The notes under the pieces are model-generated. The model did no database searches. It was not told the DNA's origin and saw only the letters and a list, made by a program, of their open reading frames with translations. From contig NZ_CP058529.1 of the NCBI RefSeq assembly GCF_013401515.1, positions 1,054,001 to 1,118,000 of the forward strand: 64,000 nt of DNA. Direction: 5' to 3'. Position numbers and translations under genes: made by a program. The stretch's first letter is position 1; the number at the start of each line of letters is the position of its first letter. Source of the DNA: Halorarum halophilum (lineage in GTDB: Archaea; Halobacteriota; Halobacteria; Halobacteriales; Haloferacaceae). Below are positions 1 to 64,000 of this stretch, in pieces.

Positions 1-555
1 GTCGGGCGCGGGTCGTGCGACCGGTCCGTAGTCGGGCAACGGCTCGCCCTCGACCTCCTCGGCCGCCACGTCCTCGGGCACCTCGACGTGGGTCGCGCCG
101 GGCTTCTCGTGCTGGGCCACCTTGAACGCCTTCCTGACCGTCTCGGCCGTCGCCTCGGCGTCCGAGAGCTGGGCGTTCCACTTCACGAGCGGCCCGAACG
201 CGTGGACGACGTCGAGCTTCTGGTGGCTCTCCTTGTGGAGCCGTTCGCGCCCGCCCTGCCCGGTGACGGCGACGAGCGGCGCCTTGTCGAGCTGGGCGTC
301 GGCGACGCCGGTGATGAGGTTCGTCGCGCCCGGGCCGAGCGTGGCGAGACAGACGCCGGCCTCGCCGGTCAGCCGACCGTGGACGTTCGCCATGAACGCG
401 GCGCCCTGCTCGTGGCGGACCGGGACGAACGTCACGGATGAGTCCCGCAGCGCGAACAGCAGGTCCTCCAGTTCCTCGCCGGGGACCCCGAACACGTTCT
501 CGACGCCCTCCGACTCCAGACAGCTCACGAGGAGCTCCGCGACGGTCCCGGTCAT
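1..555 (-). CDS. TPP-dependent acetolactate synthase-like enzyme, N-terminal part (runs off the window)
   Basis: This is the N-terminal 185 codons of a thiamine-diphosphate enzyme of the acetolactate synthase / 2-oxoacid decarboxylase superfamily; the C-terminus lies beyond base 1. The visible part is the PYR domain: FGVPGEE near residue 22, the cofactor-activating glutamate in VRHEQGA (about E49), and GPGATNL near 75-81. The ATG at 555 overlaps the stop of the upstream aldehyde dehydrogenase as ATGA, so the two are probably translated together. That pairing suggests decarboxylation of a 2-oxo acid followed by oxidation of the aldehyde, rather than biosynthetic IlvB, which normally neighbours ilvN. 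The substrate cannot be read from this fragment. Confidence 0.85.
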   Translation of the reverse strand, partial: MTGTVAELLVSCLESEGVENVFGVPGEELEDLLFALRDSSVTFVPVRHEQGAAFMANVHGRLTGEAGVCLATLGPGATNLITGVADAQLDKAPLVAVTGQGGRERLHKESHQKLDVVHAFGPLVKWNAQLSDAEATAETVRKAFKVAQHEKPGATHVEVPEDVAAEEVEGEPLPDYGPVARPAPD

Positions 556-1952
556 TCCTGGACGGAGCCGAGGTCCGAGCTCCCCTCCCCGTGCTGGACC
601 CAGACGGTCTTCCGGTTCACGAACTCCCTGATGCCGTGCTCGGAGAGCTCGCGTCCGTACCCGGAGTTCTTCACGCCGCCGAACGGGAGCCGCGGGTCCG
701 ACTTCACGAGCTCGTTGACGAAACAACAGCCCGCCTCGAACTCGCGGGCGACGCGCTCGCCACGTTCGAGGTTCTCGGTCCAGACGCTCGCCCCCAGTCC
801 GAAGTCGGTGTCGTTCGCGAGTTCGATCGCCTCCGCCTCGTCCTCGACGCGGAACACCGCTGCGACCGGCCCGAACGTCTCCTCGGTGGCCGCCGCCGCG
901 TCGCGCGGGACGTCGATCAGCACCGTCGGCGGGTAGAACGGGCCCTCCAGGTCGAGGGGTTCGCCGCCGGTCGCGACCTCGGCGCCGGCGTCGACCGAGC
1001 GCTCGACCTGGTCGTGCAGGTCCTCCATGAGCCCCTGCCTCGCCTGCGGGCCGACGTCGGTGTCCTCGTCGGCCGGGTCGCCGACCGACAGGTCGTCCAT
1101 CCGGTCGACGAAGCCGTCGACGAACTCGTCGTAGGCGTCGTCGTGGACGATGAACCGCTTCGCCGCGATGCACGACTGGCCGTTGTTCTGGGTCCGCGCC
1201 TGGACCGCCTTCTCCAGGGTGTGCTCCATCGGCGCGTCGTCGAGGACGACGAACGGGTCGCTCCCGCCGAGTTCGAGCACGGTCTTCTTCAGTTCGCCCC
1301 CCGCCTGCCCCGCGACGGCGCGACCGGCGCCCTCGCTCCCGGTGAGCGTGACCCCGCGGAGGCGGTCGTCGGCGATCACGTCCTCGACCGTGTCCGACCC
1401 GACGAGCAGGCTCTGGAAGGTGTCCTCCGGGAAGCCCGCGTCGCGGAACACCTCCTCGATCGCGAGCGCGCAGCCCGGGACGTTCGAGGCGTGTTTCAGC
1501 AGGCCGACGTTGCCGGCGGCGAGGTTCGGCGCGGCGAAGCGGAACACCTGCCAGAACGGGAAGTTCCACGGCATGATGGCGAGCACCGGCCCGATGGGCT
1601 CGTAAGAGACGAGCGTGTGGGCGGCCGCGTCGCTGCCGATGACCTCGTCCGAGAGCTGTTCCTCCGCACGTTCGGCGTAGTAGTCGCAGACCCACGCGCA
1701 TTTCTCGACCTCGGAGCGCGCCTGCGCCACTGGTTTGCCCATCTCGCGCACCATGAGGTCGGCGTACTCGTCGACCCGGTCGCGGAGGACGTCGGCCGCG
1801 TCGGCGAGCAGCGTTCGTCGGTGCTGGATGGGGGTTTCCGACCACGAGCCGAACGCGTCGGTCGCCGCCTCGAGCGCTGCGTCCACGTCGGCGCCGGTCG
1901 GCTCCTCGTAGGTTTCGAGCGTCTCGCCAGTCGCGGGGTTCACACTCTCCAT
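552..1952 (-). CDS. NAD(P)-dependent aldehyde dehydrogenase, succinate-semialdehyde dehydrogenase-like
   Basis: A full-length ALDH-superfamily protein of 466 residues. It opens with ESVNPATGE, typical of succinate-semialdehyde-type dehydrogenases. The catalytic glutamate is E227 in LELGG and the nucleophile is C261 in NNGQSC; the MPWNFPFW motif lies near residue 127. An in-frame start nine codons upstream exists, but family N-termini begin with MESVNPATG, so 1952 is chosen. The stop overlaps the start of the TPP enzyme (ATGA), indicating one operon. It would oxidise an aldehyde to its carboxylate in the cytoplasm; the true substrate is an inference. Confidence 0.9.
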   Translation of the reverse strand: MESVNPATGETLETYEEPTGADVDAALEAATDAFGSWSETPIQHRRTLLADAADVLRDRVDEYADLMVREMGKPVAQARSEVEKCAWVCDYYAERAEEQLSDEVIGSDAAAHTLVSYEPIGPVLAIMPWNFPFWQVFRFAAPNLAAGNVGLLKHASNVPGCALAIEEVFRDAGFPEDTFQSLLVGSDTVEDVIADDRLRGVTLTGSEGAGRAVAGQAGGELKKTVLELGGSDPFVVLDDAPMEHTLEKAVQARTQNNGQSCIAAKRFIVHDDAYDEFVDGFVDRMDDLSVGDPADEDTDVGPQARQGLMEDLHDQVERSVDAGAEVATGGEPLDLEGPFYPPTVLIDVPRDAAAATEETFGPVAAVFRVEDEAEAIELANDTDFGLGASVWTENLERGERVAREFEAGCCFVNELVKSDPRLPFGGVKNSGYGRELSEHGIREFVNRKTVWVQHGEGSSDLGSVQE

Positions 1953-2095
1953 GCACCGGGATACGCAGGGGAGTCCCAAAGGTGTGACCCGTGCTAACGG
2001 TGTAGTGTTCGGCTACTGACCTCCGTTCCGCCCGACGAACCTGAAGTCGGGCGCGCTGCTGGGAGCGAGTCGGATGGCCGAGCCCAGCGCGCGGG

Positions 2096-2566
2096 TTACT
2101 CGCGCAGGTTTCCGTGTTCGTCGATCTCCCCGTTCACGATGCGCGTCGACGAGATGGGCTCGCCGTCCTCGGCGTACTCGTGCGGAACGACGATCGGTTC
2201 GAGCGGTTCCATCCCCCGGTCGGTCCGCTGGCGATTGATCGCGGCGACCTCGTCGTCGGTCTCGGGCGAGACGACCAGCGCGTCCAGCGAGGGGTCGTCG
2301 TCCGCGAACCCGTGTCCGTCGGTGAATCGCCGAATCTCGACCATCCGGTTCCGCTCGTCGAGTTCCTCGAGCACCGACTCCACGCGCCGTTCGCGCTCCT
2401 CGTACGGGGGGATCGGTCGTGGATTGGGCCGCCGTGACTCCCGCGCGAACTCGTCGCTACTGAGCCCGACGACCACACCCTCGTCGCCGCGTTCCAGTGC
2501 CGCTCTGAACAGCGCCCGGTGCCCGTCGTGAAGCGGGCCGAACGTGCCGGCGACGGCGACTCGCAT
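2096..2566 (-). CDS. coaD: phosphopantetheine adenylyltransferase, archaeal type
   Basis: A 156-residue nucleotidyltransferase that transfers AMP from ATP to 4'-phosphopantetheine, the penultimate step of coenzyme A synthesis. The N-terminal Rossmann motif GTFGPLHDGH (residues 7-16) carries the HxGH signature, and ISSTRI near residue 141 is the second nucleotide-binding motif. Length and sequence match the archaeal PPAT family rather than bacterial CoaD. An upstream in-frame start would add 25 residues of low-quality sequence before the first beta strand, so the ATG at 2566 is preferred. It appears monocistronic, with short gaps on both sides. Confidence 0.9.
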   Translation of the reverse strand: MRVAVAGTFGPLHDGHRALFRAALERGDEGVVVGLSSDEFARESRRPNPRPIPPYEERERRVESVLEELDERNRMVEIRRFTDGHGFADDDPSLDALVVSPETDDEVAAINRQRTDRGMEPLEPIVVPHEYAEDGEPISSTRIVNGEIDEHGNLRE

Positions 2567-2694
2567 ACCGGCCGTTCGGCGACGAGCCATAAATGTCTGG
2601 CCGGCCGCTCGGCGGGACGGAATACGGCTCGGTCGTATCACGCCGGCGCCACTCGCGACCGACGAAGGTTCCAGAATGTGTCACGGCGGGCCCG

Positions 2695-3327
2695 TTACAG
2701 CGCGCCGAGGCCCAGGAACACCGCGAGGGCGGCGCTGACGAGGAAACAGACCAGCCAGATCGGGGTGCTCCACTTCCGGACGGTCGCGCCGTCGAGCGGC
2801 CCGAACGGGATCAGGTTGAACGCCGCGAGGAAGAAGTTCACCGCGACCCCGTACGAGCCGACGCGCGAGAGCGTCGGGAGCCCCATCCCCGTGCTGACGA
2901 TCAGCACGGGGAGGAACAGCGCGCCGAGCACGACGTTGACGGCGGGGCCAGCGAGCGCGATGAGGCCGTGTTCGCGGGGCGTGATGCGGCCCCGGTGGTG
3001 GACCGCGCCGGGGGCCGCGAAGAGGAAGCCCGCCATCGCCGACACCACCGCGAGGAAGAGCATCCCGTAGTCCGCGCGGAACGCCGCCTGCTGGCCGAAC
3101 CGAACGGCGACGACCTTGTGCGCGAGTTCGTGGAGCAGGAACCCCACGCCGGCCGTGACCAGGCTCACGACGAACGCCGTCACGAGCGGGCCGACGTTCC
3201 CCGAGGACAGGTCGTCGACGACCGACTGGCCGCCGCCCTCGAAGAACAGCGCGAAGGCGACGCCGAGCGCGAGCCAGGCGAACAGGAGGTCGCGCCCCTC
3301 GGTCGGCGAGAAGGAGAGCCGGCTCAC
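2695..3327 (-). CDS. site-2-protease-like M50 membrane metalloprotease
   Basis: A 210-residue polytopic membrane protein of peptidase family M50. The zinc-binding HELAH motif is at residues 66-70 inside a membrane segment, and a second conserved motif, NLIPFGPLDG, lies in the C-terminal third and supplies the third metal ligand. Hydrophobic segments cover most of the chain, with no PDZ or CBS domain visible, so this is a minimal S2P homologue. The GTG start at 3327 overlaps the TGA of the TraB-family gene (GTGA), so the two should be co-translated. Family members cleave membrane-spanning substrates; the target here is unknown. Confidence 0.85.
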   Translation of the reverse strand: MSRLSFSPTEGRDLLFAWLALGVAFALFFEGGGQSVVDDLSSGNVGPLVTAFVVSLVTAGVGFLLHELAHKVVAVRFGQQAAFRADYGMLFLAVVSAMAGFLFAAPGAVHHRGRITPREHGLIALAGPAVNVVLGALFLPVLIVSTGMGLPTLSRVGSYGVAVNFFLAAFNLIPFGPLDGATVRKWSTPIWLVCFLVSAALAVFLGLGAL

Positions 3328-5051
3328 GCGAGGACCCCCCGGGCGGTCGCCCACAGGATGCGGGCGCTCTCTCGGGCGCCCTCCAGCATGAGCTGCGTGA
3401 CGCTCGCGTCCGAGGCGCCGAAGAACTGCGGCAGCACGTACAGCCCGAACAGGACGGTGGCGACGATGCTCCCGATGTTGGTCGCCGCGACGATCACGAT
3501 GAGCTTGAACAGCGGCACGTCGAGCATGTCGGCCAGGATGTCGCCGACGGGGCGCGTCTCGTCGTCGAGCAGCTCGTTCAGCCGGCCGATGTCCGCGACG
3601 TTCACCGTCAGGTGGCGAAGTTCCATGTAGCCGGTGAACCACCCCGGCGCGAGCGCCGGGTTGATGGAGGTCATCCAGGCAACCAGCCCGCCGACGCCCG
3701 CGGACGTCCAGCGGGCGCCCGCCAGCCTGGCGAGCCCGGCCGCGAAGGCGCCGTTGATGAGGAACCACGCGGCGAACAGCGTCAGGAGCTGTTCGTTCCG
3801 CACGCCAGCCATCGCCAGCAGGAGGAAGAAGCCGAGGAACGCGACGGTGACGCCGTAGCCGATCACCTTCCCCCAGGGGACGCCGCCCGACTTCGCGGTC
3901 CCGGTGAGCGACTCCATCGGGGGGAGGCTCGCCGGATCGGCGAGGTATCGCTCGATGCCCTCGCGGTGGCCGGCGCCGACGACTGCGACGACCGAGAAGC
4001 CGGCCTCGCGGAGGCTCACGAGCTGGTGGGCGATGAAGGCGTCGCGTTCGTCGATGAGCGCCTCCGCGCCGCCGGGGGAGAACTGCCGGAACTCCTCCAT
4101 CATCGCGGTCACGACGTCGGCGTCGGTGAGTTCGGCCGGGTCGAACCCCTCGAGATCGTCGACGTCCGCCTCGCTGGCGAGCCCGATTCCCGTCGCACCC
4201 ATGACCAGCGCGGCGAGCAGCCCGATGCCGACGCCGACGAGCAGCCCCAGTACGAGGCTCCCGACCGCGCCGACGACGAACGGGGAGAGGAACCCGGTGA
4301 CCGTCCCGACGCCGACGCCGGTGAGGAAGACCGCCGACCCGGCGACCGAGCCGACGAGCGCCCCGCCGGCTGTGCCCGAGACCGAACGCAGGTCGGACTC
4401 CGCGGCGAGGGTGCTGACCAGCGCCCCGACGGAGACGCCGACCAGTGCGCCGGTCGTCACCCTGGCGAGGATCGCGTCGGTGATCCCGACCGCGCCGCCG
4501 AAGAGCGCGATCGCCGGGCCGAGCAGGACGCCCGCGATCACCCCGACCGCCACCCCGGCGATGCGCGGGTCGGTGACGCCGAACGCCAGGGCGCCGACCA
4601 TCCGCGCCTTCTCCATGAGGGACATCCGCGCCCAGAACCGCTGGATGGTGGTCTGGATGTCGCGGTCGACCAGCGCCACGTCGAGTCCGAGGTCCTCGGC
4701 GGCCTCGACTGCGGCCAGCATCTCGGCGCCGGGTTCGATGTCGAACCGATCGCCCATCCGCGTCTGCACGTACGACAGCATCCAGTAGGCAAGGAACTGG
4801 AAGACCGTGTTGCCCTGCAGCAGGTCGCCCGGGTCGAGGTCGTCGGGCGTCTCGCCCTTCATCTGCCGGTAGCGACCCTCGTCGAGTTCAACGGCGACGA
4901 CGTCGGGCCGCTCCTCGTCGATGACCGCCTCGACCTCGTCGACCGACTCGGCGGAGACGTGGGCGGTCCCGACGACGCGGACGCTCCCGTCGCCCCGGGC
5001 CCCGGAGGGCTGGGGCGGTCCGGGAACGCCGTCGTCGGAGTCGTCGTTCAT
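3324..5051 (-). CDS. TraB/PrgY-family membrane protein
   Basis: A 575-residue protein with an N-terminal TraB domain. VGTAHVS near residue 27 and DVVAVELDEGRY near residue 49 are the family's conserved motifs, and a GAGH motif occurs later (about residue 357). After the first ~150 residues comes a long glycine/alanine-rich hydrophobic stretch of about 130 residues, then more domain sequence, then a C-terminal block of membrane helices (about 390-575). The family is named for the enterococcal pheromone-shutdown protein; its biochemical activity in archaea is not established, although a TIKI-like metalloprotease fold has been suggested for relatives. It is the first gene of a two-gene unit with the M50 peptidase. 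Confidence 0.85.
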   Translation of the reverse strand: MNDDSDDGVPGPPQPSGARGDGSVRVVGTAHVSAESVDEVEAVIDEERPDVVAVELDEGRYRQMKGETPDDLDPGDLLQGNTVFQFLAYWMLSYVQTRMGDRFDIEPGAEMLAAVEAAEDLGLDVALVDRDIQTTIQRFWARMSLMEKARMVGALAFGVTDPRIAGVAVGVIAGVLLGPAIALFGGAVGITDAILARVTTGALVGVSVGALVSTLAAESDLRSVSGTAGGALVGSVAGSAVFLTGVGVGTVTGFLSPFVVGAVGSLVLGLLVGVGIGLLAALVMGATGIGLASEADVDDLEGFDPAELTDADVVTAMMEEFRQFSPGGAEALIDERDAFIAHQLVSLREAGFSVVAVVGAGHREGIERYLADPASLPPMESLTGTAKSGGVPWGKVIGYGVTVAFLGFFLLLAMAGVRNEQLLTLFAAWFLINGAFAAGLARLAGARWTSAGVGGLVAWMTSINPALAPGWFTGYMELRHLTVNVADIGRLNELLDDETRPVGDILADMLDVPLFKLIVIVAATNIGSIVATVLFGLYVLPQFFGASDASVTQLMLEGARESARILWATARGVLA

Positions 5052-5174
5052 CGGCCGCGTGTTTCCCCCGACCCCGTTTACGTGTGTCGGAGTGGTTCGT
5101 TCGGGTGTTCTCGTGGGGCGGTGTAGCGTGCCTCTGATGTCGTAGGGACGGTACCGCCGGCGAGGTTCCCGCCC

Positions 5175-5300
5175 CGAAAGCCCCCGGGCGCTCGCTGGCC
5201 GGGCCTCGCTGCGCTCCTCGCCTCACTCGTTTCACTCGTTCGGCTGCGGTGCTTGCTTCGTCCGGGCTCAGCGAGCGCCCGGCCCCTTTCAGTCCCACCC
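5175..5300 (+). repeat. copy 1 of an inverted ~126-bp intergenic repeat
   Basis: The element starts CGAAAGCCCCC and ends in the 20-mer at 5281-5300, ggcccctttcagtcccaccc. Its exact reverse complement occurs at 5481-5500. Inside the copy, a 14-bp inverted repeat (5184-5197 with 5269-5282, ccgggcgctcgctg / cagcgagcgcccgg) could close a long stem. No reading frame here looks like protein. It is followed by a small hairpin at 5301-5313 (gctgg-ttt-ccagc). Confidence 0.75.
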
Positions 5301-5326
5301 GCTGGTTTCCAGCCGAGCGCAGCGAC

Positions 5327-5358
5327 CCGACTACCCAGTGAACGCCGTCGGTAGTCGG
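5327..5358. repeat. perfect 9-bp inverted repeat in the spacer between the two long repeats
   Basis: The sequence ccgactacc at 5327-5335 is the exact reverse complement of ggtagtcgg at 5350-5358, with a 14-base loop. It lies in the 180-bp spacer between the two copies of the ~126-bp repeat. It could form a hairpin in DNA or RNA; no function can be read from sequence alone. Confidence 0.5.
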
Positions 5359-5480
5359 TGGGGCGACGGCCGAGGGATGACCCGTGTGCGCTCGCCGAGG
5401 GAGGAGACCTCGCCACTCCGCCGACTTCCCGGCGCGTTCACGGTCGGCAGTCCGGGACGACGCTGGCCCGTCCGTGCCTC

Positions 5481-5608
5481 GGGTGGGACTGAAAGGGGCC
5501 GCGGCTATCGGGGAAGGCGGGCGACGCTAGGACCGCAAGGAGTGAGGAGTAGCCGAGCGACTGAGGACCGCAGCGATTCCCCCGAGCCGAGAGCCGTGGG
5601 GGCTTTCG
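5481..5608 (-). repeat. copy 2 of the ~126-bp intergenic repeat, opposite orientation
   Basis: It begins with gggtgggactgaaaggggcc (5481-5500), the exact reverse complement of the end of copy 1, and ends with gggggctttcg (5598-5608), the reverse complement of the start of copy 1. The interior is a diverged match to the reverse complement of copy 1: both contain an accgca block, a gagtgag block and a cgcagcga block in the same order. It therefore looks like a duplicated unit with conserved ends and a variable middle. It ends about 115 bp before the glycerate kinase start. I see no coding content in 5052-5722. Confidence 0.75.
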
Positions 5609-5722
5609 AGGTCGCCGCCACGCTGCTTCCCTCGGGAGATCCCACATATACTATGGCGGCCGAGAACTCCGCAGGATGGTCGGTTCGCTTAACCCGAAGG
5701 GACACGCAGGTAGCGGAAATCG

Positions 5723-7108
5723 ATGATCCAGAACCGCGACGCGTACGCGACGACGCCGGCCCGGGAGACGGCCCTCGCCTGCGTCGAGGCCGGAATCCGC
5801 GCGGCGATGCCCGACCGGGCGGTCGAGCGCGCCCTCTCGCTGTCGGGCGACACGCTCCACGTCGCCGACGCGACCTACGACCTCTCCTCGTTCGACCGGG
5901 TCCTCGTGGTCGGCGGCGGCAAGGCGTCGGCACGGCTCACCGGGGCGCTCGTCGACCTGCTCGGCGACAGAATCGACGACGGCGTGGTGCTCGTGCCCGA
6001 ATCCGACGCCGGCGCGGCCGGCCCCGTCACCCTCGGAGCCGGGGGCCACCCGACGCCGACCGAGGAGGGCGTGGCCGCAACCCGCCGGGCGCTCGACCTC
6101 GTCCGAGACGCCGACGAGCGGACGCTCGTCCTCGCGCCCGTCACCGGCGGCGGGAGCGCGCTGTTCGCCGCGCCGGCGCCGGGCGTGTCGCTCGCGGCCG
6201 TGCAGTCGGTCACGCGGGACCTCCTCGACGCCGGCGCCGCCATCGACGAGGTGAACGCGGTCCGGACGGCCGTCTCGGCGGTGAAGGGCGGCCGACTCGC
6301 GGCCGAGGCGGCGCCGGCGACCGTGGTCGGCCTCCTGCTGAGCGACGTGGTCGGCGACGACCCGGCCGTCGTCGCTAGCGGGCCGACCGTGGCCGCAGAG
6401 TCGACGCCCGGGGAGGCGCGCTGGGTGCTGAACGAGTACGGCGTCGCGGCCGACGAGATCCGCGAGTTCCTCTCCGACGCCGAACCCGGGCCGGTTCCCG
6501 ACGACCTGGCGTTCGACCGCGTCCGCACGGTCGTCCTCGCGGACGCAACGACCGCGCTTGAGGCCGCGCGGGAGACCGCCGTCGAGCGTGGGTACGATTC
6601 TCGAATCGTCTCCCCGGACGTCACCGGCGAGTCGAGCGACCGAGGTCGCGAGGGGTCGGCGCTCGCGCTGGACGTCCTCGCGTGCGGCGACGGTCCCGCC
6701 GTGCTGCTCTCGGGCGGCGAGACGACCGTGACCGTCCGCGGCAACGGGCGCGGCGGGCCGAACTGCGAGTACGCGCTGGCCGGGGCCATCCACCTCGCGG
6801 AGGTCGAAGACGACACGGCCGCCGGCGACCAGGTTCCCGGCGAACGGGTAGCGGTCGCTGCCGTCGACACGGACGGCCTCGACGGGTCCAGCGACGCGGC
6901 AGGCGCCCTCGTGGATGGGACGACCGTGGACGACCCGGACGCGGCCCACGACGCGCTCGCGGACAACGACGCCCTGGGCTACCTCGAGGAGCGCGGCGCG
7001 CTCCGAACCGGCCCGACTGGGACGAACGTGAACGACCTCCGTGCGTGGGTAGTCGAGGGCGACGCGGACGGGGGAACCGGCGACGGATCCCGGACGGGTA
7101 CGCGGTAG
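5723..7108 (+). CDS. glycerate kinase, MOFRL family
   Basis: A 461-residue protein of the DUF4147 plus MOFRL type, which phosphorylates glycerate, usually to 2-phosphoglycerate in archaea, feeding the lower glycolytic pathway. The N-terminal domain contains VVGGGKASARL near residue 63 and VTGGGSALFA near residue 142; the C-terminal MOFRL domain shows LLSGGETTVTV and GRGGPNCEYAL. The length fits the family. It stands alone downstream of the inverted-repeat region, and the next gene starts 30 bp after it. The product position (2- versus 3-phosphoglycerate) is known from family members, not from this sequence. Confidence 0.88.
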   Translation: MIQNRDAYATTPARETALACVEAGIRAAMPDRAVERALSLSGDTLHVADATYDLSSFDRVLVVGGGKASARLTGALVDLLGDRIDDGVVLVPESDAGAAGPVTLGAGGHPTPTEEGVAATRRALDLVRDADERTLVLAPVTGGGSALFAAPAPGVSLAAVQSVTRDLLDAGAAIDEVNAVRTAVSAVKGGRLAAEAAPATVVGLLLSDVVGDDPAVVASGPTVAAESTPGEARWVLNEYGVAADEIREFLSDAEPGPVPDDLAFDRVRTVVLADATTALEAARETAVERGYDSRIVSPDVTGESSDRGREGSALALDVLACGDGPAVLLSGGETTVTVRGNGRGGPNCEYALAGAIHLAEVEDDTAAGDQVPGERVAVAAVDTDGLDGSSDAAGALVDGTTVDDPDAAHDALADNDALGYLEERGALRTGPTGTNVNDLRAWVVEGDADGGTGDGSRTGTR

Positions 7109-7138
7109 GTATTCCTACCCGCCGCCCGAACGCCACGT

Positions 7139-7609
7139 ATGAACCACGAGGCGGAGGTCGCCGGCATCGGCGTGGGCGTGGGCCCGGACGGCGAGGAGGT
7201 TCCCGCGGTCGTCCTCAAGGTACGCGGGGAGTACCTCCCGATCTTCGTGACGCGCGACCAGGCGCAGTCGATCCGTCTCGCCATGGACGGCGGCACCTTC
7301 GAGCGACCGCTCACGCACGACCTGCTCGTGGAGATACTCACCGAGTTCGGCGGCGCCGTCGACTCGGTCCGCATCGACGACATCACCGACGGGACGTTCT
7401 ACGGCAAGGTGGACGCCGAACGCTACGAGGACGGGGAACCGGAGAAGTTCGTCTTCGACGCGCGGCCGAGCGACGCCATCGCGCTGGCGACGCGGTTCGA
7501 GTGCCCCATCCTCGTGAGCGACGAGGTGGTCGACGCGGCGGGCCAGTCGCCCGAGTCCATCGAGATGAGCGGCCCCGACGAATTCGGCGACGACGACCCG
7601 GGGCTGTAG
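7139..7609 (+). CDS. bifunctional nuclease (DUF151/BFN) domain protein
   Basis: A compact 156-residue protein made almost entirely of one BFN domain. Recognisable features are the start with VGVGPDGEEVPAVVLKVRG, the central TFYGKV strand, and the conserved ARPSDAIALATR helix near residue 115. Plant and bacterial members have been assigned DNase and RNase activity, but the archaeal members are uncharacterised, so the function is open. The ATG at 7139 lies 30 bp after glycerate kinase, so the two may be co-transcribed. The C-terminal ~20 residues are acidic and probably disordered. Confidence 0.85.
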   Translation: MNHEAEVAGIGVGVGPDGEEVPAVVLKVRGEYLPIFVTRDQAQSIRLAMDGGTFERPLTHDLLVEILTEFGGAVDSVRIDDITDGTFYGKVDAERYEDGEPEKFVFDARPSDAIALATRFECPILVSDEVVDAAGQSPESIEMSGPDEFGDDDPGL

Positions 7610-7779
7610 CCAGGCCCCAGTACCGAGCCCCCAGTCCCCGATCCCCCGCTCCTCCGTCCCGCCGTAAAGGGTCGACCCGTCCTCGGAACAGTCGATCGCT
7701 GCGCCATCTGCGTCGGTGGTCGACCCACCGCCGATGTCAGTTCGCCGCCAGAATCACGACGAATAATTTCGCGGGTAGG

Positions 7780-7785
7780 TATAAA
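7780..7785 (+). promoter_or_regulatory. TATA box for the soluble transducer gene
   Basis: TATAAA, preceded by a purine/GT-rich segment, lies 34 bp upstream of the ATG at 7814. The spacing fits an archaeal promoter giving an mRNA with a very short leader. Confidence 0.6.
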
Positions 7786-7813
7786 CGCGACGACCGGCAT
7801 CGCCCGACAAGCG

Positions 7814-9190
7814 ATGTCCGATACGCAACGGGGAGCGTCGGCGGAGGGACCCCGCGGTGAACGGGGACCGACAGCCGACGGCGCCGAACGACTCGCGGAG
7901 GAGTACATCGACCGCGCCGACCCGGACGGGGAGACCGAACGGCACCGGCTCGAGGCCGAGTTCTGGCGGACGCTGTTCGACGGCCTGGTCGCGGAGCTGC
8001 CGGAGAGCGCGCTCGTCGTCGACGGGGGCGGGCGGATCACCCACTGGAATCGGGCCCACGAGGAGATGGTGGGGATCGCCGAGGAGGAGGCCGTCGGCAA
8101 CAACGCCCACGAGGTGCTCGGCACGGAGGGTGCCGAGGAGACGCTCGCCGAGGAGGTCGCGCGGATCGGCGAGACGATCGCCGAGGACGACGTCCGCGAG
8201 ATACCCGGGAGCGACAAGGCGCTCCAGGTGTACGCTGTGCCGCTCCAGGCGCCCGACGGGAGATCGGCGGGGGCGTTCTCCGTCGCCGCGGACGTCACCG
8301 ACCACGTCCGCCGCCAGCGCGACCTCGAACGGCTCCAGACCAGGGTGAGCGGGGAGGTGCACGCTCGAACCGAGGAACTCGCGGAGGCGGTCGACGAGGT
8401 CGCGGCGTTCACCGACGACGCCGACCAGTTCGCCGCCGAGCAGGCCGACCGGATGCGCGAGGTCGCCGACGAGATGACCGCGCAGAGCGCGACGGTCCAG
8501 GAGATCGCGGCGAGCGCCGAGCAGGTGAGCGGGGCGAGCGACCGGACGCGCGCGCTCGTGGACGACGGCGACGACGCCGCGACCGAGGCGAACGAGGCGA
8601 TGGACGGCGTCGACGAGGCGACCGACGAGGTCGCCGCGGCGGTCGACGACCTCACGGACCGCGCCGACGAGGTCGGCGAGGTGGTCGAACTCATCGACGG
8701 CATCGCCGACCAGACGAACATGCTCGCGCTCAACGCCAGCATCGAGGCCGCCCGTGCGGGCGAGGCGGGTGAGGGGTTCGCGGTCGTCGCAGACGAGGTG
8801 AAATCGCTGGCAGAGGAGAGCAGCGACCACGCCGAGCGCATCGAGACCCTCATCGGGGACATGCAGGACCGAAGCCACGAGACGGCCCGCCTGCTCGACG
8901 CGACGACCGACGAGGTGGCGACCGCCATCGACCGGATCGGCGGCGTGACCGAGGCGCTCGCGAGCATCTCGGAGGCGGTCGACGAGACGGCCGGGGGCGC
9001 CGCGCAGGTCGCGGAGGCGACCGACGACCAGGCCGCCTCGGCCGAGGAGGTCGCCGCGATGGTCGAGACGGCCGTCGAGGAGATCGAGACGCTCGAGGGG
9101 CGACTCGACGCGGTCGCCGAGACGGCCGCCGACGGCAGACAGCGGGTCCGCGAGGTCGAGGCGAGCGTCGAGGAACTGCGGGCGGAGTGA
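7814..9190 (+). CDS. soluble halobacterial transducer (PAS plus methyl-accepting signalling domain)
   Basis: A 458-residue chemotaxis-type transducer with no membrane segment. A PAS domain (about residues 55-170, ALVVDGGGRITHWNRAHEEM) follows a short N-terminal helix; the rest is a long coiled-coil signalling domain. The conserved hairpin that contacts CheW/CheA lies near residue 305 ([17 protein letters not shown]). It should sense a cytoplasmic or redox cue and signal to CheA for flagellar control. Neither the ligand nor a PAS cofactor is evident. A TATA box lies 34 bp upstream. A second transducer gene, membrane-bound, follows after a thioesterase gene. Confidence 0.9.
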   Translation: MSDTQRGASAEGPRGERGPTADGAERLAEEYIDRADPDGETERHRLEAEFWRTLFDGLVAELPESALVVDGGGRITHWNRAHEEMVGIAEEEAVGNNAHEVLGTEGAEETLAEEVARIGETIAEDDVREIPGSDKALQVYAVPLQAPDGRSAGAFSVAADVTDHVRRQRDLERLQTRVSGEVHARTEELAEAVDEVAAFTDDADQFAAEQADRMREVADEMTAQSATVQEIAASAEQVSGASDRTRALVDDGDDAATEANEAMDGVDEATDEVAAAVDDLTDRADEVGEVVELIDGIADQTNMLALNASIEAARAGEAGEGFAVVADEVKSLAEESSDHAERIETLIGDMQDRSHETARLLDATTDEVATAIDRIGGVTEALASISEAVDETAGGAAQVAEATDDQAASAEEVAAMVETAVEEIETLEGRLDAVAETAADGRQRVREVEASVEELRAE

Positions 9191-9244
9191 CGTCCGGCAG
9201 CCCGGACCGCCGGGCTTGATATCGTCGCGGACCAACGCCGGCCC

Positions 9245-9739
9245 GTGACCGACGAGAGCGACCGAGACCCCGTGCCGCTCGCGGAGTCGTACACCGAGAT
9301 GACCGAACTCCTCCTGCCGAACGACACCAACAACCTCGGCCGCGCGCTGGGGGGCGCCGTGCTCCACTGGATGGACATCTGCGGCGCCATCGCCGGGATG
9401 CGGTTCGCCTCCCAACAGGTGGTGACGGCGTCGATGGACCACGTGGACTTCATCTCGCCCATCGACCTCGGGGAGGTGGCCGTCGTGGAGGGCTACGTGT
9501 TCAACACCGGCCGGACGAGCGTGGACGTGAAGGTCGACGTGCGGGCGGAGAACCCGCGGACCGGCGAGGAGCGCGAGACCACGTCCTCCTTCTTCACCTT
9601 CGTCGCGCTGGACGGGGACGGTCGACCGACGCCCGTTCCGGAACTGTCGTGTCCCACGGCCGAGGAGGAGGCGCTGCGCGAGGAGGCCGTCGAGGAGCGG
9701 CGGGAGCAGTTGGCGAACGTCGCCGAGCGGTTCGGCTGA
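9245..9739 (+). CDS. hot-dog acyl-CoA thioesterase
   Basis: A 164-residue single hot-dog domain protein of the acyl-CoA thioesterase (YciA/BACH-like) family, which hydrolyses acyl-CoA to free acid and CoA. Family motifs are NNLGRALGGAVLHWMD, with the conserved catalytic-region aspartate, and SMDHVDFISPI near residue 65. The start is GTG at 9245. The gene sits between two transducer genes on the same strand without overlap, so the position alone does not prove a link to taxis. The C-terminal tail is rich in glutamate and arginine. Confidence 0.85.
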   Translation: MTDESDRDPVPLAESYTEMTELLLPNDTNNLGRALGGAVLHWMDICGAIAGMRFASQQVVTASMDHVDFISPIDLGEVAVVEGYVFNTGRTSVDVKVDVRAENPRTGEERETTSSFFTFVALDGDGRPTPVPELSCPTAEEEALREEAVEERREQLANVAERFG

Positions 9740-9801
9740 GCGGGTTGTTCTCACTGCCCACCCCACTGCGAATATCCCGACTGATACGCGGCAGGTTTCT
9801 C

Positions 9802-9808
9802 TTAAATA
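9802..9808 (+). promoter_or_regulatory. TATA box for the membrane transducer gene
   Basis: TTAAATA lies about 28 bp upstream of the ATG at 9833, the position expected for a leaderless haloarchaeal transcript. Confidence 0.6.
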
Positions 9809-9832
9809 CGCACGACCGGAGCGGTGTCGTAG

Positions 9833-12256
9833 ATGGTAGCTCTCCCAGATTCGATACGCGGTTCATACCTGCGGAAGTTCGCGGTGATGACGCTCGCGAC
9901 GCTCGTCGTCGTGGCGGGCGCGGGTGTCGTCCTACAGGGGCAGGTGGCGGCCGACCTCCGCGAGAACACCCACGACCAGTACCGCACGTCGGTCGAACAG
10001 AACGCCGCGGAGGTGAGCGGGTGGGCCGAGATGCACGAGGAGACGGCCCGGTTGCTCTCCGAGCGCGCGGCGAACTACGACGACGTCGAGGTGAAGACGA
10101 TGCTGAGCATGGAGCAGGGACGCCTCCCCGACGACGTCGTCGCGCTCCACTACGTCGACAGTTCGACGATGGAGGTGCTCGAGAGTTCCAGCGAGACGGC
10201 GGTCGGGACGACCCTCGACGTCGAGGCGTGGGAGAACGCCGACGAGGGCGACGCCGGCGGGCTGACGAGCGTCTCGCCCACCGGCGCGATTACCTCCAAG
10301 GCGTACGAGTCCGACGGGCGGACGCTCGTCGCGTTCGGAAGCTGGGTGCCGGGCACGAAGGAGTCGATCGTGGTGACTGTGCGCGCGTCCTCGCAGACGG
10401 ACGTCCTCCTCGGCGGCGACGACGGGACGGTCACCCGGGTCGTCGACCGGCACGACGGGGCGATCCACCTCGCGTCCGACGAGTCGCTCCTCGGCTCGTC
10501 GTACGGGATGGGGCTGGACTCCTCCGCCATGCAGCACGCCGCCGCCGGCGAATCCGGCGCACACGACATGGACGAACGGGGTACCGTGATGGCGTACGCG
10601 CCCGTCGAGGGGACCGACTGGGTCGTCGTCACGACGGTCCCGCAGTCGAAGGCGTACGCGCTGGCGTCGGACGTGCGACGCGACATGTACGTGCTCGTGG
10701 GGCTCGCGATGGCCGGCTTCCTCGTCATCGGCGCCACGATGGGGCGCTCGACCGGCCGGACGCTCAGCGATCTCGCGGATCGGGCGACGGCGCTCGCCCG
10801 CGGCGAGGACGACGACATCGAGCGCACGGACCGCGTCGACGAGGTCGGCCAGGTCCACGACGCCGTCGTGGACGTGAGCGAGTACCTCTCGACCGCGGCG
10901 TCGCAGGCCGACGCGGTGGCCCGAAGCGAGTTCGACGCCGCGGTTCTCGACGAGGACGTCCCCGGGTCGCTGGGCGAATCACTCGCCGCCATGCGCGCCG
11001 ACCTCGACCGCCTCATCACCGAGATGGAGGCGACGACCGAGGAACTCGAACGGAGCGCGGAGTCGTACAGCGCGAAACTGGAGCGGGCCGCCGACGGCGA
11101 CCTGACCGTCCGACTCGCGGAGGACGCCGACAACGAGGCGATGCGCGACGTCGCCACCGCGGTGAACGCCACGCTCGCGGACCTCGAATCGACGGTCGGG
11201 CGGGTGGACACGGTCGCCCACGACGTCGCCGACTCGAGCACCGACGCCCGCGACGGGACGGCGGAGGTCGAGCGCGCGAGCCGGGAGGTGGCCGAGTCGA
11301 CCGAGGAGATCTCCGCCGGGGCGGCCGAGCAGTCCGACCACCTCGCGGAGGTGAGCGGCGAGATGGCGACGCTCTCGGCCGCGGTCGAGGAGGTCGCCGC
11401 GACGGCCGACGAGGTCGCGGAGCAGTCCGAGACCGCGGCACAGACCGGCGAGCGCGGGGTCGCGCTGGCCGACGAGGCGGTCGCCGAGATGGCGGCCATC
11501 GAGGACGCCAGCGAGGAGACCGCGGAGGTCGTCCGCGGGCTGGAGGAGGAGGTCCAGGAGATCGGCGAGATCGTCGAACTCATCGACGGAATCGCGGAGC
11601 AGACGAACACGCTGGCGCTCAACGCGAGCATCGAGGCCGCCCGCGCCGGCGCCGAGGGTGACGGCTTCGCGGTCGTCGCCGACGAGGTGAAGTCGCTGGC
11701 GACGGACACGCGCGAGGCGACGAAGCGGATCTCGAGCCGGATCGAGCGCGTCCAGGCGTCGACTGACGACGCGGTGACGGACATCGAGCGCATGCGCGGG
11801 CGTGTCGAGGACGGTACAGACACGATCGAGGCCGGCCTCGGCTCGATGGGCGAGGTGGTCGACGCGATCGAGCGGGCGAACGACGGCGTCCAGTCCATCA
11901 GCGCCACGGCCGACGACCAGGCGACCTCTGCCGAGGAGGTCGTGGCGATGGCCGACGAGGTAGCGACGGTGAGCGAGCAGACCGCGGCGGAGGCCGGGAA
12001 CGTCTCGGCGGCCGCCGAGGAACAGACCGCCTCGCTGAACCAGGTGAGCTCGGAGGTCTCGCGTCTCTCGGAGCGCGCGGCGGAGCTCATCGACCTCACC
12101 GCCGCGTTCGAGGCGGACGCGTCCGACGCCGATCGGGTCGCTACCGGCGGCCCCGTCGACGGGTCCGGGATCGACGGAACTGACGGGACCGACGGGACCG
12201 AGTCGAGCTTCTCGTTCGACTCCTCCCGGAGCGTCGCGTCCACCGACGACGACTGA
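9833..12256 (+). CDS. membrane-bound halobacterial transducer (methyl-accepting chemotaxis protein)
   Basis: An 807-residue transducer. TM1 spans about residues 16-38, an extracellular Cache-like sensor domain fills about 40-280, TM2 lies near 283-303 ([20 protein letters not shown]), then a HAMP domain, a second HAMP-like unit (about 410-450), and the methyl-accepting coiled-coil domain. The signalling hairpin [18 protein letters not shown] matches that of the soluble transducer upstream. The C-terminal ~50 residues are glycine/aspartate/serine-rich. It should report an extracellular ligand to CheA; the ligand is unknown. A TATA box about 28 bp before the ATG suggests its own leaderless promoter. 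Confidence 0.92.
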
Positions 12257-12394
12257 CCGACGGAGCGACAAGACCAGAACGGTCACACCGGGTGACCGTC
12301 GGAACCCGTCGACGGCGACGAACCGGGCTGGACGACCGACCGTTGTTTCTTCAACTACTACGCGAACAGGACGCCCGCGTCCGGACGCCTCCCC

Positions 12395-13471
12395 TCATGG
12401 GTCCGGGCGGGCGCCGAGCGTGAGATCGACTGTCGTCTCCGCGCCGTCGCGGATCACGGTGACGGGGATCGTGTCGCCCGGGCTCGTGTCGAGCGCGAGC
12501 ACGTTCGAGAGGTCCGCCATCGTCTCCACTTCGGTACCCCCCATCCCGCGGACGACGTCGCCGCCGGTCGGCACGCTGACGCCGTTCGTGACGGTCGTGT
12601 CCCCTGCCGGTCGGAGGACTCCCTGTGCCGGGCCGTCGGGCAGCACGTCCGCGACGACGACGCCGCCGACGTTCTCGAGGCCGTACGTCTCCGCGACCGC
12701 CGGGGTGACCTCGAGGAGGCTCGTCCCCATGAACGGGTGGTCGTAGCTCCCGTCCTCGGCCAGCGCGGGGACGACGCGCTTCGCGAGCGCCGCCGAGATG
12801 GCGAAGCCGACGTTCTCCCCGCCCGCCGAACTGACGACGCCGACCACGTCGCCCTCGAAGGTGACGAGCGGGCCGCCGCTGTTTCCGGGGTTGAGGGCGG
12901 CGTCGGTCTGGACGGCGTCGGCAATCTGGAAGTCGTTCGGCGCAGGGAGGAGCCGGTCGATACCGCTGACGATGCCCTCGGAGGCCGACCCGGTGAAGCC
13001 GTACGGCGACCCGATCGCGAGCACCGGCGTCCCAACCGGCGGTTCGGGGTCCGTGTCGACGAACGACAGCGGCGTCGCCTCGGAGGGGGTTCCATTCGGT
13101 TCCAGGACCGCGAGGTCGCTGTAGGGGTCCGTCCCGGAGACCGTCGCGTCGCGCCACTCGTTGTCGTCGAACCGGAGTTTCACATCGCTCGCGTTCGCCA
13201 CGACGTGTTCGTTGGTGAGGACGGACCCGTCGGGGCCGACGAAGCCCGAGCCCTGCGAGGCGGGGCCGCTCCGCCCGTAGACGAGCACGCCGACCACAGA
13301 GGGGAGCGTCTCCTGATACACCGTCGTCGTCCCGCCGGCGGGGTCGTCCTGGCCGCCACTCTGGCCGCCTTCGCTCTGCTGTCCGCGGGAGCTTCCGACC
13401 TGCACGCAGCCCGCGAACGCGCCGGCCGCTACGGTCCCGCCACCGGCGAGGACGTCGCGTCGTGTCGGCAT
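12395..13471 (-). CDS. HtrA/DegP-like serine protease, Tat lipoprotein
   Basis: A 358-residue secreted protease. The signal is MPTRRDVLAGG with a twin arginine and lipobox FAGC at C22, so it is probably exported folded by Tat and lipid-anchored. The trypsin-like domain carries H89 (LTNEHVV), D119 (YSDLAVLE) and S198 (NPGNSGGP); a PDZ domain follows at about 250-355 (GVVVADVLPDGPAQG). HtrA-type enzymes degrade misfolded exported proteins. The linker after the lipobox is rich in Gly, Ser and Gln. It is a single gene facing the next plus-strand gene across about 90 bp. Confidence 0.9.
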   Translation of the reverse strand: MPTRRDVLAGGGTVAAGAFAGCVQVGSSRGQQSEGGQSGGQDDPAGGTTTVYQETLPSVVGVLVYGRSGPASQGSGFVGPDGSVLTNEHVVANASDVKLRFDDNEWRDATVSGTDPYSDLAVLEPNGTPSEATPLSFVDTDPEPPVGTPVLAIGSPYGFTGSASEGIVSGIDRLLPAPNDFQIADAVQTDAALNPGNSGGPLVTFEGDVVGVVSSAGGENVGFAISAALAKRVVPALAEDGSYDHPFMGTSLLEVTPAVAETYGLENVGGVVVADVLPDGPAQGVLRPAGDTTVTNGVSVPTGGDVVRGMGGTEVETMADLSNVLALDTSPGDTIPVTVIRDGAETTVDLTLGARPDP

Positions 13472-13560
13472 ACCTAACGTCTGGTGTGCGGTCTGTTAAC
13501 TCCGGCGCCGCCTCCGCCGTCGGCGGCAGGTCTTTGCCCCGCCACGGGGAACGCCCCTGC

Positions 13561-14013
13561 ATGAGCCTCGACGTCGAGCCCCCCGACCCTCCCGAACTGG
13601 ACGCAGTGGACCCGAGCAGCTACGACGACACGGAGGTCGGCGGTGACGACTACCGCCGGGATGAACTGGAGGCGTTCCTCCGCGACGGTGCGTGGGACGA
13701 GGCGTTCGACCAGTGGGCCGCCCACGCCGACCTGAGCGAGGTGGAGTGGGGCGTCGTGACCGACCTCGACCTCGTGTCCCGGTTCGACTTCTTCTGGGAC
13801 GACTTCGCGGACAGGGTCGGGTACCACGCCCCCGGCCTCCCCGAGGACTGGAAGGAACGGGAGCTCCACCCGGCGCTCGACTCGTGGTCGCAGGTGTCGG
13901 CCATCAACGCCGGGCTGACCGAGTTCGGGCAGATCGTCTGCGAGGTACTGAAGGAGGAGTACGTCGATTGGGAGAGCGAGTTCGAGGCGCCCGACGACCT
14001 CCCGGACTTCTGA
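13561..14013 (+). CDS. conserved hypothetical acidic protein (haloarchaeal)
   Basis: A 150-residue soluble protein that I do not recognise as a named family. It begins MSLDVEPPDPPELDAVD and is rich in Asp, Glu and Trp, with a predicted mainly helical core (EAFLRDGAWDEAFDQWA). There is no signal peptide, membrane segment or cysteine cluster. The start at 13561 is chosen because upstream in-frame codons read through the promoter; a CTTTG-type box lies about 29 bp before it. Neighbours do not suggest a role. Confidence 0.7.
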   Translation: MSLDVEPPDPPELDAVDPSSYDDTEVGGDDYRRDELEAFLRDGAWDEAFDQWAAHADLSEVEWGVVTDLDLVSRFDFFWDDFADRVGYHAPGLPEDWKERELHPALDSWSQVSAINAGLTEFGQIVCEVLKEEYVDWESEFEAPDDLPDF

Positions 14014-14026
14014 ACCGCCGGTAGCG

Positions 14027-14032
14027 ATTTAC
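14027..14032 (+). promoter_or_regulatory. TATA-like box for the small zinc-finger gene
   Basis: ATTTAC starts 29 bp before the ATG at 14056, the usual distance for a leaderless haloarchaeal mRNA. It supports the reality of the short gene downstream. Confidence 0.45.
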
Positions 14033-14055
14033 CGCCCCGTGCACACCAGTACCAC

Positions 14056-14190
14056 ATGGTCACGGAGACGGAACGGGACGACATGACGTGGTACCAGTGC
14101 GAGCGGTGCGGACTCCTCCTGGACGACCCCGACGACGCCCGTCAGCACGAGGAGAACTGCGACGCCGAGGAGCCGTCGTACCTCCAGTAG
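14056..14190 (+). CDS. small zinc-finger protein (44 residues)
   Basis: A 44-residue protein, MVTETERDDM then TWYQCERCGLLLDDP. It has a CxxC pair (QCERCG) followed after 13 residues by HxxxxC (RQHEENC), a zinc-finger-like arrangement of C-x2-C-x13-H-x4-C. Such micro zinc proteins are common in haloarchaea and usually of unknown role; nucleic-acid or protein binding is the reasonable guess. A TATA-like box sits about 28 bp upstream. The gene starts 42 bp after the stop of the preceding hypothetical gene. Confidence 0.7.
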   Translation: MVTETERDDMTWYQCERCGLLLDDPDDARQHEENCDAEEPSYLQ

Positions 14191-14247
14191 GTCGGACCCC
14201 GTGGTCCTCGCGGTCGGGCGGACTCGGGGACGTCAGGACCGCGTCCG

Positions 14248-14676
14248 CTACTCCCCTTCCAGCCGGACCGTCATCACGGGGACGTTCGACGTTCGGACGA
14301 CGCGCTCCGTGACGCTCCCGAGCAGGAACCGGTCCAGCCCCCGCCGTCCGTGGGTCGCCATCACGACGAGGTCGATACCGTACTCCTCGGCGTAGTCCAC
14401 GATCGTCTCGCGGGGATCGCCCTGTAGCACCTCGGTCCGGCGGTCCACCGCGGGGTCGAGCGCGGCCGACGTCTCCTCGACGATACCCGTCCCCCTCTCC
14501 GTGAGCACGTCCGTCGTCGTGTCGCCCGCGAGCCTGGTCACGCTGTCCCGGTTCGTGTCGGCGACGAAGAGGACGTGGATCGTCGCGTCGAACGCCATCC
14601 CGATTGCCTCGGCGTGCGCGAGCGCCGTCTCGGTCCCGTCGCTCCCGTCGGTCGGCAGGAGGATCTCATCGTACAT
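14248..14676 (-). CDS. universal stress protein, UspA family
   Basis: A 142-residue single Usp domain beginning YDEILLPTDGSDGTETAL. The C-terminal nucleotide-binding motif is GRRGLDRFLLGSVTERV, with the G-x2-G-x9-G(S) pattern of ATP-binding Usps, and VVMATHG is also conserved. An in-frame start 23 codons upstream adds nothing conserved, so 14676 is used. These proteins bind ATP and modulate stress tolerance; the partner is unknown. The gene is monocistronic, converging on the zinc-finger gene. Confidence 0.9.
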   Translation of the reverse strand: MYDEILLPTDGSDGTETALAHAEAIGMAFDATIHVLFVADTNRDSVTRLAGDTTTDVLTERGTGIVEETSAALDPAVDRRTEVLQGDPRETIVDYAEEYGIDLVVMATHGRRGLDRFLLGSVTERVVRTSNVPVMTVRLEGE

Positions 14677-14772
14677 GGGTCGACCTTGGACCGGCCCGCA
14701 CTTGCCCGCTTCGGCTCTCGGGACGGTGTCGATCGAACGCGTCACCAGGGAGCCGGCGGCGCCGCCCGCGTC

Positions 14773-15006
14773 TCAAAAGTGCTCGTCGGCGAGTCGCTCG
14801 GCGTGGTCCTCCGACTCGGCGGCGATCCACCGGACCTTCGCCGCCTCGCCGTACGCGAGTTCCTCCTTCAACTCGTCCCGGAGAACGCCGACGCCGTAGC
14901 CGAGCGAGTCGCCCTCCTCGTCGCCGAGTTCGTAGACGCCGTAGCGTTCCGGGGCCGCCCCGACTGCACTGCGGTCGAACTTACGCCACTGTCTGCGGAG
15001 GCTCAT
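14773..15006 (-). CDS. conserved hypothetical small protein (77 residues)
   Basis: A 77-residue soluble protein beginning MSLRRQWRKFDRSAVG. The central YGVYELGDEEGDSLGYGVG resembles the first strand and turn of a GIY-YIG-like fold, but the catalytic residues cannot be confirmed, so no activity is assigned. The ATG at 15006 overlaps the stop of the upstream gene as ATGA, so these two hypothetical genes form a translationally coupled pair. Confidence 0.75.
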   Translation of the reverse strand: MSLRRQWRKFDRSAVGAAPERYGVYELGDEEGDSLGYGVGVLRDELKEELAYGEAAKVRWIAAESEDHAERLADEHF

Positions 15007-15506
15007 TCCTCCCCGGCCCCCGCACGTTCCGACGTTCCGTCGTCGTCGGACGCCCCGTCCGGGTCGGAGTCGTCGCCCGCGACGAACTCGTAGCTCTGCT
15101 CGCCCCAGTCGTCCTCGACGAACGCGAACACGCGCCCCCGGGCGACCTCCGGGTCGGCTTCCAGTTCCGTGCGCTGGCCGCCCGGCCGCCGGACGGTGAC
15201 GCCGGGAAACAGCTCCTCCTCCTCGCCCTCGCCGAGGATAACCCGGCCGACGCCGGTGTCCGCGAGGATGTCGTCGTGGGTCTTCAGGTCGTTCACGTAC
15301 AGCAGGACGCCCTCCGTCTCGGTCGGGTCCGTGACGAGGACGTGCGTCTGCTTACCCGGTGGGGTCGTGAGCGACCCCTCGACCGCCCTCGGGACGCCGT
15401 GGTAGAAGGTGACCCTGCCGTCGAGGTACTCGACCTCGACCCCCTCCTCGCGGAGGGCGACCGACACGGTCGCTGGGGCGACGTCGCTCCGGTTCGGCGC
15501 GCTCAT
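15003..15506 (-). CDS. conserved haloarchaeal protein, probably the DUF5796 family
   Basis: A 167-residue protein with a beta-rich N-terminal half (VSVALREEGVEVEYLDGRVT) that contains an FYHGVP motif near residue 34, and an acidic, serine/glycine-rich C-terminal tail from about residue 140. There is no signal peptide or membrane helix. I believe it matches the haloarchaeal family annotated DUF5796, whose function is not known; this is from memory of the family, not from a search. It is the first gene of a two-gene unit with the 77-residue protein. Confidence 0.75.
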   Translation of the reverse strand: MSAPNRSDVAPATVSVALREEGVEVEYLDGRVTFYHGVPRAVEGSLTTPPGKQTHVLVTDPTETEGVLLYVNDLKTHDDILADTGVGRVILGEGEEEELFPGVTVRRPGGQRTELEADPEVARGRVFAFVEDDWGEQSYEFVAGDDSDPDGASDDDGTSERAGAGEE

Positions 15507-15633
15507 ACGCCGACGTTCTCGCGGCGGGGGAATAAGCCCCGCGACAGGCCGGCGTCCCCGTCGGGGCCCCGTCCGAGAGCGCCCTCACGTCAACTCCCGG
15601 AACTTTATCCCCTCCCCCGTCGAGCCGGGAGAC

Positions 15634-16806
15634 ATGACACACGGACGACGTACGCTCCTCCGCGGGTTCGGGTCCGGTCTCCCGGTCCTCTTCGGGGGGT
15701 GTCTCGCCAGCAGGTCGAGCGTCCGGTACCCACCGACGGACGCGGCCGACGCGTCCGGTGCGACCGTCGACGACGCGGGGTACGACGGCGGTCCAGACGA
15801 GGGCCTCCGGGCCGGGGCCGAACCGGAGCCCTCGAACCCAGTGCTGGCCGAGCGGACGCGACGCGTCGACGACGAACTCCGCTGGTTCGCCGAGGCCTAT
15901 CCCGACGCGATCGTCCGCTTCCGGGCGGCGATCCAGCGGTCCGTGCGGGCGACGCGCGCCCTCAGGGACGCCGACGACGTGGGCGAGGGGGACGTCGACG
16001 ACCTCGGGGCGACGTACGCGACCACCTTCGCGGACGCCCGGGAGGCCCTCGACGGGCACTTCCGCGTCGTCGCCGGCATCGAACGGCGCGTCGAGTACCA
16101 CCTCTCGGTCGTCCGCAAGTTCGCCCGGCGGGACGACCGCGACCGGACCGACGAGGAACTCGGCAGGCTGGCGTCGTTCGCAGGCGGCTTCGGGACCTCG
16201 CTGTACGCCGAGCAGTCGCTCTCCCGGAACCCGGTCCAGAACCACCTCGTCCGATTCCTCCGGAACGGCGGGTTCGACGAGGAGCGGACGCTGCTCTGGC
16301 AACTCGCCCGCGACCCGGCCGAAGGGACGCGGTTCGAGACGTACGCCTACGAGGGTCAGCGGAGCCAGTTGTTCCGTCCGCCGGTCACGGGGGAGGACTC
16401 CGCGCGGGTCGACGACTGGTACGGACCGCTCGAGGAACCGACCGACAGGACCGCCGCGGCGACGCTGGCGTTCCACCGGGTCGATCGCTCCGACGGGTCG
16501 ACGTTCCCGACCCGTCGGCCGGAGGTGGCGCCGATCCGGACCGTCCGCCTCCAGCGGTACGCCGACGCCCGGACGGCGGCCGACGCCCTCTCGCGGGTGG
16601 ACTCGCGAGTCGTGCGGGAGGGGAGCTACGACCTCGGCGACACGACGTGGCGGCGGGTGTACTATCGACGCGCCGGCGACGTGACGTACGCCCTCTGCTG
16701 CCGGGCGGGCGAGTTCATCCTCGCGACAGGCGCCGGAGAGACCGCCTGGGAGGAGCGCGTCGACTGGGACCGCACCCACCTGCGGATGTGGCTCGCGGGG
16801 GACTGA
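15634..16806 (+). CDS. Tat-type lipoprotein of unknown function
   Basis: A 390-residue exported protein. The signal MTHGRRTLLRGFGSGLP has a twin arginine, and the lipobox LFGGC puts the lipidated cysteine at C23. The mature part is acidic with a helical central region (about 70-250). I recognise no catalytic motif. A TTTAT box lies about 28 bp upstream of the ATG at 15634. The stop overlaps the start of the next gene (TGATG), and a third exported protein follows, so three genes probably form an envelope-associated unit. Confidence 0.8.
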   Translation: MTHGRRTLLRGFGSGLPVLFGGCLASRSSVRYPPTDAADASGATVDDAGYDGGPDEGLRAGAEPEPSNPVLAERTRRVDDELRWFAEAYPDAIVRFRAAIQRSVRATRALRDADDVGEGDVDDLGATYATTFADAREALDGHFRVVAGIERRVEYHLSVVRKFARRDDRDRTDEELGRLASFAGGFGTSLYAEQSLSRNPVQNHLVRFLRNGGFDEERTLLWQLARDPAEGTRFETYAYEGQRSQLFRPPVTGEDSARVDDWYGPLEEPTDRTAAATLAFHRVDRSDGSTFPTRRPEVAPIRTVRLQRYADARTAADALSRVDSRVVREGSYDLGDTTWRRVYYRRAGDVTYALCCRAGEFILATGAGETAWEERVDWDRTHLRMWLAGD

Positions 16807-17285
16807 TGGACGGAGAGGACGCGCGGGCGCTGTCCGTCGTGGTCGGCTCGTACGGCGCGGTCGGGGTCGGTCTCGCACTCGCAGGGTTCGCGACCGCCGA
16901 CTGGGCCCGGGCGCAGTTCGTTACCGGCGCGAGTGGGGAGGCAGCGGGGACGTTCGGGCCCGTGTTCCTCGCGGCCGCCGCGCTCTCCGTCACCGGTGCG
17001 GCGACGATCGGAACGGTCGTCCTCGGCGGCGTTCTCGGGTCGCTGGTCGGCTCGCGGTACGCGGCGCCCGAACGCGCGCTCGCGGTGACCGCCGGCGGGG
17101 CGTTCGTCGGGTCGGTGCTCGCGGGAACGCTGGCGGTCGCGGGCGTGCTGGCCGGCGTCGGGGGGGACGGCGCGACGCAGGTGTACGCAGCCGAGACGGC
17201 CCTCGTTCCGCTACTCGTCGCGGCGGTGGGTGCCGCGCTCGCAGCGGGCGGGTGCGGCGCGCTCGCGGCCTCGGTGGTTCGATGA
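16806..17285 (+). CDS. small four-helix membrane protein, unknown function
   Basis: A 159-residue integral membrane protein with about four hydrophobic segments (near residues 10-28, 48-72, 92-112 and 128-152), rich in Ala, Gly and Val. No family motif is visible. The ATG at 16806 shares its A with the stop of the upstream lipoprotein gene (TGATG), so translation should be coupled. It is likely a membrane partner of the lipoprotein, an inference from position only. Confidence 0.75.
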   Translation: MDGEDARALSVVVGSYGAVGVGLALAGFATADWARAQFVTGASGEAAGTFGPVFLAAAALSVTGAATIGTVVLGGVLGSLVGSRYAAPERALAVTAGGAFVGSVLAGTLAVAGVLAGVGGDGATQVYAAETALVPLLVAAVGAALAAGGCGALAASVVR

Positions 17286-17292
17286 GACGGGA

Positions 17293-17300
17293 TAAATTTA
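17293..17300 (+). promoter_or_regulatory. TATA box deciding the start of the downstream lipoprotein
   Basis: TAAATTTA within gataaatttatgat ends 27 bp before the GTG at 17327. Other in-frame starts at 17282 and 17300 lie before or inside this box, which makes the GTG the better start for a leaderless transcript. Confidence 0.55.
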
Positions 17301-17326
17301 TGATATCTGGCCGACACGCCGAGGAC

Positions 17327-17932
17327 GTGATACCGAGTCGGAGCCGTCGGCGGGTACTCGCCTCGCTGGCGGGGCTCTCCGGCCTCGCGGTCGGTGCGGG
17401 CTGTGGCGGCGGCAACCAGGAGCTCACGCCGGGCGAGGTGCAGGGGTCGCCACCTCCGGCGACGACTCCGGGAGGTAACAGTTCGGGGACCGCGACGGAA
17501 GCCCGAGCGGGGACGCCGAGTCCGACGGGGACGTCGGCCCCCACAGGGACGATGACGGAGGCGCCGGTGCCTCCGAAGGGCTCCCTGGAACTCGTCGACG
17601 CCGACGTCAGCGTCTCGCGCGACGGCGGGGACGTCGAGGCGGACGCGTACGTGACCCTGGAGAACCGCGGCGGGCCGACGCCGGTGACGTACGAGGTGCT
17701 CGAACTCAGGTTCGACCTCCTCTTCACCCCGATCGGCGGCGAGCAGCGGCGCGTCGCCAGCAGCTACGGGACGCGGACCTTCTTCGACGAGTCCGACGGC
17801 GGCTTCGCGCCGGGCGAGACGCGACGGGTCGACGGGCTGCTCCGCTTCGCCCGCGACGGGAGCACGAGTCGGTCGACCGACGACCGCCGGTACGACGTCG
17901 AGTTCGCGTACCGCCGCATCTCGTTCCGGTAG
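17327..17932 (+). CDS. secreted lipoprotein, unknown function
   Basis: A 201-residue protein from the GTG at 17327. Its signal, SRSRRRVLASLAGLSGLAV, contains a twin-arginine-like motif and ends in lipobox GAGC (C26). A Thr/Ser/Pro/Gly-rich linker of about 65 residues follows, then a beta-rich domain (about 85-195) beginning GSLELVDADVSV, with VTLENRGGPTPVTYEVLEL resembling archaeal extracellular immunoglobulin-like domains. This architecture is frequent in haloarchaeal surface lipoproteins of unknown role. Starts at 17282 or 17300 would place extra polar residues before the signal. Confidence 0.75.
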   Translation: MIPSRSRRRVLASLAGLSGLAVGAGCGGGNQELTPGEVQGSPPPATTPGGNSSGTATEARAGTPSPTGTSAPTGTMTEAPVPPKGSLELVDADVSVSRDGGDVEADAYVTLENRGGPTPVTYEVLELRFDLLFTPIGGEQRRVASSYGTRTFFDESDGGFAPGETRRVDGLLRFARDGSTSRSTDDRRYDVEFAYRRISFR

Positions 17933-18011
17933 CCCGCGGCGTCGGATTGGGTCGGCGGCGAACGGTGTGACGACCGCCACACTCAAACCCGCCCCGCGCA
18001 CCCCATTCCCC

Positions 18012-18884
18012 ATGGAGGGTCGTGCAGCCGCACCCGGGGCCGGGACCGTCGTGAACGCGCTCGCCACCGGCGTCGGCTCGGCGTTCGCGCTGGACATCGA
18101 GACGAGCGCCGAGGTCCGTCTCGACCCCGACGTCGACGCGGTGACGGGCGAGATCGACGGCGATCCCGACGGCGACACGAGTCTCGTCGAGCGGTGCGTC
18201 GAGCGCGTCGTCGACGAGTACGGCGGGGACGAGGGCGGCACGGTCCGAACGGAGAGCGACGTGCCGACGGCCGCGGGGCTGAAATCGTCCAGCGCCGCCG
18301 CGAACGCGACGGTGCTCGCGGCGCTCGACGCGCTCGGACTGGAGGTGGCGAACGATCCCGACGCCGACGTGACGAAGACGGACGCGTGCCGGGTCGGCGT
18401 GGAAGCCGCGCGCGACACCGGCGTGGCCGTCACCGGCGCGTTCGACGACGCCTCCGCGAGCATGCTCGGCGGCGCGACCGTCACCGACAACGCCGAGGAC
18501 GAACTGCTGGCCCGCGACCCGTTCGATCACGAAGCGCTCGTCTGGACGCCGCCGGTGCGCGCCTACAGCGCGGACGCGGACGTGGACCGGTGCAGACAGG
18601 TCGCCCCGATGGCCGAACTCGCCGCCGACCTCGCGCTCGAGGGGGACCACACCCGCGCGATGACCGTCAACGGCCTCGCCTTCTCGGCCGCGCTCGGCTT
18701 CCCGACCGACCCGGCGGTCGAGGCGATGCCCGACTGCGCCGGCGTCTCGCTGTCCGGGACCGGCCCGAGCGTGGTCGCGGTCGGGACGGCCGACGACCTC
18801 GAACGCGTCCGAGAGCGATGGGACGAGCGCGACGGCGAGACGATCCGGACCCGAACACGGAACACAGGAGCCCGAATCACATGA
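18012..18884 (+). CDS. aroK: shikimate kinase, archaeal GHMP type
   Basis: A 290-residue GHMP-superfamily kinase that phosphorylates shikimate at the 3-OH. It is unrelated to bacterial AroK. The ATP-binding motif PTAAGLKSSSAAANAT lies near residue 87 and GTGPSVVAVG near residue 250; the opening AAAPGAGTVVNALATGVGSA is typical of archaeal shikimate kinases. The ATG at 18012 is preferred over one 15 codons upstream. The stop overlaps the chorismate mutase start (ATGA), as in many haloarchaea, which supports the assignment. Confidence 0.92.
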   Translation: MEGRAAAPGAGTVVNALATGVGSAFALDIETSAEVRLDPDVDAVTGEIDGDPDGDTSLVERCVERVVDEYGGDEGGTVRTESDVPTAAGLKSSSAAANATVLAALDALGLEVANDPDADVTKTDACRVGVEAARDTGVAVTGAFDDASASMLGGATVTDNAEDELLARDPFDHEALVWTPPVRAYSADADVDRCRQVAPMAELAADLALEGDHTRAMTVNGLAFSAALGFPTDPAVEAMPDCAGVSLSGTGPSVVAVGTADDLERVRERWDERDGETIRTRTRNTGARIT

Positions 18885-19174
18885 GCGACACACCCGACCC
18901 GGCGGAGATGGAACTGGACGAACTGCGACAAGAGATCGAGGACATCGACCGCGAACTGGTCGAACTCATCGCGCGGCGGACCTACGTCGCCGACACCATC
19001 GCGAACGTGAAGGAGCAGCGCGACCTGCCGACGACCGACGAGGAGCAGGAGCAGCGCGTGATGGACCGCGCCGGCGAGAACGCCGGACGGTTCGACGTGG
19101 ACGCGAACCTCGTGAAGGCGATCTTCCGGCTGCTCATCGAACTGAACAAAGTACACCAGCGTGAGAATCGGTAG
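18881..19174 (+). CDS. chorismate mutase
   Basis: A 97-residue AroQ-class chorismate mutase, converting chorismate to prephenate. Visible conserved pieces are ELRQEIEDIDRELVELIARR (residues 14-33), KEQRDLPTTDEEQEQRV, and the C-terminal IFRLLIELNKVHQ helix. It is translationally coupled to the shikimate kinase (ATGA overlap), so two steps of aromatic amino-acid synthesis are made together. The tyrA gene at 31.6 kb lacks a fused mutase domain, so this stand-alone enzyme probably feeds it. Confidence 0.93.
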   Translation: MSDTPDPAEMELDELRQEIEDIDRELVELIARRTYVADTIANVKEQRDLPTTDEEQEQRVMDRAGENAGRFDVDANLVKAIFRLLIELNKVHQRENR

Positions 19175-19258
19175 CATTTAGCACTCCACGATGGGATATT
19201 GAACACTACTGTCTAACTACTAACAAGGTTTTCCCCTATTCTAGTAACTGCTCATGAA

Positions 19259-19801
19259 ATGAACAACATACCCATTCTCAGAAGAATTCGATTCGAAACA
19301 GAGAAACTAGATTGCGTTGAAGTAGGAGAGGATTTTCGAGGGGGCACACGACTGTATGAGTCTGCGATAGTTGGCCGAATCCACCTCTATCTGAACGGGG
19401 ATGAGCTACGTGTAGAGCGGAGAATCCCGAGCGATTTCGACGTGTCGGATACCGCGAAAGCGATGTTCGAGATGAGTAGTGAGTTCGAGAGGATTGGCTC
19501 CGCGAGCGCGAATCCGTTTTGTTGTGTTTGTGGGGATAGAGGATGTGCGTACCTTGAATGGCGACTCGAAACGGTAGATTCGGAGACGAGACTGATTATG
19601 GAAGATTTAATCGGAAATCCAATCGGAGCCCATCAGTATCGCGTTCAGCCGAAGACACTATACAAGGCAGTCGCAGAGTTAGCCGAGACCGTCGTTATAA
19701 CGATGGAAGATGCGGACGTTAGACAAACGACGGCAGGAACGATTCAGGAGTTCGTTGACTGGCACGAACAGTTGATTCAGTGGGAAGAGAACGAATCCTA
19801 A
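19259..19801 (+). CDS. AT-rich orphan protein of unknown function
   Basis: A 180-residue soluble protein, MNNIPILRRIRFETEKLDCV, with no signal peptide or membrane helix. A cysteine cluster (FCCVCGDRGCAYLEW, near residues 86-100) suggests metal binding. Its base composition is clearly lower in GC than its neighbours, and it uses AT-ending codons (aga, ata, aat) rare elsewhere in the window, which points to recent acquisition. I recognise no family. AT-rich sequence extends before it (19175-19258) and after it to about 20280. Confidence 0.65.
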   Translation: MNNIPILRRIRFETEKLDCVEVGEDFRGGTRLYESAIVGRIHLYLNGDELRVERRIPSDFDVSDTAKAMFEMSSEFERIGSASANPFCCVCGDRGCAYLEWRLETVDSETRLIMEDLIGNPIGAHQYRVQPKTLYKAVAELAETVVITMEDADVRQTTAGTIQEFVDWHEQLIQWEENES

Positions 19802-20283
19802 AGATTGGGGACTACTCGATGAACAAGTCAGCCTCGTCGGGACAGACGTAGTGAATGCGGCAAAGTAGACAAAATCTGTTACATCAGTCCGATACCTGAA
19901 CGAGGTGGGGCGAAGGGAGTCTCGGTAGTCGAATTCGGGCGTTTCAGGGCGTTTATCGATAGGAGGGGAGTGGAATCGTCTTCCGATAGCTGCGTTTCGT
20001 CCCGCGATCGGTGAACGATACCGCCGTCCCATAGCCGCCATGGGCACTGCATCGAAGAGGATCATGGGGTGATGACGAAATATTCGAGGGCATCCGCTCA
20101 CGAGCCAGTCTTTCGGCGGGAATCGCTACCCGGTCGACGTGTCACGAGAATCAGCGTCCACGATACGTCATCTGACAGGATTCACGTGCCGCGTACAGAG
20201 GATATATCCATCAGTCGTCTTCGACAGTCTAACATCGGGTATCAGTGATCACCGAGAGGGCGTCGTTGAGCGTTGACGTGATG
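19802..20283. other. long intergenic stretch with no gene recognised
   Basis: About 480 bp of lower-GC sequence between the AT-rich orphan and the DUF2270 gene. Short open frames on either strand have no convincing protein character. No tRNA, hairpin array or repeat is visible. It may be decayed insert sequence belonging with the neighbouring orphan. Confidence 0.5.
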
Positions 20284-21006
20284 CTATTCACTCTCGGAAT
20301 CTTTCCACGTCTCCGGGTCACCTTCACGAAATTCCCCCTTCGCATGTCGTTCACGGGGCCAGAACGCGATTCCGAACGCGGCCACGGTGAACGTCGCGAC
20401 AGCGACGACCACAACGGGACCAGGAACGGCAGCGATTCCAGCAGTCACAAGCCAGTCTTGCCGGGGAGTAAATGCTGTAATCCGGAAGGTCCAAGCGGCG
20501 AGGAGCACCCCGATCAGGGCGAGGTAGATGCGTCGAAGTCGGTTTGCCAGAGCCTCGCCGAAGGTGACTTTCAGCGTCGGCCTCCGGTAGTCCCCACTGA
20601 GTTCCGCTCGCCAGTTGGGATGTTCGACGCCCTGTGATGGATCGAGGGCGTTCGCGAACAGGTTCTGCTGGAGCAATCGAACGCGCGAGCGGTAGACGTC
20701 GTAGTTCCGGTACCGTCGGGCTTCGATGCCGAGGAAGATGGTGACGATCACGATTCCGATGAGCAGAATGTAATGAGGGTTTTCCGTATTCGAGAACGCC
20801 CACGTGAGAATTGCTGCAATGACCGTCACCGCCCACGTGGTCGCCTGGTCGAGACGTTGCCGCCACGTAGTTGCCTCGTCCATCTCGCCCCGGTAGGCGT
20901 GCGCCATCACCGAGCCGAGGCCCGTACTCTGGTCGACCATCTCGCGCCCGATTTCGCGCTGTTCACGTGCTGTCGGGTCGAACTCATCGCTGTCTGAGTC
21001 GGTCAT
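20284..21006 (-). CDS. DUF2270 membrane protein
   Basis: A 240-residue protein with the conserved opening EQREIGREMVDQSTGLGSVM and AHAYRGEMDEATTWRQRLDQ, characteristic of the DUF2270 family. There are about four membrane segments (near 57-75, 78-97, 165-185 and 200-222) and a cytoplasmic loop with EARRYRNYDVYRSRVRLLQ. The family is widespread in haloarchaea and some bacteria; its function is unknown. Its start at 21006 is followed upstream by about 230 bp without a gene. Confidence 0.85.
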   Translation of the reverse strand: MTDSDSDEFDPTAREQREIGREMVDQSTGLGSVMAHAYRGEMDEATTWRQRLDQATTWAVTVIAAILTWAFSNTENPHYILLIGIVIVTIFLGIEARRYRNYDVYRSRVRLLQQNLFANALDPSQGVEHPNWRAELSGDYRRPTLKVTFGEALANRLRRIYLALIGVLLAAWTFRITAFTPRQDWLVTAGIAAVPGPVVVVAVATFTVAAFGIAFWPRERHAKGEFREGDPETWKDSESE

Positions 21007-21235
21007 ACAAATGCCAACGACCCCCGTTCACATAACCAGCGACACGACAGAGCACGGAGAACTGAGTGTCCGCGACTCCGTTCGTTACAACCGTGTGGAC
21101 CCTCCCCGTACAGAGAAGTCTAGAAGCCGTGTGGTATCGAGGCCTATACAGGGCACTCATGAACCGGCCAGAGCGGAGATAGCTTCGGAGACATCACCAC
21201 GGCGATGTCACTGGTCAGTCCGTTTCCGATCCCAC

Positions 21236-21658
21236 CTACGCGGGACTGATGTCGAGCTGTTGGAACATCCCGAACAGATCGAAGTTCGCCCAGCGTTCCG
21301 CGACTTTACCGTCTTCCACCCTGACGACTCCGATCCCCATGATGTCGATCTCGTTCTCGGTCGGTTCGAATCCCATGAACGAACCCTCGTGCGTCCCCGT
21401 AACCCGCCCCCAGAACGCCGCCTTGTCCCCTTCAGCGATGTACTCCTCGACCTCGTACCGAAGGTCGGGGAACGCCTCCCGGTAGCCTCGAACGAACTGC
21501 TTGAACTCCTCGAGGTCCTCCGCGCCGTCGAGCGTCGGGTCGTGATACAGTTGGTCCGTCGTGAGAATCTCGTCCATTCCGTCGACGTTCCCCTCGTTCC
21601 ACACTTCCGCGACGTACCTGCGAGCGACCTGTTTGGTCCGTTCGGCAGCGGAGGTCAT
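21236..21658 (-). CDS. SnoaL-like polyketide-cyclase-fold protein (ester cyclase)
   Basis: A 140-residue protein of the NTF2-like / SnoaL fold: RRYVAEVWNEGNVDGMDE, TDQLYHDPTL, FPDLRYEVEEYIAEGDKAAF and RWANFDLFGMFQQL are typical. Polyketide cyclases of this fold catalyse aldol condensation, but most archaeal members are of unknown substrate and no polyketide cluster is nearby. The ATG at 21658 is used; in-frame sequence upstream is not conserved in style. Confidence 0.85.
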   Translation of the reverse strand: MTSAAERTKQVARRYVAEVWNEGNVDGMDEILTTDQLYHDPTLDGAEDLEEFKQFVRGYREAFPDLRYEVEEYIAEGDKAAFWGRVTGTHEGSFMGFEPTENEIDIMGIGVVRVEDGKVAERWANFDLFGMFQQLDISPA

Positions 21659-22024
21659 ACTCGTAGTTACCGCACGGTAGCTATTCAGGATTCCTGCAGT
21701 CGAGCGTGGTTCGATCGATGCCCGAAACCAGCGGTCGACGGAGTCGCGTCGAAGAACAGTCGGGAACGGACTTTCACAGCGAACAGATTGACGGAACGAA
21801 CTATTCCAGGAAACGTCGCGACGTACCCCCGAATCAGGACCGCTAGATCCGCTCCGTCGGGGCGAGCCTGCTGGGATTCGGCCGGTGGCGACCGGCAAGG
21901 GGCGGGGGACTGCAGGGCAAAGGATTCAGGCCGGTCCGGAGAGGGTCGATGCGATGTGGGAAGTCACGACTGTGAGCGAACCCGACTCTCCCCATTTGGC
22001 TGAGGAGCCGATGGGGCCGCGCCC
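21659..22024. other. intergenic stretch, no gene recognised
   Basis: About 365 bp between divergently oriented genes. A short palindrome, taccgcacggta, lies just upstream of the SnoaL-like gene and could be an operator. No RNA gene, long hairpin or repeat is seen. Confidence 0.4.
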
Positions 22025-22444
22025 GTGAGCGACACGTCGGGGGCGTCCCGGCCCAGGGCGGGTCCGATGCGGGCCGCGGCGGGTCGCGTCGTCGACTCGG
22101 TTCGCGTCAGCGAGCGTCGCCGCGTGGCCGTGGTCGTCGGCGTCCCGTTCCTGTTCTGGCTGGTGGTCGAACTGGCGGCGAACCTGGGAATCCTCCCGCT
22201 CGTCGCCGCCGCGGTGCTGGGAGCGTTCCTCTACACGCGCGGGACGGCCCAGGATACGCTAGCGGCCGGAGCTTACGGGACCGGCCTGCTGGCAGTCGGC
22301 GTCGCGGCGGTCCAGCTGTACCAGTCGGTGGCCGGCGGAAGCACCGAGGCGCTGGCCGACACCGTGGCGAGACTCGCCGGGTGGCCCCTGACGGGGGTAG
22401 TCCTGATCGTTCTGGGAGCGTGGCTACACGGGGCGGATCTCTGA
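22025..22444 (+). CDS. small membrane protein, unknown function
   Basis: A 139-residue protein from a GTG start, with an N-terminal cationic segment (~35 residues) and about three to four hydrophobic helices (near residues 38-58, 59-72, 80-100 and 118-135). I know no family. It converges on the downstream minus-strand membrane protein across 16 bp. The last residues, AWLHGADL, are polar. Confidence 0.65.
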   Translation: MSDTSGASRPRAGPMRAAAGRVVDSVRVSERRRVAVVVGVPFLFWLVVELAANLGILPLVAAAVLGAFLYTRGTAQDTLAAGAYGTGLLAVGVAAVQLYQSVAGGSTEALADTVARLAGWPLTGVVLIVLGAWLHGADL

Positions 22445-22460
22445 GAACCGTCGAGGACCG

Positions 22461-23000
22461 CTAGGCCCCTGGATCCTCGACGCGGTCCGCCGACTGGGGT
22501 CCGGGTCGCAGTCCCCGGTACGAGAGGAGGGCTCCCACCACGAACACGATCGTGGCGAGGTAGATGGGTCCGAGATGCGTCATCCAGTTGTGGGTGAAGA
22601 GATCCATGTAGTGCATCGGCAGCGCGAGCGCCAGGCCGATCACGGCGGCGACGACCGCCGTCGCCCACGCCCAGAGCAGGCCGCCGCGGACCCCGTACCA
22701 CGCCAGCGCGGCGACGGCGACGCCGGTGGCGATGATGAACGCCGCGGTGGCCACGTGGAGGTGGTTGATGTAGTGCATGATGGCCGGATCGATCGCGTCG
22801 AGATCCGCGGGGGTGACCCCGTTCAGGGTCGCGACGCCGAGTTCGAAGCCGGTGCCGAGGAACGTCCTCACGAGGAAAACTACTCCGTAGCCGACGAAGG
22901 CGACGCCCGCGAGCGCCATCAGGAGCGATCCGGTTCGCACCCCACGCCCCGGGACGTAGTCGGCCCCGTGCTGCTCGATGCTCGCTTTTTCTGTGCTCAT
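22461..23000 (-). CDS. four-helix membrane protein with conserved-looking histidines
   Basis: A 179-residue integral membrane protein with four hydrophobic helices (near 25-48, 75-98, 103-126 and 140-160). Histidine and aspartate residues sit at helix ends: MHYINHLHVATAAF between helices 1 and 2, and MHYMDLFTHNWMTHLGPIY between 3 and 4. This pattern suggests metal or haem coordination, but no named family is recognised. The DUF1059 gene lies upstream on the same strand, 34 bp away, so the two may be co-transcribed. Confidence 0.75.
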   Translation of the reverse strand: MSTEKASIEQHGADYVPGRGVRTGSLLMALAGVAFVGYGVVFLVRTFLGTGFELGVATLNGVTPADLDAIDPAIMHYINHLHVATAAFIIATGVAVAALAWYGVRGGLLWAWATAVVAAVIGLALALPMHYMDLFTHNWMTHLGPIYLATIVFVVGALLSYRGLRPGPQSADRVEDPGA

Positions 23001-23034
23001 GGTTGGTAAGTTCCAGTTCCGGTTCCGTTCGGGT

Positions 23035-23247
23035 TCACACCTCGACCTCGGTCACGTGTCGTTCCTCGATCTCGTCGATGGTGTACTCCTTCCCGTGCTG
23101 TTCTCGAACGTGGTCGCGTGTGATCTCCAGCAACCGGTCCCTGTCGTCCTCCTCGGTCCGCATGAGGAACACGCATCCCGAGACTTCGGTGTCGCACGCT
23201 ACCTGCAGGGCCGTGATACCCTCGTCAGCCTGTTCGTTGGTGGTCAT
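23035..23247 (-). CDS. DUF1059 small protein
   Basis: A 70-residue soluble protein, with CDTEVSGCVFLMRTEEDDRDRL and HVREQHGKEY resembling DUF1059 proteins, which are widespread and of unknown function. The start at 23247 begins MTTNEQADEG; an upstream in-frame ATG would add 18 residues of promoter-like sequence. It precedes the four-helix membrane protein by 34 bp on the same strand. Confidence 0.75.
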   Translation of the reverse strand: MTTNEQADEGITALQVACDTEVSGCVFLMRTEEDDRDRLLEITRDHVREQHGKEYTIDEIEERHVTEVEV

Positions 23248-23544
23248 GATTGATTCTCCTTCCAGCGGGACGGGATACGGTCCAGGAACGCATGTAGGCA
23301 ACTAGTGGCGTTCGTTCAGCCGGTGACACGTGTGCAGCCGGTGAATCGAGGTCACCGACTGCAAGCATGGACTACCCGTTCCACCTCCCACGGACGCCCG
23401 ACGGACCAGTATCGATCGACACCCGGACCGTCCCGCTGTTCCGGTCGTAGCAGTCGACTGTGGATCTGTTGCCGAAGAGACTGACGCCGAAGGGCGGTTG
23501 CTTCACCCCACAGACCTATACCTGGAGACTGGTACCTTCCGACA

Positions 23545-24012
23545 ATGAGAGGAAGCGGAACGGTCGAGGCAGTCCACCTCGCACCCGAAGCGGAAGCTCC
23601 GATGGAATCGGTAGACGAGGTTCGGGCAGTCGCCGGAGAGGGGCTCCGGGGCGACCGGTACTTCGAGGGGATCGGAACGTTCTCCGACTCGCCGAGGGGC
23701 GGCCTCGAGGTCACCCTGACGGAGGCGGAAGCGATCGAGGCGATCGAACGCGAAGCGGGAATCACGCTCGGGTTCGACGAACACCGCCGGAACATCACGA
23801 CCCGCGACGCGGCACTCAACCACCTGGTCGGTGAACAGTTCCGCGTCGGCGACACGGTCTGTGAGGGGATCCGGCTCTGCGAGCCGTGCGACCACCTGCG
23901 GCGGTTGACCGTCGAAGGGATCGACGACGCCCTGACCCACCGGGGTGGGCTCCGTGCCGACGTCGTCGAGAGCGGGACGATCCACGTCGGAGACACGCTC
24001 GAACCGGTGTAA
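23545..24012 (+). CDS. MOSC domain protein
   Basis: A 155-residue stand-alone MOSC domain. It has GEGLRGDRYFEG near residue 31, RRNITTRD near 81, and CEPCDHLRR with C112 and C115, matching the conserved cysteine of the family. MOSC proteins handle sulfur or molybdenum-cofactor sulfuration, or reduce N-hydroxylated compounds with MoCo; no MoCo genes are nearby. A CTATACC box about 28 bp upstream fits a leaderless promoter. Confidence 0.88.
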   Translation: MRGSGTVEAVHLAPEAEAPMESVDEVRAVAGEGLRGDRYFEGIGTFSDSPRGGLEVTLTEAEAIEAIEREAGITLGFDEHRRNITTRDAALNHLVGEQFRVGDTVCEGIRLCEPCDHLRRLTVEGIDDALTHRGGLRADVVESGTIHVGDTLEPV

Positions 24013-24170
24013 CGTTCGCCGGTTGTACAACCGGTGAACCCTCGGGGTCCGGACCGTTCCCCGGACCACCACTTCGATCGCCGAATGCCGGGGATCGGTT
24101 CACGGACCCTGGAGACGGCGCACACCTCGAACTGTGGAATACCCCCGTTCCGGCGTGCGCCCCCGCCGAC

Positions 24171-24851
24171 TCAGTACTCCCAGAGCCGGTCGATCCGGGA
24201 CTCGATGCCGGGGTGCTCGTTTCGCAGTTCCTCGACGCCGGTCTCGCCGCCGACGTTGATCACGTGCACCTCGCCACGCCGCCCGGGGTACACGTCCTGG
24301 AAGTCGTACACGACGCCGACGACGTCGACGCCCGGGGGGACCTCGTCGCTTTCGACGAGGAACTCGACCTGCCGGTCGACGTTGTACTCGACGAGGCGGT
24401 TGACGGCCTCGGCGCCGTCCACGTCCGGGGGCAGCGACTCCAGACCGGCCCCGATGTGCGGCCTCAGCAGGTCGAGGCAGTGGTCGATCCCGGCCGGCTC
24501 GGAGCTCCCCTCCGTGAGGTCCTCGTAGGTCGCCGTGACGGCCCCGCACCCCGTGTGCCCCACGACGACGACGGTGTCCGTCCCCGCGTGTTCGATCGGG
24601 TAGAGGACGTCCCCCGAGACCGCCTCCCCCGAGTCGGTCCGCTGTACGACGCGATTGCCGATGTTCCCACACGTGAAGAGCCGCCCGGGCTCGTCGTTCC
24701 CCCAGATGTGGTCCTGGAGGACGCGGGAGTCCGAGCAGCAGACGGTGACAGCGTCCGGGTGTTGTGAGTCCTGTACCCCGTCGAACCGGGACTGGAACTC
24801 CGCAGCGTGTTCAGCGTTGTTCCGCAGTAACTCGAGTACCGTCCGGTGCAT
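24171..24851 (-). CDS. beta-class carbonic anhydrase
   Basis: A 226-residue beta-carbonic anhydrase interconverting CO2 and bicarbonate. Zinc ligands are C39 (CCSDSR, with D41 and R43 as the catalytic dyad), H99 and C102 (GHTGCGAV). The GNIGNRV motif near residue 63 is also conserved. The ATG at 24851 is preferred to one eight codons upstream. It is probably cytoplasmic, as no signal is present. Confidence 0.92.
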   Translation of the reverse strand: MHRTVLELLRNNAEHAAEFQSRFDGVQDSQHPDAVTVCCSDSRVLQDHIWGNDEPGRLFTCGNIGNRVVQRTDSGEAVSGDVLYPIEHAGTDTVVVVGHTGCGAVTATYEDLTEGSSEPAGIDHCLDLLRPHIGAGLESLPPDVDGAEAVNRLVEYNVDRQVEFLVESDEVPPGVDVVGVVYDFQDVYPGRRGEVHVINVGGETGVEELRNEHPGIESRIDRLWEY

Positions 24852-24890
24852 GGGTGCGATGACACGCCCCGACAACTGAATTCATTGGTT

Positions 24891-25430
24891 TCACTCGTTC
24901 CTCGCGTCACGCCACTCCGCTGCGAGTAGTCCGTACAGGAGACAGTCGTGGTACTCGCCGTCGACGAAGTCCTGCTCCCGCTGTCTCCCCTCCTCGACGA
25001 ACCCGATTTTCTCCACGAGCCGTTTCGACGCCCCGTTGAACTCGACCACCTCCGCGACGAACTTGTGGAGCCGCCGCTGGTCGAACCCGTACTCGACGAG
25101 GAGTTCGACCGCCTCGGTTCCGTACCCCTCGCCCCAGTACTCGGGGCGGATCCAGCAGCTGATCTCCGCCGTCCCCGCTGTCTCGTCCACGTCGGAGTAC
25201 CCGACCAGTCCGACGGGTTCCGTCCCGGCGGCGACGAGGAGGCGAACGGCGGACGAGTCGGAATCCGGTTCGAGGAGCGCGCGTACATCGGTCAGGGAGT
25301 ACGGTCTCGACGGCTGCATCGGTTTCCGGATCTCGGGCGAGTTGATCGACTCGTGGAGGAACGCAGCGTCCTCCTCCTCGACCGTGTGGAGGGACACGTC
25401 CTCGCCCGTGAGAAACGCCGGTCCTGGCAT
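24891..25430 (-). CDS. GNAT-family N-acetyltransferase (RimJ/RimL type)
   Basis: A 179-residue GNAT acetyltransferase of the RimJ/RimL subgroup. The acetyl-CoA region reads IRPEYWGEGYGTEAVELLVEY (about residues 93-113), followed by RRLHKFVAEVVEFNGASKRL and EKIGFVEEGRQRE. The acceptor (protein N-terminus or small molecule) is unknown. The ATG at 25430 is the best start; upstream in-frame sequence reads through the likely promoter. It follows the carbonic anhydrase gene's upstream region by about 40 bp. Confidence 0.88.
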   Translation of the reverse strand: MPGPAFLTGEDVSLHTVEEEDAAFLHESINSPEIRKPMQPSRPYSLTDVRALLEPDSDSSAVRLLVAAGTEPVGLVGYSDVDETAGTAEISCWIRPEYWGEGYGTEAVELLVEYGFDQRRLHKFVAEVVEFNGASKRLVEKIGFVEEGRQREQDFVDGEYHDCLLYGLLAAEWRDARNE

Positions 25431-25594
25431 GAGTACGGGGTTGACGGAATCCGACCTTAGCGGTTGTGACTCGGCGGTGCTCCCGAAAGGGAGCGGGAGG
25501 TGATGTCCCCTCAGCGACGAAGTGGTGTTCTCGGACACGCTTGTGCCGCTGACGCTGGAGTCGCCGTGAACTGGTGGGCACCTCGCGAGGCAGG

Positions 25595-25810
25595 TCAGTG
25601 TTCGGCGTGACGGAGCCAGTCGACGACCGTCTGGACGAACCAGGCCATCCAGACGGAGAAGGAGACGAGCGCCGCCGCGTAGTACGCCACCCGCGTCCCG
25701 ACCAGCGCCGCGACGGCGAACGCGACGACGACGATCGCGAGCGCGACGAGGTGGTACCGCCGCTCGACGAGCGTGCCCGCGGCGTCCGTCCTAGCGGGCG
25801 GGTTCGGCAC
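25595..25810 (-). CDS. small two-helix membrane protein, unknown function
   Basis: A hydrophobic protein of about 71 residues from a GTG at 25810, with two membrane segments (about 22-42 and 44-62) ending WFVQTVVDWLRHAEH. The open frame continues upstream to a GTG at 25912, which would give 105 residues; the added part is not membrane-like, so the start is uncertain. No family is recognised. Confidence 0.5.
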   Translation of the reverse strand: MPNPPARTDAAGTLVERRYHLVALAIVVVAFAVAALVGTRVAYYAAALVSFSVWMAWFVQTVVDWLRHAEH

Positions 25811-25998
25811 GGCCGCCGTTTCGGGAGGGGCGACCAAATAGCTGCGGTGGGCACCGTCGCGGTAGTTCCCGAAGGAACTTGGATGTGAGAACGTACGCTC
25901 CACCGCCAGCACAATATTAATATCCTAATATGCTATACAGTGTCTAAGGTACATCCTAAGCAAGGCTCAAATACGGTCGGTTGGTAGCCGATTCTACC

Positions 25999-26142
25999 AT
26001 GACAGAGCGAACCATGAAGGACGTGAGTCACACACCCCCGAACGACGTGTCCGCGGCGGACGTCTGGAAACGAGGCGGAGAGGAGGGACCGAGCATCGAC
26101 TCCGAAGCAGAGGGGTCCAGCCCCGCACCCGCCGACGACTGA
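25999..26142 (+). CDS. possible small acidic protein (47 residues)
   Basis: An ATG-initiated frame encodes MTERTMKDVSHTPPNDVSAA and ends in an acidic, Ser/Pro-rich tail (PAPADD), a composition usual for haloarchaeal micro-proteins. It sits alone in an intergenic region. No motif is found and the case rests on composition only. Confidence 0.35.
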   Translation: MTERTMKDVSHTPPNDVSAADVWKRGGEEGPSIDSEAEGSSPAPADD

Positions 26143-26300
26143 CCGGCCACTGACCGACGACTGACCGGCCGAGAACGACCGTTCCTCGCGTTTCGAACGT
26201 CCACGGAGCCCCGCCTTCACGAGGCGCGCGACCGGAGCGTGATTTTCATCCCCGATAGCCGCGGCGACGGCCTTTACCGGGGGTACGTCGAGCGACACGT

Positions 26301-27275
26301 ATGATTCGGGTCGAAGGGTTGCGGAAGGTGTACGGGGACTTCGCCGCCGTACAGGGGAGCACGTTCACGGTGGAACCGGGGGAGATCTTCGGTGTCGTCG
26401 GACCGAACGGTGCGGGGAAGACGACGACGCTCAAGAGCGTCGCGGGACTCATCGAGCCGACGGAGGGATCGGCGACCGTGGCGGGGTCGCCCGCCGACGA
26501 CCCGGCGACCCGGTCCGCGCTGGGCTTCCTCCCGGAGGAGTCGCCGCTGTACGAGGACATGACCGCACGGTCGTACCTCCGCTTCTTCGCGGACCTGTAC
26601 GACGTGCCCCGCGAGGTCGCCGACGAGCGCATCGAGTCCGCGCTCGATGACCTCGAACTCGAGCACCGGGAGCGACGCCTCGGGGACACCTCGAAGGGGA
26701 TGAAGCGGAAGGTCGCCATCGCCCGCTCGCTCGTCAACGACCCCGACGTCCTGGTGTACGACGAACCGGCGTCCGGGCTCGACCCGCTGACGACGAACTA
26801 CGTGCTGGAGTTCACCCGCGAACTCGCGGAGTCCGGCAAGACGGTGCTGTTCTCCGCCCACAACCTCTACCACGTCGAGTCGATCTGCGATCGGGTCGTC
26901 ATCATGAACGAGGGCGAGATCGTCGCCCGCGGCACCGTCGAGGAGATCCGCGCCGAGCACGGCGAGACGACCTACCGCGTGTTCACGACCGTTCCCGTCG
27001 CGGGGAGCGACCCGGACGGCGACCGGCACGTCGTCGCCGTCGGGTCGATGGACGCCGTCGAGGCGGTCCGCGAGCGCGCGACCGAGGCGGGCGGCGAGGT
27101 CGCGGACATCCGGACCCGCGAGTCCACGCTGGAGGAGATCTTCCTCGACATGGCCGGCCGGCCGATGCCCGGAAGTCGCCGGGTCGGCCCCGGCGACGAC
27201 TCCCGGTCGGACGCGACTGGACGACCCGCGACAGGGGCCGAGAAACGGGAGGAAGCGTCGGAGGCGGCGAAGTGA
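26301..27275 (+). CDS. ABC transporter ATP-binding protein
   Basis: A 324-residue ATPase of the ABC-2 exporter (NatA/CcmA-like) class. Walker A is GPNGAGKTTT at 34-43; the signature region is SKGMKRKVAIARSL near 133; Walker B is VLVYDEPASGLD near 151; the H-loop is SAHNLYHVE. A C-terminal accessory domain of about 85 residues ends in a disordered polar tail. A TTTACC box lies about 28 bp upstream. The stop overlaps the next start (GTGA), so ATPase and both permeases form one operon. Confidence 0.93.
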   Translation: MIRVEGLRKVYGDFAAVQGSTFTVEPGEIFGVVGPNGAGKTTTLKSVAGLIEPTEGSATVAGSPADDPATRSALGFLPEESPLYEDMTARSYLRFFADLYDVPREVADERIESALDDLELEHRERRLGDTSKGMKRKVAIARSLVNDPDVLVYDEPASGLDPLTTNYVLEFTRELAESGKTVLFSAHNLYHVESICDRVVIMNEGEIVARGTVEEIRAEHGETTYRVFTTVPVAGSDPDGDRHVVAVGSMDAVEAVRERATEAGGEVADIRTRESTLEEIFLDMAGRPMPGSRRVGPGDDSRSDATGRPATGAEKREEASEAAK

Positions 27276-29071
27276 GGCCGGACCCGCGCGCCGTCCTCCG
27301 CATCGCACGGTGGGAGGTGTCCCGGACCGCGGGCGTCCTCGACCGTCGGACCGCCGTCCTCGGACTCGTCGCGCTGCTCCTCGCCGGCGGCGTGGCCAGC
27401 GCCGCGGCGGCTGGCGGCGGCGTCGCGCTCGACCGGGACATCTACCGCGTCGCCGTCCCGGCCGACAGCCCGTACTACGAACCGGTCGCTGACTCCACGC
27501 CGCTCGAAGCGGTCGCGCCGGACGACCCGGACGCCGACCTATTCGTGCACGACCCCGACCCGACGGACGCTCGCGTGACCATCGGGGTCGCGGACACGCC
27601 CCGCGCCAGCGCCGCGCTGGCGACGTTCCGGGACGCCGTCGAGGCGCACAACGACCGCCTGATGTTCGCCGAGGCGAACCAGTCCGCGGCGTTCCCCGTC
27701 TCGGTCACGCTGTCGTACGTCGAACGCGACTCCGAGCGCGTCGGCGGCGGGGGCGGAACCGGGAGCGCGGGCGAGGGGTCGGACGGCGCCGGTGGAGCCG
27801 GTTCCGGCGGCGACAGCTCCGACGGCACAGGGGACGGCTCGAACGGCGAGGCAGACGGAACCGGCGGCGGGTTCGGCATCCCAGACGTCACCGGCGGCGG
27901 CCTGTTCGGCGGTCAGCCCACCGGGTCGCCCGCCGAGATCTCCCCGCCGTTCCCCTTCGGCTCGCTGGTACTCGCGTTCGCCTTCCTCGTGCCGATGAAC
28001 TTCGTCATCCAGGCGTACGGATCCAGCGTGCTGAACGAGCGCATCAACCGCAGGGGCGAACTGCTGCTCGTCGCGCCGGTCACCCGGTTCGACATCGTCG
28101 CCGGCAAGACGCTCCCGTACGCGGCCGTCTCGCTCGCGGCGACGACGGTCATCGCGCTCGCGGTCGGCGGCGGTGCCCTCTCGGTCGCCGCGGTGTTCCC
28201 CATCGCACTGGCGTTCCTCGCGGCGACGTTCGTCGGCGCGATGTTCGCGCGGTCGTTCAAGGAGCTCACGTTCGTCACCGTCACCGTCTCGGTGTTCCTC
28301 ACGACGTACGCGTTCGTCCCGGCCATCTTCACGAACGTCACGCCCATCGCGCTCATCTCGCCGCTCACGCTTGTCGTGCGCGACCTCCAGGCGGGTGCGC
28401 CTCCGACGGGGCTCGGCGAGTACCTGTTCTCCGCCGGCCCGTTCTACGTCACCTCGGGGATCCTGTTCCTGATCGGGACCGGCGTCTACCGCGAGGAGGA
28501 CATGTTCACCCAGCGGGCGGTCCCGCTGAAGTTCCTCGACGCGCTCGCCGTCCGCCTCCACCGCCCGCGCGACGTCGCCGTGCTGGCCGCGCTCTCGCTC
28601 CCGTTCGTCTTCGTGCTCGAACTGCTCGCGGTCGCGGTCCTGTTCGTGCTCCCCGAGGAGCTCGCGATCGTCGCGCTGCTGCTCGCCGTCGCGGTCGTCG
28701 AGGAGGTAGCCAAGAGCGTCGCCATCTTCGCGGGCTTCCACCAGTCCCGGTTCCGGCCGGACGTCCGGACCGCGCTGCAACTGGGGGCGCTCGCCGGACT
28801 CGGCTTCTTCCTCGCGGAGAAGGCGACAGCGATCGTCCAGCTCGTCGGCCTCGACACCGTCCCCGTCGGCCAGGCCGCGTTCGCCACGGGCGGGGTCGGC
28901 GTCGTCGGCGCGATCGGGCTGCTCGCCGCGCCGCTCGTCCTCCACGTCGTCACCGCCGTCGTCGCGGCGCTCGGCGCGACGCGGGGGAGACGGGCCTACG
29001 CCGCGACGCTCGCGGTCGCGATGGCGATCCACTTCGCCTACGACTACCTGGTGGTGAGCACCCTTGGGTGA
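27272..29071 (+). CDS. ABC-2 type permease with C-terminal PrsW-like domain
   Basis: A 599-residue membrane protein from a GTG start. After an N-terminal helix (about 28-48) comes a large extracytoplasmic region with a Gly/Ser-rich stretch (about 150-200), then the ABC-2 permease helices (about 230-410). The last 170 residues carry a different domain: VVEEVAKSVAIF near 476, FFLAEKAT near 514, LVLHVVT near 556 and IHFAYDYLV near 586. The EExxK, F..xE, H and H...D series resembles PrsW/CPBP-type intramembrane proteases. The N-terminal half exports a substrate; whether the C-terminal half is catalytic is unproven. Confidence 0.82.
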   Translation: MRPDPRAVLRIARWEVSRTAGVLDRRTAVLGLVALLLAGGVASAAAAGGGVALDRDIYRVAVPADSPYYEPVADSTPLEAVAPDDPDADLFVHDPDPTDARVTIGVADTPRASAALATFRDAVEAHNDRLMFAEANQSAAFPVSVTLSYVERDSERVGGGGGTGSAGEGSDGAGGAGSGGDSSDGTGDGSNGEADGTGGGFGIPDVTGGGLFGGQPTGSPAEISPPFPFGSLVLAFAFLVPMNFVIQAYGSSVLNERINRRGELLLVAPVTRFDIVAGKTLPYAAVSLAATTVIALAVGGGALSVAAVFPIALAFLAATFVGAMFARSFKELTFVTVTVSVFLTTYAFVPAIFTNVTPIALISPLTLVVRDLQAGAPPTGLGEYLFSAGPFYVTSGILFLIGTGVYREEDMFTQRAVPLKFLDALAVRLHRPRDVAVLAALSLPFVFVLELLAVAVLFVLPEELAIVALLLAVAVVEEVAKSVAIFAGFHQSRFRPDVRTALQLGALAGLGFFLAEKATAIVQLVGLDTVPVGQAAFATGGVGVVGAIGLLAAPLVLHVVTAVVAALGATRGRRAYAATLAVAMAIHFAYDYLVVSTLG

Positions 29072-30215
29072 GCGACCGAGGCCCGAGCCGTCCGCCCGCG
29101 ACGCCGGCGCGGACGGGGGTGACGGCCGCGGCGACGCCGCGGGTCGGGACCCGCGGATCACCATCGCCCGCCGGGAGCTCGCGTCGCTCAGGAGCGAGAA
29201 GACCATCGTGCTCGCGCTGCTCATCCAGCTGTTCGTCGCGGCGTTCTCCTCGTTCCTCGTCGTCGGGCTGGTGTCGCTGTACGACCCCGGCGCGGGCGAC
29301 GGGTTCACGGTCGAGACGGCGGTCGCCGGCGACGACGCCGAGGACCTGCTCGCGGCGGTCGGGGAGGTCGACGCGATGGAGGGGAGGCTGTACCCGTCCA
29401 CCGAGGCCGCCGCGGACGCGTTCGCCGATCGGCGGGTGGACGCCGCGCTGCTCGTGACCGGGACGCAGCAGGGACGCTACGAGGTCAGGGTGCTCGTGCC
29501 GGAGGGCAACGTCGGTACGACGGTCGTCGTGACGCAGGCCCGTCAGGCGCTCCGGGCGTTCGAGCGCGCCGAGCGGGGCGAGCGCGAGGCGTCCCTCGAA
29601 TCGAGGACGCTTGCGCTCCCGCCGCGCGGGGACGCGTCGCCGTACTTCGGGTTCACCTACACGGTGCTCGTGCCGCTCCTACTGTTCCTCCCGGTGTTCA
29701 TCGCCGGCTCGGTGACGGTGGACTCGATCACCGAGGAACTTGACCGCGGGACGCTCGAACTGCTCCGCGTCGCGCCGGTAACGATGACCGACATCGTCGA
29801 GGGGAAACTGCTCGCTGCCGCGGGGCTGGCGCCGCTGCAGGCCGGCCTCTGGCTGGGCCTGCTGGCGTTCAACGGCACCGCCATCGCGCCGGCGGGGTCC
29901 GCGTTCGAGACGGCTATCGGCGTCGCCAGCCTGCTCGCGCTCGTCGCCGCCACGGCCGCCGTCGTCGCGTCGATGGGCGCCGCGCTCGCGCTCCTCGCGC
30001 CGGACCGACGGTCCGCACAGACGGTGTACTCGCTCGGCACACTCGGCCTGTTCGGCGCCGCGGCGCTCTCGCCCGTCAACCCGGCGAACGTCGCCGCGCG
30101 GCTGGCGGTCGGCACGGTGGACGCGGCGACGTTCCTCGCGGTCGGCGGACTGGTCGTGGCGGGAATCGTCGCGCTCGCCGGGGCGCGAGTCGCGGTCGGC
30201 CGGTACGCCGCCTAG
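29064..30215 (+). CDS. ABC-2 type permease, second subunit
   Basis: A 383-residue permease. TM1 (about 45-70) precedes an extracytoplasmic domain (about 72-195), followed by five hydrophobic helices (about 197-380) with SITEELDRGTLELLRVAPVT, a conserved ABC-2 cytoplasmic helix. It starts with TTG at 29064, overlapping the upstream gene by 8 bp; a later start cannot be excluded because the first 30 residues are disordered. With the ATPase and the first permease it forms a complete two-permease exporter of unknown substrate. Confidence 0.85.
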   Translation: MGERPRPEPSARDAGADGGDGRGDAAGRDPRITIARRELASLRSEKTIVLALLIQLFVAAFSSFLVVGLVSLYDPGAGDGFTVETAVAGDDAEDLLAAVGEVDAMEGRLYPSTEAAADAFADRRVDAALLVTGTQQGRYEVRVLVPEGNVGTTVVVTQARQALRAFERAERGEREASLESRTLALPPRGDASPYFGFTYTVLVPLLLFLPVFIAGSVTVDSITEELDRGTLELLRVAPVTMTDIVEGKLLAAAGLAPLQAGLWLGLLAFNGTAIAPAGSAFETAIGVASLLALVAATAAVVASMGAALALLAPDRRSAQTVYSLGTLGLFGAAALSPVNPANVAARLAVGTVDAATFLAVGGLVVAGIVALAGARVAVGRYAA

Positions 30216-31636
30216 CGAGCGAGCGTCTCGACGACCGTCTCCTTCTCGCACACCAGGTTGTAGGCGCCCTCGTCGTCGTTCCAGAGGACGAGGACGTTCT
30301 CGAACGAGAGCACGGCGCCGTAGGGCGCCGCCCGCAGGTCGCTGTTCATCGCCGACTCGCCGGTGAGCACGGCGTAGTGCTCAAGCCGCTCGGAGCCGTC
30401 GCCGACCTTGAACAGCGGGTTGGCGTCCGGTCCGGCGAGGTTCGCCGAGAGCTTCACCGCGAGGAGGTTCACCCGGTCGGTGACGTGGTCCTCGGAGTCG
30501 GCCATCCGGGCGTGTCGTTCGCGGCTGGCGACGACCGGGACGCGCCGTTCGCCGTCCGTCCGCAGGACCGCGTAGGAGAACTTCACGTCCACGTTCACGA
30601 ACTCGCCCGGGTCGTCCTCGGGGCCGCGCCGGGCCGCGTCGTCGAGTCGCCGCTGGAACCCCGGTACCGCGAGATCCGGGCGCTCGTCGAACGACCAGCC
30701 GCGGTCCGACGGCGCCTCGCCGGGCCACAGCCGGAGGTCGGGCGCGTAGACGGTCACGTCCGAGTCGGGCGTCGCCACCGCGCGCTCGACCTCGCGCATC
30801 CCGGTGGACGTCTCGAGGTCCGCGGGCGCGAGCAGGACGCAGGCGCCGTCCTCGGCGAGCGCGCCGAGGTACTCCCGGACGACCGCCTCGGGGTCGGCGA
30901 GTTCCGAGAGGACGTTCCCGAACAGGACCAGGTCCGCCTCGCCGACCGAGGCGGGGTCGAACGCCTCGGCGGTCGTGCGGTGGACGGTCGACCGGAAGTT
31001 GCGGCGCGTCTCGGCGAGCAGGCGCTCCAGCACGTCGGCGTTCGCGCTCGGCTCGACGGCGTGGTAGTCCACCAGCGCGTCGTCGGGGAGGTAGTCGTGC
31101 AGGCCAAGCGTCGGCCCGCCGGTGCCCGCGCCGACGTCGAGCACGCGGAGCCGACGGGGGAGCAGGCGGCGCTCGGCGAGGGTGTCGAGGACGTACCCGA
31201 CGGCGGCGTAGAAATCGGGCAGGTGGTAGATCGCGTAGCCGAGCGCGGCGTCCGCGTCGTAGTCGACGTCGCGGCCTCGGTAGTAGTCCTCCTTCAGCCG
31301 ACTCACGACCTCGCGAAGCCGCTCACCGCTCTCCCCATCGTGCCAGTCCGGCCCGTATCGTTCGACCAGCAGGTCCTCGAGGACGTCCGCGTAGCGGTCG
31401 GGGAATGCCGCCGGCTCCCAGCCCGGCGGGTCGGCCGGCTCGTCGTTCGCAGGGACGAACGCGCCGTCCTCCCGCTCGAACAGCCCGAGGTCGAACGCCT
31501 CCTCCCGGAGCGCCTGCCGGACGACGGCCGGGTGGGGCTGGTCGGGGAGGTACTCGAAGACCTCCTCGGGGTCGACCGGGCGGGCGTGCCGGAGGTACTT
31601 CGCCGTGTCCCGGAGGGCCTCGCGGTCGACGCTCAT
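30212..31636 (-). CDS. Rsm22-like class I SAM methyltransferase
   Basis: A 474-residue protein. An N-terminal helical domain (about 1-130) precedes a Rossmann methyltransferase fold with VLDVGAGTGG near residue 165 and DLVLFGNVLSEL near 235, resembling the Rsm22/METTL17 family, which associates with small ribosomal subunits. Only two cysteines are present (in DGACVLL and LVCEKE), so the iron-sulfur cysteine cluster of mitochondrial relatives is absent. Its ATG overlaps the tyrA stop (ATGA). Its 3' end overlaps the convergent permease gene by 4 bp. Confidence 0.8.
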   Translation of the reverse strand: MSVDREALRDTAKYLRHARPVDPEEVFEYLPDQPHPAVVRQALREEAFDLGLFEREDGAFVPANDEPADPPGWEPAAFPDRYADVLEDLLVERYGPDWHDGESGERLREVVSRLKEDYYRGRDVDYDADAALGYAIYHLPDFYAAVGYVLDTLAERRLLPRRLRVLDVGAGTGGPTLGLHDYLPDDALVDYHAVEPSANADVLERLLAETRRNFRSTVHRTTAEAFDPASVGEADLVLFGNVLSELADPEAVVREYLGALAEDGACVLLAPADLETSTGMREVERAVATPDSDVTVYAPDLRLWPGEAPSDRGWSFDERPDLAVPGFQRRLDDAARRGPEDDPGEFVNVDVKFSYAVLRTDGERRVPVVASRERHARMADSEDHVTDRVNLLAVKLSANLAGPDANPLFKVGDGSERLEHYAVLTGESAMNSDLRAAPYGAVLSFENVLVLWNDDEGAYNLVCEKETVVETLAR

Positions 31637-32454
31637 TCGCCGTCCCCGGATCGACTTCCCTCGGTTTCGCCACCGCCGCGTCGCCGGCCGGCCCCCTCGC
31701 GGGGGTCGCTCCCCACCCGCTCGCGGGCCTCGGCGAACAGCTCCGAGAACGAGTCGCTATCCGCCTCGGCGAGTTCGGCGGCCGCCTCGGCGATCGCGTC
31801 GGCGCCGCCGAACGCCTCGCGTATGTCGCCGTACACCGCCGCGTCGCCGGCGGTCACCGTCCCTGCGAGCTCCGAGAGCGGCTCGGAGACGGGGGTGTGG
31901 AACTCCTTGGGCACGTCTTCGGCCGCGAGCGCGTACGCGAGCACCGCGGTGTGGGCGCCCGTCTGGACCGTCCGCATTGCCTCGTCGTGCTCGGCTGCGG
32001 TCGTCTCGAACACGTCGTTGTCCGCCTCCCGCATGGTCTCGCGGACCCGCTCGACGACGGATCCGGATTCCCCGGGGACGTAGGCCACGCGGCCCGGTGC
32101 GCGCGGCGGCGCGAACAGCGGGTGGAAGCTCGCGTACTCGGCCTCCGCGTGCTCGGCCATCGCGGCCAGCGGCTCGGTCATCGCGCCGGAGACGTCCACC
32201 AGCGCCCCGGTCGCCGCGTTGGGTGCGTGCGCCTCCACGGCCTCCGGGACGGCCGGGATGGGGACCGCGAGCGCGACGCAGTCGAACGCCTCGTCGGTGT
32301 CGAGGGGGACGACCCGCCCGTCGACCATCTCGTCGGCGGCGTCCATCGCCACCTGGGGGTTCGTGTCGGCGAACGCGACGCGGTCGACCGCCGGCCGGAG
32401 CGTCCGCGCCAGCCAGCGGCCCATCTCCCCGGCGCCGACGACGAACAGTCGCAT
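31633..32454 (-). CDS. tyrA: prephenate dehydrogenase
   Basis: A 273-residue NAD(P)-dependent prephenate dehydrogenase converting prephenate to 4-hydroxyphenylpyruvate for tyrosine synthesis. The Rossmann motif is VVGAGEMGRWLA near residue 5; LVDVSGAMTEPLAAM and YASFHPLFAPPR, with its conserved histidine, follow. No chorismate mutase domain is fused. The C-terminal ~25 residues are Gly/Arg-rich and probably disordered. It is upstream of and coupled to the Rsm22-like gene. Start 32454 is preferred because upstream in-frame sequence is unlike protein. Confidence 0.88.
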   Translation of the reverse strand: MRLFVVGAGEMGRWLARTLRPAVDRVAFADTNPQVAMDAADEMVDGRVVPLDTDEAFDCVALAVPIPAVPEAVEAHAPNAATGALVDVSGAMTEPLAAMAEHAEAEYASFHPLFAPPRAPGRVAYVPGESGSVVERVRETMREADNDVFETTAAEHDEAMRTVQTGAHTAVLAYALAAEDVPKEFHTPVSEPLSELAGTVTAGDAAVYGDIREAFGGADAIAEAAAELAEADSDSFSELFAEARERVGSDPREGAGRRRGGGETEGSRSGDGE

Positions 32455-32525
32455 GGCTCCCGCTACCCGGAGGCGGCGTGAAAACGTGTCGGTCCGTCCC
32501 CTCGGAGCGTCGGCGAGGGTGTCGG

Positions 32526-32894
32526 CTAGGTGAACGCGTCGATCAGCCAGGCGACGACGCCGACCGCGATCAGGACGATCCCCAGCATCGACGTGGCCGG
32601 TTCGGGGAAGATGAACAGCACGACCCCGGCGACGAGGAGGATCGAGATCAGCGCCTCGTCCCACCAGCTCCCGCCGTCCTCACCCTCCGGAACGACGTCG
32701 CCCCCCTCGGCCTCGTCCGCCGCGTCGTACCGCTCGTCGCCGGGAGCGGTCTCGTCCGTGTCCCGCCGACGGGACACCGGCGGCCACCCGTATCCGATCG
32801 ACAGTCCCCGCCCCAGCCAACCGAACGATCGGCGTTCGTCGACTCGATCGTCCTCGTACGCGTCGTCGGTACCGGGGTCGTTACCTGCGCCCAT
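32526..32894 (-). CDS. small membrane protein with acidic N-terminus
   Basis: A 122-residue protein: an Asp/Glu/Arg-rich cytoplasmic N-terminal half (about 1-75), then two C-terminal hydrophobic helices (about 80-97 and 100-118). I know no family. It lies about 70 bp upstream of tyrA on the same strand, so it may share its transcript. The start at 32894 is the best available; the frame extends farther upstream without protein-like character. Confidence 0.6.
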   Translation of the reverse strand: MGAGNDPGTDDAYEDDRVDERRSFGWLGRGLSIGYGWPPVSRRRDTDETAPGDERYDAADEAEGGDVVPEGEDGGSWWDEALISILLVAGVVLFIFPEPATSMLGIVLIAVGVVAWLIDAFT

Positions 32895-33120
32895 ACGGTG
32901 CCGATTGGACTGCGAGACCGGAAACGCTTCTGGGCACCTGTCCGTCGAGTGGGACGTCCGTGCCGGCCAACGGACCGTCTCTCCGGTGCCGACGACGAGC
33001 AGTTCGATGCTCCGAAGACGACGGAGCGCCATCGGACGGGTATCGGTCGACTCGATGTCCGGCCGAGCAACCTGCCGTTTCCAAACGTTCTTTACGCCCA
33101 CCACGATCGTGAAACGTGTG

Positions 33121-33651
33121 ATGCCCTCCACCTCGCGCCGAACGTTTCTCGGGAGCGTTGCGGCGACGACCCTTTCGACTTCGGGTTGTACGGCGCTGGA
33201 CTCCGCCGAATTCGAGAGTCGGTACAACGGCGAATCGAACGGCCCGCTCGTCGTCGAGACCGAATCGGACCGGCCGCCCGCGTACGACGCCGCCGTACTC
33301 GGCGACGCGGCCGACGCGGAGCGGGGACTCCGACCCGACCGGGTCTCCGAGGGAATCCGGCAGTGGCTCGCCGAGATCGACTACGACGAGGAGTTCCTCG
33401 CGGTGTTTCAGTCCAGCCGGGCCATCACGCCCTCCGGGGTGGGGAAGGGCTGGTGCCCCGAATCGTCAGTCTCGGGAGGGACGTTCACGTTCAACCTGCC
33501 CCTCGCGTCGGAACCGCCGTCGATGGGCGACGGTCGGTGGTACGTCGTCCTCGACCTGTGGCGGCTGAACGGGACGGAAGCGCCGACGGACGTGCTCGTC
33601 GAACTGACGACCCCCGAGGACGACGACCGTCGCTGTCGGGGCCGACGGTGA
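33121..33651 (+). CDS. putative secreted lipoprotein, unknown function
   Basis: A 176-residue protein whose signal MPSTSRRTFLGSVAATTLS has a twin arginine and is followed by STSGC (C23), a lipobox-like site. The mature domain contains RWYVVLDLWRLNGTEAPTDV near its end and a single further pair of cysteines. No family is recognised. A GTG one codon upstream is an alternative start. It converges on the M24 peptidase gene. Confidence 0.72.
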   Translation: MPSTSRRTFLGSVAATTLSTSGCTALDSAEFESRYNGESNGPLVVETESDRPPAYDAAVLGDAADAERGLRPDRVSEGIRQWLAEIDYDEEFLAVFQSSRAITPSGVGKGWCPESSVSGGTFTFNLPLASEPPSMGDGRWYVVLDLWRLNGTEAPTDVLVELTTPEDDDRRCRGRR

Positions 33652-33682
33652 GGAGGAACCCGACTCGGGTCGGGGCCGCCGC

Positions 33683-34861
33683 CTACTCCAGTTCCAGTTC
33701 GACCGGGTAGTCGGTGAAGTTCTCGTAGCCGTCCTCGGTGACGACGGCGATGTCCTCGATGCGGACGCCGCCCACCTCGGGGTCGTACAGGCCGGGTTCG
33801 ATGGTGACGACGTGGCCCGGCTTCAGTTCGCCGCCGCGGGGGTTCAGGCCGGGGGCCTCGTGCACGTCGAGGCCGACGCCGTGTCCCGTCGAGTGGATAA
33901 ACCCTGTCTCGGTCGTGGAGTCCGAGCGGAGCGTCTCGTACCCCTCCTCCTCGTACAGGTCACAGACCGCGTCGTGGACGTCGGCTCCGGTGGCGCCCGG
34001 TTCGAGCGCGTCGAACGCGGCCTCCAGCGCCCGGTGGGTCACCTCGAAGCGGCGCCGGACCTCCTCGCTCGCCTCGCCCTTCACGAACGTCCGGGTCATG
34101 TCGGCGTGGTACTTCGACGCCTTCCCGCGCGGGAAGATGTCGATGATGATCGTCTCGTTCGCCGAGAGCGGCCCGCTCCCCCGGTCGTGGGGGTCGGCCG
34201 CGTCGGCGCCGCAGGCGACGATGGTCTCGTCGAGCGAGCAGCCGTGCCGGAGCAACGTCACCTCGATCTCCTCCTGGACGCGCTCGCTCGTGAGCGGGTC
34301 GCCCTCGACCACCAGCGTCCCGTCGGCGTCGACGTCGGCCGCGCGAATGAGCTCCTCGGCGGCCCCCATCGCGGCCTCGTTCGCGTCCTGGGCACGTTTG
34401 ACGTGGTCGACCTCCTCCGGCGTCTTGGTCGCCCGGACCATCTCCACGACGTCGTCGTGGTCGACGCCGACGTCGACCCCCCGGTCTCGCAGGCCGTCGG
34501 CGACGCCGACCGGGAAGCGGTCCGGGACCAGTACCGACTCGGCGTCGAGGTCGGCGAGGAACGTGGCGTAGGTCCGCGCGGTCCCCTCGGCCTCGCCGTA
34601 CTCGTCGACGCGCTCGTAGTGGTCGTACTCCGCGAGGCGGGCGACCGTGTCGGCCCGTGACTCCTTGCTCGCCCGGCCGTACTCCAGCCCCGAGACGAGC
34701 ACCGCGAGCGAGTCGCCGGTGTAGGCGGTGAAGAACGGGTCCGGCGCGTCGAACCCGGAGAGGTAGAGCTGGTTCGAGTCCGCGCTGTCGGCGTCGATGC
34801 AGTAGGCGTCCGCACCCGTCTCCGCGAGAAGCGAGTCGAGCTGCGAGAGATCAGGATCCAT
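33683..34861 (-). CDS. Xaa-Pro aminopeptidase-like M24 metallopeptidase
   Basis: A 392-residue peptidase with the creatinase N-terminal domain (about 1-130) and the pita-bread catalytic domain. Metal ligands are visible: the aspartates in IIIDIFPRGK and YHADMTRTF, the histidine in STGHGVGLDVHE, and glutamates in VTIEPGLY and VRIEDIAV. It would remove N-terminal residues preceding proline from cytoplasmic peptides. ATG at 34861 begins MDPDLSQLDSLL. Stand-alone gene; a short gap separates it from the convergent lipoprotein gene. Confidence 0.9.
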   Translation of the reverse strand: MDPDLSQLDSLLAETGADAYCIDADSADSNQLYLSGFDAPDPFFTAYTGDSLAVLVSGLEYGRASKESRADTVARLAEYDHYERVDEYGEAEGTARTYATFLADLDAESVLVPDRFPVGVADGLRDRGVDVGVDHDDVVEMVRATKTPEEVDHVKRAQDANEAAMGAAEELIRAADVDADGTLVVEGDPLTSERVQEEIEVTLLRHGCSLDETIVACGADAADPHDRGSGPLSANETIIIDIFPRGKASKYHADMTRTFVKGEASEEVRRRFEVTHRALEAAFDALEPGATGADVHDAVCDLYEEEGYETLRSDSTTETGFIHSTGHGVGLDVHEAPGLNPRGGELKPGHVVTIEPGLYDPEVGGVRIEDIAVVTEDGYENFTDYPVELELE

Positions 34862-35061
34862 ACCGGCGAGAGTCAGCCGTCGGTGAAAGCCGTTGTCCAT
34901 CCGGAACGGCGCGGGGAGGTGGAGAGGATGGGCGCGATCCAGCGACCCGTACCAATCGGGAATTGATCGTGGGTAACCGGGCCGTGATCGACGGCAAACG
35001 GTGCGTGCGGCCTGACGTATCATGCCTCACGTTGAGGCGACGGGGGTCCCACTGGGCGGTG

Positions 35062-35700
35062 ATGGCAACGGTGGCGGCGTTCACTGTGGGCGCCGACGAG
35101 TTCCCGCTGGGGGCGGTGTTCGAGGACCTTCCGGGAGTCACCGTCGAACTGGAACGGGTCGTCCCGACGAGCGACGCGGTCGTCCCATACTTCTGGGTCC
35201 GCAACGCCGACGAGTCGGACGTCGTCCGGAGCTTCCGGGTGCACCCGGGGGCAGGGAACGTCGAACTGATCGACAGCGTCGGCGACGAACAGCTCCTCCG
35301 GTGTACCTGGGACCCGGCGCAGCTGGGAATGCTGCTCGCCATCGAGGAGACCGGCGTGACGCTCCTCTCCGGGGTGGGAAACAGCGAGCACTGGACGTTC
35401 GAGATCCGCGGCGACGACCGGGAGGCGGTCGCGCGGTTCCAGGCGTACTGCCTGGAGCACGACGTTCCCATCACGCTGACGAGCGTGCAACGGCTCACAC
35501 CGTCCGATCGACGAGCGGTCGACGGCCTGACCGACCTCCAGCGCGAGGCGTTGCTGCTCGCCTACGAACGGGGGTACTTTGACACGCCGAGGCGAGCGAC
35601 GCTTGAGGAACTTGCGGCGGAACTCGACATCACCCGGCAGTCGTTCGCGGCTCGCCTCCGACGGGGTCACCGGACCCTGATCGACGTCGCCCTGCTGTAG
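35062..35700 (+). CDS. HTH-10 (bacterio-opsin activator-like) transcriptional regulator
   Basis: A 212-residue protein. The C-terminal HTH-10 motif is clear: LTDLQREALLLAYERGYFD followed by RRATLEELAAELDITRQSFA. The N-terminal ~150 residues form a small beta-rich domain typical of the haloarchaeal Bat-type regulators, without the PAS/GAF sensors of the large versions. It should bind DNA and act on unknown promoters. The ATG at 35062 is preferred over earlier in-frame starts because the conserved N-terminus begins at AAFTVGADEFPLG. Confidence 0.88.
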   Translation: MATVAAFTVGADEFPLGAVFEDLPGVTVELERVVPTSDAVVPYFWVRNADESDVVRSFRVHPGAGNVELIDSVGDEQLLRCTWDPAQLGMLLAIEETGVTLLSGVGNSEHWTFEIRGDDREAVARFQAYCLEHDVPITLTSVQRLTPSDRRAVDGLTDLQREALLLAYERGYFDTPRRATLEELAAELDITRQSFAARLRRGHRTLIDVALL

Positions 35701-36021
35701 CGTTCCCCTTCACTACCGTTCCCGGGAGCCAGCGCTCGGTTAACTATCCGATTTCTGTGGTCTGACGATCCCACTCGTCGCCGACGCAGAACTCCGTTGG
35801 TGAACTCACGAGTCTCGTAAGCGTCGGCCGGTCGTTCCGTCGGCGCACGTGCACGACGATACAGTGTCGGAGCGTGACCGGTGTGGTACGATCACGATGC
35901 TGTGTCCGTGATTTCGGATCCGGGCTGTGGGGAGCACGTTCGAACGGGAGCACGGAGGGAAAAGTGAACTACATAGTCAGTGGCCACACGGATACGCCGC
36001 GTCCCCGTCACTGGCGTTAGG
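35701..36021. other. intergenic stretch, nothing recognised
   Basis: About 320 bp between the HTH-10 gene and the HalOD1 gene. No RNA gene, repeat or convincing short frame. The last part must hold the promoter of the HalOD1 gene, but no clear TATA box is seen. Confidence 0.4.
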
Positions 36022-36426
36022 ATGGACCAGCATCAACGCGGGCCAACCGATGATACCGACGACGCTTCCGGGTTCGGGCTCTGTTCGTTCGCGGAGTTCG
36101 AGTACCGGCCGAAGACCAACAGCTACGAGGCGCGATACGACGAGCAGACGGTTCCCCCGTCCATCGCCGTGATCGGCGCGATGTCGCTCCTGCTCGACGA
36201 GGCGCCGGAGGATCTCGTCTCCCTCGGGGAGAGCGTCGACCTGGAGGCGCTCGACGCGCTCCTCTCGTCCGGCGCGAGCCGGGTCGGAAACGAGGCGAGC
36301 GTCAGTTTCCGCTACTACGAGCGGGATATCAGCGTCGACACGGAAGGGACGATCACGGTCGGCGAACCGGTGGCTGAGGAGGCCGATATCGGAGCGAACG
36401 GTCGGGTCAGTTCGACCACCTTGTGA
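36022..36426 (+). CDS. HalOD1 output-domain protein
   Basis: A 134-residue stand-alone HalOD1 domain, the haloarchaeal output domain often attached to response regulators. Conserved parts are VPPSIAVIGAMSLLLDEAPE and SVSFRYYERDISVDTEGTI. It is probably a receiver-less signalling output protein; no DNA-binding motif is visible. The ATG at 36022 is chosen because upstream in-frame residues are cationic and unconserved. aroA starts about 80 bp downstream. Confidence 0.85.
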   Translation: MDQHQRGPTDDTDDASGFGLCSFAEFEYRPKTNSYEARYDEQTVPPSIAVIGAMSLLLDEAPEDLVSLGESVDLEALDALLSSGASRVGNEASVSFRYYERDISVDTEGTITVGEPVAEEADIGANGRVSSTTL

Positions 36427-36507
36427 CCCGGAACGCCGCGTCCACGCGTGGCCGGAGACGTCGCCGCCATCGGTACACACTTGCCGGCGGGAGCGGTGCC
36501 ACGCCAC

Positions 36508-37800
36508 ATGGACGCACACGTTACTCCGTCCCGGGTTCGGGGACGGGCGCGCGCACCGCCGTCGAAGAGTTACACGCACCGGGCACTCCTCGCCGCGGGC
36601 TACGGCGACGGAACCGTCGTCAGCGACCCACTCGACAGCGCTGACCCGAGAGCGACCGGCCGGGCCGTGACTGCCTTCGGCGGCGCTGTCGAGTGGGACG
36701 ACGATGCGAACGTCGCCCGCGTCGAGGGGTTCGACGGCCGGCCCGGGACGCCCGAGGACGTCGTCGACTGCGGGAACTCCGGGACGACGATGCGGCTGGT
36801 TACCGCCGCCGCCGGCCTCGCCGAGGACCTCGTCGTGTTCACGGGCGACTCGTCGCTCCGCTCCCGACCGCAGGGGCCGCTCCTCGACGCCGTCGAGTCG
36901 CTGGGCGGCCGGGCCGAGTCGACCCGGCGAAACGGGCGGGCGCCGCTCGTCGTCGGCGACGGAATGACCGGGGGGACCGTCGCCATCCCCGGCGACGTCT
37001 CCTCGCAGTTCGTCACCGCGCTTCTCATGGCCGGCGCCGTGACCGACGAGGGCGTCGCCGTGGAACTCGAGACCGAACTCAAGTCGGCGCCGTACGTCGA
37101 GATCACCCGCGAGGTGCTGGCCGACTTCGACGTCGAGACCGAGCGAACCGACGCGGGGTTCCGTGTCCCCGGCGACCAGTCCTACCGCGCCGACGAGTAC
37201 GCGGTCCCCGGCGACTTCTCCTCGATGTCCTACCTGCTCGCCGCCGGCGCCGTCGCGGCCGCCGACGGCGAGGCGGTCGTCGTGGAGGGCGCCCGACCGA
37301 GCGCGCAGGGTGATTCCGCGATCGTGGAGATCCTCGAGCGGATGGGCGCCGACGTCGACTGGGACCGCGAGGCGGGCGAGATCACCGTCTCCCGGTCGCA
37401 CCTCTCCGGCGTCGAGGTCGACGTTGGCGACACGCCGGACCTCCTCCCGACGATCGCGGTCCTCGGCGCGGTCGCCGACGGCGACACCCGAATCGTGAAC
37501 GCCGAGCACGTCCGCTACAAGGAGACCGACCGGGTGAGCGCGATGGCCGAGGAGCTCGAGTCGATGGGCGCGTCGGTGACGGAGGAACCCGACTCGCTCG
37601 CCGTCCACGGCGATCGGACGGACCTCCGGGGCGCGACCGTCGACGGGCGCGGGGACCACCGCCTCGTGATGGCGCTCGCCGTCGCCGGCCTCGTCGCCGA
37701 CGGCGAGACGACCGTCCGGGGCGCCGAACACGTGGAGGTCTCCTTCCCGGGGTTCTTCGACACCCTGGAGGACCTCGGCGCCTCGGTCGGAGTGGAGTAA
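36508..37800 (+). CDS. aroA: 3-phosphoshikimate 1-carboxyvinyltransferase (EPSP synthase)
   Basis: A 430-residue EPSP synthase joining shikimate-3-phosphate and phosphoenolpyruvate. Conserved elements are [15 protein letters not shown] near residue 17, [11 protein letters not shown] near 88 (the glyphosate-region motif), [12 protein letters not shown] near 166 and [15 protein letters not shown] near 335. The ATG at 36508 is used; 20 upstream in-frame residues are unlike the family. It follows the HalOD1 gene and precedes an iron-type dehydrogenase gene on the same strand. Confidence 0.95.
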
Positions 37801-37863
37801 CCGACCCTCCCCCTCGCGTTCCCACCCAGCATCGTTTTCGGGATCCCGCCCGAGACGTGGCGT

Positions 37864-39033
37864 ATGGACACCGATCCCTTCACCTTCGACTTCCAGCCGG
37901 GAGCGATCCACTACGGCCGGGGCCGCGTCGCCGACCTCGGCGCGGCGCTCGCGGACGAGGGGCTCGACCGGGCGCTCGTCGTCTGCGGTTCGAACGTCGG
38001 GGCGAACAGGGACCTGATGGACCCGGTCGAGGCGGGACTGGGCGACAGGCTGGTCGGCGTGTTCGACGGGACGACGCCCGACAAGCGCGCTGAGACGGCC
38101 GTCCGCGCCGCCGAGCGGGCCGACGAACTCGACGCGGACGCATTCGTCCCGGTCGGCGGCGGGTCCAGCCTCGACGTGGCGACGGTGGCGAGCGCGCTCC
38201 GGGCGGACGGCAGGGGCGTCGCCGACGTCCGGTCGGAGGTGCGCGAGACGGGCGGTATCTCGATGCCGGACGACGAGTCCGCGCTCACGCCGCTCGTCCC
38301 CGTCCCCACGACGCTCGCCGGCGCCGACATGTCGGTCATCGCCGGCATCACCGTCGATCTGGGCGACGAGGTGGTCAGCACCGGCGTCGGCGGCGAGGCG
38401 CTCATGCCGGCCGCGTTCTGTTACGACCCGGCGCTGTTCGAGACGACGCCCCGGGGCGTGCTCGCCGGCTCCGCGATGAACGGGTTCGACAAGGCAGTCG
38501 AGACGCTCTACACGCGGAATCGCTCGGCGATCACGGACGCGACGGCGACCCGGGCGGTCCGCTTCCTCCTCGACGGGCTCCCCTCCATGTTCGACTCCGA
38601 GGCGGCCATGGACCGCGCCGTCGCCGGCATCGTGCTCGCCCAGTACGGCGTCTCCCGCCCGGGCGCCATGACGCTGAACGTCGTCCACGCGTTCGGCCAC
38701 GGGCTCCGGGACGCGTTCGGGATGCAGCAGGGGGTCGCACATGCCGTCGTGGCGCCCCACGTCCTCGACGACCTGCTCGACTCCGAGGCCGACACCGAGG
38801 CGCTCTCCGACGCGTTCGACGCTCACGGCGACGACGGCGTGGTTGACGGGGTGACCGAACTTCGGGACCGGCTCGGACTCCCGGAGCGGCTCGGGGACGT
38901 GAACGGGACCTCCCGCGACGGGCTGGACGAGGCGGCCGAGGTGACGGCGACGGACCGATTACTGGCGAACGCACCGGAAGGGTACGAACTCACGGAGGCG
39001 GACGCGCGGCGGCTCCTCGACGCGGCCTGGTAG
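37864..39033 (+). CDS. iron-containing alcohol dehydrogenase family protein
   Basis: A 389-residue group III (iron-type) alcohol dehydrogenase. It has a nucleotide-binding region VPVGGGSSLDVA near residue 98, VPTTLAGADMSV near 150, and metal-ligand histidines in VVHAFGHGLRDAFGMQQ and VAHAVVAPHVL. The closest general resemblance is to maleylacetate reductase-like members, but the substrate cannot be settled by reading. A GTTTTC box lies about 29 bp upstream. It follows aroA by about 60 bp but has no obvious aromatic pathway role. Confidence 0.85.
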   Translation: MDTDPFTFDFQPGAIHYGRGRVADLGAALADEGLDRALVVCGSNVGANRDLMDPVEAGLGDRLVGVFDGTTPDKRAETAVRAAERADELDADAFVPVGGGSSLDVATVASALRADGRGVADVRSEVRETGGISMPDDESALTPLVPVPTTLAGADMSVIAGITVDLGDEVVSTGVGGEALMPAAFCYDPALFETTPRGVLAGSAMNGFDKAVETLYTRNRSAITDATATRAVRFLLDGLPSMFDSEAAMDRAVAGIVLAQYGVSRPGAMTLNVVHAFGHGLRDAFGMQQGVAHAVVAPHVLDDLLDSEADTEALSDAFDAHGDDGVVDGVTELRDRLGLPERLGDVNGTSRDGLDEAAEVTATDRLLANAPEGYELTEADARRLLDAAW

Positions 39034-39124
39034 CTGGGAGAGGAACGTCGGTCGGGTCTACTGCGAGCTCGCGGTCGATGCGACGAATCATCCTCGCTAG
39101 CAGACACGGATTCCAGCTCAGGGT

Positions 39125-39574
39125 TCATCGATCGACGCGGCGCCGATCACGAACGAGTCTCCCGATCACGAGCGATGCGACACCTAGTGGGATCGCGATT
39201 CCTGCCGAGATAGTGGCGACCACACCAAGCGCTGGCGGAGGAACGTTCGCTACTGGGCAAGTGGATAGCAGCTCAGGGAACGGGAGGATGTACTCCTCAC
39301 CACCCCACGACGCCGAACAATTGTAGGAGTAGAACCCAAGAGCGGGACCAAGTAATAGGGCAAGCGATTCTGGGAGTCCTCCTCCAAGTGACGAGGTGAA
39401 GACAGCGGCGGCAAAGAACAGAGCGAGGACGATGACAAACAGCGGTGGATCACGTGCAACCAGTGGTCGACTCGTGACGAGTGCTCCACCGAGAGCGACG
39501 AGCACCGCCGCTCCAACGGTTTTCTTGTTACTTCCGAGTAAGAGGCCAGAGAACCGAGTGATCGTAGAGTACAT
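39125..39574 (-). CDS. small membrane protein, unknown function
   Basis: A 149-residue protein with about four hydrophobic segments (near 18-35, 42-60, 65-82 and 112-135) and a short cytoplasmic tail ending RRRVDR. Two cysteines lie in an extracytoplasmic loop (YNCSASWGG and LLSTCPV), perhaps a disulfide. Its base composition is somewhat lower in GC than its neighbours. No family recognised. The membrane character makes this strand likely to be coding. Confidence 0.6.
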   Translation of the reverse strand: MYSTITRFSGLLLGSNKKTVGAAVLVALGGALVTSRPLVARDPPLFVIVLALFFAAAVFTSSLGGGLPESLALLLGPALGFYSYNCSASWGGEEYILPFPELLSTCPVANVPPPALGVVATISAGIAIPLGVASLVIGRLVRDRRRVDR

Positions 39575-39818
39575 CGTCCGTTCAGTTCCGCATCCGGTTC
39601 ACAAAAACGTTCTCAGGAGACGTACCCCCGGACCAGCGGCGAGACGAGGAACAGTCGATTCGCGGTGACTGACGCACGGCAACCTGCATCACGATCGACA
39701 TCGACACGGATACGTCGGAGCCCTTCCGGGCGATAGGACCGCATTCACCACGTCACCTCCGACACTGCCGACGCCCCCCCTCCGTGAGGTACATACGTGA
39801 TGTGCCGCATAAGGGGGT

Positions 39819-41939
39819 ATGAGCGCGACGGGGCGGCCGGTACACGCCCTCTTTCTCGCCGATGGGGACGCCGAACCGGCCAAGGGGGCCGAGTTCGGGG
39901 TCCGATTCGTTCCCGTCGCGACGGACGACGAAACCGAGGAGCGGCTTCGCGAAGGGACGTTCGACTGTATGGTCGTTCGAGCCGACGACGCCGCGGACGT
40001 GACCGAGTTCGCCGGACGCGTCGCGGACGTTGCGCCGGGCCTCCCGGTACTCTGGTCCGAACCCGACGCCGACGGAGCCGAGACGTGTCGTCGAGTGCGA
40101 GCGGTGTCGGACGGGTCCCTCCCAGGTGCCCGACGTGCGCTCGAACGCGTGTCCGAGGCCGTTTGGACGGTCGACGAGGACTGGCGCGTCACGATCTGGA
40201 ACCGGCAGGTTGTCGAGTTGACCGACGTCCCGGCGGCGTCCGCGCTGGGAACGCCCCTACAACACGTGCTCCCTGAGGCAGTCGGGGACGAACTGGAGGC
40301 GACGCTGGAGGACGCGATGGCCACCGGTGAGGAGCGGACGGTCGACGTCGAGTGGCCGACGGACGGCACGCCGGTCGAGTGCCACGTCTACCCCGAGGGG
40401 GACGGGATCGAAATCCACGTCCGCGTTCGAGACGCTCTTCGACCCGCGGACGAGGCCGCGGAGAGACCCACTGGGATCGGCGGGCGTCCGGACGACTGGC
40501 TCGCCGTCGTCGTCGATGCGATGCCGTTGAGCGTCGTCGCGCTCGACGACGGCGGCACCGTCACCCTCTGGAACGGGGCAGCGGAGGAGACGTTCGGCTG
40601 GACGGCCGACGAGGCGGTCGGCCGGTACCACCCCATCGTCCCGGAGGGGAGTCGCGAGGCCTTCGAGGCGAACCTCCAGCAAGCGCTCACGGGGGAACCG
40701 ATCCGTGGACGGGAGGTGACGCGGGTGACGAAGGACGGCCGGGAGCTCGAACTCAGGCTGTCGACGGCTCCGTTCACCTACGACGACGCGGAGGAGAACT
40801 CGAGGACGGAGGTCATCGCGATACTCGAGGACGTCACCGAGCGGAAGCGTCGGGAGCGACAGCTCCGCGCGCTCCAGGAGGTGAGCAACTCGCTGAACCT
40901 GGCCTCGTCTACCGAGGAGGTCGCACGCGAGGCCGTCACGGCCGCCGTCGACGTGCTCGACCTGGAACTGACCGCCGTCTGGCGGTACGACGCCGACCGG
41001 GACGCCCTCGTCCCGCTCGCCGGGAGCCCCGATACCGAGGAGGCGTTCGGCGGGCCGCCGGTGTTCCCCGCCGGATCCGGGCTCGCGTGGGAGGCGTTCG
41101 AATCCGGCGAGTACCGGATCTACAGTCACGTCCACGAGGCCGAGCGTCGATACAACGCCGAGACGCCCGTCCGGTCGGAGCTCATCGCGCCGCTGGGCGA
41201 ACAGGGGGTGATGATAACCGGGTCGCTGACGGAGCGGTCGTTCGACGAGGCGACCGTCGACATGTTCCGAACGCTCGCGGCGGCCGTCGAGGCTGCGCTC
41301 GTCCGGAGCGACCGCGAGGCGCGACTCGAGCGCCAGAACGAGCGGCTCGACCGCTTCGCGGACGTCGTCGCACACGACCTCCGGAACCCCCTCTCGGTCG
41401 CCGAGGGGTTCCTCGAACTGGCCGAGGAGACCGGCGACCCGGAGCACTTCGGACGGGTCCAGGGCGCGCTCGACCGGATGGACGGGCTCGTCGGGGAGCT
41501 CCTCACGCTGGCACGGAACGCGGACGACGAGCCGTCGGAGCCGGTTGAACTCGACGAGGTCGTCCGGCAGGCCTGGGCGCACGTAGACACGCGCGACGCC
41601 GTCCTCGAACACGAGTCACTCCCGGAGATAGAGGGAAACCGGAACCGACTCACGCAGCTGTTCGAGAACTGTTTCGGGAACAGCGTCGAGCACGGGGGGA
41701 ACGACGTCACGATCCGCGTCAGACCGCTCGAGGACGGCGGGTTCTACATGGAGGACGACGGCGTCGGCATCCCGCCCGACCACTACGACAGGGTGTTCGA
41801 GAACCGGTTCACCACGCGGGAGAACGGGACCGGGTTCGGCCTGGCGATCGTCGCCGAGATCGCGGAGGCACACGGCTGGACGGTCGAGGCAGGCGAGGGC
41901 GCGGACGGCGGTGCGCGGCTGGAGTTCCGCCCGCTGTGA
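39819..41939 (+). CDS. sensor histidine kinase (PAS-PAS-GAF-HisKA-HATPase)
   Basis: A 706-residue cytoplasmic kinase. An N-terminal ~100-residue region looks like a degenerate receiver (FDCMVVRADDAAD), followed by PAS domains near 110-205 and 225-350, a GAF domain (about 350-500), and the kinase core with the phospho-accepting histidine in VVAHDLRNPLSVAEGF near 522. The N-box is LFENCFGNSVEHG and the G-boxes are DDGVGIP and GTGFGLAIV. There is no membrane segment, so it senses internal signals. No partner regulator is adjacent. Confidence 0.9.
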   Translation: MSATGRPVHALFLADGDAEPAKGAEFGVRFVPVATDDETEERLREGTFDCMVVRADDAADVTEFAGRVADVAPGLPVLWSEPDADGAETCRRVRAVSDGSLPGARRALERVSEAVWTVDEDWRVTIWNRQVVELTDVPAASALGTPLQHVLPEAVGDELEATLEDAMATGEERTVDVEWPTDGTPVECHVYPEGDGIEIHVRVRDALRPADEAAERPTGIGGRPDDWLAVVVDAMPLSVVALDDGGTVTLWNGAAEETFGWTADEAVGRYHPIVPEGSREAFEANLQQALTGEPIRGREVTRVTKDGRELELRLSTAPFTYDDAEENSRTEVIAILEDVTERKRRERQLRALQEVSNSLNLASSTEEVAREAVTAAVDVLDLELTAVWRYDADRDALVPLAGSPDTEEAFGGPPVFPAGSGLAWEAFESGEYRIYSHVHEAERRYNAETPVRSELIAPLGEQGVMITGSLTERSFDEATVDMFRTLAAAVEAALVRSDREARLERQNERLDRFADVVAHDLRNPLSVAEGFLELAEETGDPEHFGRVQGALDRMDGLVGELLTLARNADDEPSEPVELDEVVRQAWAHVDTRDAVLEHESLPEIEGNRNRLTQLFENCFGNSVEHGGNDVTIRVRPLEDGGFYMEDDGVGIPPDHYDRVFENRFTTRENGTGFGLAIVAEIAEAHGWTVEAGEGADGGARLEFRPL

Positions 41940-42051
41940 TCGATCCCGCGGGTGCCCGCTGATGATGGATTCTGCGAGCGATGGGAGAAACCGCGCGAAA
42001 CGAACTCGGGGTTGACGAACGGCTTTCCGGGCCGACGGCGTACGGTCGAGC

Positions 42052-43452
42052 ATGAGTCACGAGAGCGCGCGGCCGCCCGAGAGCGTCGGGGGGCCCGACG
42101 GGATCCCCTTCCTGGGCTCGTTTCTGGACCTCCGGCGCGACTCCTTCGGCTTCCGGGAGCGCGTCGCGGACGAGTACGGCGGGCTGGCCAGGTACACGGT
42201 GCTCGGCACGGACGTGTTCCTCGTCACCGACCCGGCACTCGTCGAACAGGTGCTCGTCCACGACAACCAGCGGTACGTGAAGGGCGACCTGTTCCAGCAG
42301 TCGCTCGGGCCCGTGCTCGGCAACGGGCTCCTCAACAGCGAGGGGGAGTTCTGGCGCCGACAGCGTCACCTCATCCAGCCGGCGTTCACCCCCGACCGTA
42401 TCGCGGAGTACGCCGGGATGATGACCGAGAGCACGGCAGACGCGACCGCCGGCTGGCGCGACGGCGAGGTGCGGGACGTTCACGGGGAGATGATGGCGCT
42501 GACGCTCGACATCGTCGCCACGGCGCTCATGGGCGTGGACATCCGCGACCGCACCCCGGCCGTCGGCGCCGTGCTCGACACCGTGATGGAGGCGTCGGTC
42601 GGGTCGCTGGTCGATCTCCTGCCAGCCTGGGTGCCGACGCCCGAGCGACAGGCCGTCGACGAGGCCGTCGCAACGCTGGACCGGATCGTCGACGAGATCA
42701 TCGCGGAGAAGCGCGCCGACCCGGGCGAGGACGTGGTGTCGGCGCTCCTCCGCGCGGAGGACGAGTCTGGTGAGGGGATGAGCGACGAGCAGATCCGCGA
42801 CGAGGTGAAGACGCTGCTGCTCGCGGGCCACGAGACGACCGCACTGGCGCTCACGTTCACCCTCCACCTGCTCGCCCGTCATCCGGAGGTGGAGCGAGAA
42901 CTCCTCGGCGAACTCGACGACGTACTCGGCGGCGACCGGCCGACGCTGGCCGACGTCGGGGAGTTGTCCTACCTGGAGAAGGTCGTCACGGAGTCGATGC
43001 GTGTGCTCCCGCCCGTACACGGTATCCTCCGGGAGCCGACCGAGGACGTGACGCTGGGCGGCGTTCGGATCCCCGCCGGTTCGACGCTGTCCATCAGCCA
43101 GTGGGTCGTCCACCGCGACGGCGACATCTACGACGATCCGGAGTCGTTCCGGCCCGAGCGCTGGACCGACGAGATGGAGGCCGACCTCCCCCGCCTCGGC
43201 TACTTCCCCTTCTCCGCCGGACCGCGTCGGTGTATCGGCGACCGGTTCGCGATGCTCGAGGCGAAGCTCGTGCTGGCGACGATGCTGCAGGAGTACCGCC
43301 TCGAACTCGTCGAACCGGCCGACCTCGACCTGCTGGCGAGCATCACCTCGCGGCCGAAGAACCCGGTTCGGATGCGAATACACGAGCGAGCCGACGGCGA
43401 GGCGGCGACCCACGGCGACCGCGCTGACGGGAACGTCCCGGCCGAGGAGTGA
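42052..43452 (+). CDS. cytochrome P450
   Basis: A 466-residue haem monooxygenase. The I-helix oxygen-binding motif is LLAGHETTALAL near residue 260, the ExxR motif is in VVTESMRVLPP near 325, and the haem-binding cysteine lies in FSAGPRRCIGDRF near 394. No N-terminal membrane anchor is present, so it is soluble and would need ferredoxin or flavodoxin as electron donor. The substrate is unknown. It is on its own transcript between the histidine kinase and aroC. Confidence 0.92.
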   Translation: MSHESARPPESVGGPDGIPFLGSFLDLRRDSFGFRERVADEYGGLARYTVLGTDVFLVTDPALVEQVLVHDNQRYVKGDLFQQSLGPVLGNGLLNSEGEFWRRQRHLIQPAFTPDRIAEYAGMMTESTADATAGWRDGEVRDVHGEMMALTLDIVATALMGVDIRDRTPAVGAVLDTVMEASVGSLVDLLPAWVPTPERQAVDEAVATLDRIVDEIIAEKRADPGEDVVSALLRAEDESGEGMSDEQIRDEVKTLLLAGHETTALALTFTLHLLARHPEVERELLGELDDVLGGDRPTLADVGELSYLEKVVTESMRVLPPVHGILREPTEDVTLGGVRIPAGSTLSISQWVVHRDGDIYDDPESFRPERWTDEMEADLPRLGYFPFSAGPRRCIGDRFAMLEAKLVLATMLQEYRLELVEPADLDLLASITSRPKNPVRMRIHERADGEAATHGDRADGNVPAEE

Positions 43453-43485
43453 CCGACCTCGCGGTTCCCGCCACCTTCGCCGGAC

Positions 43486-43491
43486 TTTATA
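43486..43491 (+). promoter_or_regulatory. TATA box for aroC
   Basis: TTTATA within ggactttatacg starts 30 bp upstream of the aroC ATG, the distance expected for a leaderless haloarchaeal mRNA. Confidence 0.65.
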
Positions 43492-43515
43492 CGCCGAGTC
43501 GCCCACCCTCCGGGC

Positions 43516-44703
43516 ATGAACGGGAACGAGTTCGGCCGGCTCTTCCGGGTCACCACCTACGGGGAGAGCCACGGCGACGCGATGGGGTGTACGGTGTCGG
43601 GGGTGCCAGCGGGCGTCGAACTGGACGAGGAGACGGTCCAGCACGAACTGGATCGCCGGAAGCCCGGCCAGTCGATGATCACGACGAGCCGCGACGAACC
43701 CGACGCGGTCGAGATCAACTCCGGGCTCCAGGATGGCTACACCACCGGCACGCCCGTCGGAATGGTCATCCAGAACAAGGACGCCAGGTCGGGCAAGTAC
43801 GAGCCGTTCGTCACCGCCCCCCGCCCCTCACACGGCGACTTCACCTACTCGGCCAAGTTCGGCACGCGGAACTGGGGCGGCGGGGGTCGCTCCTCCGCGC
43901 GCGAGACGGTGAACTGGGTCGCTGCGGGCGCCGTCGCCAAGGCAGTCCTCGATCAGAGCGAGTACGACGTCGAGATCAAGGCCCACGTGAACCAGATCGG
44001 CGACATCGAGGCGCCGGAGGTGTCCTTCGACGAGATGCTGGAGCACTCGGAGGAGAACGAGGTCCGGTGTGGCCACCCCGAGACGGCAGAACGGATGCGG
44101 GACCGCATCGACGAGTACCAGCAGGCAGGGGACTCCATCGGCGGCGCCATCTACTTCGAGACCCGCGGCGTCCCGCGTGGGCTCGGCGCGCCGCGGTTCG
44201 ACTCGATCCCGTCCCGCCTCGGTCGGATGATGATGGCCGTTCCGGCGACGACCGCGTTCGAGTTCGGACTCGGCCGCGACGCCCGCGAGGTGACGGGCCA
44301 CGACCGGAACGAGAACTGGGAGTTCGACGAGGGCAACGCGAACGAGGAGACCGTCAGCGAGGAGGGCGAGCCGGTCCCGGTCGGCAACGACCACGGCGGC
44401 CTCCAGGGCGGCATCACCACCGGCGAACCGATCTACGGCGAGGTGTCGTTCCACGCCCCGACGTCGATCCCGAAGACGCAGACGACCGTCGACTGGGAGA
44501 CGGGCGAGGAGAAGGAGATCCAGGTCGTCGGTCGCCACGATCCGGTGCTCCCGCCGCGCGGCGTGCCGGTGGTCGAGGCGGTGCTGTGGTGTACGGTGTT
44601 GGACTTCATGCTGCTCGGTGGACGGATCAATCCCGATCGGCTGGACGGGAAGGTCGGGGAGTACGATACGGACTACCACCCGAGTAGTCCTGAGAACGAA
44701 TAG
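43516..44703 (+). CDS. aroC: chorismate synthase
   Basis: A 395-residue chorismate synthase converting EPSP to chorismate with reduced FMN. The N-terminus NGNEFGRLFRVTTYGESHGD is diagnostic, followed by RRKPGQSMITTSRDEPD and RPSHGDFTYSAKFGTRNWGGGGRSSARETV. The FMN- and substrate-binding arginines and histidines are in place. A TATA box is 30 bp upstream. It is the last GC-rich gene before an AT-rich insert. Confidence 0.96.
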   Translation: MNGNEFGRLFRVTTYGESHGDAMGCTVSGVPAGVELDEETVQHELDRRKPGQSMITTSRDEPDAVEINSGLQDGYTTGTPVGMVIQNKDARSGKYEPFVTAPRPSHGDFTYSAKFGTRNWGGGGRSSARETVNWVAAGAVAKAVLDQSEYDVEIKAHVNQIGDIEAPEVSFDEMLEHSEENEVRCGHPETAERMRDRIDEYQQAGDSIGGAIYFETRGVPRGLGAPRFDSIPSRLGRMMMAVPATTAFEFGLGRDAREVTGHDRNENWEFDEGNANEETVSEEGEPVPVGNDHGGLQGGITTGEPIYGEVSFHAPTSIPKTQTTVDWETGEEKEIQVVGRHDPVLPPRGVPVVEAVLWCTVLDFMLLGGRINPDRLDGKVGEYDTDYHPSSPENE

Positions 44704-44726
44704 CGTTTGAGCTCCTGTGAATTACA

Positions 44727-45020
44727 TTAATTTTTATTCCATCTAGCTGCGTGAAGACTAAATCGCAGGTGTCGATAAAAACTCACCTCAAGAAATTGGC
44801 GGGCAAGTTTCCTTTCGTAATTGTTTATGAATTCATCCTCAAAAGATTGCGATAGTAAGTCACCATCGAATGATTTTGCAATCTCTATGAAGTCGAAATC
44901 ACTTTCAGCAGCATTCTGAAAAAAGTCCCCTATATTAATTGAACCAACTACTTTTTCAAACGCTTCCTCGTTCTCTTGGATAACTTTTGTATCCAAATCT
45001 GAGACAAAGTCCTCAGGCAT
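44727..45020 (-). CDS. AT-rich hypothetical protein, second gene of an inserted pair
   Basis: A 97-residue acidic soluble protein, MPEDFVSDLDTKVIQENEEA, with a more basic C-terminus (RHLRFSLHAARWNKN). There is no signal or motif that I recognise. It overlaps the upstream gene by 8 bp, so the two are translated from one message. Its base composition and AT-ending codons differ strongly from the flanking aroC and porA genes, indicating horizontal acquisition. Function unknown. Confidence 0.65.
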   Translation of the reverse strand: MPEDFVSDLDTKVIQENEEAFEKVVGSINIGDFFQNAAESDFDFIEIAKSFDGDLLSQSFEDEFINNYERKLARQFLEVSFYRHLRFSLHAARWNKN

Positions 45021-45561
45021 CTAGATTAATGTGATCCTCTTCCAAATCAAGGCTAGGGATATTCACATCCTCAGCGTCAACTTCCGCGAGAAATTTGGTC
45101 ATCTCATCTAAATCTACATCTTCAACTTCTCCACGCTGTACCTTTTTCGAGACGAAATTCAGGAGAGATTTCTCGTCATCACAAGCAATTTCAGCGAAAA
45201 TACGAGTTCGGATACAAACTTCAGCCAAAGCCTCTAGTAATTCAATTGATTGCGAATCTACTCCATCGGGTGCGGTTTTTGCATGAGTAAATAATCTATT
45301 TGCCAAGGGTGTAATCGTATCACTGATTTCATCAGGATCAAGAGAATAGGACTGAGTCTGTCGAATCCCTTCCACTGTTACCCGCGAAACCAAATTTTTA
45401 GCTTCATCATACCACTCAGTGACGTTATCAGAGGCTCTAGATTGATTATTCCGATACCTTTTGTACTCATATATTGCAACAGAGACAACAATTCCAAGTA
45501 GAATGCCAATCGTTCCAGTGACCCCATTCCCATTAATCAATTCTATGAAAGATTGCAGCAT
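45013..45561 (-). CDS. AT-rich single-pass membrane protein, first gene of an inserted pair
   Basis: A 182-residue protein with one N-terminal membrane helix (about 11-30, GVTGTIGILLGIVVSVAIYE) followed by a basic stop-transfer YKRYRNN and an acidic cytoplasmic helical domain ending LDLEEDHINLDA. The ATG at 45561 places the helix at the extreme N-terminus; a start 36 codons earlier would add low-quality sequence. No family recognised. Low GC and an 8-bp overlap with the next gene mark a small acquired operon. Confidence 0.65.
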   Translation of the reverse strand: MLQSFIELINGNGVTGTIGILLGIVVSVAIYEYKRYRNNQSRASDNVTEWYDEAKNLVSRVTVEGIRQTQSYSLDPDEISDTITPLANRLFTHAKTAPDGVDSQSIELLEALAEVCIRTRIFAEIACDDEKSLLNFVSKKVQRGEVEDVDLDEMTKFLAEVDAEDVNIPSLDLEEDHINLDA

Positions 45562-45695
45562 AATCTGGCATTCTCTTGTTACCTTATGAATCTGACCCCA
45601 ATCCCTCACGAACGTTCCTTGCGAACCCATAGCAAGGCATTTCACTGGGGCAAAGCTAGTCACGAACACTAGGCCTCTGGAGGGCCCAGATCACT

Positions 45696-47585
45696 ATGGC
45701 AGACGATGAACTCATCTGGCGAATCGCGGGCGGATCCGGAGACGGCATCGCCTCGACGAGCCAGAACTTCGCGAAAGCCCTGATGCGTGCGGGGCTCCAC
45801 GTATTCACGCACCGTCACTATCCGTCGCGGATCCGGGGCGGCCACACCTACGTCGAGGTGCGCGCCTCGGCCGACCCGGTGAAGTCCCGCGGTGACGGGT
45901 ACAACTTCCTCCTTGCGCTAGGCGACTCGTTCGCCCGCAACCCGCAGGAGGAGGCGTACTACGGCAACGAGGAGGTAAAACCGCTCTCGGAGAACCTGGA
46001 CGAACTCCGCGAGGGCGGCGTCATCATCTACGACGAGGGGCTGCTCGACGCGTCCGACATCCCCGACTTCGAGGAGCGCGCCGAGGAGAACGACTGGCAC
46101 GTGTTCCCGCTCGACCTCCGCGGTCTCGCTCGCGAGCAGGGGCGCGAGGTCATGCGGAACACCGCCGGGGTCGGCGCCACCTGCGCCATCACCGGAATCG
46201 AACTCGAGTGGATCGAGGAGCTGATGACCGACGCGATGCCGGACAAGATCCTCGAGCCGAACCTCGAGATCCTCGAGACCGCCTACGAACAGGTGTCCGA
46301 GGAGTACGACGTGGACGCCCCGGACATCAGCGTGCCCGAGGGCGAACACGAGGAGGAACAGCTCCTCATGTCCGGGTCGGACGCAATCGCCTACGGCGCC
46401 ATCGACGAGGGCTGCCGGTTCATCGCCGGCTACCCCATGACGCCGTGGACCGAGGTGTTCACCATCATGACCCAGAACCTCCCCGAACTCGGGGGGATCT
46501 CCGAGCAGGTGGAGGACGAGATCGCCGCGGCCGCGCTCGCGGTCGGCGCCTCCCACGCGGGGACGAAGGCGATGTCCGGCTCCTCCGGCGGCGGCTTCGC
46601 GCTGATGTCCGAGCCGCTCGGGCTCGCGGAGATGTCGGAGACGCCAGTCGTGCTCGTCGAGGCCATGCGCGCCGGCCCCTCGACGGGGATGCCGACGAAG
46701 CCAGAGCAGGCAGACCTCGAGCACGTCCTGTACACGTCGCAGGGTGACTCCCATCGCGTCGTGCTCGCACCGGGAACGGTGCAGGAGGCGTACGACCACT
46801 CCCGGACCGCGTTCCGGCTGGCGTACGACTACCAGATCCCGTCCATCGTGCTGTACGACCAGAAGTTGTCGGGCGAACTGACGAACGTCCCGGCCTCGCA
46901 CTTCGACCGCGACCCGAACCCCTCGATGGGCAAGACGCTCACCGAGCAGGAGATCGCGAACGAACCCCACACCGAGGGGAAGTTCCACCGCTTCCAGCAC
47001 GACGTCGAGGACGGCGTCTCGCCCCGCTCCATCCCGGGGCAGAAGGGTGGACGCCACCTCGTCACCGGCAACGAGCACAACCCCGAGGGCCACATCAGCG
47101 AGGACCCCGACAACCGCATCGCGCAGGTGAACCGCCGGTTCCAGAAGATGGACGCGATCCGTGCGGACCTGGACGAGCGGTCGCTGCTCAGGCGCTACGG
47201 TCCCGAGGATACCGAGTACGGCATCCTCACGTTCGGGAGCCAGCAGGGCACCGTCGAGGAGGCAGTCGACCGGCTCAACGAGAACGGCACCTCCGTGCGG
47301 ATGCTGTCCGTCGGCGAACTCGCGCCGTTCCCGGTCGACGACGTCGAGGCCTTCGTCGAGAGCGTCGACGAGGTGCTCGTCGTGGAGATGAACGCCTCCG
47401 CGCAGTTCCGCGGGCTGACCCAGAAGGAGTTGGGCCGCTACGGCGAGAAGCTGCACTCGCTGCTGAAGTACAACGGCAACCCCTTCGAGCCCGCCGAGAT
47501 CGTCGAGGGCTTCGAGACCAGCATCGTCGAGGACGGGGAGCTCCCCGGTCCCGAGACCAAGTTCGTGCCCGCGGCAGGTGACTGA
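45696..47585 (+). CDS. porA: pyruvate--ferredoxin oxidoreductase, alpha subunit
   Basis: A 629-residue 2-oxoacid:ferredoxin oxidoreductase subunit combining the gamma domain (about 1-200, WRIAGGSGDGIASTSQNFA) and the alpha domain (DAIAYGAIDEGCRFIAGYPM near 230, then SGGGFALMSEPLGLAEM). It makes or uses acetyl-CoA with CoA, TPP and ferredoxin. Length and pairing with a 312-residue beta subunit match the known halobacterial pyruvate enzyme (631 and 312 residues) better than the 2-oxoglutarate enzyme; that choice is from memory. The beta gene follows after 3 bp. Confidence 0.88.
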   Translation: MADDELIWRIAGGSGDGIASTSQNFAKALMRAGLHVFTHRHYPSRIRGGHTYVEVRASADPVKSRGDGYNFLLALGDSFARNPQEEAYYGNEEVKPLSENLDELREGGVIIYDEGLLDASDIPDFEERAEENDWHVFPLDLRGLAREQGREVMRNTAGVGATCAITGIELEWIEELMTDAMPDKILEPNLEILETAYEQVSEEYDVDAPDISVPEGEHEEEQLLMSGSDAIAYGAIDEGCRFIAGYPMTPWTEVFTIMTQNLPELGGISEQVEDEIAAAALAVGASHAGTKAMSGSSGGGFALMSEPLGLAEMSETPVVLVEAMRAGPSTGMPTKPEQADLEHVLYTSQGDSHRVVLAPGTVQEAYDHSRTAFRLAYDYQIPSIVLYDQKLSGELTNVPASHFDRDPNPSMGKTLTEQEIANEPHTEGKFHRFQHDVEDGVSPRSIPGQKGGRHLVTGNEHNPEGHISEDPDNRIAQVNRRFQKMDAIRADLDERSLLRRYGPEDTEYGILTFGSQQGTVEEAVDRLNENGTSVRMLSVGELAPFPVDDVEAFVESVDEVLVVEMNASAQFRGLTQKELGRYGEKLHSLLKYNGNPFEPAEIVEGFETSIVEDGELPGPETKFVPAAGD

Positions 47586-47588
47586 CCA

Positions 47589-48527
47589 ATGAGCGCATTC
47601 AGTGCGATCGGCGAGGAACGAGATATCGACCGGGACGAGTACACCCCGGCCATCGAGCCCCAGGCGACGTGGTGTCCGGGCTGCGGTGACTTCGGCGTAC
47701 TCAAGTCCCTGAAACAGGCGCTGCCCGAGATCGGCCGCACCCCCGACGAGACGCTGCTCGTGACGGGGATCGGCTGCTCGGGCAAGTTGAACAGCTACCT
47801 CGACAGCTACGGGTTCCACACGATCCACGGGCGCTCGCTGCCCGTAGCCCGTGCGGCCGCGCTGGCGAACCCCGAGCTGGAGGTCATCGCCGCCGGCGGC
47901 GACGGCGACGGCTACGGCATCGGCGGGAACCACTTCATGCACACCGCCCGGGAGAACCACGACATGACCTACATCGTGTTCAACAACGAGATCTTCGGGC
48001 TCACCAAGGGCCAGACCTCACCCACGAGCCCGAAGGGTCACAAGTCGAAGACCCAGCCCCACGGGTCCGCCAAGACGCCGATCCGGCCGCTGTCGCTCGC
48101 GCTCACCTCGGGCGCGTCGTTCGTGGCCCGGACGGCCGCGGTGAACCCGAACCAGGCGCGGGACATCCTCGTCGAGGCGATGGAGCACGACGGCTTCGCG
48201 CACGTCGACTTCCTCACCCAGTGTCCGACGTGGAACAAGGACGCGCGCCAGTACGTCCCCTACACGGACATCAACGACTCCGAGGACTACGACTTCGACC
48301 CGACGAACCGGGCCGACGCCCAGGAGTTGATGCGCCAGACCGAGGACAAGCTGTACGAGGGCGAGGTCCTCACGGGCATCTACTACCGCGAGGACGACCG
48401 GCCGTCCTACCAGGAGGAGAAGCGCGAACTCGGCGAGCTTCCCGAGGAGCCGCTCGCGGAGCGCTACTTCGACGACGACTACGAGTGGGAGCGCTCGTAC
48501 GACAACTTCATCGACAAACACCGCTAA
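47589..48527 (+). CDS. porB: pyruvate--ferredoxin oxidoreductase, beta subunit
   Basis: A 312-residue TPP-binding subunit. WCPGCGDFGVLKSL near residue 22, GIGCSGKLNSYLDSYGFHTI near 58 and the TPP/Mg motif GGDGDGYGIGGNHFMHTARE near 99 are conserved; IVFNNEIFGLTKGQTSPTS continues the cofactor site. The cysteines in CPGC and GIGC coordinate the single 4Fe-4S cluster of this enzyme class. It is encoded directly after the alpha subunit on one transcript. Confidence 0.9.
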   Translation: MSAFSAIGEERDIDRDEYTPAIEPQATWCPGCGDFGVLKSLKQALPEIGRTPDETLLVTGIGCSGKLNSYLDSYGFHTIHGRSLPVARAAALANPELEVIAAGGDGDGYGIGGNHFMHTARENHDMTYIVFNNEIFGLTKGQTSPTSPKGHKSKTQPHGSAKTPIRPLSLALTSGASFVARTAAVNPNQARDILVEAMEHDGFAHVDFLTQCPTWNKDARQYVPYTDINDSEDYDFDPTNRADAQELMRQTEDKLYEGEVLTGIYYREDDRPSYQEEKRELGELPEEPLAERYFDDDYEWERSYDNFIDKHR

Positions 48528-48651
48528 CGCCTCCGGCCCTCGGGAGCACTCCTCACCCGTCCGGAGCGCTTCTCTTCACACCCATCGGGGACGTGAAGAA
48601 CGGCTTTCCGATTCGGAAGGTCTTTTTTCATCGACGCAAAAGTAGGTGGTA

Positions 48652-49080
48652 ATGAGTACGACCTCCACGGCCGACCGCATCCTCGAAGTCCTGGAGCAGG
48701 ATGCGCAGGCCTCCTACGCCGAGATCGCCGACAGGGCGGGGGTGTCCAAGCCCACGGTCCGCAAGTACATCAACCAGCTCGAGGACGACGGCGTCATCGT
48801 CGGCTACTCCGCGGACGTGGACCCGAAGAAGCTCTCCGGCAGGACCATCGCGCTCGTCGGCATCGACGTGGACAGCGAGCGCTACGTGGAGGCGACGCGA
48901 GAGCTGAAGGACATCGACGCCGTCGAGTCGCTGTACACCTCCTCCGGGGACCACATGTTCATGGCCGAGGTGCGCTCGGCTGACGGCGACGAACTCGGCC
49001 GGGTGATCAGCGAGGAGATCGGCGCGGTCGAGGGGGTCACGGCCGCACACCCGTCGGTGCTCCAGGAACGGCTGAAGTAG
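48652..49080 (+). CDS. Lrp/AsnC-family transcriptional regulator
   Basis: A 142-residue regulator: winged helix (about 1-60: AQASYAEIADRAGVSKPTVRKYINQLEDDGVI) followed by the ligand-binding RAM-type domain (about 65-142). Such proteins respond to amino acids. It sits 125 bp downstream of porAB on the same strand, and a T-rich stretch (tcttttttc) lies about 20-30 bp upstream of the ATG, so it has its own promoter. Regulation of porAB is possible but not shown. A GTG two codons upstream is an alternative start. Confidence 0.9.
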   Translation: MSTTSTADRILEVLEQDAQASYAEIADRAGVSKPTVRKYINQLEDDGVIVGYSADVDPKKLSGRTIALVGIDVDSERYVEATRELKDIDAVESLYTSSGDHMFMAEVRSADGDELGRVISEEIGAVEGVTAAHPSVLQERLK

Positions 49081-49147
49081 GCGGCGTCTTCCCGGACCAC
49101 CTGCTCTTATTACGTCCGCCGCTGTAGGTCGAAAAGGGTTCAAGACC

Positions 49148-49345
49148 GTGTCACACGCGCTACGCGATGACGGGACGTTGACCGAATCGTGTGAGCAGTG
49201 CGGGACGGACACTCCTCACCAGGTCGGTATCGAGATCCGGACGGAGGGCTCCGGGGAGAACGAGGCGTTCTCACGGGAGCCCTACCGCGTCGCGACCTGT
49301 ACCCGCTGCGGGTACGAGGTCGCGACTCGGATGAACGATCGCTGA
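49148..49345 (+). CDS. small zinc-ribbon protein
   Basis: A 65-residue protein from a GTG start with two CxxC pairs, CEQCGTDTPHQ and CTRCGYEVATR, about 35 residues apart, forming a zinc ribbon. It belongs to the group of small haloarchaeal zinc-beta-ribbon proteins of unknown role. It lies about 70 bp downstream of the Lrp-type regulator on the same strand. Confidence 0.78.
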   Translation: MSHALRDDGTLTESCEQCGTDTPHQVGIEIRTEGSGENEAFSREPYRVATCTRCGYEVATRMNDR

Positions 49346-49533
49346 CCTCAGCGAGGGGTCAACCCTCTCTCGGAGCCGATGAGCCGCGAGCGAGCGCTCG
49401 GCGCGTCGGTCTGTTTCTTGTGACCTCGAGGTTCGACTGACCTTTCGAGTAAAGTGAAGTAGACTGCGGCTAGCCGTCGCTGGTGAGGGAGTATCGTGAC
49501 GGGAACCTCGGAGTCACTCGAAACGGGACGTCC

Positions 49534-50370
49534 CTACAGCGATGGACTCGCCGCGCCGTCGCGACCGGCGCTCCCGGCCGTCTCCCCCGCCCGCAGGTCG
49601 CGGTAGAACGCGACGGAGAAGGTGAGGAAGAGGGCGGTGAACAGCGTCGTCGAGACGATCATGACGACCGAGGCGCCGACGACGAGCGGGAGGGACGGGT
49701 CGGGCAGCGGGAGGCCGGGCGTGGACTGCGGGGAGGTGAGCAACGAGGAGGCCCCCGCGATCAGGCCGAAAACCCCGCCGATCACGCCGACGACGACGGT
49801 GTAGAGGAACACCGGGAGCAGGTTCGCCCTGACGGTTCCGATGCTCCGCTTCAGCCCGTCGACGCCGCCGAGGTCCTCGAGGACGATCGCCTGCCCGTAG
49901 AACTGCACGAACGCGAAGGCGACGACGTAGACGACGAGGAGGGCGACCGCGACGACGCCGATGCCGATCATGGCGGCCGTGCTTAGATTCGCGCCGAGCG
50001 CGAACACCAGCGCGATGAAGCCGACGAAGAACAACCCTCCACCGACGACGAGGTTCACTGCGAGCACGAGCAGGTACGCGACGAGGACGGACACGTAGTG
50101 CTCGGTTCCCGCCCGATGGAACGTTCCGAGGCTCGTCCGGCCGTCCAGCGCCTCGTCGGCCATCCCGATCAGCCCGCCCTGGACGTACGGGATCGCGACG
50201 ACGTACACGAGCGAGAAGACGATCGAGACGACCGCCCCGACGACGGGGCTGAACGTCTGTGCGACGAGTTGCGGAAGCTGGACCAGCGCGATGAGCCCGG
50301 TGACGAGGAGGATCGCGGGATTCCGCCCGATAGCACCGAGCGACGCTCTGAAGGCGTGAAGGAGGGCCAT
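49534..50370 (-). CDS. six-helix membrane protein (haloarchaeal DUF, glycerophosphodiester-type membrane domain-like)
   Basis: A 278-residue integral membrane protein with about six helices (near 18-38, 42-62, 95-120, 125-150, 183-205 and 225-255). It resembles haloarchaeal polytopic families in which a repeated Rnase-like or GPDPase-membrane-domain pattern occurs; no catalytic site is visible and no function is assigned. The start at 50370 begins MALLHAFRASLGAIGRNP. A TATA box is 27 bp upstream on the minus strand. Confidence 0.75.
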   Translation of the reverse strand: MALLHAFRASLGAIGRNPAILLVTGLIALVQLPQLVAQTFSPVVGAVVSIVFSLVYVVAIPYVQGGLIGMADEALDGRTSLGTFHRAGTEHYVSVLVAYLLVLAVNLVVGGGLFFVGFIALVFALGANLSTAAMIGIGVVAVALLVVYVVAFAFVQFYGQAIVLEDLGGVDGLKRSIGTVRANLLPVFLYTVVVGVIGGVFGLIAGASSLLTSPQSTPGLPLPDPSLPLVVGASVVMIVSTTLFTALFLTFSVAFYRDLRAGETAGSAGRDGAASPSL

Positions 50371-50393
50371 ATCGGATGCTCTCCGCGCGACGA

Positions 50394-50401
50394 CATAAAT
50401 A
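50394..50401 (-). promoter_or_regulatory. TATA box for the six-helix membrane protein
   Basis: On the minus strand TATTTATG lies about 27 bp before the ATG at 50370, the usual spacing for a leaderless transcript. Confidence 0.6.
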
Positions 50402-50506
50402 CCGCTGGACCGACAGGCCCCCCCGCGAACGCCCAGGTAGGCAGGGGGTACCGGACGCTGGCGCGAACTGCCTTCGTCCCGAACCACTTCCGCCCCACGT
50501 GGCGAA

Positions 50507-50514
50507 GCTTAAGC
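50507..50514 (+). promoter_or_regulatory. TATA-like box for dinB
   Basis: GCTTAAGC, a palindrome with a TTAA core, lies about 27-32 bp before the ATG at 50539. Confidence 0.45.
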
Positions 50515-50538
50515 ATGGGCAGGTGACAACCAAGACGT

Positions 50539-51999
50539 ATGGACGGGACGCTCCCCGGTGCGCCGACCGACGACGGCGGGGAGCGCGTGGTGCTGCACGT
50601 GGACATGGACTGCTTCTACGCCTCGTGCGAGCGCCTGCGCGAACCGGCGCTCCGGGGCGAACCGGTGGTCGTGGGCATGGGATACGAGGCGGGCGAGACT
50701 ATCGGCGCCGTGGCCACCGCGAGCTACGAGGCCCGAGAGTTCGGTGTCGAGTCCGCCCAGCCGATCTCGGGCGCGTTGGAACGGCTTCCCCGGATGGTCG
50801 ACGCGGACGCCGACGACCCCGACGCCCCGGACCCGGCGGAGGCGGGGTTCTACCGACCGGTGAACATGGAGTTCTACAAGTCGGTCGCGGCGGCGGTGAA
50901 GGAGGTGCTCCACGACTGCGCGGACGTGGTCCGGGAGGTGAGCATCGACGAGGCGTACCTCGACGTCACCGAACGGACCGCCTGGACCGACGCGCCGAAT
51001 GGGGACCGGACGCTCGCCGAGGGGTTCGCCCGTCACGTGAAGGGTCGCATCGACCGGGAGGTCGGCGTGGTCGCGAGCGTCGGCGTCGCGCCGAACATGG
51101 CGACCGCGAAGATCGCGTCCGACTTCGACAAGCCCGACGGCCTCACCGTCGTCCGCCCGGGCGAGATCGAGTCGTTCCTCGCGCCGCTTCCGGTCGAGGA
51201 CATCCACGGCGTTGGCCCCGTGACCGCGCGCGAACTCGGGAACCACGGGATCGAGACCGCGGGCGACCTCGCGGAAGCGGACCCGAACGACCTGACCGAC
51301 CGGTTCGGCGACCGCGGCCGGGAGCTGTACGACCGTGCGCGCGGCCGCGACGACCGGGAGGTGACGCCGACGGGGCGCCCGAAGAGCCTTTCCCGGGAGT
51401 CGGCGTTCGCCGAACCGACGGACGACCCCGAGGAGCACGCGGAGGTGGTCCACGCGCTCGCGGCCGACGTCGCCGAGCGCGCCCGCTCCCGGGACGCGAT
51501 GTACCGAACCATCGGCATCAAGGCCGTCACGCCGCCGTACGACGTGAACACACGCGCGGAGTCGCTCTCGGGACCGGTCGACGACCCGGACCTCGTGCGG
51601 GAGGTGGCGCTCGACCTCCTCGCGGAGTTCGCCGACGAGACCGTCCGAAAGCTCGGCGTCCGCGTCTCGAACCTGTCGTTCGGAGCGGGCGAACAGGCGA
51701 CGCTCGGCGGGTACGAGGGCGTCGGACGGACGGCAGGGGACGGCGGGTCGGCCGACCCAGTCGACGGAGACGGATCGGTCGAATCGATCGAGGTCAGCGA
51801 GGCTACCGAGACCAGCGAGGCGGCGGGATCGATGCCGCAGGCGACAAGCAACGACGAACAGCAGGGGGACGTCCCCGAAACCGCGACTGGGGGGACCCTC
51901 GACGACTGGGCCGAGGAGGCGGGCGTCCTGGAGGCCGAGGAACGGGAGGCGCGCCGACGGTCCCGAGACGGCCAGGTGTCGCTCGGCGACTTCGAGTGA
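50539..51999 (+). CDS. dinB: DNA polymerase IV (Y-family translesion polymerase)
   Basis: A 486-residue Y-family polymerase for bypass of damaged DNA. HVDMDCFYASCERLREPAL near residue 16 and VSIDEAYLDVT near 134 hold the catalytic acidic residues; the helix-hairpin-helix GVGPVTARELGNHGI near 220 and the little-finger domain (about 270-390) follow. A poorly conserved, acidic ~90-residue segment precedes the C-terminal RRRSRDGQVSLGDFE, which resembles a PCNA-interacting peptide (QVSLGDF). A TTAA box is about 28 bp upstream. Confidence 0.92.
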   Translation: MDGTLPGAPTDDGGERVVLHVDMDCFYASCERLREPALRGEPVVVGMGYEAGETIGAVATASYEAREFGVESAQPISGALERLPRMVDADADDPDAPDPAEAGFYRPVNMEFYKSVAAAVKEVLHDCADVVREVSIDEAYLDVTERTAWTDAPNGDRTLAEGFARHVKGRIDREVGVVASVGVAPNMATAKIASDFDKPDGLTVVRPGEIESFLAPLPVEDIHGVGPVTARELGNHGIETAGDLAEADPNDLTDRFGDRGRELYDRARGRDDREVTPTGRPKSLSRESAFAEPTDDPEEHAEVVHALAADVAERARSRDAMYRTIGIKAVTPPYDVNTRAESLSGPVDDPDLVREVALDLLAEFADETVRKLGVRVSNLSFGAGEQATLGGYEGVGRTAGDGGSADPVDGDGSVESIEVSEATETSEAAGSMPQATSNDEQQGDVPETATGGTLDDWAEEAGVLEAEEREARRRSRDGQVSLGDFE

Positions 52000-52074
52000 G
52001 CGGTCGAGTGGCGCCGGGCGCTCGGGTCGGTCCCGGCCGCGGGCGAGTGAGGAACGTCGGGCCGTGACGGATCG

Positions 52075-52946
52075 TCAGATGCGCCGTTCACCCGCGACAC
52101 CGAGCGTGTCGGCGAACGCCGGGAGCGCCGGCAGCACCGTCTCGACGGGACCGGTGTTGAACTCGCGGAAGAGTCCGGCGACCTCGTCGACCGCGTCCGG
52201 ATCGAAGCCTGTTGCCGTCAGCGCGTCCGGCGAAAGCGCGGGGCGGTACGCCAGTTCGTCGACGTACTTCCCGACCACGTCGTCCGCTGCATCGACGGCA
52301 GCGTCGAACTCCGACGAGTCGAGGCTCGGTTCGAGGTCGTCCCAGAGGCGCACGAGGAAGCCCGGCCACTGCGCGAGACACCGGTAGATGCTCGGAAGCC
52401 CGTCGTCGAAGCCGTGAAACGACCGGATGCCGTCGACGGCGTCGGCTGCCTCCGCGGCCACGTCCTCGGCCGAGATCATCGACGGCTCCGCGCCGCGGGC
52501 GGCGTCGAGGTGACCCGGGAACGGCGCCGTCGCGGCGCGCTCGTCCGGGGTAGCCGACCCGACGTCCCCGCCGTTCATCGACCGGTCCACCAGTTCGAAC
52601 AGCACCGCGAGCCGCGGGGCGACGACGTCGAACGTCTCGACCTGCACGCGGAGTTCGCGGTCCTCGGCCGGCGGGAGATCGAGCGTTCCCCGTCGATACG
52701 CGGGGAGGTCGTCGAGTCCCGAGAGCACTGCGTCCCGGTAGGCGACCGAGGCCTCCGCAAACGCGCGGGTCTGGAACGCCGGCTTCACCTGCGCCCACAG
52801 GTGACGAGTCAGTTGGGGTGGTTCGCCGTCGCGGTCCGGAAGATCCAGTTGACGAACGGCGCGCGAACGACCTGTCTGATGTCGGCGTACAGCCCCTCAC
52901 ACCATCCAGTCGCATCCGCCTCGTACAGCTGGGCGCTCGTGTCCAT
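52075..52946 (-). pseudogene. DehI-like (halocarboxylic acid dehydrogenase) gene, frameshifted
   Basis: The N-terminal part (ATG at 52946) reads EADATGWCEGLYADIRQVV and RAPFVNWIFRTATANHPN, then meets a TGA. In the next frame the expected continuation LTRHLWAQVKPAFQTRAFAE resumes at once and continues to 52075 (SVAYRDAVLSGL; YRCLAQWPGFLVRLW). Joined, the two give a normal DehI-type haloacid-dehalogenase-fold protein of about 290 residues. One missing base near 52811-52818, beside a run of four Gs, explains it. Either a recent pseudogene or a sequencing error. The C-terminal frame alone could start at a GTG at 52788. Confidence 0.8.
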
Positions 52947-53121
52947 AGTGAACTCTGCACACGCTGACTGTTCAACGTTTCTCGGGAGGTTGCGAGTCGG
53001 GTTCGGCCGGATAGCGAACTGGGGGGTATCCGGCAGAGCACGCTTCCCCGGAGCGTCGGCGCGTGACGTCTGTCAGACGCGAGGGAGGGACTTATGCCCG
53101 GAGGGCAGGTCGATAGGCGTA

Positions 53122-54930
53122 ATGAGCGAGGAGACTATCACCGTCGCGGACGTCAGCGACGGGCCCGGCGGCGAGTCCGACCTCGCGGCCGGCACGCCGA
53201 TCTCCCTGCCCGTCGTCGAGATCCTGACCGGGCGGGGGTTCATCACGGGCAAGTCCGGCAGCGGGAAGTCGAACACGGCCAGCGTGGTCATCGAGAACCT
53301 CCTCTCGAACAACTTCCCCGTGCTCATCGTCGACTCCGACGGCGAGTACTACGGGCTGAAACAGGAGTTCGAGATCCTCCACGCCGGCGCCGACGAGGAG
53401 TGCGACATCCAGGTGTCCGAGGAGCACGCGAGCAAACTCGCGAGCCTCGCGCTCGAACAGAACGTCCCCATCATCCTCGACGTGTCCGGCTACCTCGACG
53501 AGGACGAGGCGTCCGCGATCATCAAGGAGACCGCCAGACAGCTGTTCGCCAAAGAGAAGAAGCTGAAGAAGCCGTTCCTGATGCTCGTCGAGGAGTGCCA
53601 CGAGTACATCCCCGAGGGCGCCGGCATGGACGAGACGGGCAAGACGCTCATCAAGATCGGCAAGCGCGGGCGGAAACACGGGCTCGGCATCGTCGGCATC
53701 TCCCAGCGCCCGGCCGACGTGAAGAAGGACTTCATCACCCAGTGCGACTGGCTCTGCTGGCACCGGCTCACCTGGGACAACGACACCAAGGTCGTCTCGC
53801 GCATCCTCGGGAGCGAGTACGGCGAGGCCATCGAGGACATGGGCGACGGCGAGGCGTTCATGATGACCGACTGGGCCGAGTCCATTCGCCGTGTGCAGTT
53901 CCACCGCAAGGAGACGTTCGACGCTGGCGCCACGCCCGGACTCGAGGACTTCGAGCGGCCCGACCTCAAGTCGGTCTCCGGCGACCTCGTCTCCGAACTG
54001 CAGGGCATCACCGACGAGCGCGAGCGCCGCGAGTCGGAGATCGCCGACCTCCGGCAGGAACTCGACAAGAAGCGCCAGCGCATCTCGCAGCTCGAACGGG
54101 AGCTCGAGGAGGCGAAGGACATGTCCTCGATGGCGGACACCTTCGCGCAGGCGCTGCTCCAGAAGGCCGAGGCGCCCTACCACGGGGGAAGCGGTCGGCA
54201 CCTCGGACGGGAGGCAGCGGACGCCGAACGGGGGCGGACCGGCCCGAAACAGGCCACGCTGTCGTCCCAAACAGGGGGCGGCGAGGAGCGCAACGGCTCC
54301 GCGCCGAGCACGAACGGGAGCGAAGCGGCCGGTGGAGCCGTCGTCGCGGGGGCAGCCACGAACGGCGCTGCGAAGACGACCGAACCCGATTCGAAACCGG
54401 CGAACGCCGCGGGCGAGGCTGGAACCGACGGCGAGACCGCCGACGCGCGGGTTGGCGCGAGCGACTCGGAGGTGTCGGCAGCCACGCCGGAGGAGGTGCC
54501 GACGACCGACGGGGTCGACATCGCGGACGCGCGCTCCCGGTCCGGCTTCGAGGAGCAGTCCGGGCTGGCCTCCTTCGCCGACGGCACCGAACTCAGGCGC
54601 CGCGAGGCGGTCGTCGAGGGGTTCGCCCGGGCGATCGAGTCGCTGGACGACGTGACCCACGCGATGCTCGCCTACTACCGCACCGCCGGCCGCGCGACGG
54701 CCGAGGAGGCCCACCTCGCGTCCGGCGGATCGGGCGATCGCCGGTACGCATACAGCCGGAACAGGGCGCTCCGCCGGGCCGGCGTCGTCGAACACCGCTC
54801 CCGCGGCGAGTACGCGTACGCGCTCCCCGACCTGGTCGACCGGGTGTACGGCGGCAACGTCCAGGGGCAGGAACTCGCCGAGGTCGTCGCCGAGATCGAG
54901 GTCAGGGCCGAGCTGGCCGAGCCGGAATGA
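53122..54930 (+). CDS. HerA/VirB4-type ATPase (DUF87 domain) with coiled coil
   Basis: A 602-residue protein. Its N-terminal HerA-like domain has a Walker A FITGKSGSGKSNTASVV near residue 46 and a Walker B-like LMLVEECHEYIPEGAG near 155; the arginine-finger/sensor region GIVGISQRPADVKKDFI follows. A coiled coil (about 295-350), a low-complexity Ala/Gly/Thr linker (about 370-470) and a C-terminal helical domain (about 480-602), with TAGRATAEEAHLASGG resembling a winged helix, complete it. HerA relatives pump DNA in repair or defence. No nurA is adjacent. A CTTATG box is about 28 bp upstream. Confidence 0.85.
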   Translation: MSEETITVADVSDGPGGESDLAAGTPISLPVVEILTGRGFITGKSGSGKSNTASVVIENLLSNNFPVLIVDSDGEYYGLKQEFEILHAGADEECDIQVSEEHASKLASLALEQNVPIILDVSGYLDEDEASAIIKETARQLFAKEKKLKKPFLMLVEECHEYIPEGAGMDETGKTLIKIGKRGRKHGLGIVGISQRPADVKKDFITQCDWLCWHRLTWDNDTKVVSRILGSEYGEAIEDMGDGEAFMMTDWAESIRRVQFHRKETFDAGATPGLEDFERPDLKSVSGDLVSELQGITDERERRESEIADLRQELDKKRQRISQLERELEEAKDMSSMADTFAQALLQKAEAPYHGGSGRHLGREAADAERGRTGPKQATLSSQTGGGEERNGSAPSTNGSEAAGGAVVAGAATNGAAKTTEPDSKPANAAGEAGTDGETADARVGASDSEVSAATPEEVPTTDGVDIADARSRSGFEEQSGLASFADGTELRRREAVVEGFARAIESLDDVTHAMLAYYRTAGRATAEEAHLASGGSGDRRYAYSRNRALRRAGVVEHRSRGEYAYALPDLVDRVYGGNVQGQELAEVVAEIEVRAELAEPE

Positions 54931-55208
54931 CCCTCAAACTCCCGTCGGCCGGCGAGGATCGGTGGCACCTCGCGCCCCACGCGCACGTCATCGTCTACGA
55001 GGCGGAGGACGGGGGCGAACTGCTCACCGTCTACGACTGCGGGGCCGCACAGAAACCGCCGTCCGCCCAGGTGATCGGGAACCTCGTCCGGGTGTCGGCC
55101 GAGCACGTCCTCGAACGGGGACCCACGGGGTACATCGTGAAGCTCCGCGAGGCGGCGGATCTGGTCGCCCAGGGCGAAGACCACTACGTCGTCGAGTCGC
55201 GAGAGTGA
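54927..55208 (+). CDS. small partner protein of the HerA-type ATPase, unknown function
   Basis: A 93-residue soluble protein, beginning MTLKLPSAGEDRWHLAP, with a beta-rich centre (HVIVYEAEDGGELLTVYDCG) and a helical C-terminus. The ATG overlaps the stop of the HerA-like gene as ATGA, so production is coupled to it. I recognise no family. The pairing makes it a candidate regulator or subunit of the ATPase. Confidence 0.72.
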   Translation: MTLKLPSAGEDRWHLAPHAHVIVYEAEDGGELLTVYDCGAAQKPPSAQVIGNLVRVSAEHVLERGPTGYIVKLREAADLVAQGEDHYVVESRE

Positions 55209-55301
55209 GTTCCTGACGGCGTTCCCCCGTCACTGCTCGTCGAATCGACCCTCGCGAAGGGGGCGTCAGTCGTCCTCCTCCGCTTCCGTCTCTTCTTCCT
55301 C

Positions 55302-56783
55302 TTATTCCGCTTCCTCCTCGTCCTCGAACTCGTCTGCGGCCTCCTCCGTCGCCTCGACGAGCGCCTCCAGGTCGAGGTGTCCCGATCCGTGGAGCGTCTC
55401 CCCGAGGTCGTCGGCCGTCTCTCGGACGAGCGCCTCCACCTCGTCGGCGGAGGCCTCGGGGTACATCGACCTGACGAGAGCGACGGCACCGGCGACCTGC
55501 GGCGCCGCCATCGAGGTCCCGCCCTTCCAGCCGTAGCCCGGCGACGGGTCCGCCCCGTCGTCCTCGACGATGGTCGAGAACACGAGGTCGTAGAAGTAGT
55601 TCTCGGGGAACCGGGGGTCGTAGTTCCCGCCGGCGGCGCTCACGTCGGTTCCGGTCCCGTAGTTCGTGTAGCTCGCGGGGTAGCTCGTCGGTCTCCGGAG
55701 GTCCTCCAGCGCCTCTTCGGCCTCGATGTCGTCGTCGATATCGTCGTCCCAGAGGTAGCCGATGGGGCCGGTCGCGGAGACGCCGAACATCCCATCGACC
55801 TCGGTGGGGAGGCTCAGCACGTCCTCCGGGGACATGTCGAGCGAGTCGTTGCCGGTCGAGTTCACGACGACGGTCCCCCGCTCGCGGGCGTAGGCGACGC
55901 CGCGCTCGTAGTACTCCGCGATGGTCAGCAGCTCGGGGTACTCCTCGGGGTCGATGTACGGGACGGGGTAGCCGAGGCTGAGGTTCGCGGCGTCACAGCC
56001 CACGTCGGCGGCGTACAGGATGGCCGCGACGGTGTCGGTGAACGTCGCGCCGCCGGTGTCCGAGAACACTCGGAGCGAGAGCAAGTCGGTCTCGGGTGCG
56101 GTCCCGAGCACGCCCGTCGGTTCGTCGTCGCCGTCGCGGCCCTCGCTGGTCCCGCCCGCGGCGTTCGTCGCCGCGACGATACCGGCGACGTGCGTCCCGT
56201 GGTCCCCCGCGCCGTTCGGTCGGAAGTCGTCGGAGTCGGTCGTGAAGTTACGCGACAGCTCCCCGTTCACGACGTCCGCGAGGTCCGGATGTCCGTCGTA
56301 CACGCCCGAGTCGATGACCGCGACGCGACTTCCCGCCCCGCGGGTGTACTCGTGGACGTCGGCCTCCAGTTCGTGGACAGCCTTGTCCCACTGGAGGTCG
56401 CGCCGGGAGGGTGTCGCGGTCTCGTCCTCCTCGTCCTCGTCCTCCTCCGCGACGGGACCGTCGTCCCCTTCGGCGCCGACCGATCCGTCGGCGTGATGGG
56501 CGGACCCGGTGGTCTCGTGGCGGTGCATCTCGATATCGACGGTCGTCGACGCGGTCCCCGGAACCGAGTCCGGGTCGCCTCGCGCGCCGAGGAGGTCGAT
56601 CCGCGAGAGGTCGTGGATTATCTCCACGTCCCCGGGGACGTCGGCCCGATCGACCTCCCGCAGGTCGATCACGAACCGCGTCGACTCGCCCGACTCGCCC
56701 GCGGCCGACCCGCTCGCGAGCGTCGCCCCGGCGAGCGCGCTTCCGGCTACCGTGAGAAATCGTCGTCTGCTGTGTTCTGCCAT
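55302..56783 (-). CDS. subtilisin-like serine protease (S8), Tat-exported
   Basis: A 493-residue secreted halolysin-type protease. The signal SRRRFLTVAGSALAGATLA has the Tat motif. A propeptide-like region extends to about residue 140. The catalytic triad is visible: D in VAVIDSGVYDGHPD near 158, H in DHGTHVAGIVAATN near 192, and S in GGTSMAAPQVAG near 440; the oxyanion asparagine is in VVNSTGND. The C-terminus is a long acidic tail that ends in a TAA, after which the same frame stays acidic for 11 more codons. Confidence 0.9.
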   Translation of the reverse strand: MAEHSRRRFLTVAGSALAGATLASGSAAGESGESTRFVIDLREVDRADVPGDVEIIHDLSRIDLLGARGDPDSVPGTASTTVDIEMHRHETTGSAHHADGSVGAEGDDGPVAEEDEDEEDETATPSRRDLQWDKAVHELEADVHEYTRGAGSRVAVIDSGVYDGHPDLADVVNGELSRNFTTDSDDFRPNGAGDHGTHVAGIVAATNAAGGTSEGRDGDDEPTGVLGTAPETDLLSLRVFSDTGGATFTDTVAAILYAADVGCDAANLSLGYPVPYIDPEEYPELLTIAEYYERGVAYARERGTVVVNSTGNDSLDMSPEDVLSLPTEVDGMFGVSATGPIGYLWDDDIDDDIEAEEALEDLRRPTSYPASYTNYGTGTDVSAAGGNYDPRFPENYFYDLVFSTIVEDDGADPSPGYGWKGGTSMAAPQVAGAVALVRSMYPEASADEVEALVRETADDLGETLHGSGHLDLEALVEATEEAADEFEDEEEAE

Positions 56784-56994
56784 GCAGTGCTGTTTCTGAC
56801 TCAGCTGGTGTTGAAAAAACTTTATCCCACACTACATGTATCGGCACGAAGTCGTCTAGTAACTACTCGACCCGTCGGTAGCGTGGCCTGACCGGACGGT
56901 CGGTCAGGTCACGTGGCGGCAGTTTCGTCGCCGTATTTCGACGATCGGCTCGCGCGAGCCTCCGTTCGCTCGCACTGCTGGCATGTGAGCATCC

Positions 56995-57001
56995 TTAAGA
57001 A
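56995..57001 (+). promoter_or_regulatory. TATA-like box for the hisC operon
   Basis: CCTTAAG lies 23-29 bp before the ATG at 57024, fitting a leaderless transcript for hisC and the overlapping genes behind it. Confidence 0.5.
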
Positions 57002-57023
57002 GCGCCGGCCTCTCCCCACGCGT

Positions 57024-58184
57024 ATGCGACCGCGAGACCTCTCCGCGAACGCCCCCTACGTCCCGGGGCGCGGGATCGAGGAGGTGGCCAGGGAGCTGGG
57101 ACTCGACCCCGACGACCTGGTGAAGCTCTCCTCGAACGAGAACCCGCACGGCCCCTCGCCGGAGGCCGCCGCGGCCGTCCGGGGCGCCGCCGACTCGATC
57201 CACGTCTACCCGAAGGCCGCCCACACCGACCTCACCGAGAAACTGGCCGACCGCTGGGACGTCGCGTCGGAGCAGGTGTGGGTGACCCCCGGCGCCGACG
57301 GCGCGCTTGACTACCTCTCGCGCGCGATGCTCGACCCCGGCGACAGGGTGCTCGTCCCCGAACCCGGCTTCTCCTACTACTCGATGAGCGCGCGCTACCA
57401 CCACGGCGACGCCGCCTCGTACCCCCTCGAGAAGGACGCCGGCTTCGCACAGACCGCCGACCGCGTGCTCGAGGCCTACGACGGCGAACGGATCGTCCAC
57501 GTGACGACGCCACACAACCCCACAGGCTCGGAACTCCCGCGCGAGGAACTGCTGGCGCTGCTCGACGGTGTCGACGACCACACGCTCGTCGTCGTCGACG
57601 AGGCGTACGCGGAGTTCTCCGAGTCGCCCTCGGCGGTCGAGTTGCTCGACGAGCGCGACGACCTCGCCGTCACGCGGACGTTCTCGAAGGCGTACGGCCT
57701 TGCGGGACTCCGCATCGGCTACGCGGTCGTCCCGTCGGCGTGGGCCGACGCGTACGCGCGGGTGAACACGCCGTTCGCCGCCAGCGCCGTCGGCCTCGCC
57801 GCCGCCCTCGCGGCGCTCGACGACGAGGAACACGTCGAGCGGTCGGTCGAGTCGGCGCGCTGGGCTCGCGAGTACGTCGCCGAGAACCTCGACGCCCACA
57901 CCTTCGAGAGCGCGGGTAACTTCGTGCTCGCCGAGGTGGGCGACGGGACGGCCGTCGCCGAGCGCGCCCAGGAGCGGGGCGTCATCGTCCGCGACACGTC
58001 CTCGTTCGGGCTCCCCGGCTGCGTCCGGGTCTCCTGCGGGACCGAGGCGGAGACGAGGCGTGCGGTCGAGACGCTGAACGAGGTCGTCGCCGAGGTGAAC
58101 TCCGAGGCGAGCGGCGAGGGGGACGGGGAGACGGAGCGGGAGGAGAACGAGCAGACGGAGGCCGAGGCGGAGGTGGAACCGTGA
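57024..58184 (+). CDS. hisC: histidinol-phosphate aminotransferase
   Basis: A 386-residue fold-type I PLP aminotransferase. ANAPYVPGRGIEEVARELG near residue 8 and KLSSNENPHGPSP near 33 are characteristic of HisC; the PLP lysine lies in TFSKAYGLAGLRIGYA near 219. It transfers an amino group to imidazole-acetol phosphate in histidine synthesis, and relatives can also act on aromatic 2-oxo acids. A Glu/Thr-rich tail ends the protein. The stop overlaps the next start (GTGA). Start 57024 is preferred to an upstream in-frame one. Confidence 0.9.
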   Translation: MRPRDLSANAPYVPGRGIEEVARELGLDPDDLVKLSSNENPHGPSPEAAAAVRGAADSIHVYPKAAHTDLTEKLADRWDVASEQVWVTPGADGALDYLSRAMLDPGDRVLVPEPGFSYYSMSARYHHGDAASYPLEKDAGFAQTADRVLEAYDGERIVHVTTPHNPTGSELPREELLALLDGVDDHTLVVVDEAYAEFSESPSAVELLDERDDLAVTRTFSKAYGLAGLRIGYAVVPSAWADAYARVNTPFAASAVGLAAALAALDDEEHVERSVESARWAREYVAENLDAHTFESAGNFVLAEVGDGTAVAERAQERGVIVRDTSSFGLPGCVRVSCGTEAETRRAVETLNEVVAEVNSEASGEGDGETEREENEQTEAEAEVEP

Positions 58185-58678
58185 GGCTGGCGGTCACGGG
58201 CACCCCCGGGACGGGCAAGACGAGCGCGACCGAGGCGCTCGACCTGCCGGTCGTCCACCTGAACGACGTCGTCCGCGATGAGGGCCTGTGGAGCGAGCGC
58301 GACGAGGAGCGCGACACCCTCGTCGTCGACCTCGACGCCTGCCGCGAGCACCTCGGCGACTGGGAGGGCGTCCTCGAGTCCCACCTCGCCCACCACTTCG
58401 AGGCCGACCGGGTGGCCGTCCTCCGCTGCCGACCGGACGAACTCGAACGGCGCCTCCTGGACCGCGGGGAACCCGCGGCGAAGGCCGCGGAGAACCGCGA
58501 GAGCGAGGCGCTCGACGTCGTGCTCGGCGATGCGGTCGCCGAGCACGGCGAGGAGGCGGTGTACGAGATCGACACGACAGACCGGACCCCCGAGGAGGTC
58601 GCCGCCGAACTGGCCGCGGTCGCGGCCGGAGAGCGCGAACCCTCCGCCGGCGAGGTCGACTTCCTCGCGTACCGATGA
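58181..58678 (+). CDS. Fap7/AK6-type adenylate kinase-like NTPase
   Basis: A 165-residue P-loop protein, Walker A GTPGTGKTSAT at 7-17, with CRPDELERRLLDRGEP near residue 86 typical of the AK6/Fap7 group. These proteins have weak adenylate kinase or ATPase activity and act in 18S/16S rRNA 3'-end maturation with ribosomal protein S11. It begins with GTG overlapping the hisC stop and itself overlaps the next gene (ATGA), so all three are co-translated. Confidence 0.87.
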   Translation: MRLAVTGTPGTGKTSATEALDLPVVHLNDVVRDEGLWSERDEERDTLVVDLDACREHLGDWEGVLESHLAHHFEADRVAVLRCRPDELERRLLDRGEPAAKAAENRESEALDVVLGDAVAEHGEEAVYEIDTTDRTPEEVAAELAAVAAGEREPSAGEVDFLAYR

Positions 58679-59280
58679 CGCTCGACCAGTTCCGCCACGT
58701 CGCCGACCGCGGCCTCTCGCCGTTCGTTCGCGTCGCCGACGCGCTCGGCCTCTCTCCCGACGGCGTGAGCGTCGTCGCCTTCCTGTTCGCGGTCGCCGCG
58801 GGCGTCGCGTTCGGGATCGCCGAGCCGATCTGGTACGTCGCCGGATCGGTGCTCGTGCTGCTCAACGGATGGCTCGACCTCGTGGACGGCGCGCTGGCCC
58901 GGGAGCAGGGCGTGGCCTCCTCCGGCGGCGACCTGCTCGACCACGTGCTCGACCGCTACGCCGACATCGTGATACTCGTCGGCCTCGCGGCCGGCATCGA
59001 GCGGTACGGGCTCGGACTCGCCGCCGTTACCGGCGTGCTGATGACGTCGTACCTCGGCACGCAGATCCAGGCGGTCGGCATCGGGCGGGAGTACGGCGGC
59101 CTGCTCGGACGCGCGGACCGACTCGCGCTGGTCGGCATCGTCGGCGTCGTCGCCGCCGTGGTCCCCGGCGCGCTCGTCGCCGACTACGGCGTCGTCGCGC
59201 TACTGCTCGGCCTCCTCGCGGTCGTCGGCCACCTCACCGCACTCCAGCGGTTCTGGGGCGCGTGGTCCGATATCGACTGA
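58675..59280 (+). CDS. CDP-alcohol phosphatidyltransferase family enzyme
   Basis: A 201-residue integral membrane enzyme with six hydrophobic segments. The catalytic motif is DLVDGALAREQG (near residue 65), then SSGGDLLDHVLDRYAD, matching D-x2-DG-x2-AR-x8-G-x3-D-x3-D. In archaea this class makes archaetidyl phospholipids from CDP-archaeol and an alcohol or phosphate; which alcohol (inositol phosphate, serine or glycerol phosphate) cannot be decided by eye. The ATG at 58675 overlaps the Fap7-like stop. Confidence 0.88.
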   Translation: MTLDQFRHVADRGLSPFVRVADALGLSPDGVSVVAFLFAVAAGVAFGIAEPIWYVAGSVLVLLNGWLDLVDGALAREQGVASSGGDLLDHVLDRYADIVILVGLAAGIERYGLGLAAVTGVLMTSYLGTQIQAVGIGREYGGLLGRADRLALVGIVGVVAAVVPGALVADYGVVALLLGLLAVVGHLTALQRFWGAWSDID

Positions 59281-59332
59281 CCCCGACGTGCGCCCCGGAA
59301 TCGGAGGTGTACTGGGCGGAGTGGGCCGAACG

Positions 59333-59340
59333 TTTTTGTT
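59333..59340 (+). promoter_or_regulatory. T-rich promoter-like box for the CHAT cassette
   Basis: TTTTTGTT lies about 23-30 bp before the ATG at 59363, a weak but well-placed haloarchaeal promoter candidate. Confidence 0.35.
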
Positions 59341-59362
59341 GCCCCCCTTAGATGATAGATTC

Positions 59363-60109
59363 ATGAAGCGAAACCGGGCTGGCGCGAAGCGCGTCGGTGC
59401 GGCTGGGGCGGGCGCCCGAGGCCCCGGGCCGTCGCTGCAGGAGGCGCTCGCCGTACTGGGCGAGGGGTGCAGCCTGCTCGTGACGGGGGACGTGCCGACC
59501 GACGCACACCGGGTCGCCGCCGCGCGGTACTTCGGCAACCCGTCGAACGAACGCCGCCGGGTGCTGGGGCTGACACACGACACGCCCCGACCGGACGCGT
59601 GGCTTCCGGGCGCCGTGAACGGCGAGGACGACCACGCCGAGATCGTCTGCATGGACGACGCGCTGCGGGACCCGGCGGCCGTCGACGAATCGCCGGCGGG
59701 TGACGGCGGCTTCTCGCCGGGGGTGGACGATTCGTTCCGTCGGCGGTTCCTCGAGGCGATCGTCGACGTGGGAGACGAGGAGGGCCCCGACGGGATGGCC
59801 CTCCGGGTGGGCCTGTTCCGCGTCGACGGGCTCCGTGCGGCGCTCGGTGCGGAGGACGCGGGGCGACTCCTCCGGGACGCAGCGACGACGACGCGCGAGC
59901 GCGGCGGGATGGCACACTTCCACCTCCCGCGCCGCCCCGCGGAGGAGGGCGACCCCCGGTCGGACTCGACGGTCGACGCGGTTGCGACCCAGCTCGGCGA
60001 ACAGCTGGACGTCGTCGTCGAACTCAGGCTCCGGGACCGGGCGGTCGTCCCGGAGGAGCGCTGGCACATCGACGGCTGGGGGTCGACCGACTGGCACCCG
60101 CTCGGGTGA
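59363..60109 (+). CDS. haloarchaeal DUF7504-like protein, possible degenerate RecA/KaiC-type fold
   Basis: A 248-residue soluble protein. LQEALAVLGEGCSLLVTGDV (about 30-49) looks like the start of a RecA-like domain but has no P-loop lysine or GKT, and RRRVLGLTHDTPRPDAWLPG and VGLFRVDGLRAALGAED follow the style of haloarchaeal KaiC-like proteins. I believe it corresponds to the family annotated DUF7504, from memory. Its stop overlaps the start of the CHAT gene (GTGA), so the pair is translationally coupled. Function unknown; scaffold or regulator of the protease is the simplest guess. Confidence 0.7.
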   Translation: MKRNRAGAKRVGAAGAGARGPGPSLQEALAVLGEGCSLLVTGDVPTDAHRVAAARYFGNPSNERRRVLGLTHDTPRPDAWLPGAVNGEDDHAEIVCMDDALRDPAAVDESPAGDGGFSPGVDDSFRRRFLEAIVDVGDEEGPDGMALRVGLFRVDGLRAALGAEDAGRLLRDAATTTRERGGMAHFHLPRRPAEEGDPRSDSTVDAVATQLGEQLDVVVELRLRDRAVVPEERWHIDGWGSTDWHPLG

Positions 60110-62331
60110 CCAGCGTGAGCGAACCGCGCGAACGCCCGGTAGAGCCGCTGACCCTCGTCTCGGTCGACGGCCCGGCGGACTACGAGATCGCGGACCACAT
60201 CGAGGAGGTCCGCATGCCGCTGCGGGTCGACGACGTGACGGGCTGTCCGAGCCGGATCGACTCCGACGGGAGCTATCCCACCCCCGTCGACGCCCGCTGG
60301 CGGATCACCGCGGGGAGCATCACGCCGCTCTGTACCGCAGACGTGTACGTTCGTACGCCGGACAACGCCGTCGTCGCGACGGCGACGGCCGACAGCACCG
60401 CCACGGTTCCCCCCGGTCGGCACGTCCTCGAACTGTCCACCGCGCCGGTGAAGACGTACCTCTCGCTCGAGGGACCGGCGCTCGTCCGCTACGACGGCCG
60501 CTACCCGACGGTGTCGTTCGACGGGGGTGCTGACCGGATCGAGATCGGGGCGCGCTCGCGCCACGAGACCCCGGCAGGGACGGTGACCGTGACGGAGGAC
60601 CCCGCCGACGTCGCGGCGGGGCTCTCGACGTTCGGGTCGGCCCTGGCGACGACCTCGCCCGAGCGCTCGTTCCCGACGCTCCGCGGTCACCCGCCGCTGC
60701 TCGAACTCGGCGACGACTTCGAGGTTCCGCCGCTCGTCGAACGCGTCGACACGGGCGTCGAACTCGCCGTTCCGTTCGAGTACGGACCGCTCTTCTCCGC
60801 GGCGCCGGCGGCGTACTACCTCGGTGCGAGCATCCACGAGAGCGACCGGCCGTCCCTCGAAGCGGGCGGGCGAAGCTACCGGCTCCCGACGGAACACGAG
60901 GACCTGGCGGCCGAACTCGGGCGGCTCCTGAGGCACTGTTTCACCCTCGACTGTGCGACCCGAGCGTGCTCGGCCGGGTTATACGACGTCGACCTGCAGG
61001 TCCACGAGTCCCTCACGGCGCGGCTGGACCCGCCGTGGTCGGAGTGGTACGAGATGGACCTCGCGGACCGGACGGCGGCGTACCTGGACGTCCCACTGGC
61101 GGCGACGGAGGGCGAGATCGGCTGGCCGCAGACGACGGACGTGAAGCCGGTCGCCGAGAACGCGTCGATCCTCCCGTTCCTCGCTGCCGATCTGTCGACC
61201 GTTCGCTCGCCGCCGCCCACGCCGACGGTACCGAACGGTGGCGGGTCGACCCCCCTCGACGAGTTCGTCCGGAACGAGCGGTCGACGGCGTTCACCAGGG
61301 GCGCGGAACGGGCCGGTTCGGGCGACGCGGCGCCCCCCGACACGTTCCGGAGCCCGACCCAGAACGTGACCGAGGAGGACGAGGCAGTGGTCTCGCCCCG
61401 CCCGGCAGAGAGCACGTCACTCGCGTGGGTGGGTCCCGGCTACCCCATGCGCGCCGCGAAACCCACGGTTGCGGCCTACCGGCGGCGGCTCGATCGGACG
61501 CCGTCCGCGGACCTCACCATCGACGTCACCGTCGTCTGCAACGACAAGCGGATGACCGAGGAGGCGGACGACGTGTACGGCTTCCGCGACCACGTCGTGT
61601 TCGAGGTGACCCAGAAGGACGGCCTGACGGTGGAGGAACTGCGCGAGCTCCTCCGGGGGGAGCACGACTTCCTCCACTACATCGGCCACGTCGACCAACG
61701 TGGCGTGGAGTGTACTGACGGCTTCCTCGACCTGCGGAGCCAGTCGGACACGGGCGTCGACGCGTTCCTGCTGAACGCCTGCACGTCCTACCGGCAGGGG
61801 ATGGCGCTCGTCGAGGCCGGCGCGCTCGGGGGCGTCGTCTCGCTCACCGAACTGCCGAACTCGCTCGCGACGCGGGTCGGCCGTGACCTGGCCCGCCTGT
61901 TCGACGCCGGGTTCCCGCTGGACGCCGCTCTGGACGTCGTCGGTCGCGGGCCGTTCGCCGGTAGCTCGTACACGATCGTCGGTGACCCCCGGGTGCAGCT
62001 GTGTCAGTGTGCGAGTGGAACTCCGATCGTGGTCGATGCGATCTCCGAACCGGAAGACGACGCGATAGAGTTCGACGTGTGGAGATATCCCACGTCCGCG
62101 TTCGAAATCGGCTCGATGTCGGGGGTCGTCTTCGCTGATTCTCAACGTCAGCACGTCGGGTCCGGGCAGTGTGGACAGCTCCGTGTGACGAAGACGGATC
62201 TCGAAAACATGCTCAGCTTCGGGTCGTTCCCCCTATCCGCGGCTGGCCGAATCTACTGGTCTACCGAGTTGACAGCTACCGAACTCTTCGACGCTATGGA
62301 CCCGCAGTCGCAGTCCCCGGACCGGCGATAA
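60106..62331 (+). CDS. CHAT-domain (caspase-like) protein
   Basis: A 741-residue protein from a GTG start. The first ~380 residues form a beta-rich, then mixed domain of unknown type; a low-complexity linker (about 380-440) leads to a C-terminal CHAT peptidase-like domain. The candidate catalytic pair is H528 in HYIGHVDQRG and C559 in FLLNACTSYRQG, followed by LGGVVSLTELPNSLATRVG. The final ~90 residues are a separate segment. CHAT enzymes act in bacterial cell-death and defence systems. It is coupled to the upstream DUF7504-like gene and overlapped antisense by a 45-residue gene. Confidence 0.75.
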   Translation: MTSVSEPRERPVEPLTLVSVDGPADYEIADHIEEVRMPLRVDDVTGCPSRIDSDGSYPTPVDARWRITAGSITPLCTADVYVRTPDNAVVATATADSTATVPPGRHVLELSTAPVKTYLSLEGPALVRYDGRYPTVSFDGGADRIEIGARSRHETPAGTVTVTEDPADVAAGLSTFGSALATTSPERSFPTLRGHPPLLELGDDFEVPPLVERVDTGVELAVPFEYGPLFSAAPAAYYLGASIHESDRPSLEAGGRSYRLPTEHEDLAAELGRLLRHCFTLDCATRACSAGLYDVDLQVHESLTARLDPPWSEWYEMDLADRTAAYLDVPLAATEGEIGWPQTTDVKPVAENASILPFLAADLSTVRSPPPTPTVPNGGGSTPLDEFVRNERSTAFTRGAERAGSGDAAPPDTFRSPTQNVTEEDEAVVSPRPAESTSLAWVGPGYPMRAAKPTVAAYRRRLDRTPSADLTIDVTVVCNDKRMTEEADDVYGFRDHVVFEVTQKDGLTVEELRELLRGEHDFLHYIGHVDQRGVECTDGFLDLRSQSDTGVDAFLLNACTSYRQGMALVEAGALGGVVSLTELPNSLATRVGRDLARLFDAGFPLDAALDVVGRGPFAGSSYTIVGDPRVQLCQCASGTPIVVDAISEPEDDAIEFDVWRYPTSAFEIGSMSGVVFADSQRQHVGSGQCGQLRVTKTDLENMLSFGSFPLSAAGRIYWSTELTATELFDAMDPQSQSPDRR

Positions 62332-62431
62332 CGCTCCCCGCCTGCGACAGCAGTAGCGTCATCGTGAACAGCGCGCCGACCATCTTCGGGTGCTCCGCCA
62401 GGAACTCCGCCATCGCGTTTGTATCGGACAT
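62294..62431 (-). CDS. DUF7503-like single-span membrane peptide (45 residues)
   Basis: A 45-residue protein, MSDTNAMAEFLAEHPKMVGA, with a hydrophobic helix LFTMTLLLSQAGSVIAG and ending GTATAGP. I recognise the pattern of the tiny haloarchaeal family annotated DUF7503 (from memory). A TATAAA box sits exactly 27 bp upstream of the ATG, as for leaderless genes. The last 38 bp overlap the 3' end of the CHAT gene on the opposite strand. Confidence 0.72.
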   Translation of the reverse strand: MSDTNAMAEFLAEHPKMVGALFTMTLLLSQAGSVIAGPGTATAGP

Positions 62432-62452
62432 ACACGGCCAACATCTGTTCGT

Positions 62453-62458
62453 TTTATA
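62453..62458 (-). promoter_or_regulatory. TATA box for the 45-residue membrane peptide
   Basis: On the minus strand TATAAA begins 27 bp before the ATG at 62431, a textbook position for a leaderless haloarchaeal transcript. Confidence 0.7.
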
Positions 62459-62603
62459 CTGAATCTATTTGAAAAATTCTGATACGCATCGTGTAAAAGG
62501 AACACCAGTTTCCGGGATCGATGCGGACAGTAGACGGTGACATCGACCAGACGAGTCCGCGTCGACGGTCCCCTCCGGCTTCTGCGTGCCGGTGGGGCGC
62601 ACG

Positions 62604-62609
62604 TTTTAT
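62604..62609 (+). promoter_or_regulatory. TATA-like box for the MBF1-type regulator
   Basis: TTTTAT lies 25-30 bp upstream of the ATG at 62634. Confidence 0.5.
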
Positions 62610-62633
62610 CAACGGGTGACTGCTACGTCCGGT

Positions 62634-63161
62634 ATGCCCCAGTGTGAGATGTGCGGCGCGGAGAAATCTTCGCTGACCACGACGAAGGTCGAGGGCGCCG
62701 AGTTGGAGCTCTGCGGCGACTGCAAGGACTTCGGGACCGAGGTCCGGACTGAGTCGTCCGGCTCCTCGGGGTCGACGAAGTACTCCACGTCCTCCTCCTC
62801 CGGCGACTCCTCGGCCTCGTCGTCGTCCACCTCCTCGTCGTCATCGTCGACGCGCCGGCGGCGCGACATGTTCGACGAGATGGACACGATGGCCACCGAC
62901 TACGACGAGCGCATCCGGAACGCGCGCGAGCGCGCCGGCCTGAGCCAGGAGGAGCTGGCGAAGGAGCTCAACGAGAAGCAGGGCGTCATCCGGAAGCTGG
63001 AGCGGGGCGAGATCCTCCCCAGCGACGACGTCCAGAAGAAGCTCGAGCGGGCGCTCGACATCTCGCTCGTCGAGGGCGAGGACCCCGAGGAGTCCGAGTG
63101 GTCCTCCGAGTCCTCCGGGTCGATGACCCTCGGCGACGTGGTCAAGCGCAACGAGGACTAG
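62634..63161 (+). CDS. MBF1-like transcription factor (zinc ribbon plus HTH)
   Basis: A 175-residue archaeal multiprotein-bridging-factor type protein. The N-terminal zinc ribbon has CEMCG (C4, C7) and CGDC near 27; a long serine/threonine linker (about 40-80) follows; the HTH_3 domain reads RIRNARERAGLSQEELAKEL near residue 100. It probably binds DNA or the basal machinery. Start at 62634 is preferred; upstream in-frame residues include promoter sequence. Confidence 0.9.
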   Translation: MPQCEMCGAEKSSLTTTKVEGAELELCGDCKDFGTEVRTESSGSSGSTKYSTSSSSGDSSASSSSTSSSSSSTRRRRDMFDEMDTMATDYDERIRNARERAGLSQEELAKELNEKQGVIRKLERGEILPSDDVQKKLERALDISLVEGEDPEESEWSSESSGSMTLGDVVKRNED

Positions 63162-63215
63162 CCGCGTTCGCGCCGCAACCGCCACGCCTTTCTTCCGAAC
63201 GCACGCGGTTCCTGT

Positions 63216-63860
63216 ATGTTCGTCCTCGTCAACCTGAAGGCGTACCCGTGCGACCCCGTCGCCGTCGCCGAGGCCGCCCGCGACGTCGCCGACGAGTCAG
63301 GCGCGCGGATCGCCGTCGCGCCACAGGCCGCCCACCTCGCCGCCGTCGCCGACACCGGCGTCGAAACGTGGGCCCAGCACGTCTCGCCCGTCGAGCACGG
63401 CAGCCACACCGGCAGCACGCTCGCCGAGGCCGTCGCGGACGCGGGCGCGGTCGGCACGCTCCTCAACCACTCGGAGAACCGCATCAAACTGGCCGACATC
63501 GACGGCTCGCTCGTCGCAGCCGACCGGCCGGGCCTGGAGACGGTCGTCTGCGCGAACAACCCCGACCAAGCCGCCGCGGCGGCGGCGCTCGGCCCCGACG
63601 CCGTGGCCGTCGAACCGCCGGAGCTCATCGGCGGCGATGTCTCGGTCGCCTCGGCCGACCCCGCCATCGTCGAGGACTCGGCGGCCGCGGTCGCCGCCGT
63701 CGACGACGACGTGGACCTGTTCTGTGGCGCCGGCGTCTCCTCGGGCGAGGACGTATCGGCCGCCGCGGATCTCGGCGCCTCGGGCGTGCTGCTCGCCAGC
63801 GGCGTCGCGAAGGCCGACGACCCCCGGGCTGTCCTGCGCGATCTCGTCTCCGGGATCTGA
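63216..63860 (+). CDS. tpiA: triosephosphate isomerase, archaeal type
   Basis: A 214-residue TIM-barrel enzyme interconverting dihydroxyacetone phosphate and glyceraldehyde 3-phosphate. Active-site residues are visible: K8 in VNLKAYP, the histidine in TLLNHSENR near 90, and the glutamate in [10 protein letters not shown] near 132, followed by the phosphate loop [14 protein letters not shown]. The short length is typical of archaeal TIMs. It is a single gene about 55 bp after the MBF1-type regulator. Confidence 0.95.
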
Positions 63861-63928
63861 GCGTCGCTCACGGGAGCGCGGGTGTCGGAAAGCGAGGCGA
63901 CGTTCCCCCGAGGGGGGTTCGCCGTCGA

Positions 63929-64000
63929 TTACTCCGCGACCACGTCGTGTTCGAGGACGCCGACGCCCTCGACCTCGACCTCCACGCGATCGCCGTCCTC
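63929..64000 (-). CDS. C-terminus of a fumarylacetoacetate hydrolase-family gene (starts beyond the window)
   Basis: The last 23 codons and stop of a minus-strand gene. They read GDRVEVEVEGVGVLEHDVVA, the typical C-terminus of FAH-family hydrolases/isomerases (GDxVEVEIEGIGxLENxV). The active-site part lies outside, so the substrate is unknown. About 70 bp separates its stop from that of tpiA, and the two genes converge. Confidence 0.7.
   Translation of the reverse strand, partial: EDGDRVEVEVEGVGVLEHDVVAE

Follow-up and report, generated by a model that had tools for sequence, protein, structure and literature searches.

The inverted repeat at positions 5172 to 5611 of the window, by which we mean the whole 64,000-nucleotide stretch of the Halorarum halophilum contig NZ_CP058529.1 that was analysed, is a doublet of two non-coding, intergenic hairpin units lying head to head. 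It belongs to a family of short non-coding palindromes that occurs in many genera of Halobacteria, in up to dozens of copies. The family probably consists of REPIN-like, non-autonomous mobile palindromes, of which the window feature is one doublet. This reading draws on what is observed of the anatomy of the unit, the complementarity of its stems, the strand specificity of its mismatches, its intergenic position, the head-to-head pairing of neighbouring copies, and the presence or absence of copies between species. Like a REPIN, each unit is a tagged hairpin, here with a constant foot, and stands either singly or in an inverted doublet. The units would be spread through intergenic space by a trans-acting enzyme that uses the head-sense strand in its folded state, and inserted copies would later lose one unit or collapse to the short form GGGGCCGCGGGGGC.

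The doublet in the window and the anatomy of its units

The original prediction placed exact 20-bp reverse complements at 5281 to 5300 and 5481 to 5500. These are real and even longer, the inner arms (5280-5301 and 5480-5501) being perfect reverse complements over 22 bp. The reverse-complementary outer ends were borne out as well (5172-5185 and 5598-5611, 93% match over 14 nt), and so were a 14-bp internal inverted repeat in copy 1, which is the stem of unit H1 in Table 1, and a 9-bp inverted repeat in the spacer (CCGACTACC from 5327 and GGTAGTCGG from 5350). The middles of the two copies, which had been taken as collinear, are instead equivalent hairpins, the outer stem of copy 2 being imperfect. 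The RNA fold of H1 is better than that of shuffled sequences (z = −3.46; z = −1.50 with DNA energies), and that of H2 is no better than shuffles (z = −0.92 for RNA and 0.46 with DNA energies), a point against the reading given above. The doublet lies about 110 to 120 bp from the start codons of both divergent genes and could therefore separate or affect the two promoters.

Table 1. Features of the doublet and its surroundings, in positions of the window
Feature	Position	Strand	Remark
Whole doublet	5172..5611	.	Between two divergent genes; orthologous locus of congener G292 arranged alike
Unit H1, read right to left	5175..5300	-	Head 5300-5281, tail 5185-5176
H1 stem arms	5267-5280 and 5186-5199	-	14/14 pairs
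Unit H2	5481..5608	+	Head 5481-5500, tail 5598-5607
H2 stem arms	5501-5514 and 5584-5597	+	11/14 pairs
Spacer between heads	5301..5480	.	180 bp; G292 spacer identical at 123/179 aligned bases
Upstream hairpin CCGACTACC/GGTAGTCGG	5327..5358	.	26 nt before head H1
Flanking gene, TraB/PrgY/gumN family	3324..5051	-	Start 5051
Flanking gene, DUF4147 + MOFRL	5723..7108	+	Start 5723

Across the family, a unit is composed of a head (GGGTGGGACTGAAAGGGGCC), a stem arm, an interior, a second stem arm and a tail (GGGGGCTTTC), and is mostly 115 to 128 nt long, as measured for the 198 heads, out of 280, that had a stem-bearing tail. Two parts are constant, the 5′ tag GGGTGGGACT and the foot, GAAAG-GGG-CC ... 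GG-GGG-CTTTC. The foot arms, of the main type GAAAG/CTTTC or the second type GGAAG/CTTCC, are complementary in 227 of 238 units (201 and 26 for the two types), and the variants GAACG and GACCG show no covariation, the tail still being CTTTC in the three of three that were found. Inward of the foot pairing come three G.G oppositions, then CC/GG, then a stem that is specific to each copy. With the first exact tail motif taken and pairing ignored, the Watson-Crick fraction at nine stem positions is 0.823, 0.889, and 0.848 in sets of 39, 43, and 73 distinct units, against means of 0.437, 0.630, and 0.485 and maxima of 0.533, 0.698, and 0.537 in 500 shuffles. Each stem position shows several Watson-Crick pair types in these sets. 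The description of the stem as copy-specific and the mismatch and tandem G.A counts given below rest on units selected for stem pairing. The element had been called structured, a view upheld by arm complementarity far above that of shuffles together with the strand-specific folding described below. In minimal copies, GGGGCCGCGGGGGC, the stem is missing.

The interiors are more varied. Of 275 units, 11 carry an interior whose orientation is reversed with respect to the head, and 82 have no marker motif; the inverted cases include L028, L052, L056, and L068 of the window genome and L072 of G292. One orthologous pair differs in orientation, the interior of H1 being inverted in G292. Nested small hairpins recur inside the interiors of different copies, like inserts within inserts, those of the CACGGGCGC..GCGCCCGTGAATTC type at 15 loci (e.g., L016, L027, and L032) and those of the CTTTCGTCATNACGA type at 39 (e.g., L031, L044, L050, and L057).

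Stem complementarity could in principle come from a mutational process, either template switching or arm-to-arm conversion, and not from selection. Orthologous stems can indeed differ wholly and yet pair perfectly, as in L012 and L377, and the inverted H1 interior of G292 points the same way. We nevertheless regard this explanation as quite improbable, as it leaves the strand bias of the mismatches, the constancy of head and tail and the copy number unexplained.

Copy number, distribution and arrangement

The 20-mer that forms the head, which the original prediction proposed to look for elsewhere in the genome, has 71 matches at up to three mismatches in the window genome (G000), 30 of them exact, against none for the reversed pattern; the preference for an element over chance is thus sustained. 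The congeners G026 and G292 hold 117 and 105 copies, respectively (reversed control 0 and 1), with locus-level counts for G026 resting on 30 fetched loci out of its 117 matches. An 18-base core is present in 95 of 292 Halobacteria genomes and 40 of 77 genera, at 0 to 74 copies per genome. A scan of named genomes gave at least 120 stretches, and 79 of the 80 titles among the matches listed are haloarchaea, the one outside named haloarchaea being "uncultured archaeon A07HN63". A chance local palindrome has practically no probability left: short palindromes are frequent at high G+C, but nothing was found in its favour, and it is already refuted by the copy count in the window genome and the spread over genera. 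A phage or viral origin was rejected, as the viral contigs gave no exact match and the phage records no match to the element. Partial matches occur in 47 haloarchaeal plasmid records, none reaching 80% of the query.

Copies are almost entirely intergenic, with 1 of 348 heads inside a gene as called by a simple codon model. Units occur singly or as head-to-head pairs; of 62 cases in which neighbouring heads lie within 520 bp, 59 are head to head, three tail to tail and none direct. The spacers between paired heads measure 18 to 27 nt in 29 of 33 pairs from a multi-genus sample, and range from 49 to 296 in G000 and G292, with a cluster at 179 to 193. Doublets with clear ends bear the inverted ends CAGCNNGAAAG/CTTTCNNGCTG, and in 27 of 36 rows, spread over five types, the NN is the same at the two ends. 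Since ends and heads are both inverted, the two ends can pair with each other and so can the two heads, and the doublet may alternatively fold into a four-way junction.

Upstream of the heads, an inverted repeat of at least 8 bp lies within 100 nt for 16 of the 71 heads in the window genome, against 2 in a control stretch and 0 in shuffled sequence. Twelve of these 16 sit 26 to 31 nt before the head, with stems that differ but are compensated, and compensated versions of the CCGACTACC/GGTAGTCGG hairpin precede other Halobaculum heads at an equal distance. No such enrichment was found in the multi-genus sample (5 of 133 against 6). A G-rich class, GGCTGGGGAGGGTGTGG..., takes the place of the upstream hairpin at 24 of 71 heads in the window genome, 55 of 100 in G292, and 17 of 35 in G026, at loci that include L012, L024, L282, and L292. 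At L306 and L307, a second copy of the right end GGGGCTTTCTGGCTGT.. lies a few tens of bases downstream, resembling tandem right ends.

The orientation of copies relative to genes varies from genome to genome. The head strand matches the sense of tandem genes for 20 of 26 single copies in the window genome (20:6), and this bias is weak in G292 (19:15), in the 30 loci sampled from G026 (10:4) and in other loci (17:14); copies are equally frequent between divergent and convergent genes. A role as 3′UTR or terminator was rejected, as the bias in the window genome is weak in the others.

Strand-specific folding, conservation of the core and variation at orthologous loci

Mismatches in the distinct stems, counted in the head sense among the units selected for pairing, are strongly asymmetric. 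G.T oppositions outnumber A.C by 57 to 20 (p = 2.9e-5, relatedness ignored), and purine-purine oppositions outnumber pyrimidine-pyrimidine by 54 to 19 (p = 5.1e-5, relatedness ignored). The excess of G.T is seen in all six groups, of which the one headed "Haloarcula etc" also includes loci L191 to L230, and that of purine pairs in five, the two kinds being equal in G026. The interiors consist of steps of two bases in which G.A mismatches stand in tandem; of the two-by-two loops, 174 of 232 on the head strand are tandem G.A, and 0 of 126 on the complementary strand. Of 169 interiors, 142 give the better fold on the head strand (median −3.9 kcal/mol), as against 63 of 115 control 90-mers (median −1.2). 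Together these observations indicate that the head-sense strand is the one that folds. The inverted interiors and the units that have no marker motif run counter to this. Tolerance of G.T and G.A suits RNA and single-stranded DNA equally and so does not decide between them; we infer that the strand, once folded, functions as DNA in transposition.

The form that is recognised might be a strand-specific quadruplex-duplex hybrid, in what would be a class-wide archaeal counterpart of REPINs served by another kind of enzyme, a proposal we consider doubtful. Four G tracts would be provided by GGG-N-GGG in the tag and by GGG opposite GGG in the foot, and a quadruplex of three layers would be held between the GAAAG/CTTTC and CC/GG duplexes. 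Haloarchaea maintain a very high internal potassium concentration, which would favour a quadruplex. The base between the first two G tracts varies in 10 of 71, 45 of 100, and 4 of 35 copies, whereas each base of the G tracts varies in only 0 to 6 copies per genome set. Against the proposal, two minimal copies were not folded into a quadruplex by ViennaRNA with its quadruplex option on.

The constant parts of the unit are retained where the surroundings are not. At three sites located by their flanks (the window locus in G292, and L054 and L015 in G026), the four heads and the four tails agree at every one of 120 bases, and the 60-bp flanks next to them at only 45% to 78%. This points to selection acting on the core, or to conversion between copies. 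Stems at orthologous sites differ but mostly remain paired. A total of 15 to 16 of the 61 loci of the window genome are shared with G292, the L034 match being doubtful; in the 15 orthologous pairs without L034, head identity is biased, as both sides were located through the head pattern. The identity of heads and tails and the sharing of loci with G292 weigh against the mobile reading, pointing to residence over a long time and perhaps to a function in the cell.

Such a function is central to another explanation, in which the element is a structured RNA (a leader, a 3′ end or a small RNA) that is preserved by what it does, mobility being old or incidental. Folding confined to one strand with G.T and G.A tolerated, cores unchanged amid diverged flanks, and the agreement with tandem-gene sense in the window genome would all suit an RNA. 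We consider it unlikely, given that the orientation bias is weak in G292, G026 and other loci, that gaps between divergent genes hold copies as often as those between convergent ones, and that the two hairpins of a doublet occupy opposite strands. Rfam likewise offers no family: at the gathering score, Rfam 15 left the element unmatched in eight loci, its only matches being an SRP RNA and a tRNA in another part of L093, and in E-value mode it gave just a sub-threshold mir-7331 match (E = 0.35) for 4900 to 5900 of the window. In the 12-kb L093 stretch around one element of genus g27, the archaeal SRP RNA gene is at 427 to 739 and the tRNA at 1662 to 1736.

Orthologous loci differ widely in what they contain. 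A locus of genus g27, between divergent genes, holds the full element in only 2 of the 30 orthologous loci read; one hairpin is left in L235 and L244, a base lacking the hairpin in L233, L236, L237, and L243, one end in L238 and L241, and a collapsed form in L239, the remainder having no recognisable element. At a second locus, one of the 25 readable cases has the whole element, and L315, L316, and L321 have partial or remnant forms. The L015 site has a full hairpin in the window genome and a minimal copy in G026, as expected of a deletion between the stem arms; in G292, no head is found at up to five mismatches, yet both flanks match. Absence from an orthologous site can mean either loss or that the element was never inserted, and the remnants tell us that loss does happen. 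High and patchy copy number, together with presence or absence at orthologous sites, agrees with the mobility that had been proposed, and the family is apparently mobile. The target duplications that were suggested as a check did not appear: direct repeats of at least four bases flank 7 of 36 elements, where shuffling gives 4.8 on average; the 36 rows contain orthologues and some starts more than once. A miniature element of a DDE insertion sequence was rejected, inverted ends being present and target duplication absent. At the first Haloarcula locus, L234 shows TGAAC once and L231 shows it twice, a difference that could reflect duplication or a deletion between repeats.

The loci that lack a hairpin lend themselves to a nested arrangement, as in the SMR-A elements, in which the hairpin H is an insert of about 120 bp at GGGTGGGACT^TTC of an older, PATE-like short palindrome, and "empty" heads would be targets that never received it. 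There are 48 occurrences of the hairpin-less sequence GGGTGGGACTTTC, spread over 36 of the 292 genomes, with five in G000 and five in G274, against 18 for the reversed control; some of these matches are chance occurrences in coding sequence, and others, such as L268, L269, L282, and L292, are plainly hairpin-less members of the family. Units of 115 to 128 nt without target duplication also fit the description of SMR-A (PMC3119063). Deletion of the hairpin between short repeats yields an identical product, however, and the window genome has no match to TnpA or TnpB, the seat being only a putative IS605/PATE end. A head without a hairpin may be a seat that never received its insert, as in SMR-A, or one that has lost the hairpin by deletion; the nested arrangement as a whole we take to be possible but somewhat unlikely.

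The missing mover and relation to known palindromic repeats

For REPIN-like elements a mover acting in trans would be expected among the Y1 proteins. The IS200/RAYT-type Y1 family (PF01797, TnpA) has no match in G000 or G026, although it is found in 201 of 292 genomes, and in 9 of the 16 genomes that have at least ten copies of the element. TnpB (PF07282) has no match in G000 and one each in G026 and G292, at loci where the element motif does not occur. With no match for IS200-type TnpA or for TnpB, the window genome lacks the enzymes known to move REPINs and PATEs, and an IS605/PATE origin was rejected on this ground. Among 587 neighbouring proteins from up to 179 loci, families span at most five loci, and none was recognised by eye as a transposase. 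The lack of a mover, like that of target duplications, counts against the mobile reading. We infer that a trans-acting nuclease exists.

The closest resemblance is to the REPINs and REP-BIMEs associated with RAYT, as described in the available portions of PMC3116915 and PMC2817692. Both are short, tagged, intergenic palindromes of many copies that are non-autonomous and patchily distributed, with inverted doublets more ordered than singlets, and the family has what defines a REPIN in that inverted doublets of a tagged palindrome lie between genes. The haloarchaeal units are however about 120 nt long with copy-specific stems, whereas REPs are 20 to 40 bp of one sequence; the tag is another one, and a cognate Y1 transposase is wanting in both G000 and G026.

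PATEs, to the extent covered by the accessible text of PMC3119063 and PMC10544981, are likewise haloarchaeal, non-coding, palindromic and free of target duplications, and one is expressed in a haloarchaeal virus-host pair (PMC10544981). They have IS605-type palindromes near their termini and no terminal inverted repeats (PMC3119063, same portions), whereas here whole units are palindromic, Haloarcula doublets have inverted ends, and the window genome is without IS605 genes. The SMR-A elements of Haloquadratum (HqIRS42/43/55) could be compared by description only, from the same parts of PMC3119063. They are about 110 bp long, with inverted ends, no target duplication and an unknown mover, and insert into palindromes of PATEs or IS605 transposons; the present family is alike in unit length, complementary foot arms, and lack of target duplication, and its palindromic seat is a putative IS605/PATE end only. 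Bacterial CGTC-tagged REPs, in the sections available of PMC3733652, are palindromic and tagged as well and are said to have no transposase dedicated to them; they differ in tag, unit size, and hosts. A literature search by strings of the GTGGGACTGAAAG, CCCCTTTCAGTCCCACC, and GAGCGAAGCGAG type, with subscription papers mostly outside its scope, gave no description of the family by sequence.

We regard the family as a variant of the palindromic non-autonomous repeats that is real, widespread, structured and apparently mobile, with a strongly conserved core. It explains many of the conserved stretches that lie between haloarchaeal genes, and it extends a REPIN-like organisation to the archaea, separated from the Y1 transposase that is thought to drive bacterial REPINs. 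With 71 and 117 copies in genomes that give no Y1 match, the question of what moves and maintains such repeats becomes testable. Should the quadruplex reading be true, the archaea would possess a class-wide counterpart of REPINs that is mobilised by a different kind of enzyme.

Follow-up and report, generated by a model that had tools for sequence, protein, structure and literature searches.

Several described systems resemble, each in part, the locus analysed here. In the CHAT-gasdermin (fungal and bacterial), Csx29-Csx30 and SAVED-CHAT modules, a protease with the clan CD CHAT fold and its His/Cys pair is encoded adjacent to a membrane-acting or cleaved partner, as in fungi, where a TPR-CHAT activates its adjacent gasdermin (PMC12881547). 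The RRNPP systems (Rap-Phr, PlcR-PapR) place a short propeptide beside its receptor; these propeptides have 21-50 aa, a hydrophobic segment and variable last residues, and the receptor lies at -50 to +191 nt (PMC10075063). Fungal het loci and the Dictyostelium tgrB1-tgrC1 locus are made of polymorphic recognition genes, which in tgrB1-tgrC1 encode two polymorphic membrane proteins. Toxin-immunity loci typically have cognate hypervariable pairs. The haloarchaeal locus described here shares with the first group the protease and its adjacent partner, with RRNPP systems the short peptide with variable last residues, and with allorecognition loci the presence of alleles that differ strongly between near-identical genomes.

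Locus anatomy and protein families

The window, that is, the whole stretch of 64,000 nucleotides that was analysed, covers positions 1054001-1118000 of a 4.28-Mb haloarchaeal genome. A sequence-only reading of this DNA had described a DUF7504-like gene for a putative degenerate RecA/KaiC-like protein, a CHAT-type protease gene and a small membrane peptide on the other strand, and all three were re-found where it had placed them (Table 1). The 3′ end of the DUF7504 gene and the CHAT start do share the tetranucleotide GTGA, in agreement with the start and stop coordinates of both genes, the HYIGHVD and NACTS motifs were located at the codons listed, and the minus-strand peptide gene overlaps the CHAT 3′ end as described. 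The TATA-like box ahead of the peptide gene would be compatible with a leaderless promoter of its own. Elsewhere in the window, about 1 kb (44704-45695) contained no called gene and fell in its lowest-GC part (54% for 44001-46000).

Table 1. Positions of the genes and predicted features of the locus, in window coordinates.
Feature	Positions	Strand	Description
DUF7504 gene	59363-60109	+	ATG 59363 to TGA 60109, 248 aa; optional partner
CHAT protease gene	60106-62331	+	GTG 60106 to TAA 62331, 741 aa; caspase-like, clan CD
CHAT layout			Beta-rich N-terminal part; protease region, residues ~339-634; C-terminal domain, 636-741; model pLDDT 88.8, pTM 0.89
Catalytic His528	61687-61689	+	In HYIGHVD; invariant in the 60-sequence alignment
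Catalytic Cys559	61780-61782	+	In NACTS; invariant in the 60-sequence alignment
CHAT C-terminal domain	62011-62331	+	Residues 636-741; counterpart hypervariable among close relatives (four genera examined)
DUF7503 membrane micropeptide	62294-62431	-	45 aa, convergent with CHAT; 3′ ends overlap by 38 nt
H-P-K	62384-62392	-	Conserved, ahead of the membrane helix; candidate cleavage or recognition site
Peptide tail	62297-62323	-	Variable; GPGTATAGP, including the conserved C-terminal Gly-Pro
TATA-like TATAAAA	62458-62452	-	Box of the peptide gene predicted from sequence, ~24 nt ahead of the ATG

By profile matches, the peptide is a member of DUF7503 (PF24335; E=2.7e-21, 75.3 bits) and the upstream gene one of DUF7504 (PF24336; E=4.5e-32, 112.4 bits), both above the gathering threshold of 27. 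The two are Pfam families of unknown function, and a literature search found no paper naming either. Direct searches with the CHAT protein gave no match in Pfam, NCBIfam or PADLOC, and 16 of 60 aligned relatives matched Pfam CHAT (best E 2e-5). We then compared the AF2 model built from the 60-sequence alignment with known structures using Foldseek and VIA-align. The protease region matched gingipain R (Z 18.2), separase (16.2), SAVED-CHAT (15.3), Csx29 (14-15) and caspase (10). Together, the structure model and the Pfam CHAT matches of the relatives place this domain in the clan CD caspase-like fold, and with both catalytic residues invariant in the alignment the gene product is a predicted caspase-fold protease with an intact His/Cys pair. 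The sequence-only reading had taken it for a CHAT/caspase-type enzyme, and the model bore this out rather than pointing to a different fold. Within the protease region, residues ~377-424 formed a disordered, length-variable linker of low pLDDT that separates two of its parts. For the C-terminal domain, a PDB fold search returned no match above Z 3.8, and a profile search of the sequences of solved structures gave none. No paper on the CHAT domain in haloarchaea was found in a literature search.

The window's genome carries five CHAT paralogues. The fifth (L021:4689-6779, minus strand) is without a peptide and has lost the catalytic His as well as the Cys, and similar dead CHATs were present in other genomes. 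Two genomes (G124 and G174) had 9-11 paralogues each, many with longer, divergent convergent peptides (L103, L111, L114-L116, L120, L122, L139, L141, L146). In one genus, 31 of 32 genomes carried a peptide-less CHAT of the NACGS type (L347-L376), and its near-universal presence suggests a second, conserved CHAT role. The viral contigs and phage records searched held no CHAT relatives, and a phage, viral or mobile origin was set aside; some relatives lay on haloarchaeal megaplasmids.

The protease-micropeptide pair across haloarchaea

The three genes had been proposed as a candidate cassette, to be checked by their co-localisation in other genomes. The linkage of CHAT and peptide stood: a convergent CHAT was present at 40 out of 40 sampled DUF7503 loci and a convergent peptide at 74 out of 82 named CHAT relatives, a set found by CHAT alone whose closest member came from Candidatus Halobonum tyrrellensis. 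Paired genes were separated by a median gap of 3 nt. Four of the five paralogues in the window's genome had a convergent small membrane peptide (gaps of 0, -13, -4 and -38 nt), and its three Pfam-detectable DUF7503 genes all lay tail-to-tail with a CHAT paralogue; since these matches were all beside a CHAT and the arrangement recurred across the class, the pairing is far beyond chance. The pair was conserved while the neighbourhoods changed. CHAT and the DUF7503 peptide are therefore a conserved two-gene unit of convergent genes with abutting 3′ ends.

DUF7504 did not behave as the required third member. It adjoined 24 of 61 canonical CHATs, none of the 35 in the NACGS subgroup and none of the 15 dead ones, and in the window's genome two of nine DUF7504 genes were near a CHAT and seven elsewhere. 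An obligatory three-gene cassette was rejected on these counts; DUF7504 is an optional accessory of the CHAT-peptide unit.

In order to sample the pair from the protease side, we used 100 stretches from 51 genomes, chosen with a deliberate excess of weakly matching CHATs, and added the five from the window's genome. The peptide was found at 50 out of 61 canonical CHATs, leaving 11 live canonical CHATs with none found, at 9 out of 35 of the NACGS subgroup and at 0 out of 15 lacking the His/Cys pair. Live and dead CHATs thus differed (59/96 versus 0/15, Fisher p=3e-6), though detection may explain part of this, given the greater divergence of the dead CHATs. Some NACGS CHATs also adjoined other, divergent convergent peptides with a GP end, and no dead CHAT did. 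Some genomes inside one genus had no peptide. Tandem CHAT copies with a peptide detectable at one or none of them were also seen (L107, L132, L142, L243, L254), and such copies could possibly serve as donors when the variable block described below is exchanged.

DUF7503 peptides are single-helix proteins of 42-48 aa, present in 335 of the 391 genomes of the class, usually as one copy. In the phylum, 44 of 295 genomes were positive and all 44 belonged to the window's own order, by which a spread beyond the class was rejected. Among 154 unique peptides, a proline ahead of the helix was invariant and was followed by K or R in 151; a membrane Gln was present in 136 and a C-terminal Gly-Pro in 141. 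Conservation was lowest in the stretch from the helix end to this GP. pN was 0.04 in the peptide leader and 0.50 in the tail. About 8% of the peptides lacked the final Gly-Pro, ending in -TIS, -TIG, -TID, -TIR, -TVT or similar (L161, L168, L177, L183-L187, L221), and in several divergent peptides of G124 and G174 the GP was internal (GPTNP, GPTDP, GPREP). A chance ORF or antisense artefact was rejected, as the peptide was conserved even at loci without gene overlap and the leader pN was low. It is also unlikely that the GP motif is a by-product of overlapping codes, given its retention at positive gaps and its internal position in some divergent peptides.

The P-(K/R) ahead of the helix would be the likeliest cut or docking site. 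One explanation of the pair, the idea behind the sequence-only reading, is that of protease and substrate, in which active CHAT would cut the peptide after P-(K/R) and the freed helix would permeabilise or signal at the membrane, by analogy with CHAT-gasdermin or Csx29-Csx30. The intact dyad, the near-invariant P-(K/R) directly ahead of a helix with a conserved Gln, the Arg- and Lys-specific gingipains and separase among the nearest folds, the missing peptide at dead CHATs and the fungal TPR-CHAT precedent all agree with such an effector. However, cleavage by itself would not account for the hypervariability of the CHAT C-terminal domain and of the tail, which lies beyond the helix, and no defence family was matched. 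On balance we regard this explanation as unlikely.

Joint variation of the protease C-terminus and the peptide tail

The main feature of the locus, which the sequence-only reading did not contain, is paired hypervariability: it affects ~100 residues at the C-terminus of CHAT and the few residues that end the peptide, head-on neighbours in the DNA. Mean identity fell from 90.8% in the CHAT core to 38.5% in the C-terminal domain in Halorubrum and from 80.7% to 45.3% in genus g29; the effect was milder in g27 (84.8% to 60.9%) and in g6, the genus in which sequence places the Haloferax loci (87.6% to 60.6%). In two genomes, the cores were 98.6% identical and the C-terminal domains 36%. Along the Halorubrum CHAT, identity dropped from >0.9 to 0.2-0.5 directly past the protease domain, and the peptide showed 35 near-constant residues, four hypervariable ones and a near-constant end. 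At the nucleotide level this was a short, sharp dissimilar block bounded by the conserved CHAT core and peptide leader.

Clusters built from the C-terminal domain alone shared peptide tail types: Q-initial, Q/K at position 3, or V/M/L at position 2. Q/K at position 3, for instance, occurred in 7 out of 7 tails of one cluster and in none elsewhere. Permutation tests of cluster against tail were significant in Halorubrum (p=0.0006 and 0.0014) and in g29 (p=0.0008). For the whole tail, partial Mantel tests, which can be liberal, gave r=0.30 in g29 and r=0.40 in g27 (p=0.0005 each), and r=0.10 (p=0.09) in Halorubrum. AU tests rejected one common tree for the CHAT core and C-terminal domain.

A natural control was provided by 14 g29 genomes with a second, peptide-less CHAT of the NACGS type, compared over the same 91 pairs, which are not independent. 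The peptide-paired CHAT had 92.8% identity in the core and 47.7% in the C-terminal domain, while the peptide-less CHAT had 92.3% and 90.7%; C-terminal identity was below 60% in 80 out of 91 pairs for the former and in 0 out of 91 for the latter. C-terminal variability thus accompanies the peptide. The tail of the peptide and the C-terminal domain of its CHAT vary jointly as an allele, with the core and the peptide leader and helix constant. Coupling alone is no proof of contact, because adjacent DNA is co-inherited anyway.

The junction of the convergent genes could be a recombination or mutation hot spot between proteins that do not interact. The variable parts had pN/pS of 0.42/0.80 and 0.50/0.75, both below 1 and with pS near saturation, so these ratios did not demonstrate positive selection; the rise of pS along with pN agrees with such a neutral origin, and the tree incongruence would fit gene conversion. 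Raised pS also fits old allelic lineages swapped by recombination. Against neutrality, the peptide-less paralogue is conserved to its end, the tail keeps its length and GP end, the C-terminal domain retains one invariant Gly and one invariant Trp, and the pair persists across the class in changing neighbourhoods. We consider a neutral hot spot distinctly improbable.

A toxin-antidote or halocin-immunity type of locus would also produce coupled variation. The exported or membrane peptide would harm cells lacking the matching CHAT, which would recognise and destroy it. Cognate hypervariable pairs are expected of such loci, the overlapping convergent 3′ ends would permit antisense control, and some lineages have several copies per genome. 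Yet the near-ubiquity of DUF7503 in the class, usually as one copy, a variable part of merely ~4-6 residues and the absence of the peptide from some genomes inside a genus do not suit a toxin, and this explanation seems very unlikely.

A recognition reading and its relation to known systems

We slightly favour, over its negation, the reading of the locus as a linked two-gene allelic recognition locus. In it, the C-terminal domain of CHAT would recognise its own peptide by the tail and would gate or direct the protease. The variable domain would bind the short tail; a match, or a mismatch with the allele of another cell, would gate the protease or steer it to the peptide, with a cut or docking near the conserved P-(K/R). 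The tail-to-tail layout would keep the two specificity parts together in a short block, which would thereby be inherited and exchanged jointly, as in pherotype and allorecognition loci. Because CHAT seems cytosolic and charge placement suggests an outward tail, re-import, an inverse topology or capture before insertion would be needed. The Halorubrum Mantel result and the 11 of 61 live canonical CHATs with no peptide found count against this recognition reading.

Cell fusion and mating in haloarchaea favour partners of the same kind, a preference whose basis is open (PMC5496957, PMC7749143), and a strong caspase-like activity, whose gene is not known, has been reported in Haloferax volcanii (PMC3615174). 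A more specific and rather doubtful possibility is an archaeal pherotype or allorecognition locus, in which fusing, mating cells would display or exchange the tail and an allele match or mismatch would switch the caspase-like protease. If so, the locus would be a candidate for both the Haloferax activity and the same-species mating preference, which are literature leads rather than evidence. It would then represent an archaeal self/non-self system built on a caspase relative, whose conserved convergent gene order would keep two specificity determinants together as a single exchangeable block. A widespread caspase-fold protease and the micropeptide that co-varies with it, both present in a tractable genus, make the questions of mating and caspase activity testable.

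No described system with the anatomy of this locus was found. In contrast to the CHAT effector modules, the partner is a 45-aa single helix, the genes are convergent instead of co-directional, the CHAT C-terminal domain is hypervariable and no TPR, SAVED or gasdermin was found; the other neighbours vary, some being annotated. A role in cell death or defence, known for bacterial CHAT enzymes, would be speculative here: none of six proteins compared with the PADLOC defence models at E values up to 1 was matched. Unlike in RRNPP systems, the receptor would be a protease, with no TPR family among the Pfam matches of the 60 relatives and an N-terminal part modelled as beta-rich; the helix sequence is highly conserved, the genes lie tail-to-tail and the host is archaeal. 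Compared with tgrB1-tgrC1, a caspase-like protease and a small peptide take the place of the two membrane proteins, and relative to allorecognition loci in general the CHAT-peptide locus is known by its genetic signature alone. Taken singly, the proteins are members of known families; it is the system-level anatomy that appears to be new, a newness that would hinge on recognition being confirmed. Altogether, CHAT and its peptide resemble a pair for self-recognition or signalling, of a kind that has no earlier description in archaea.
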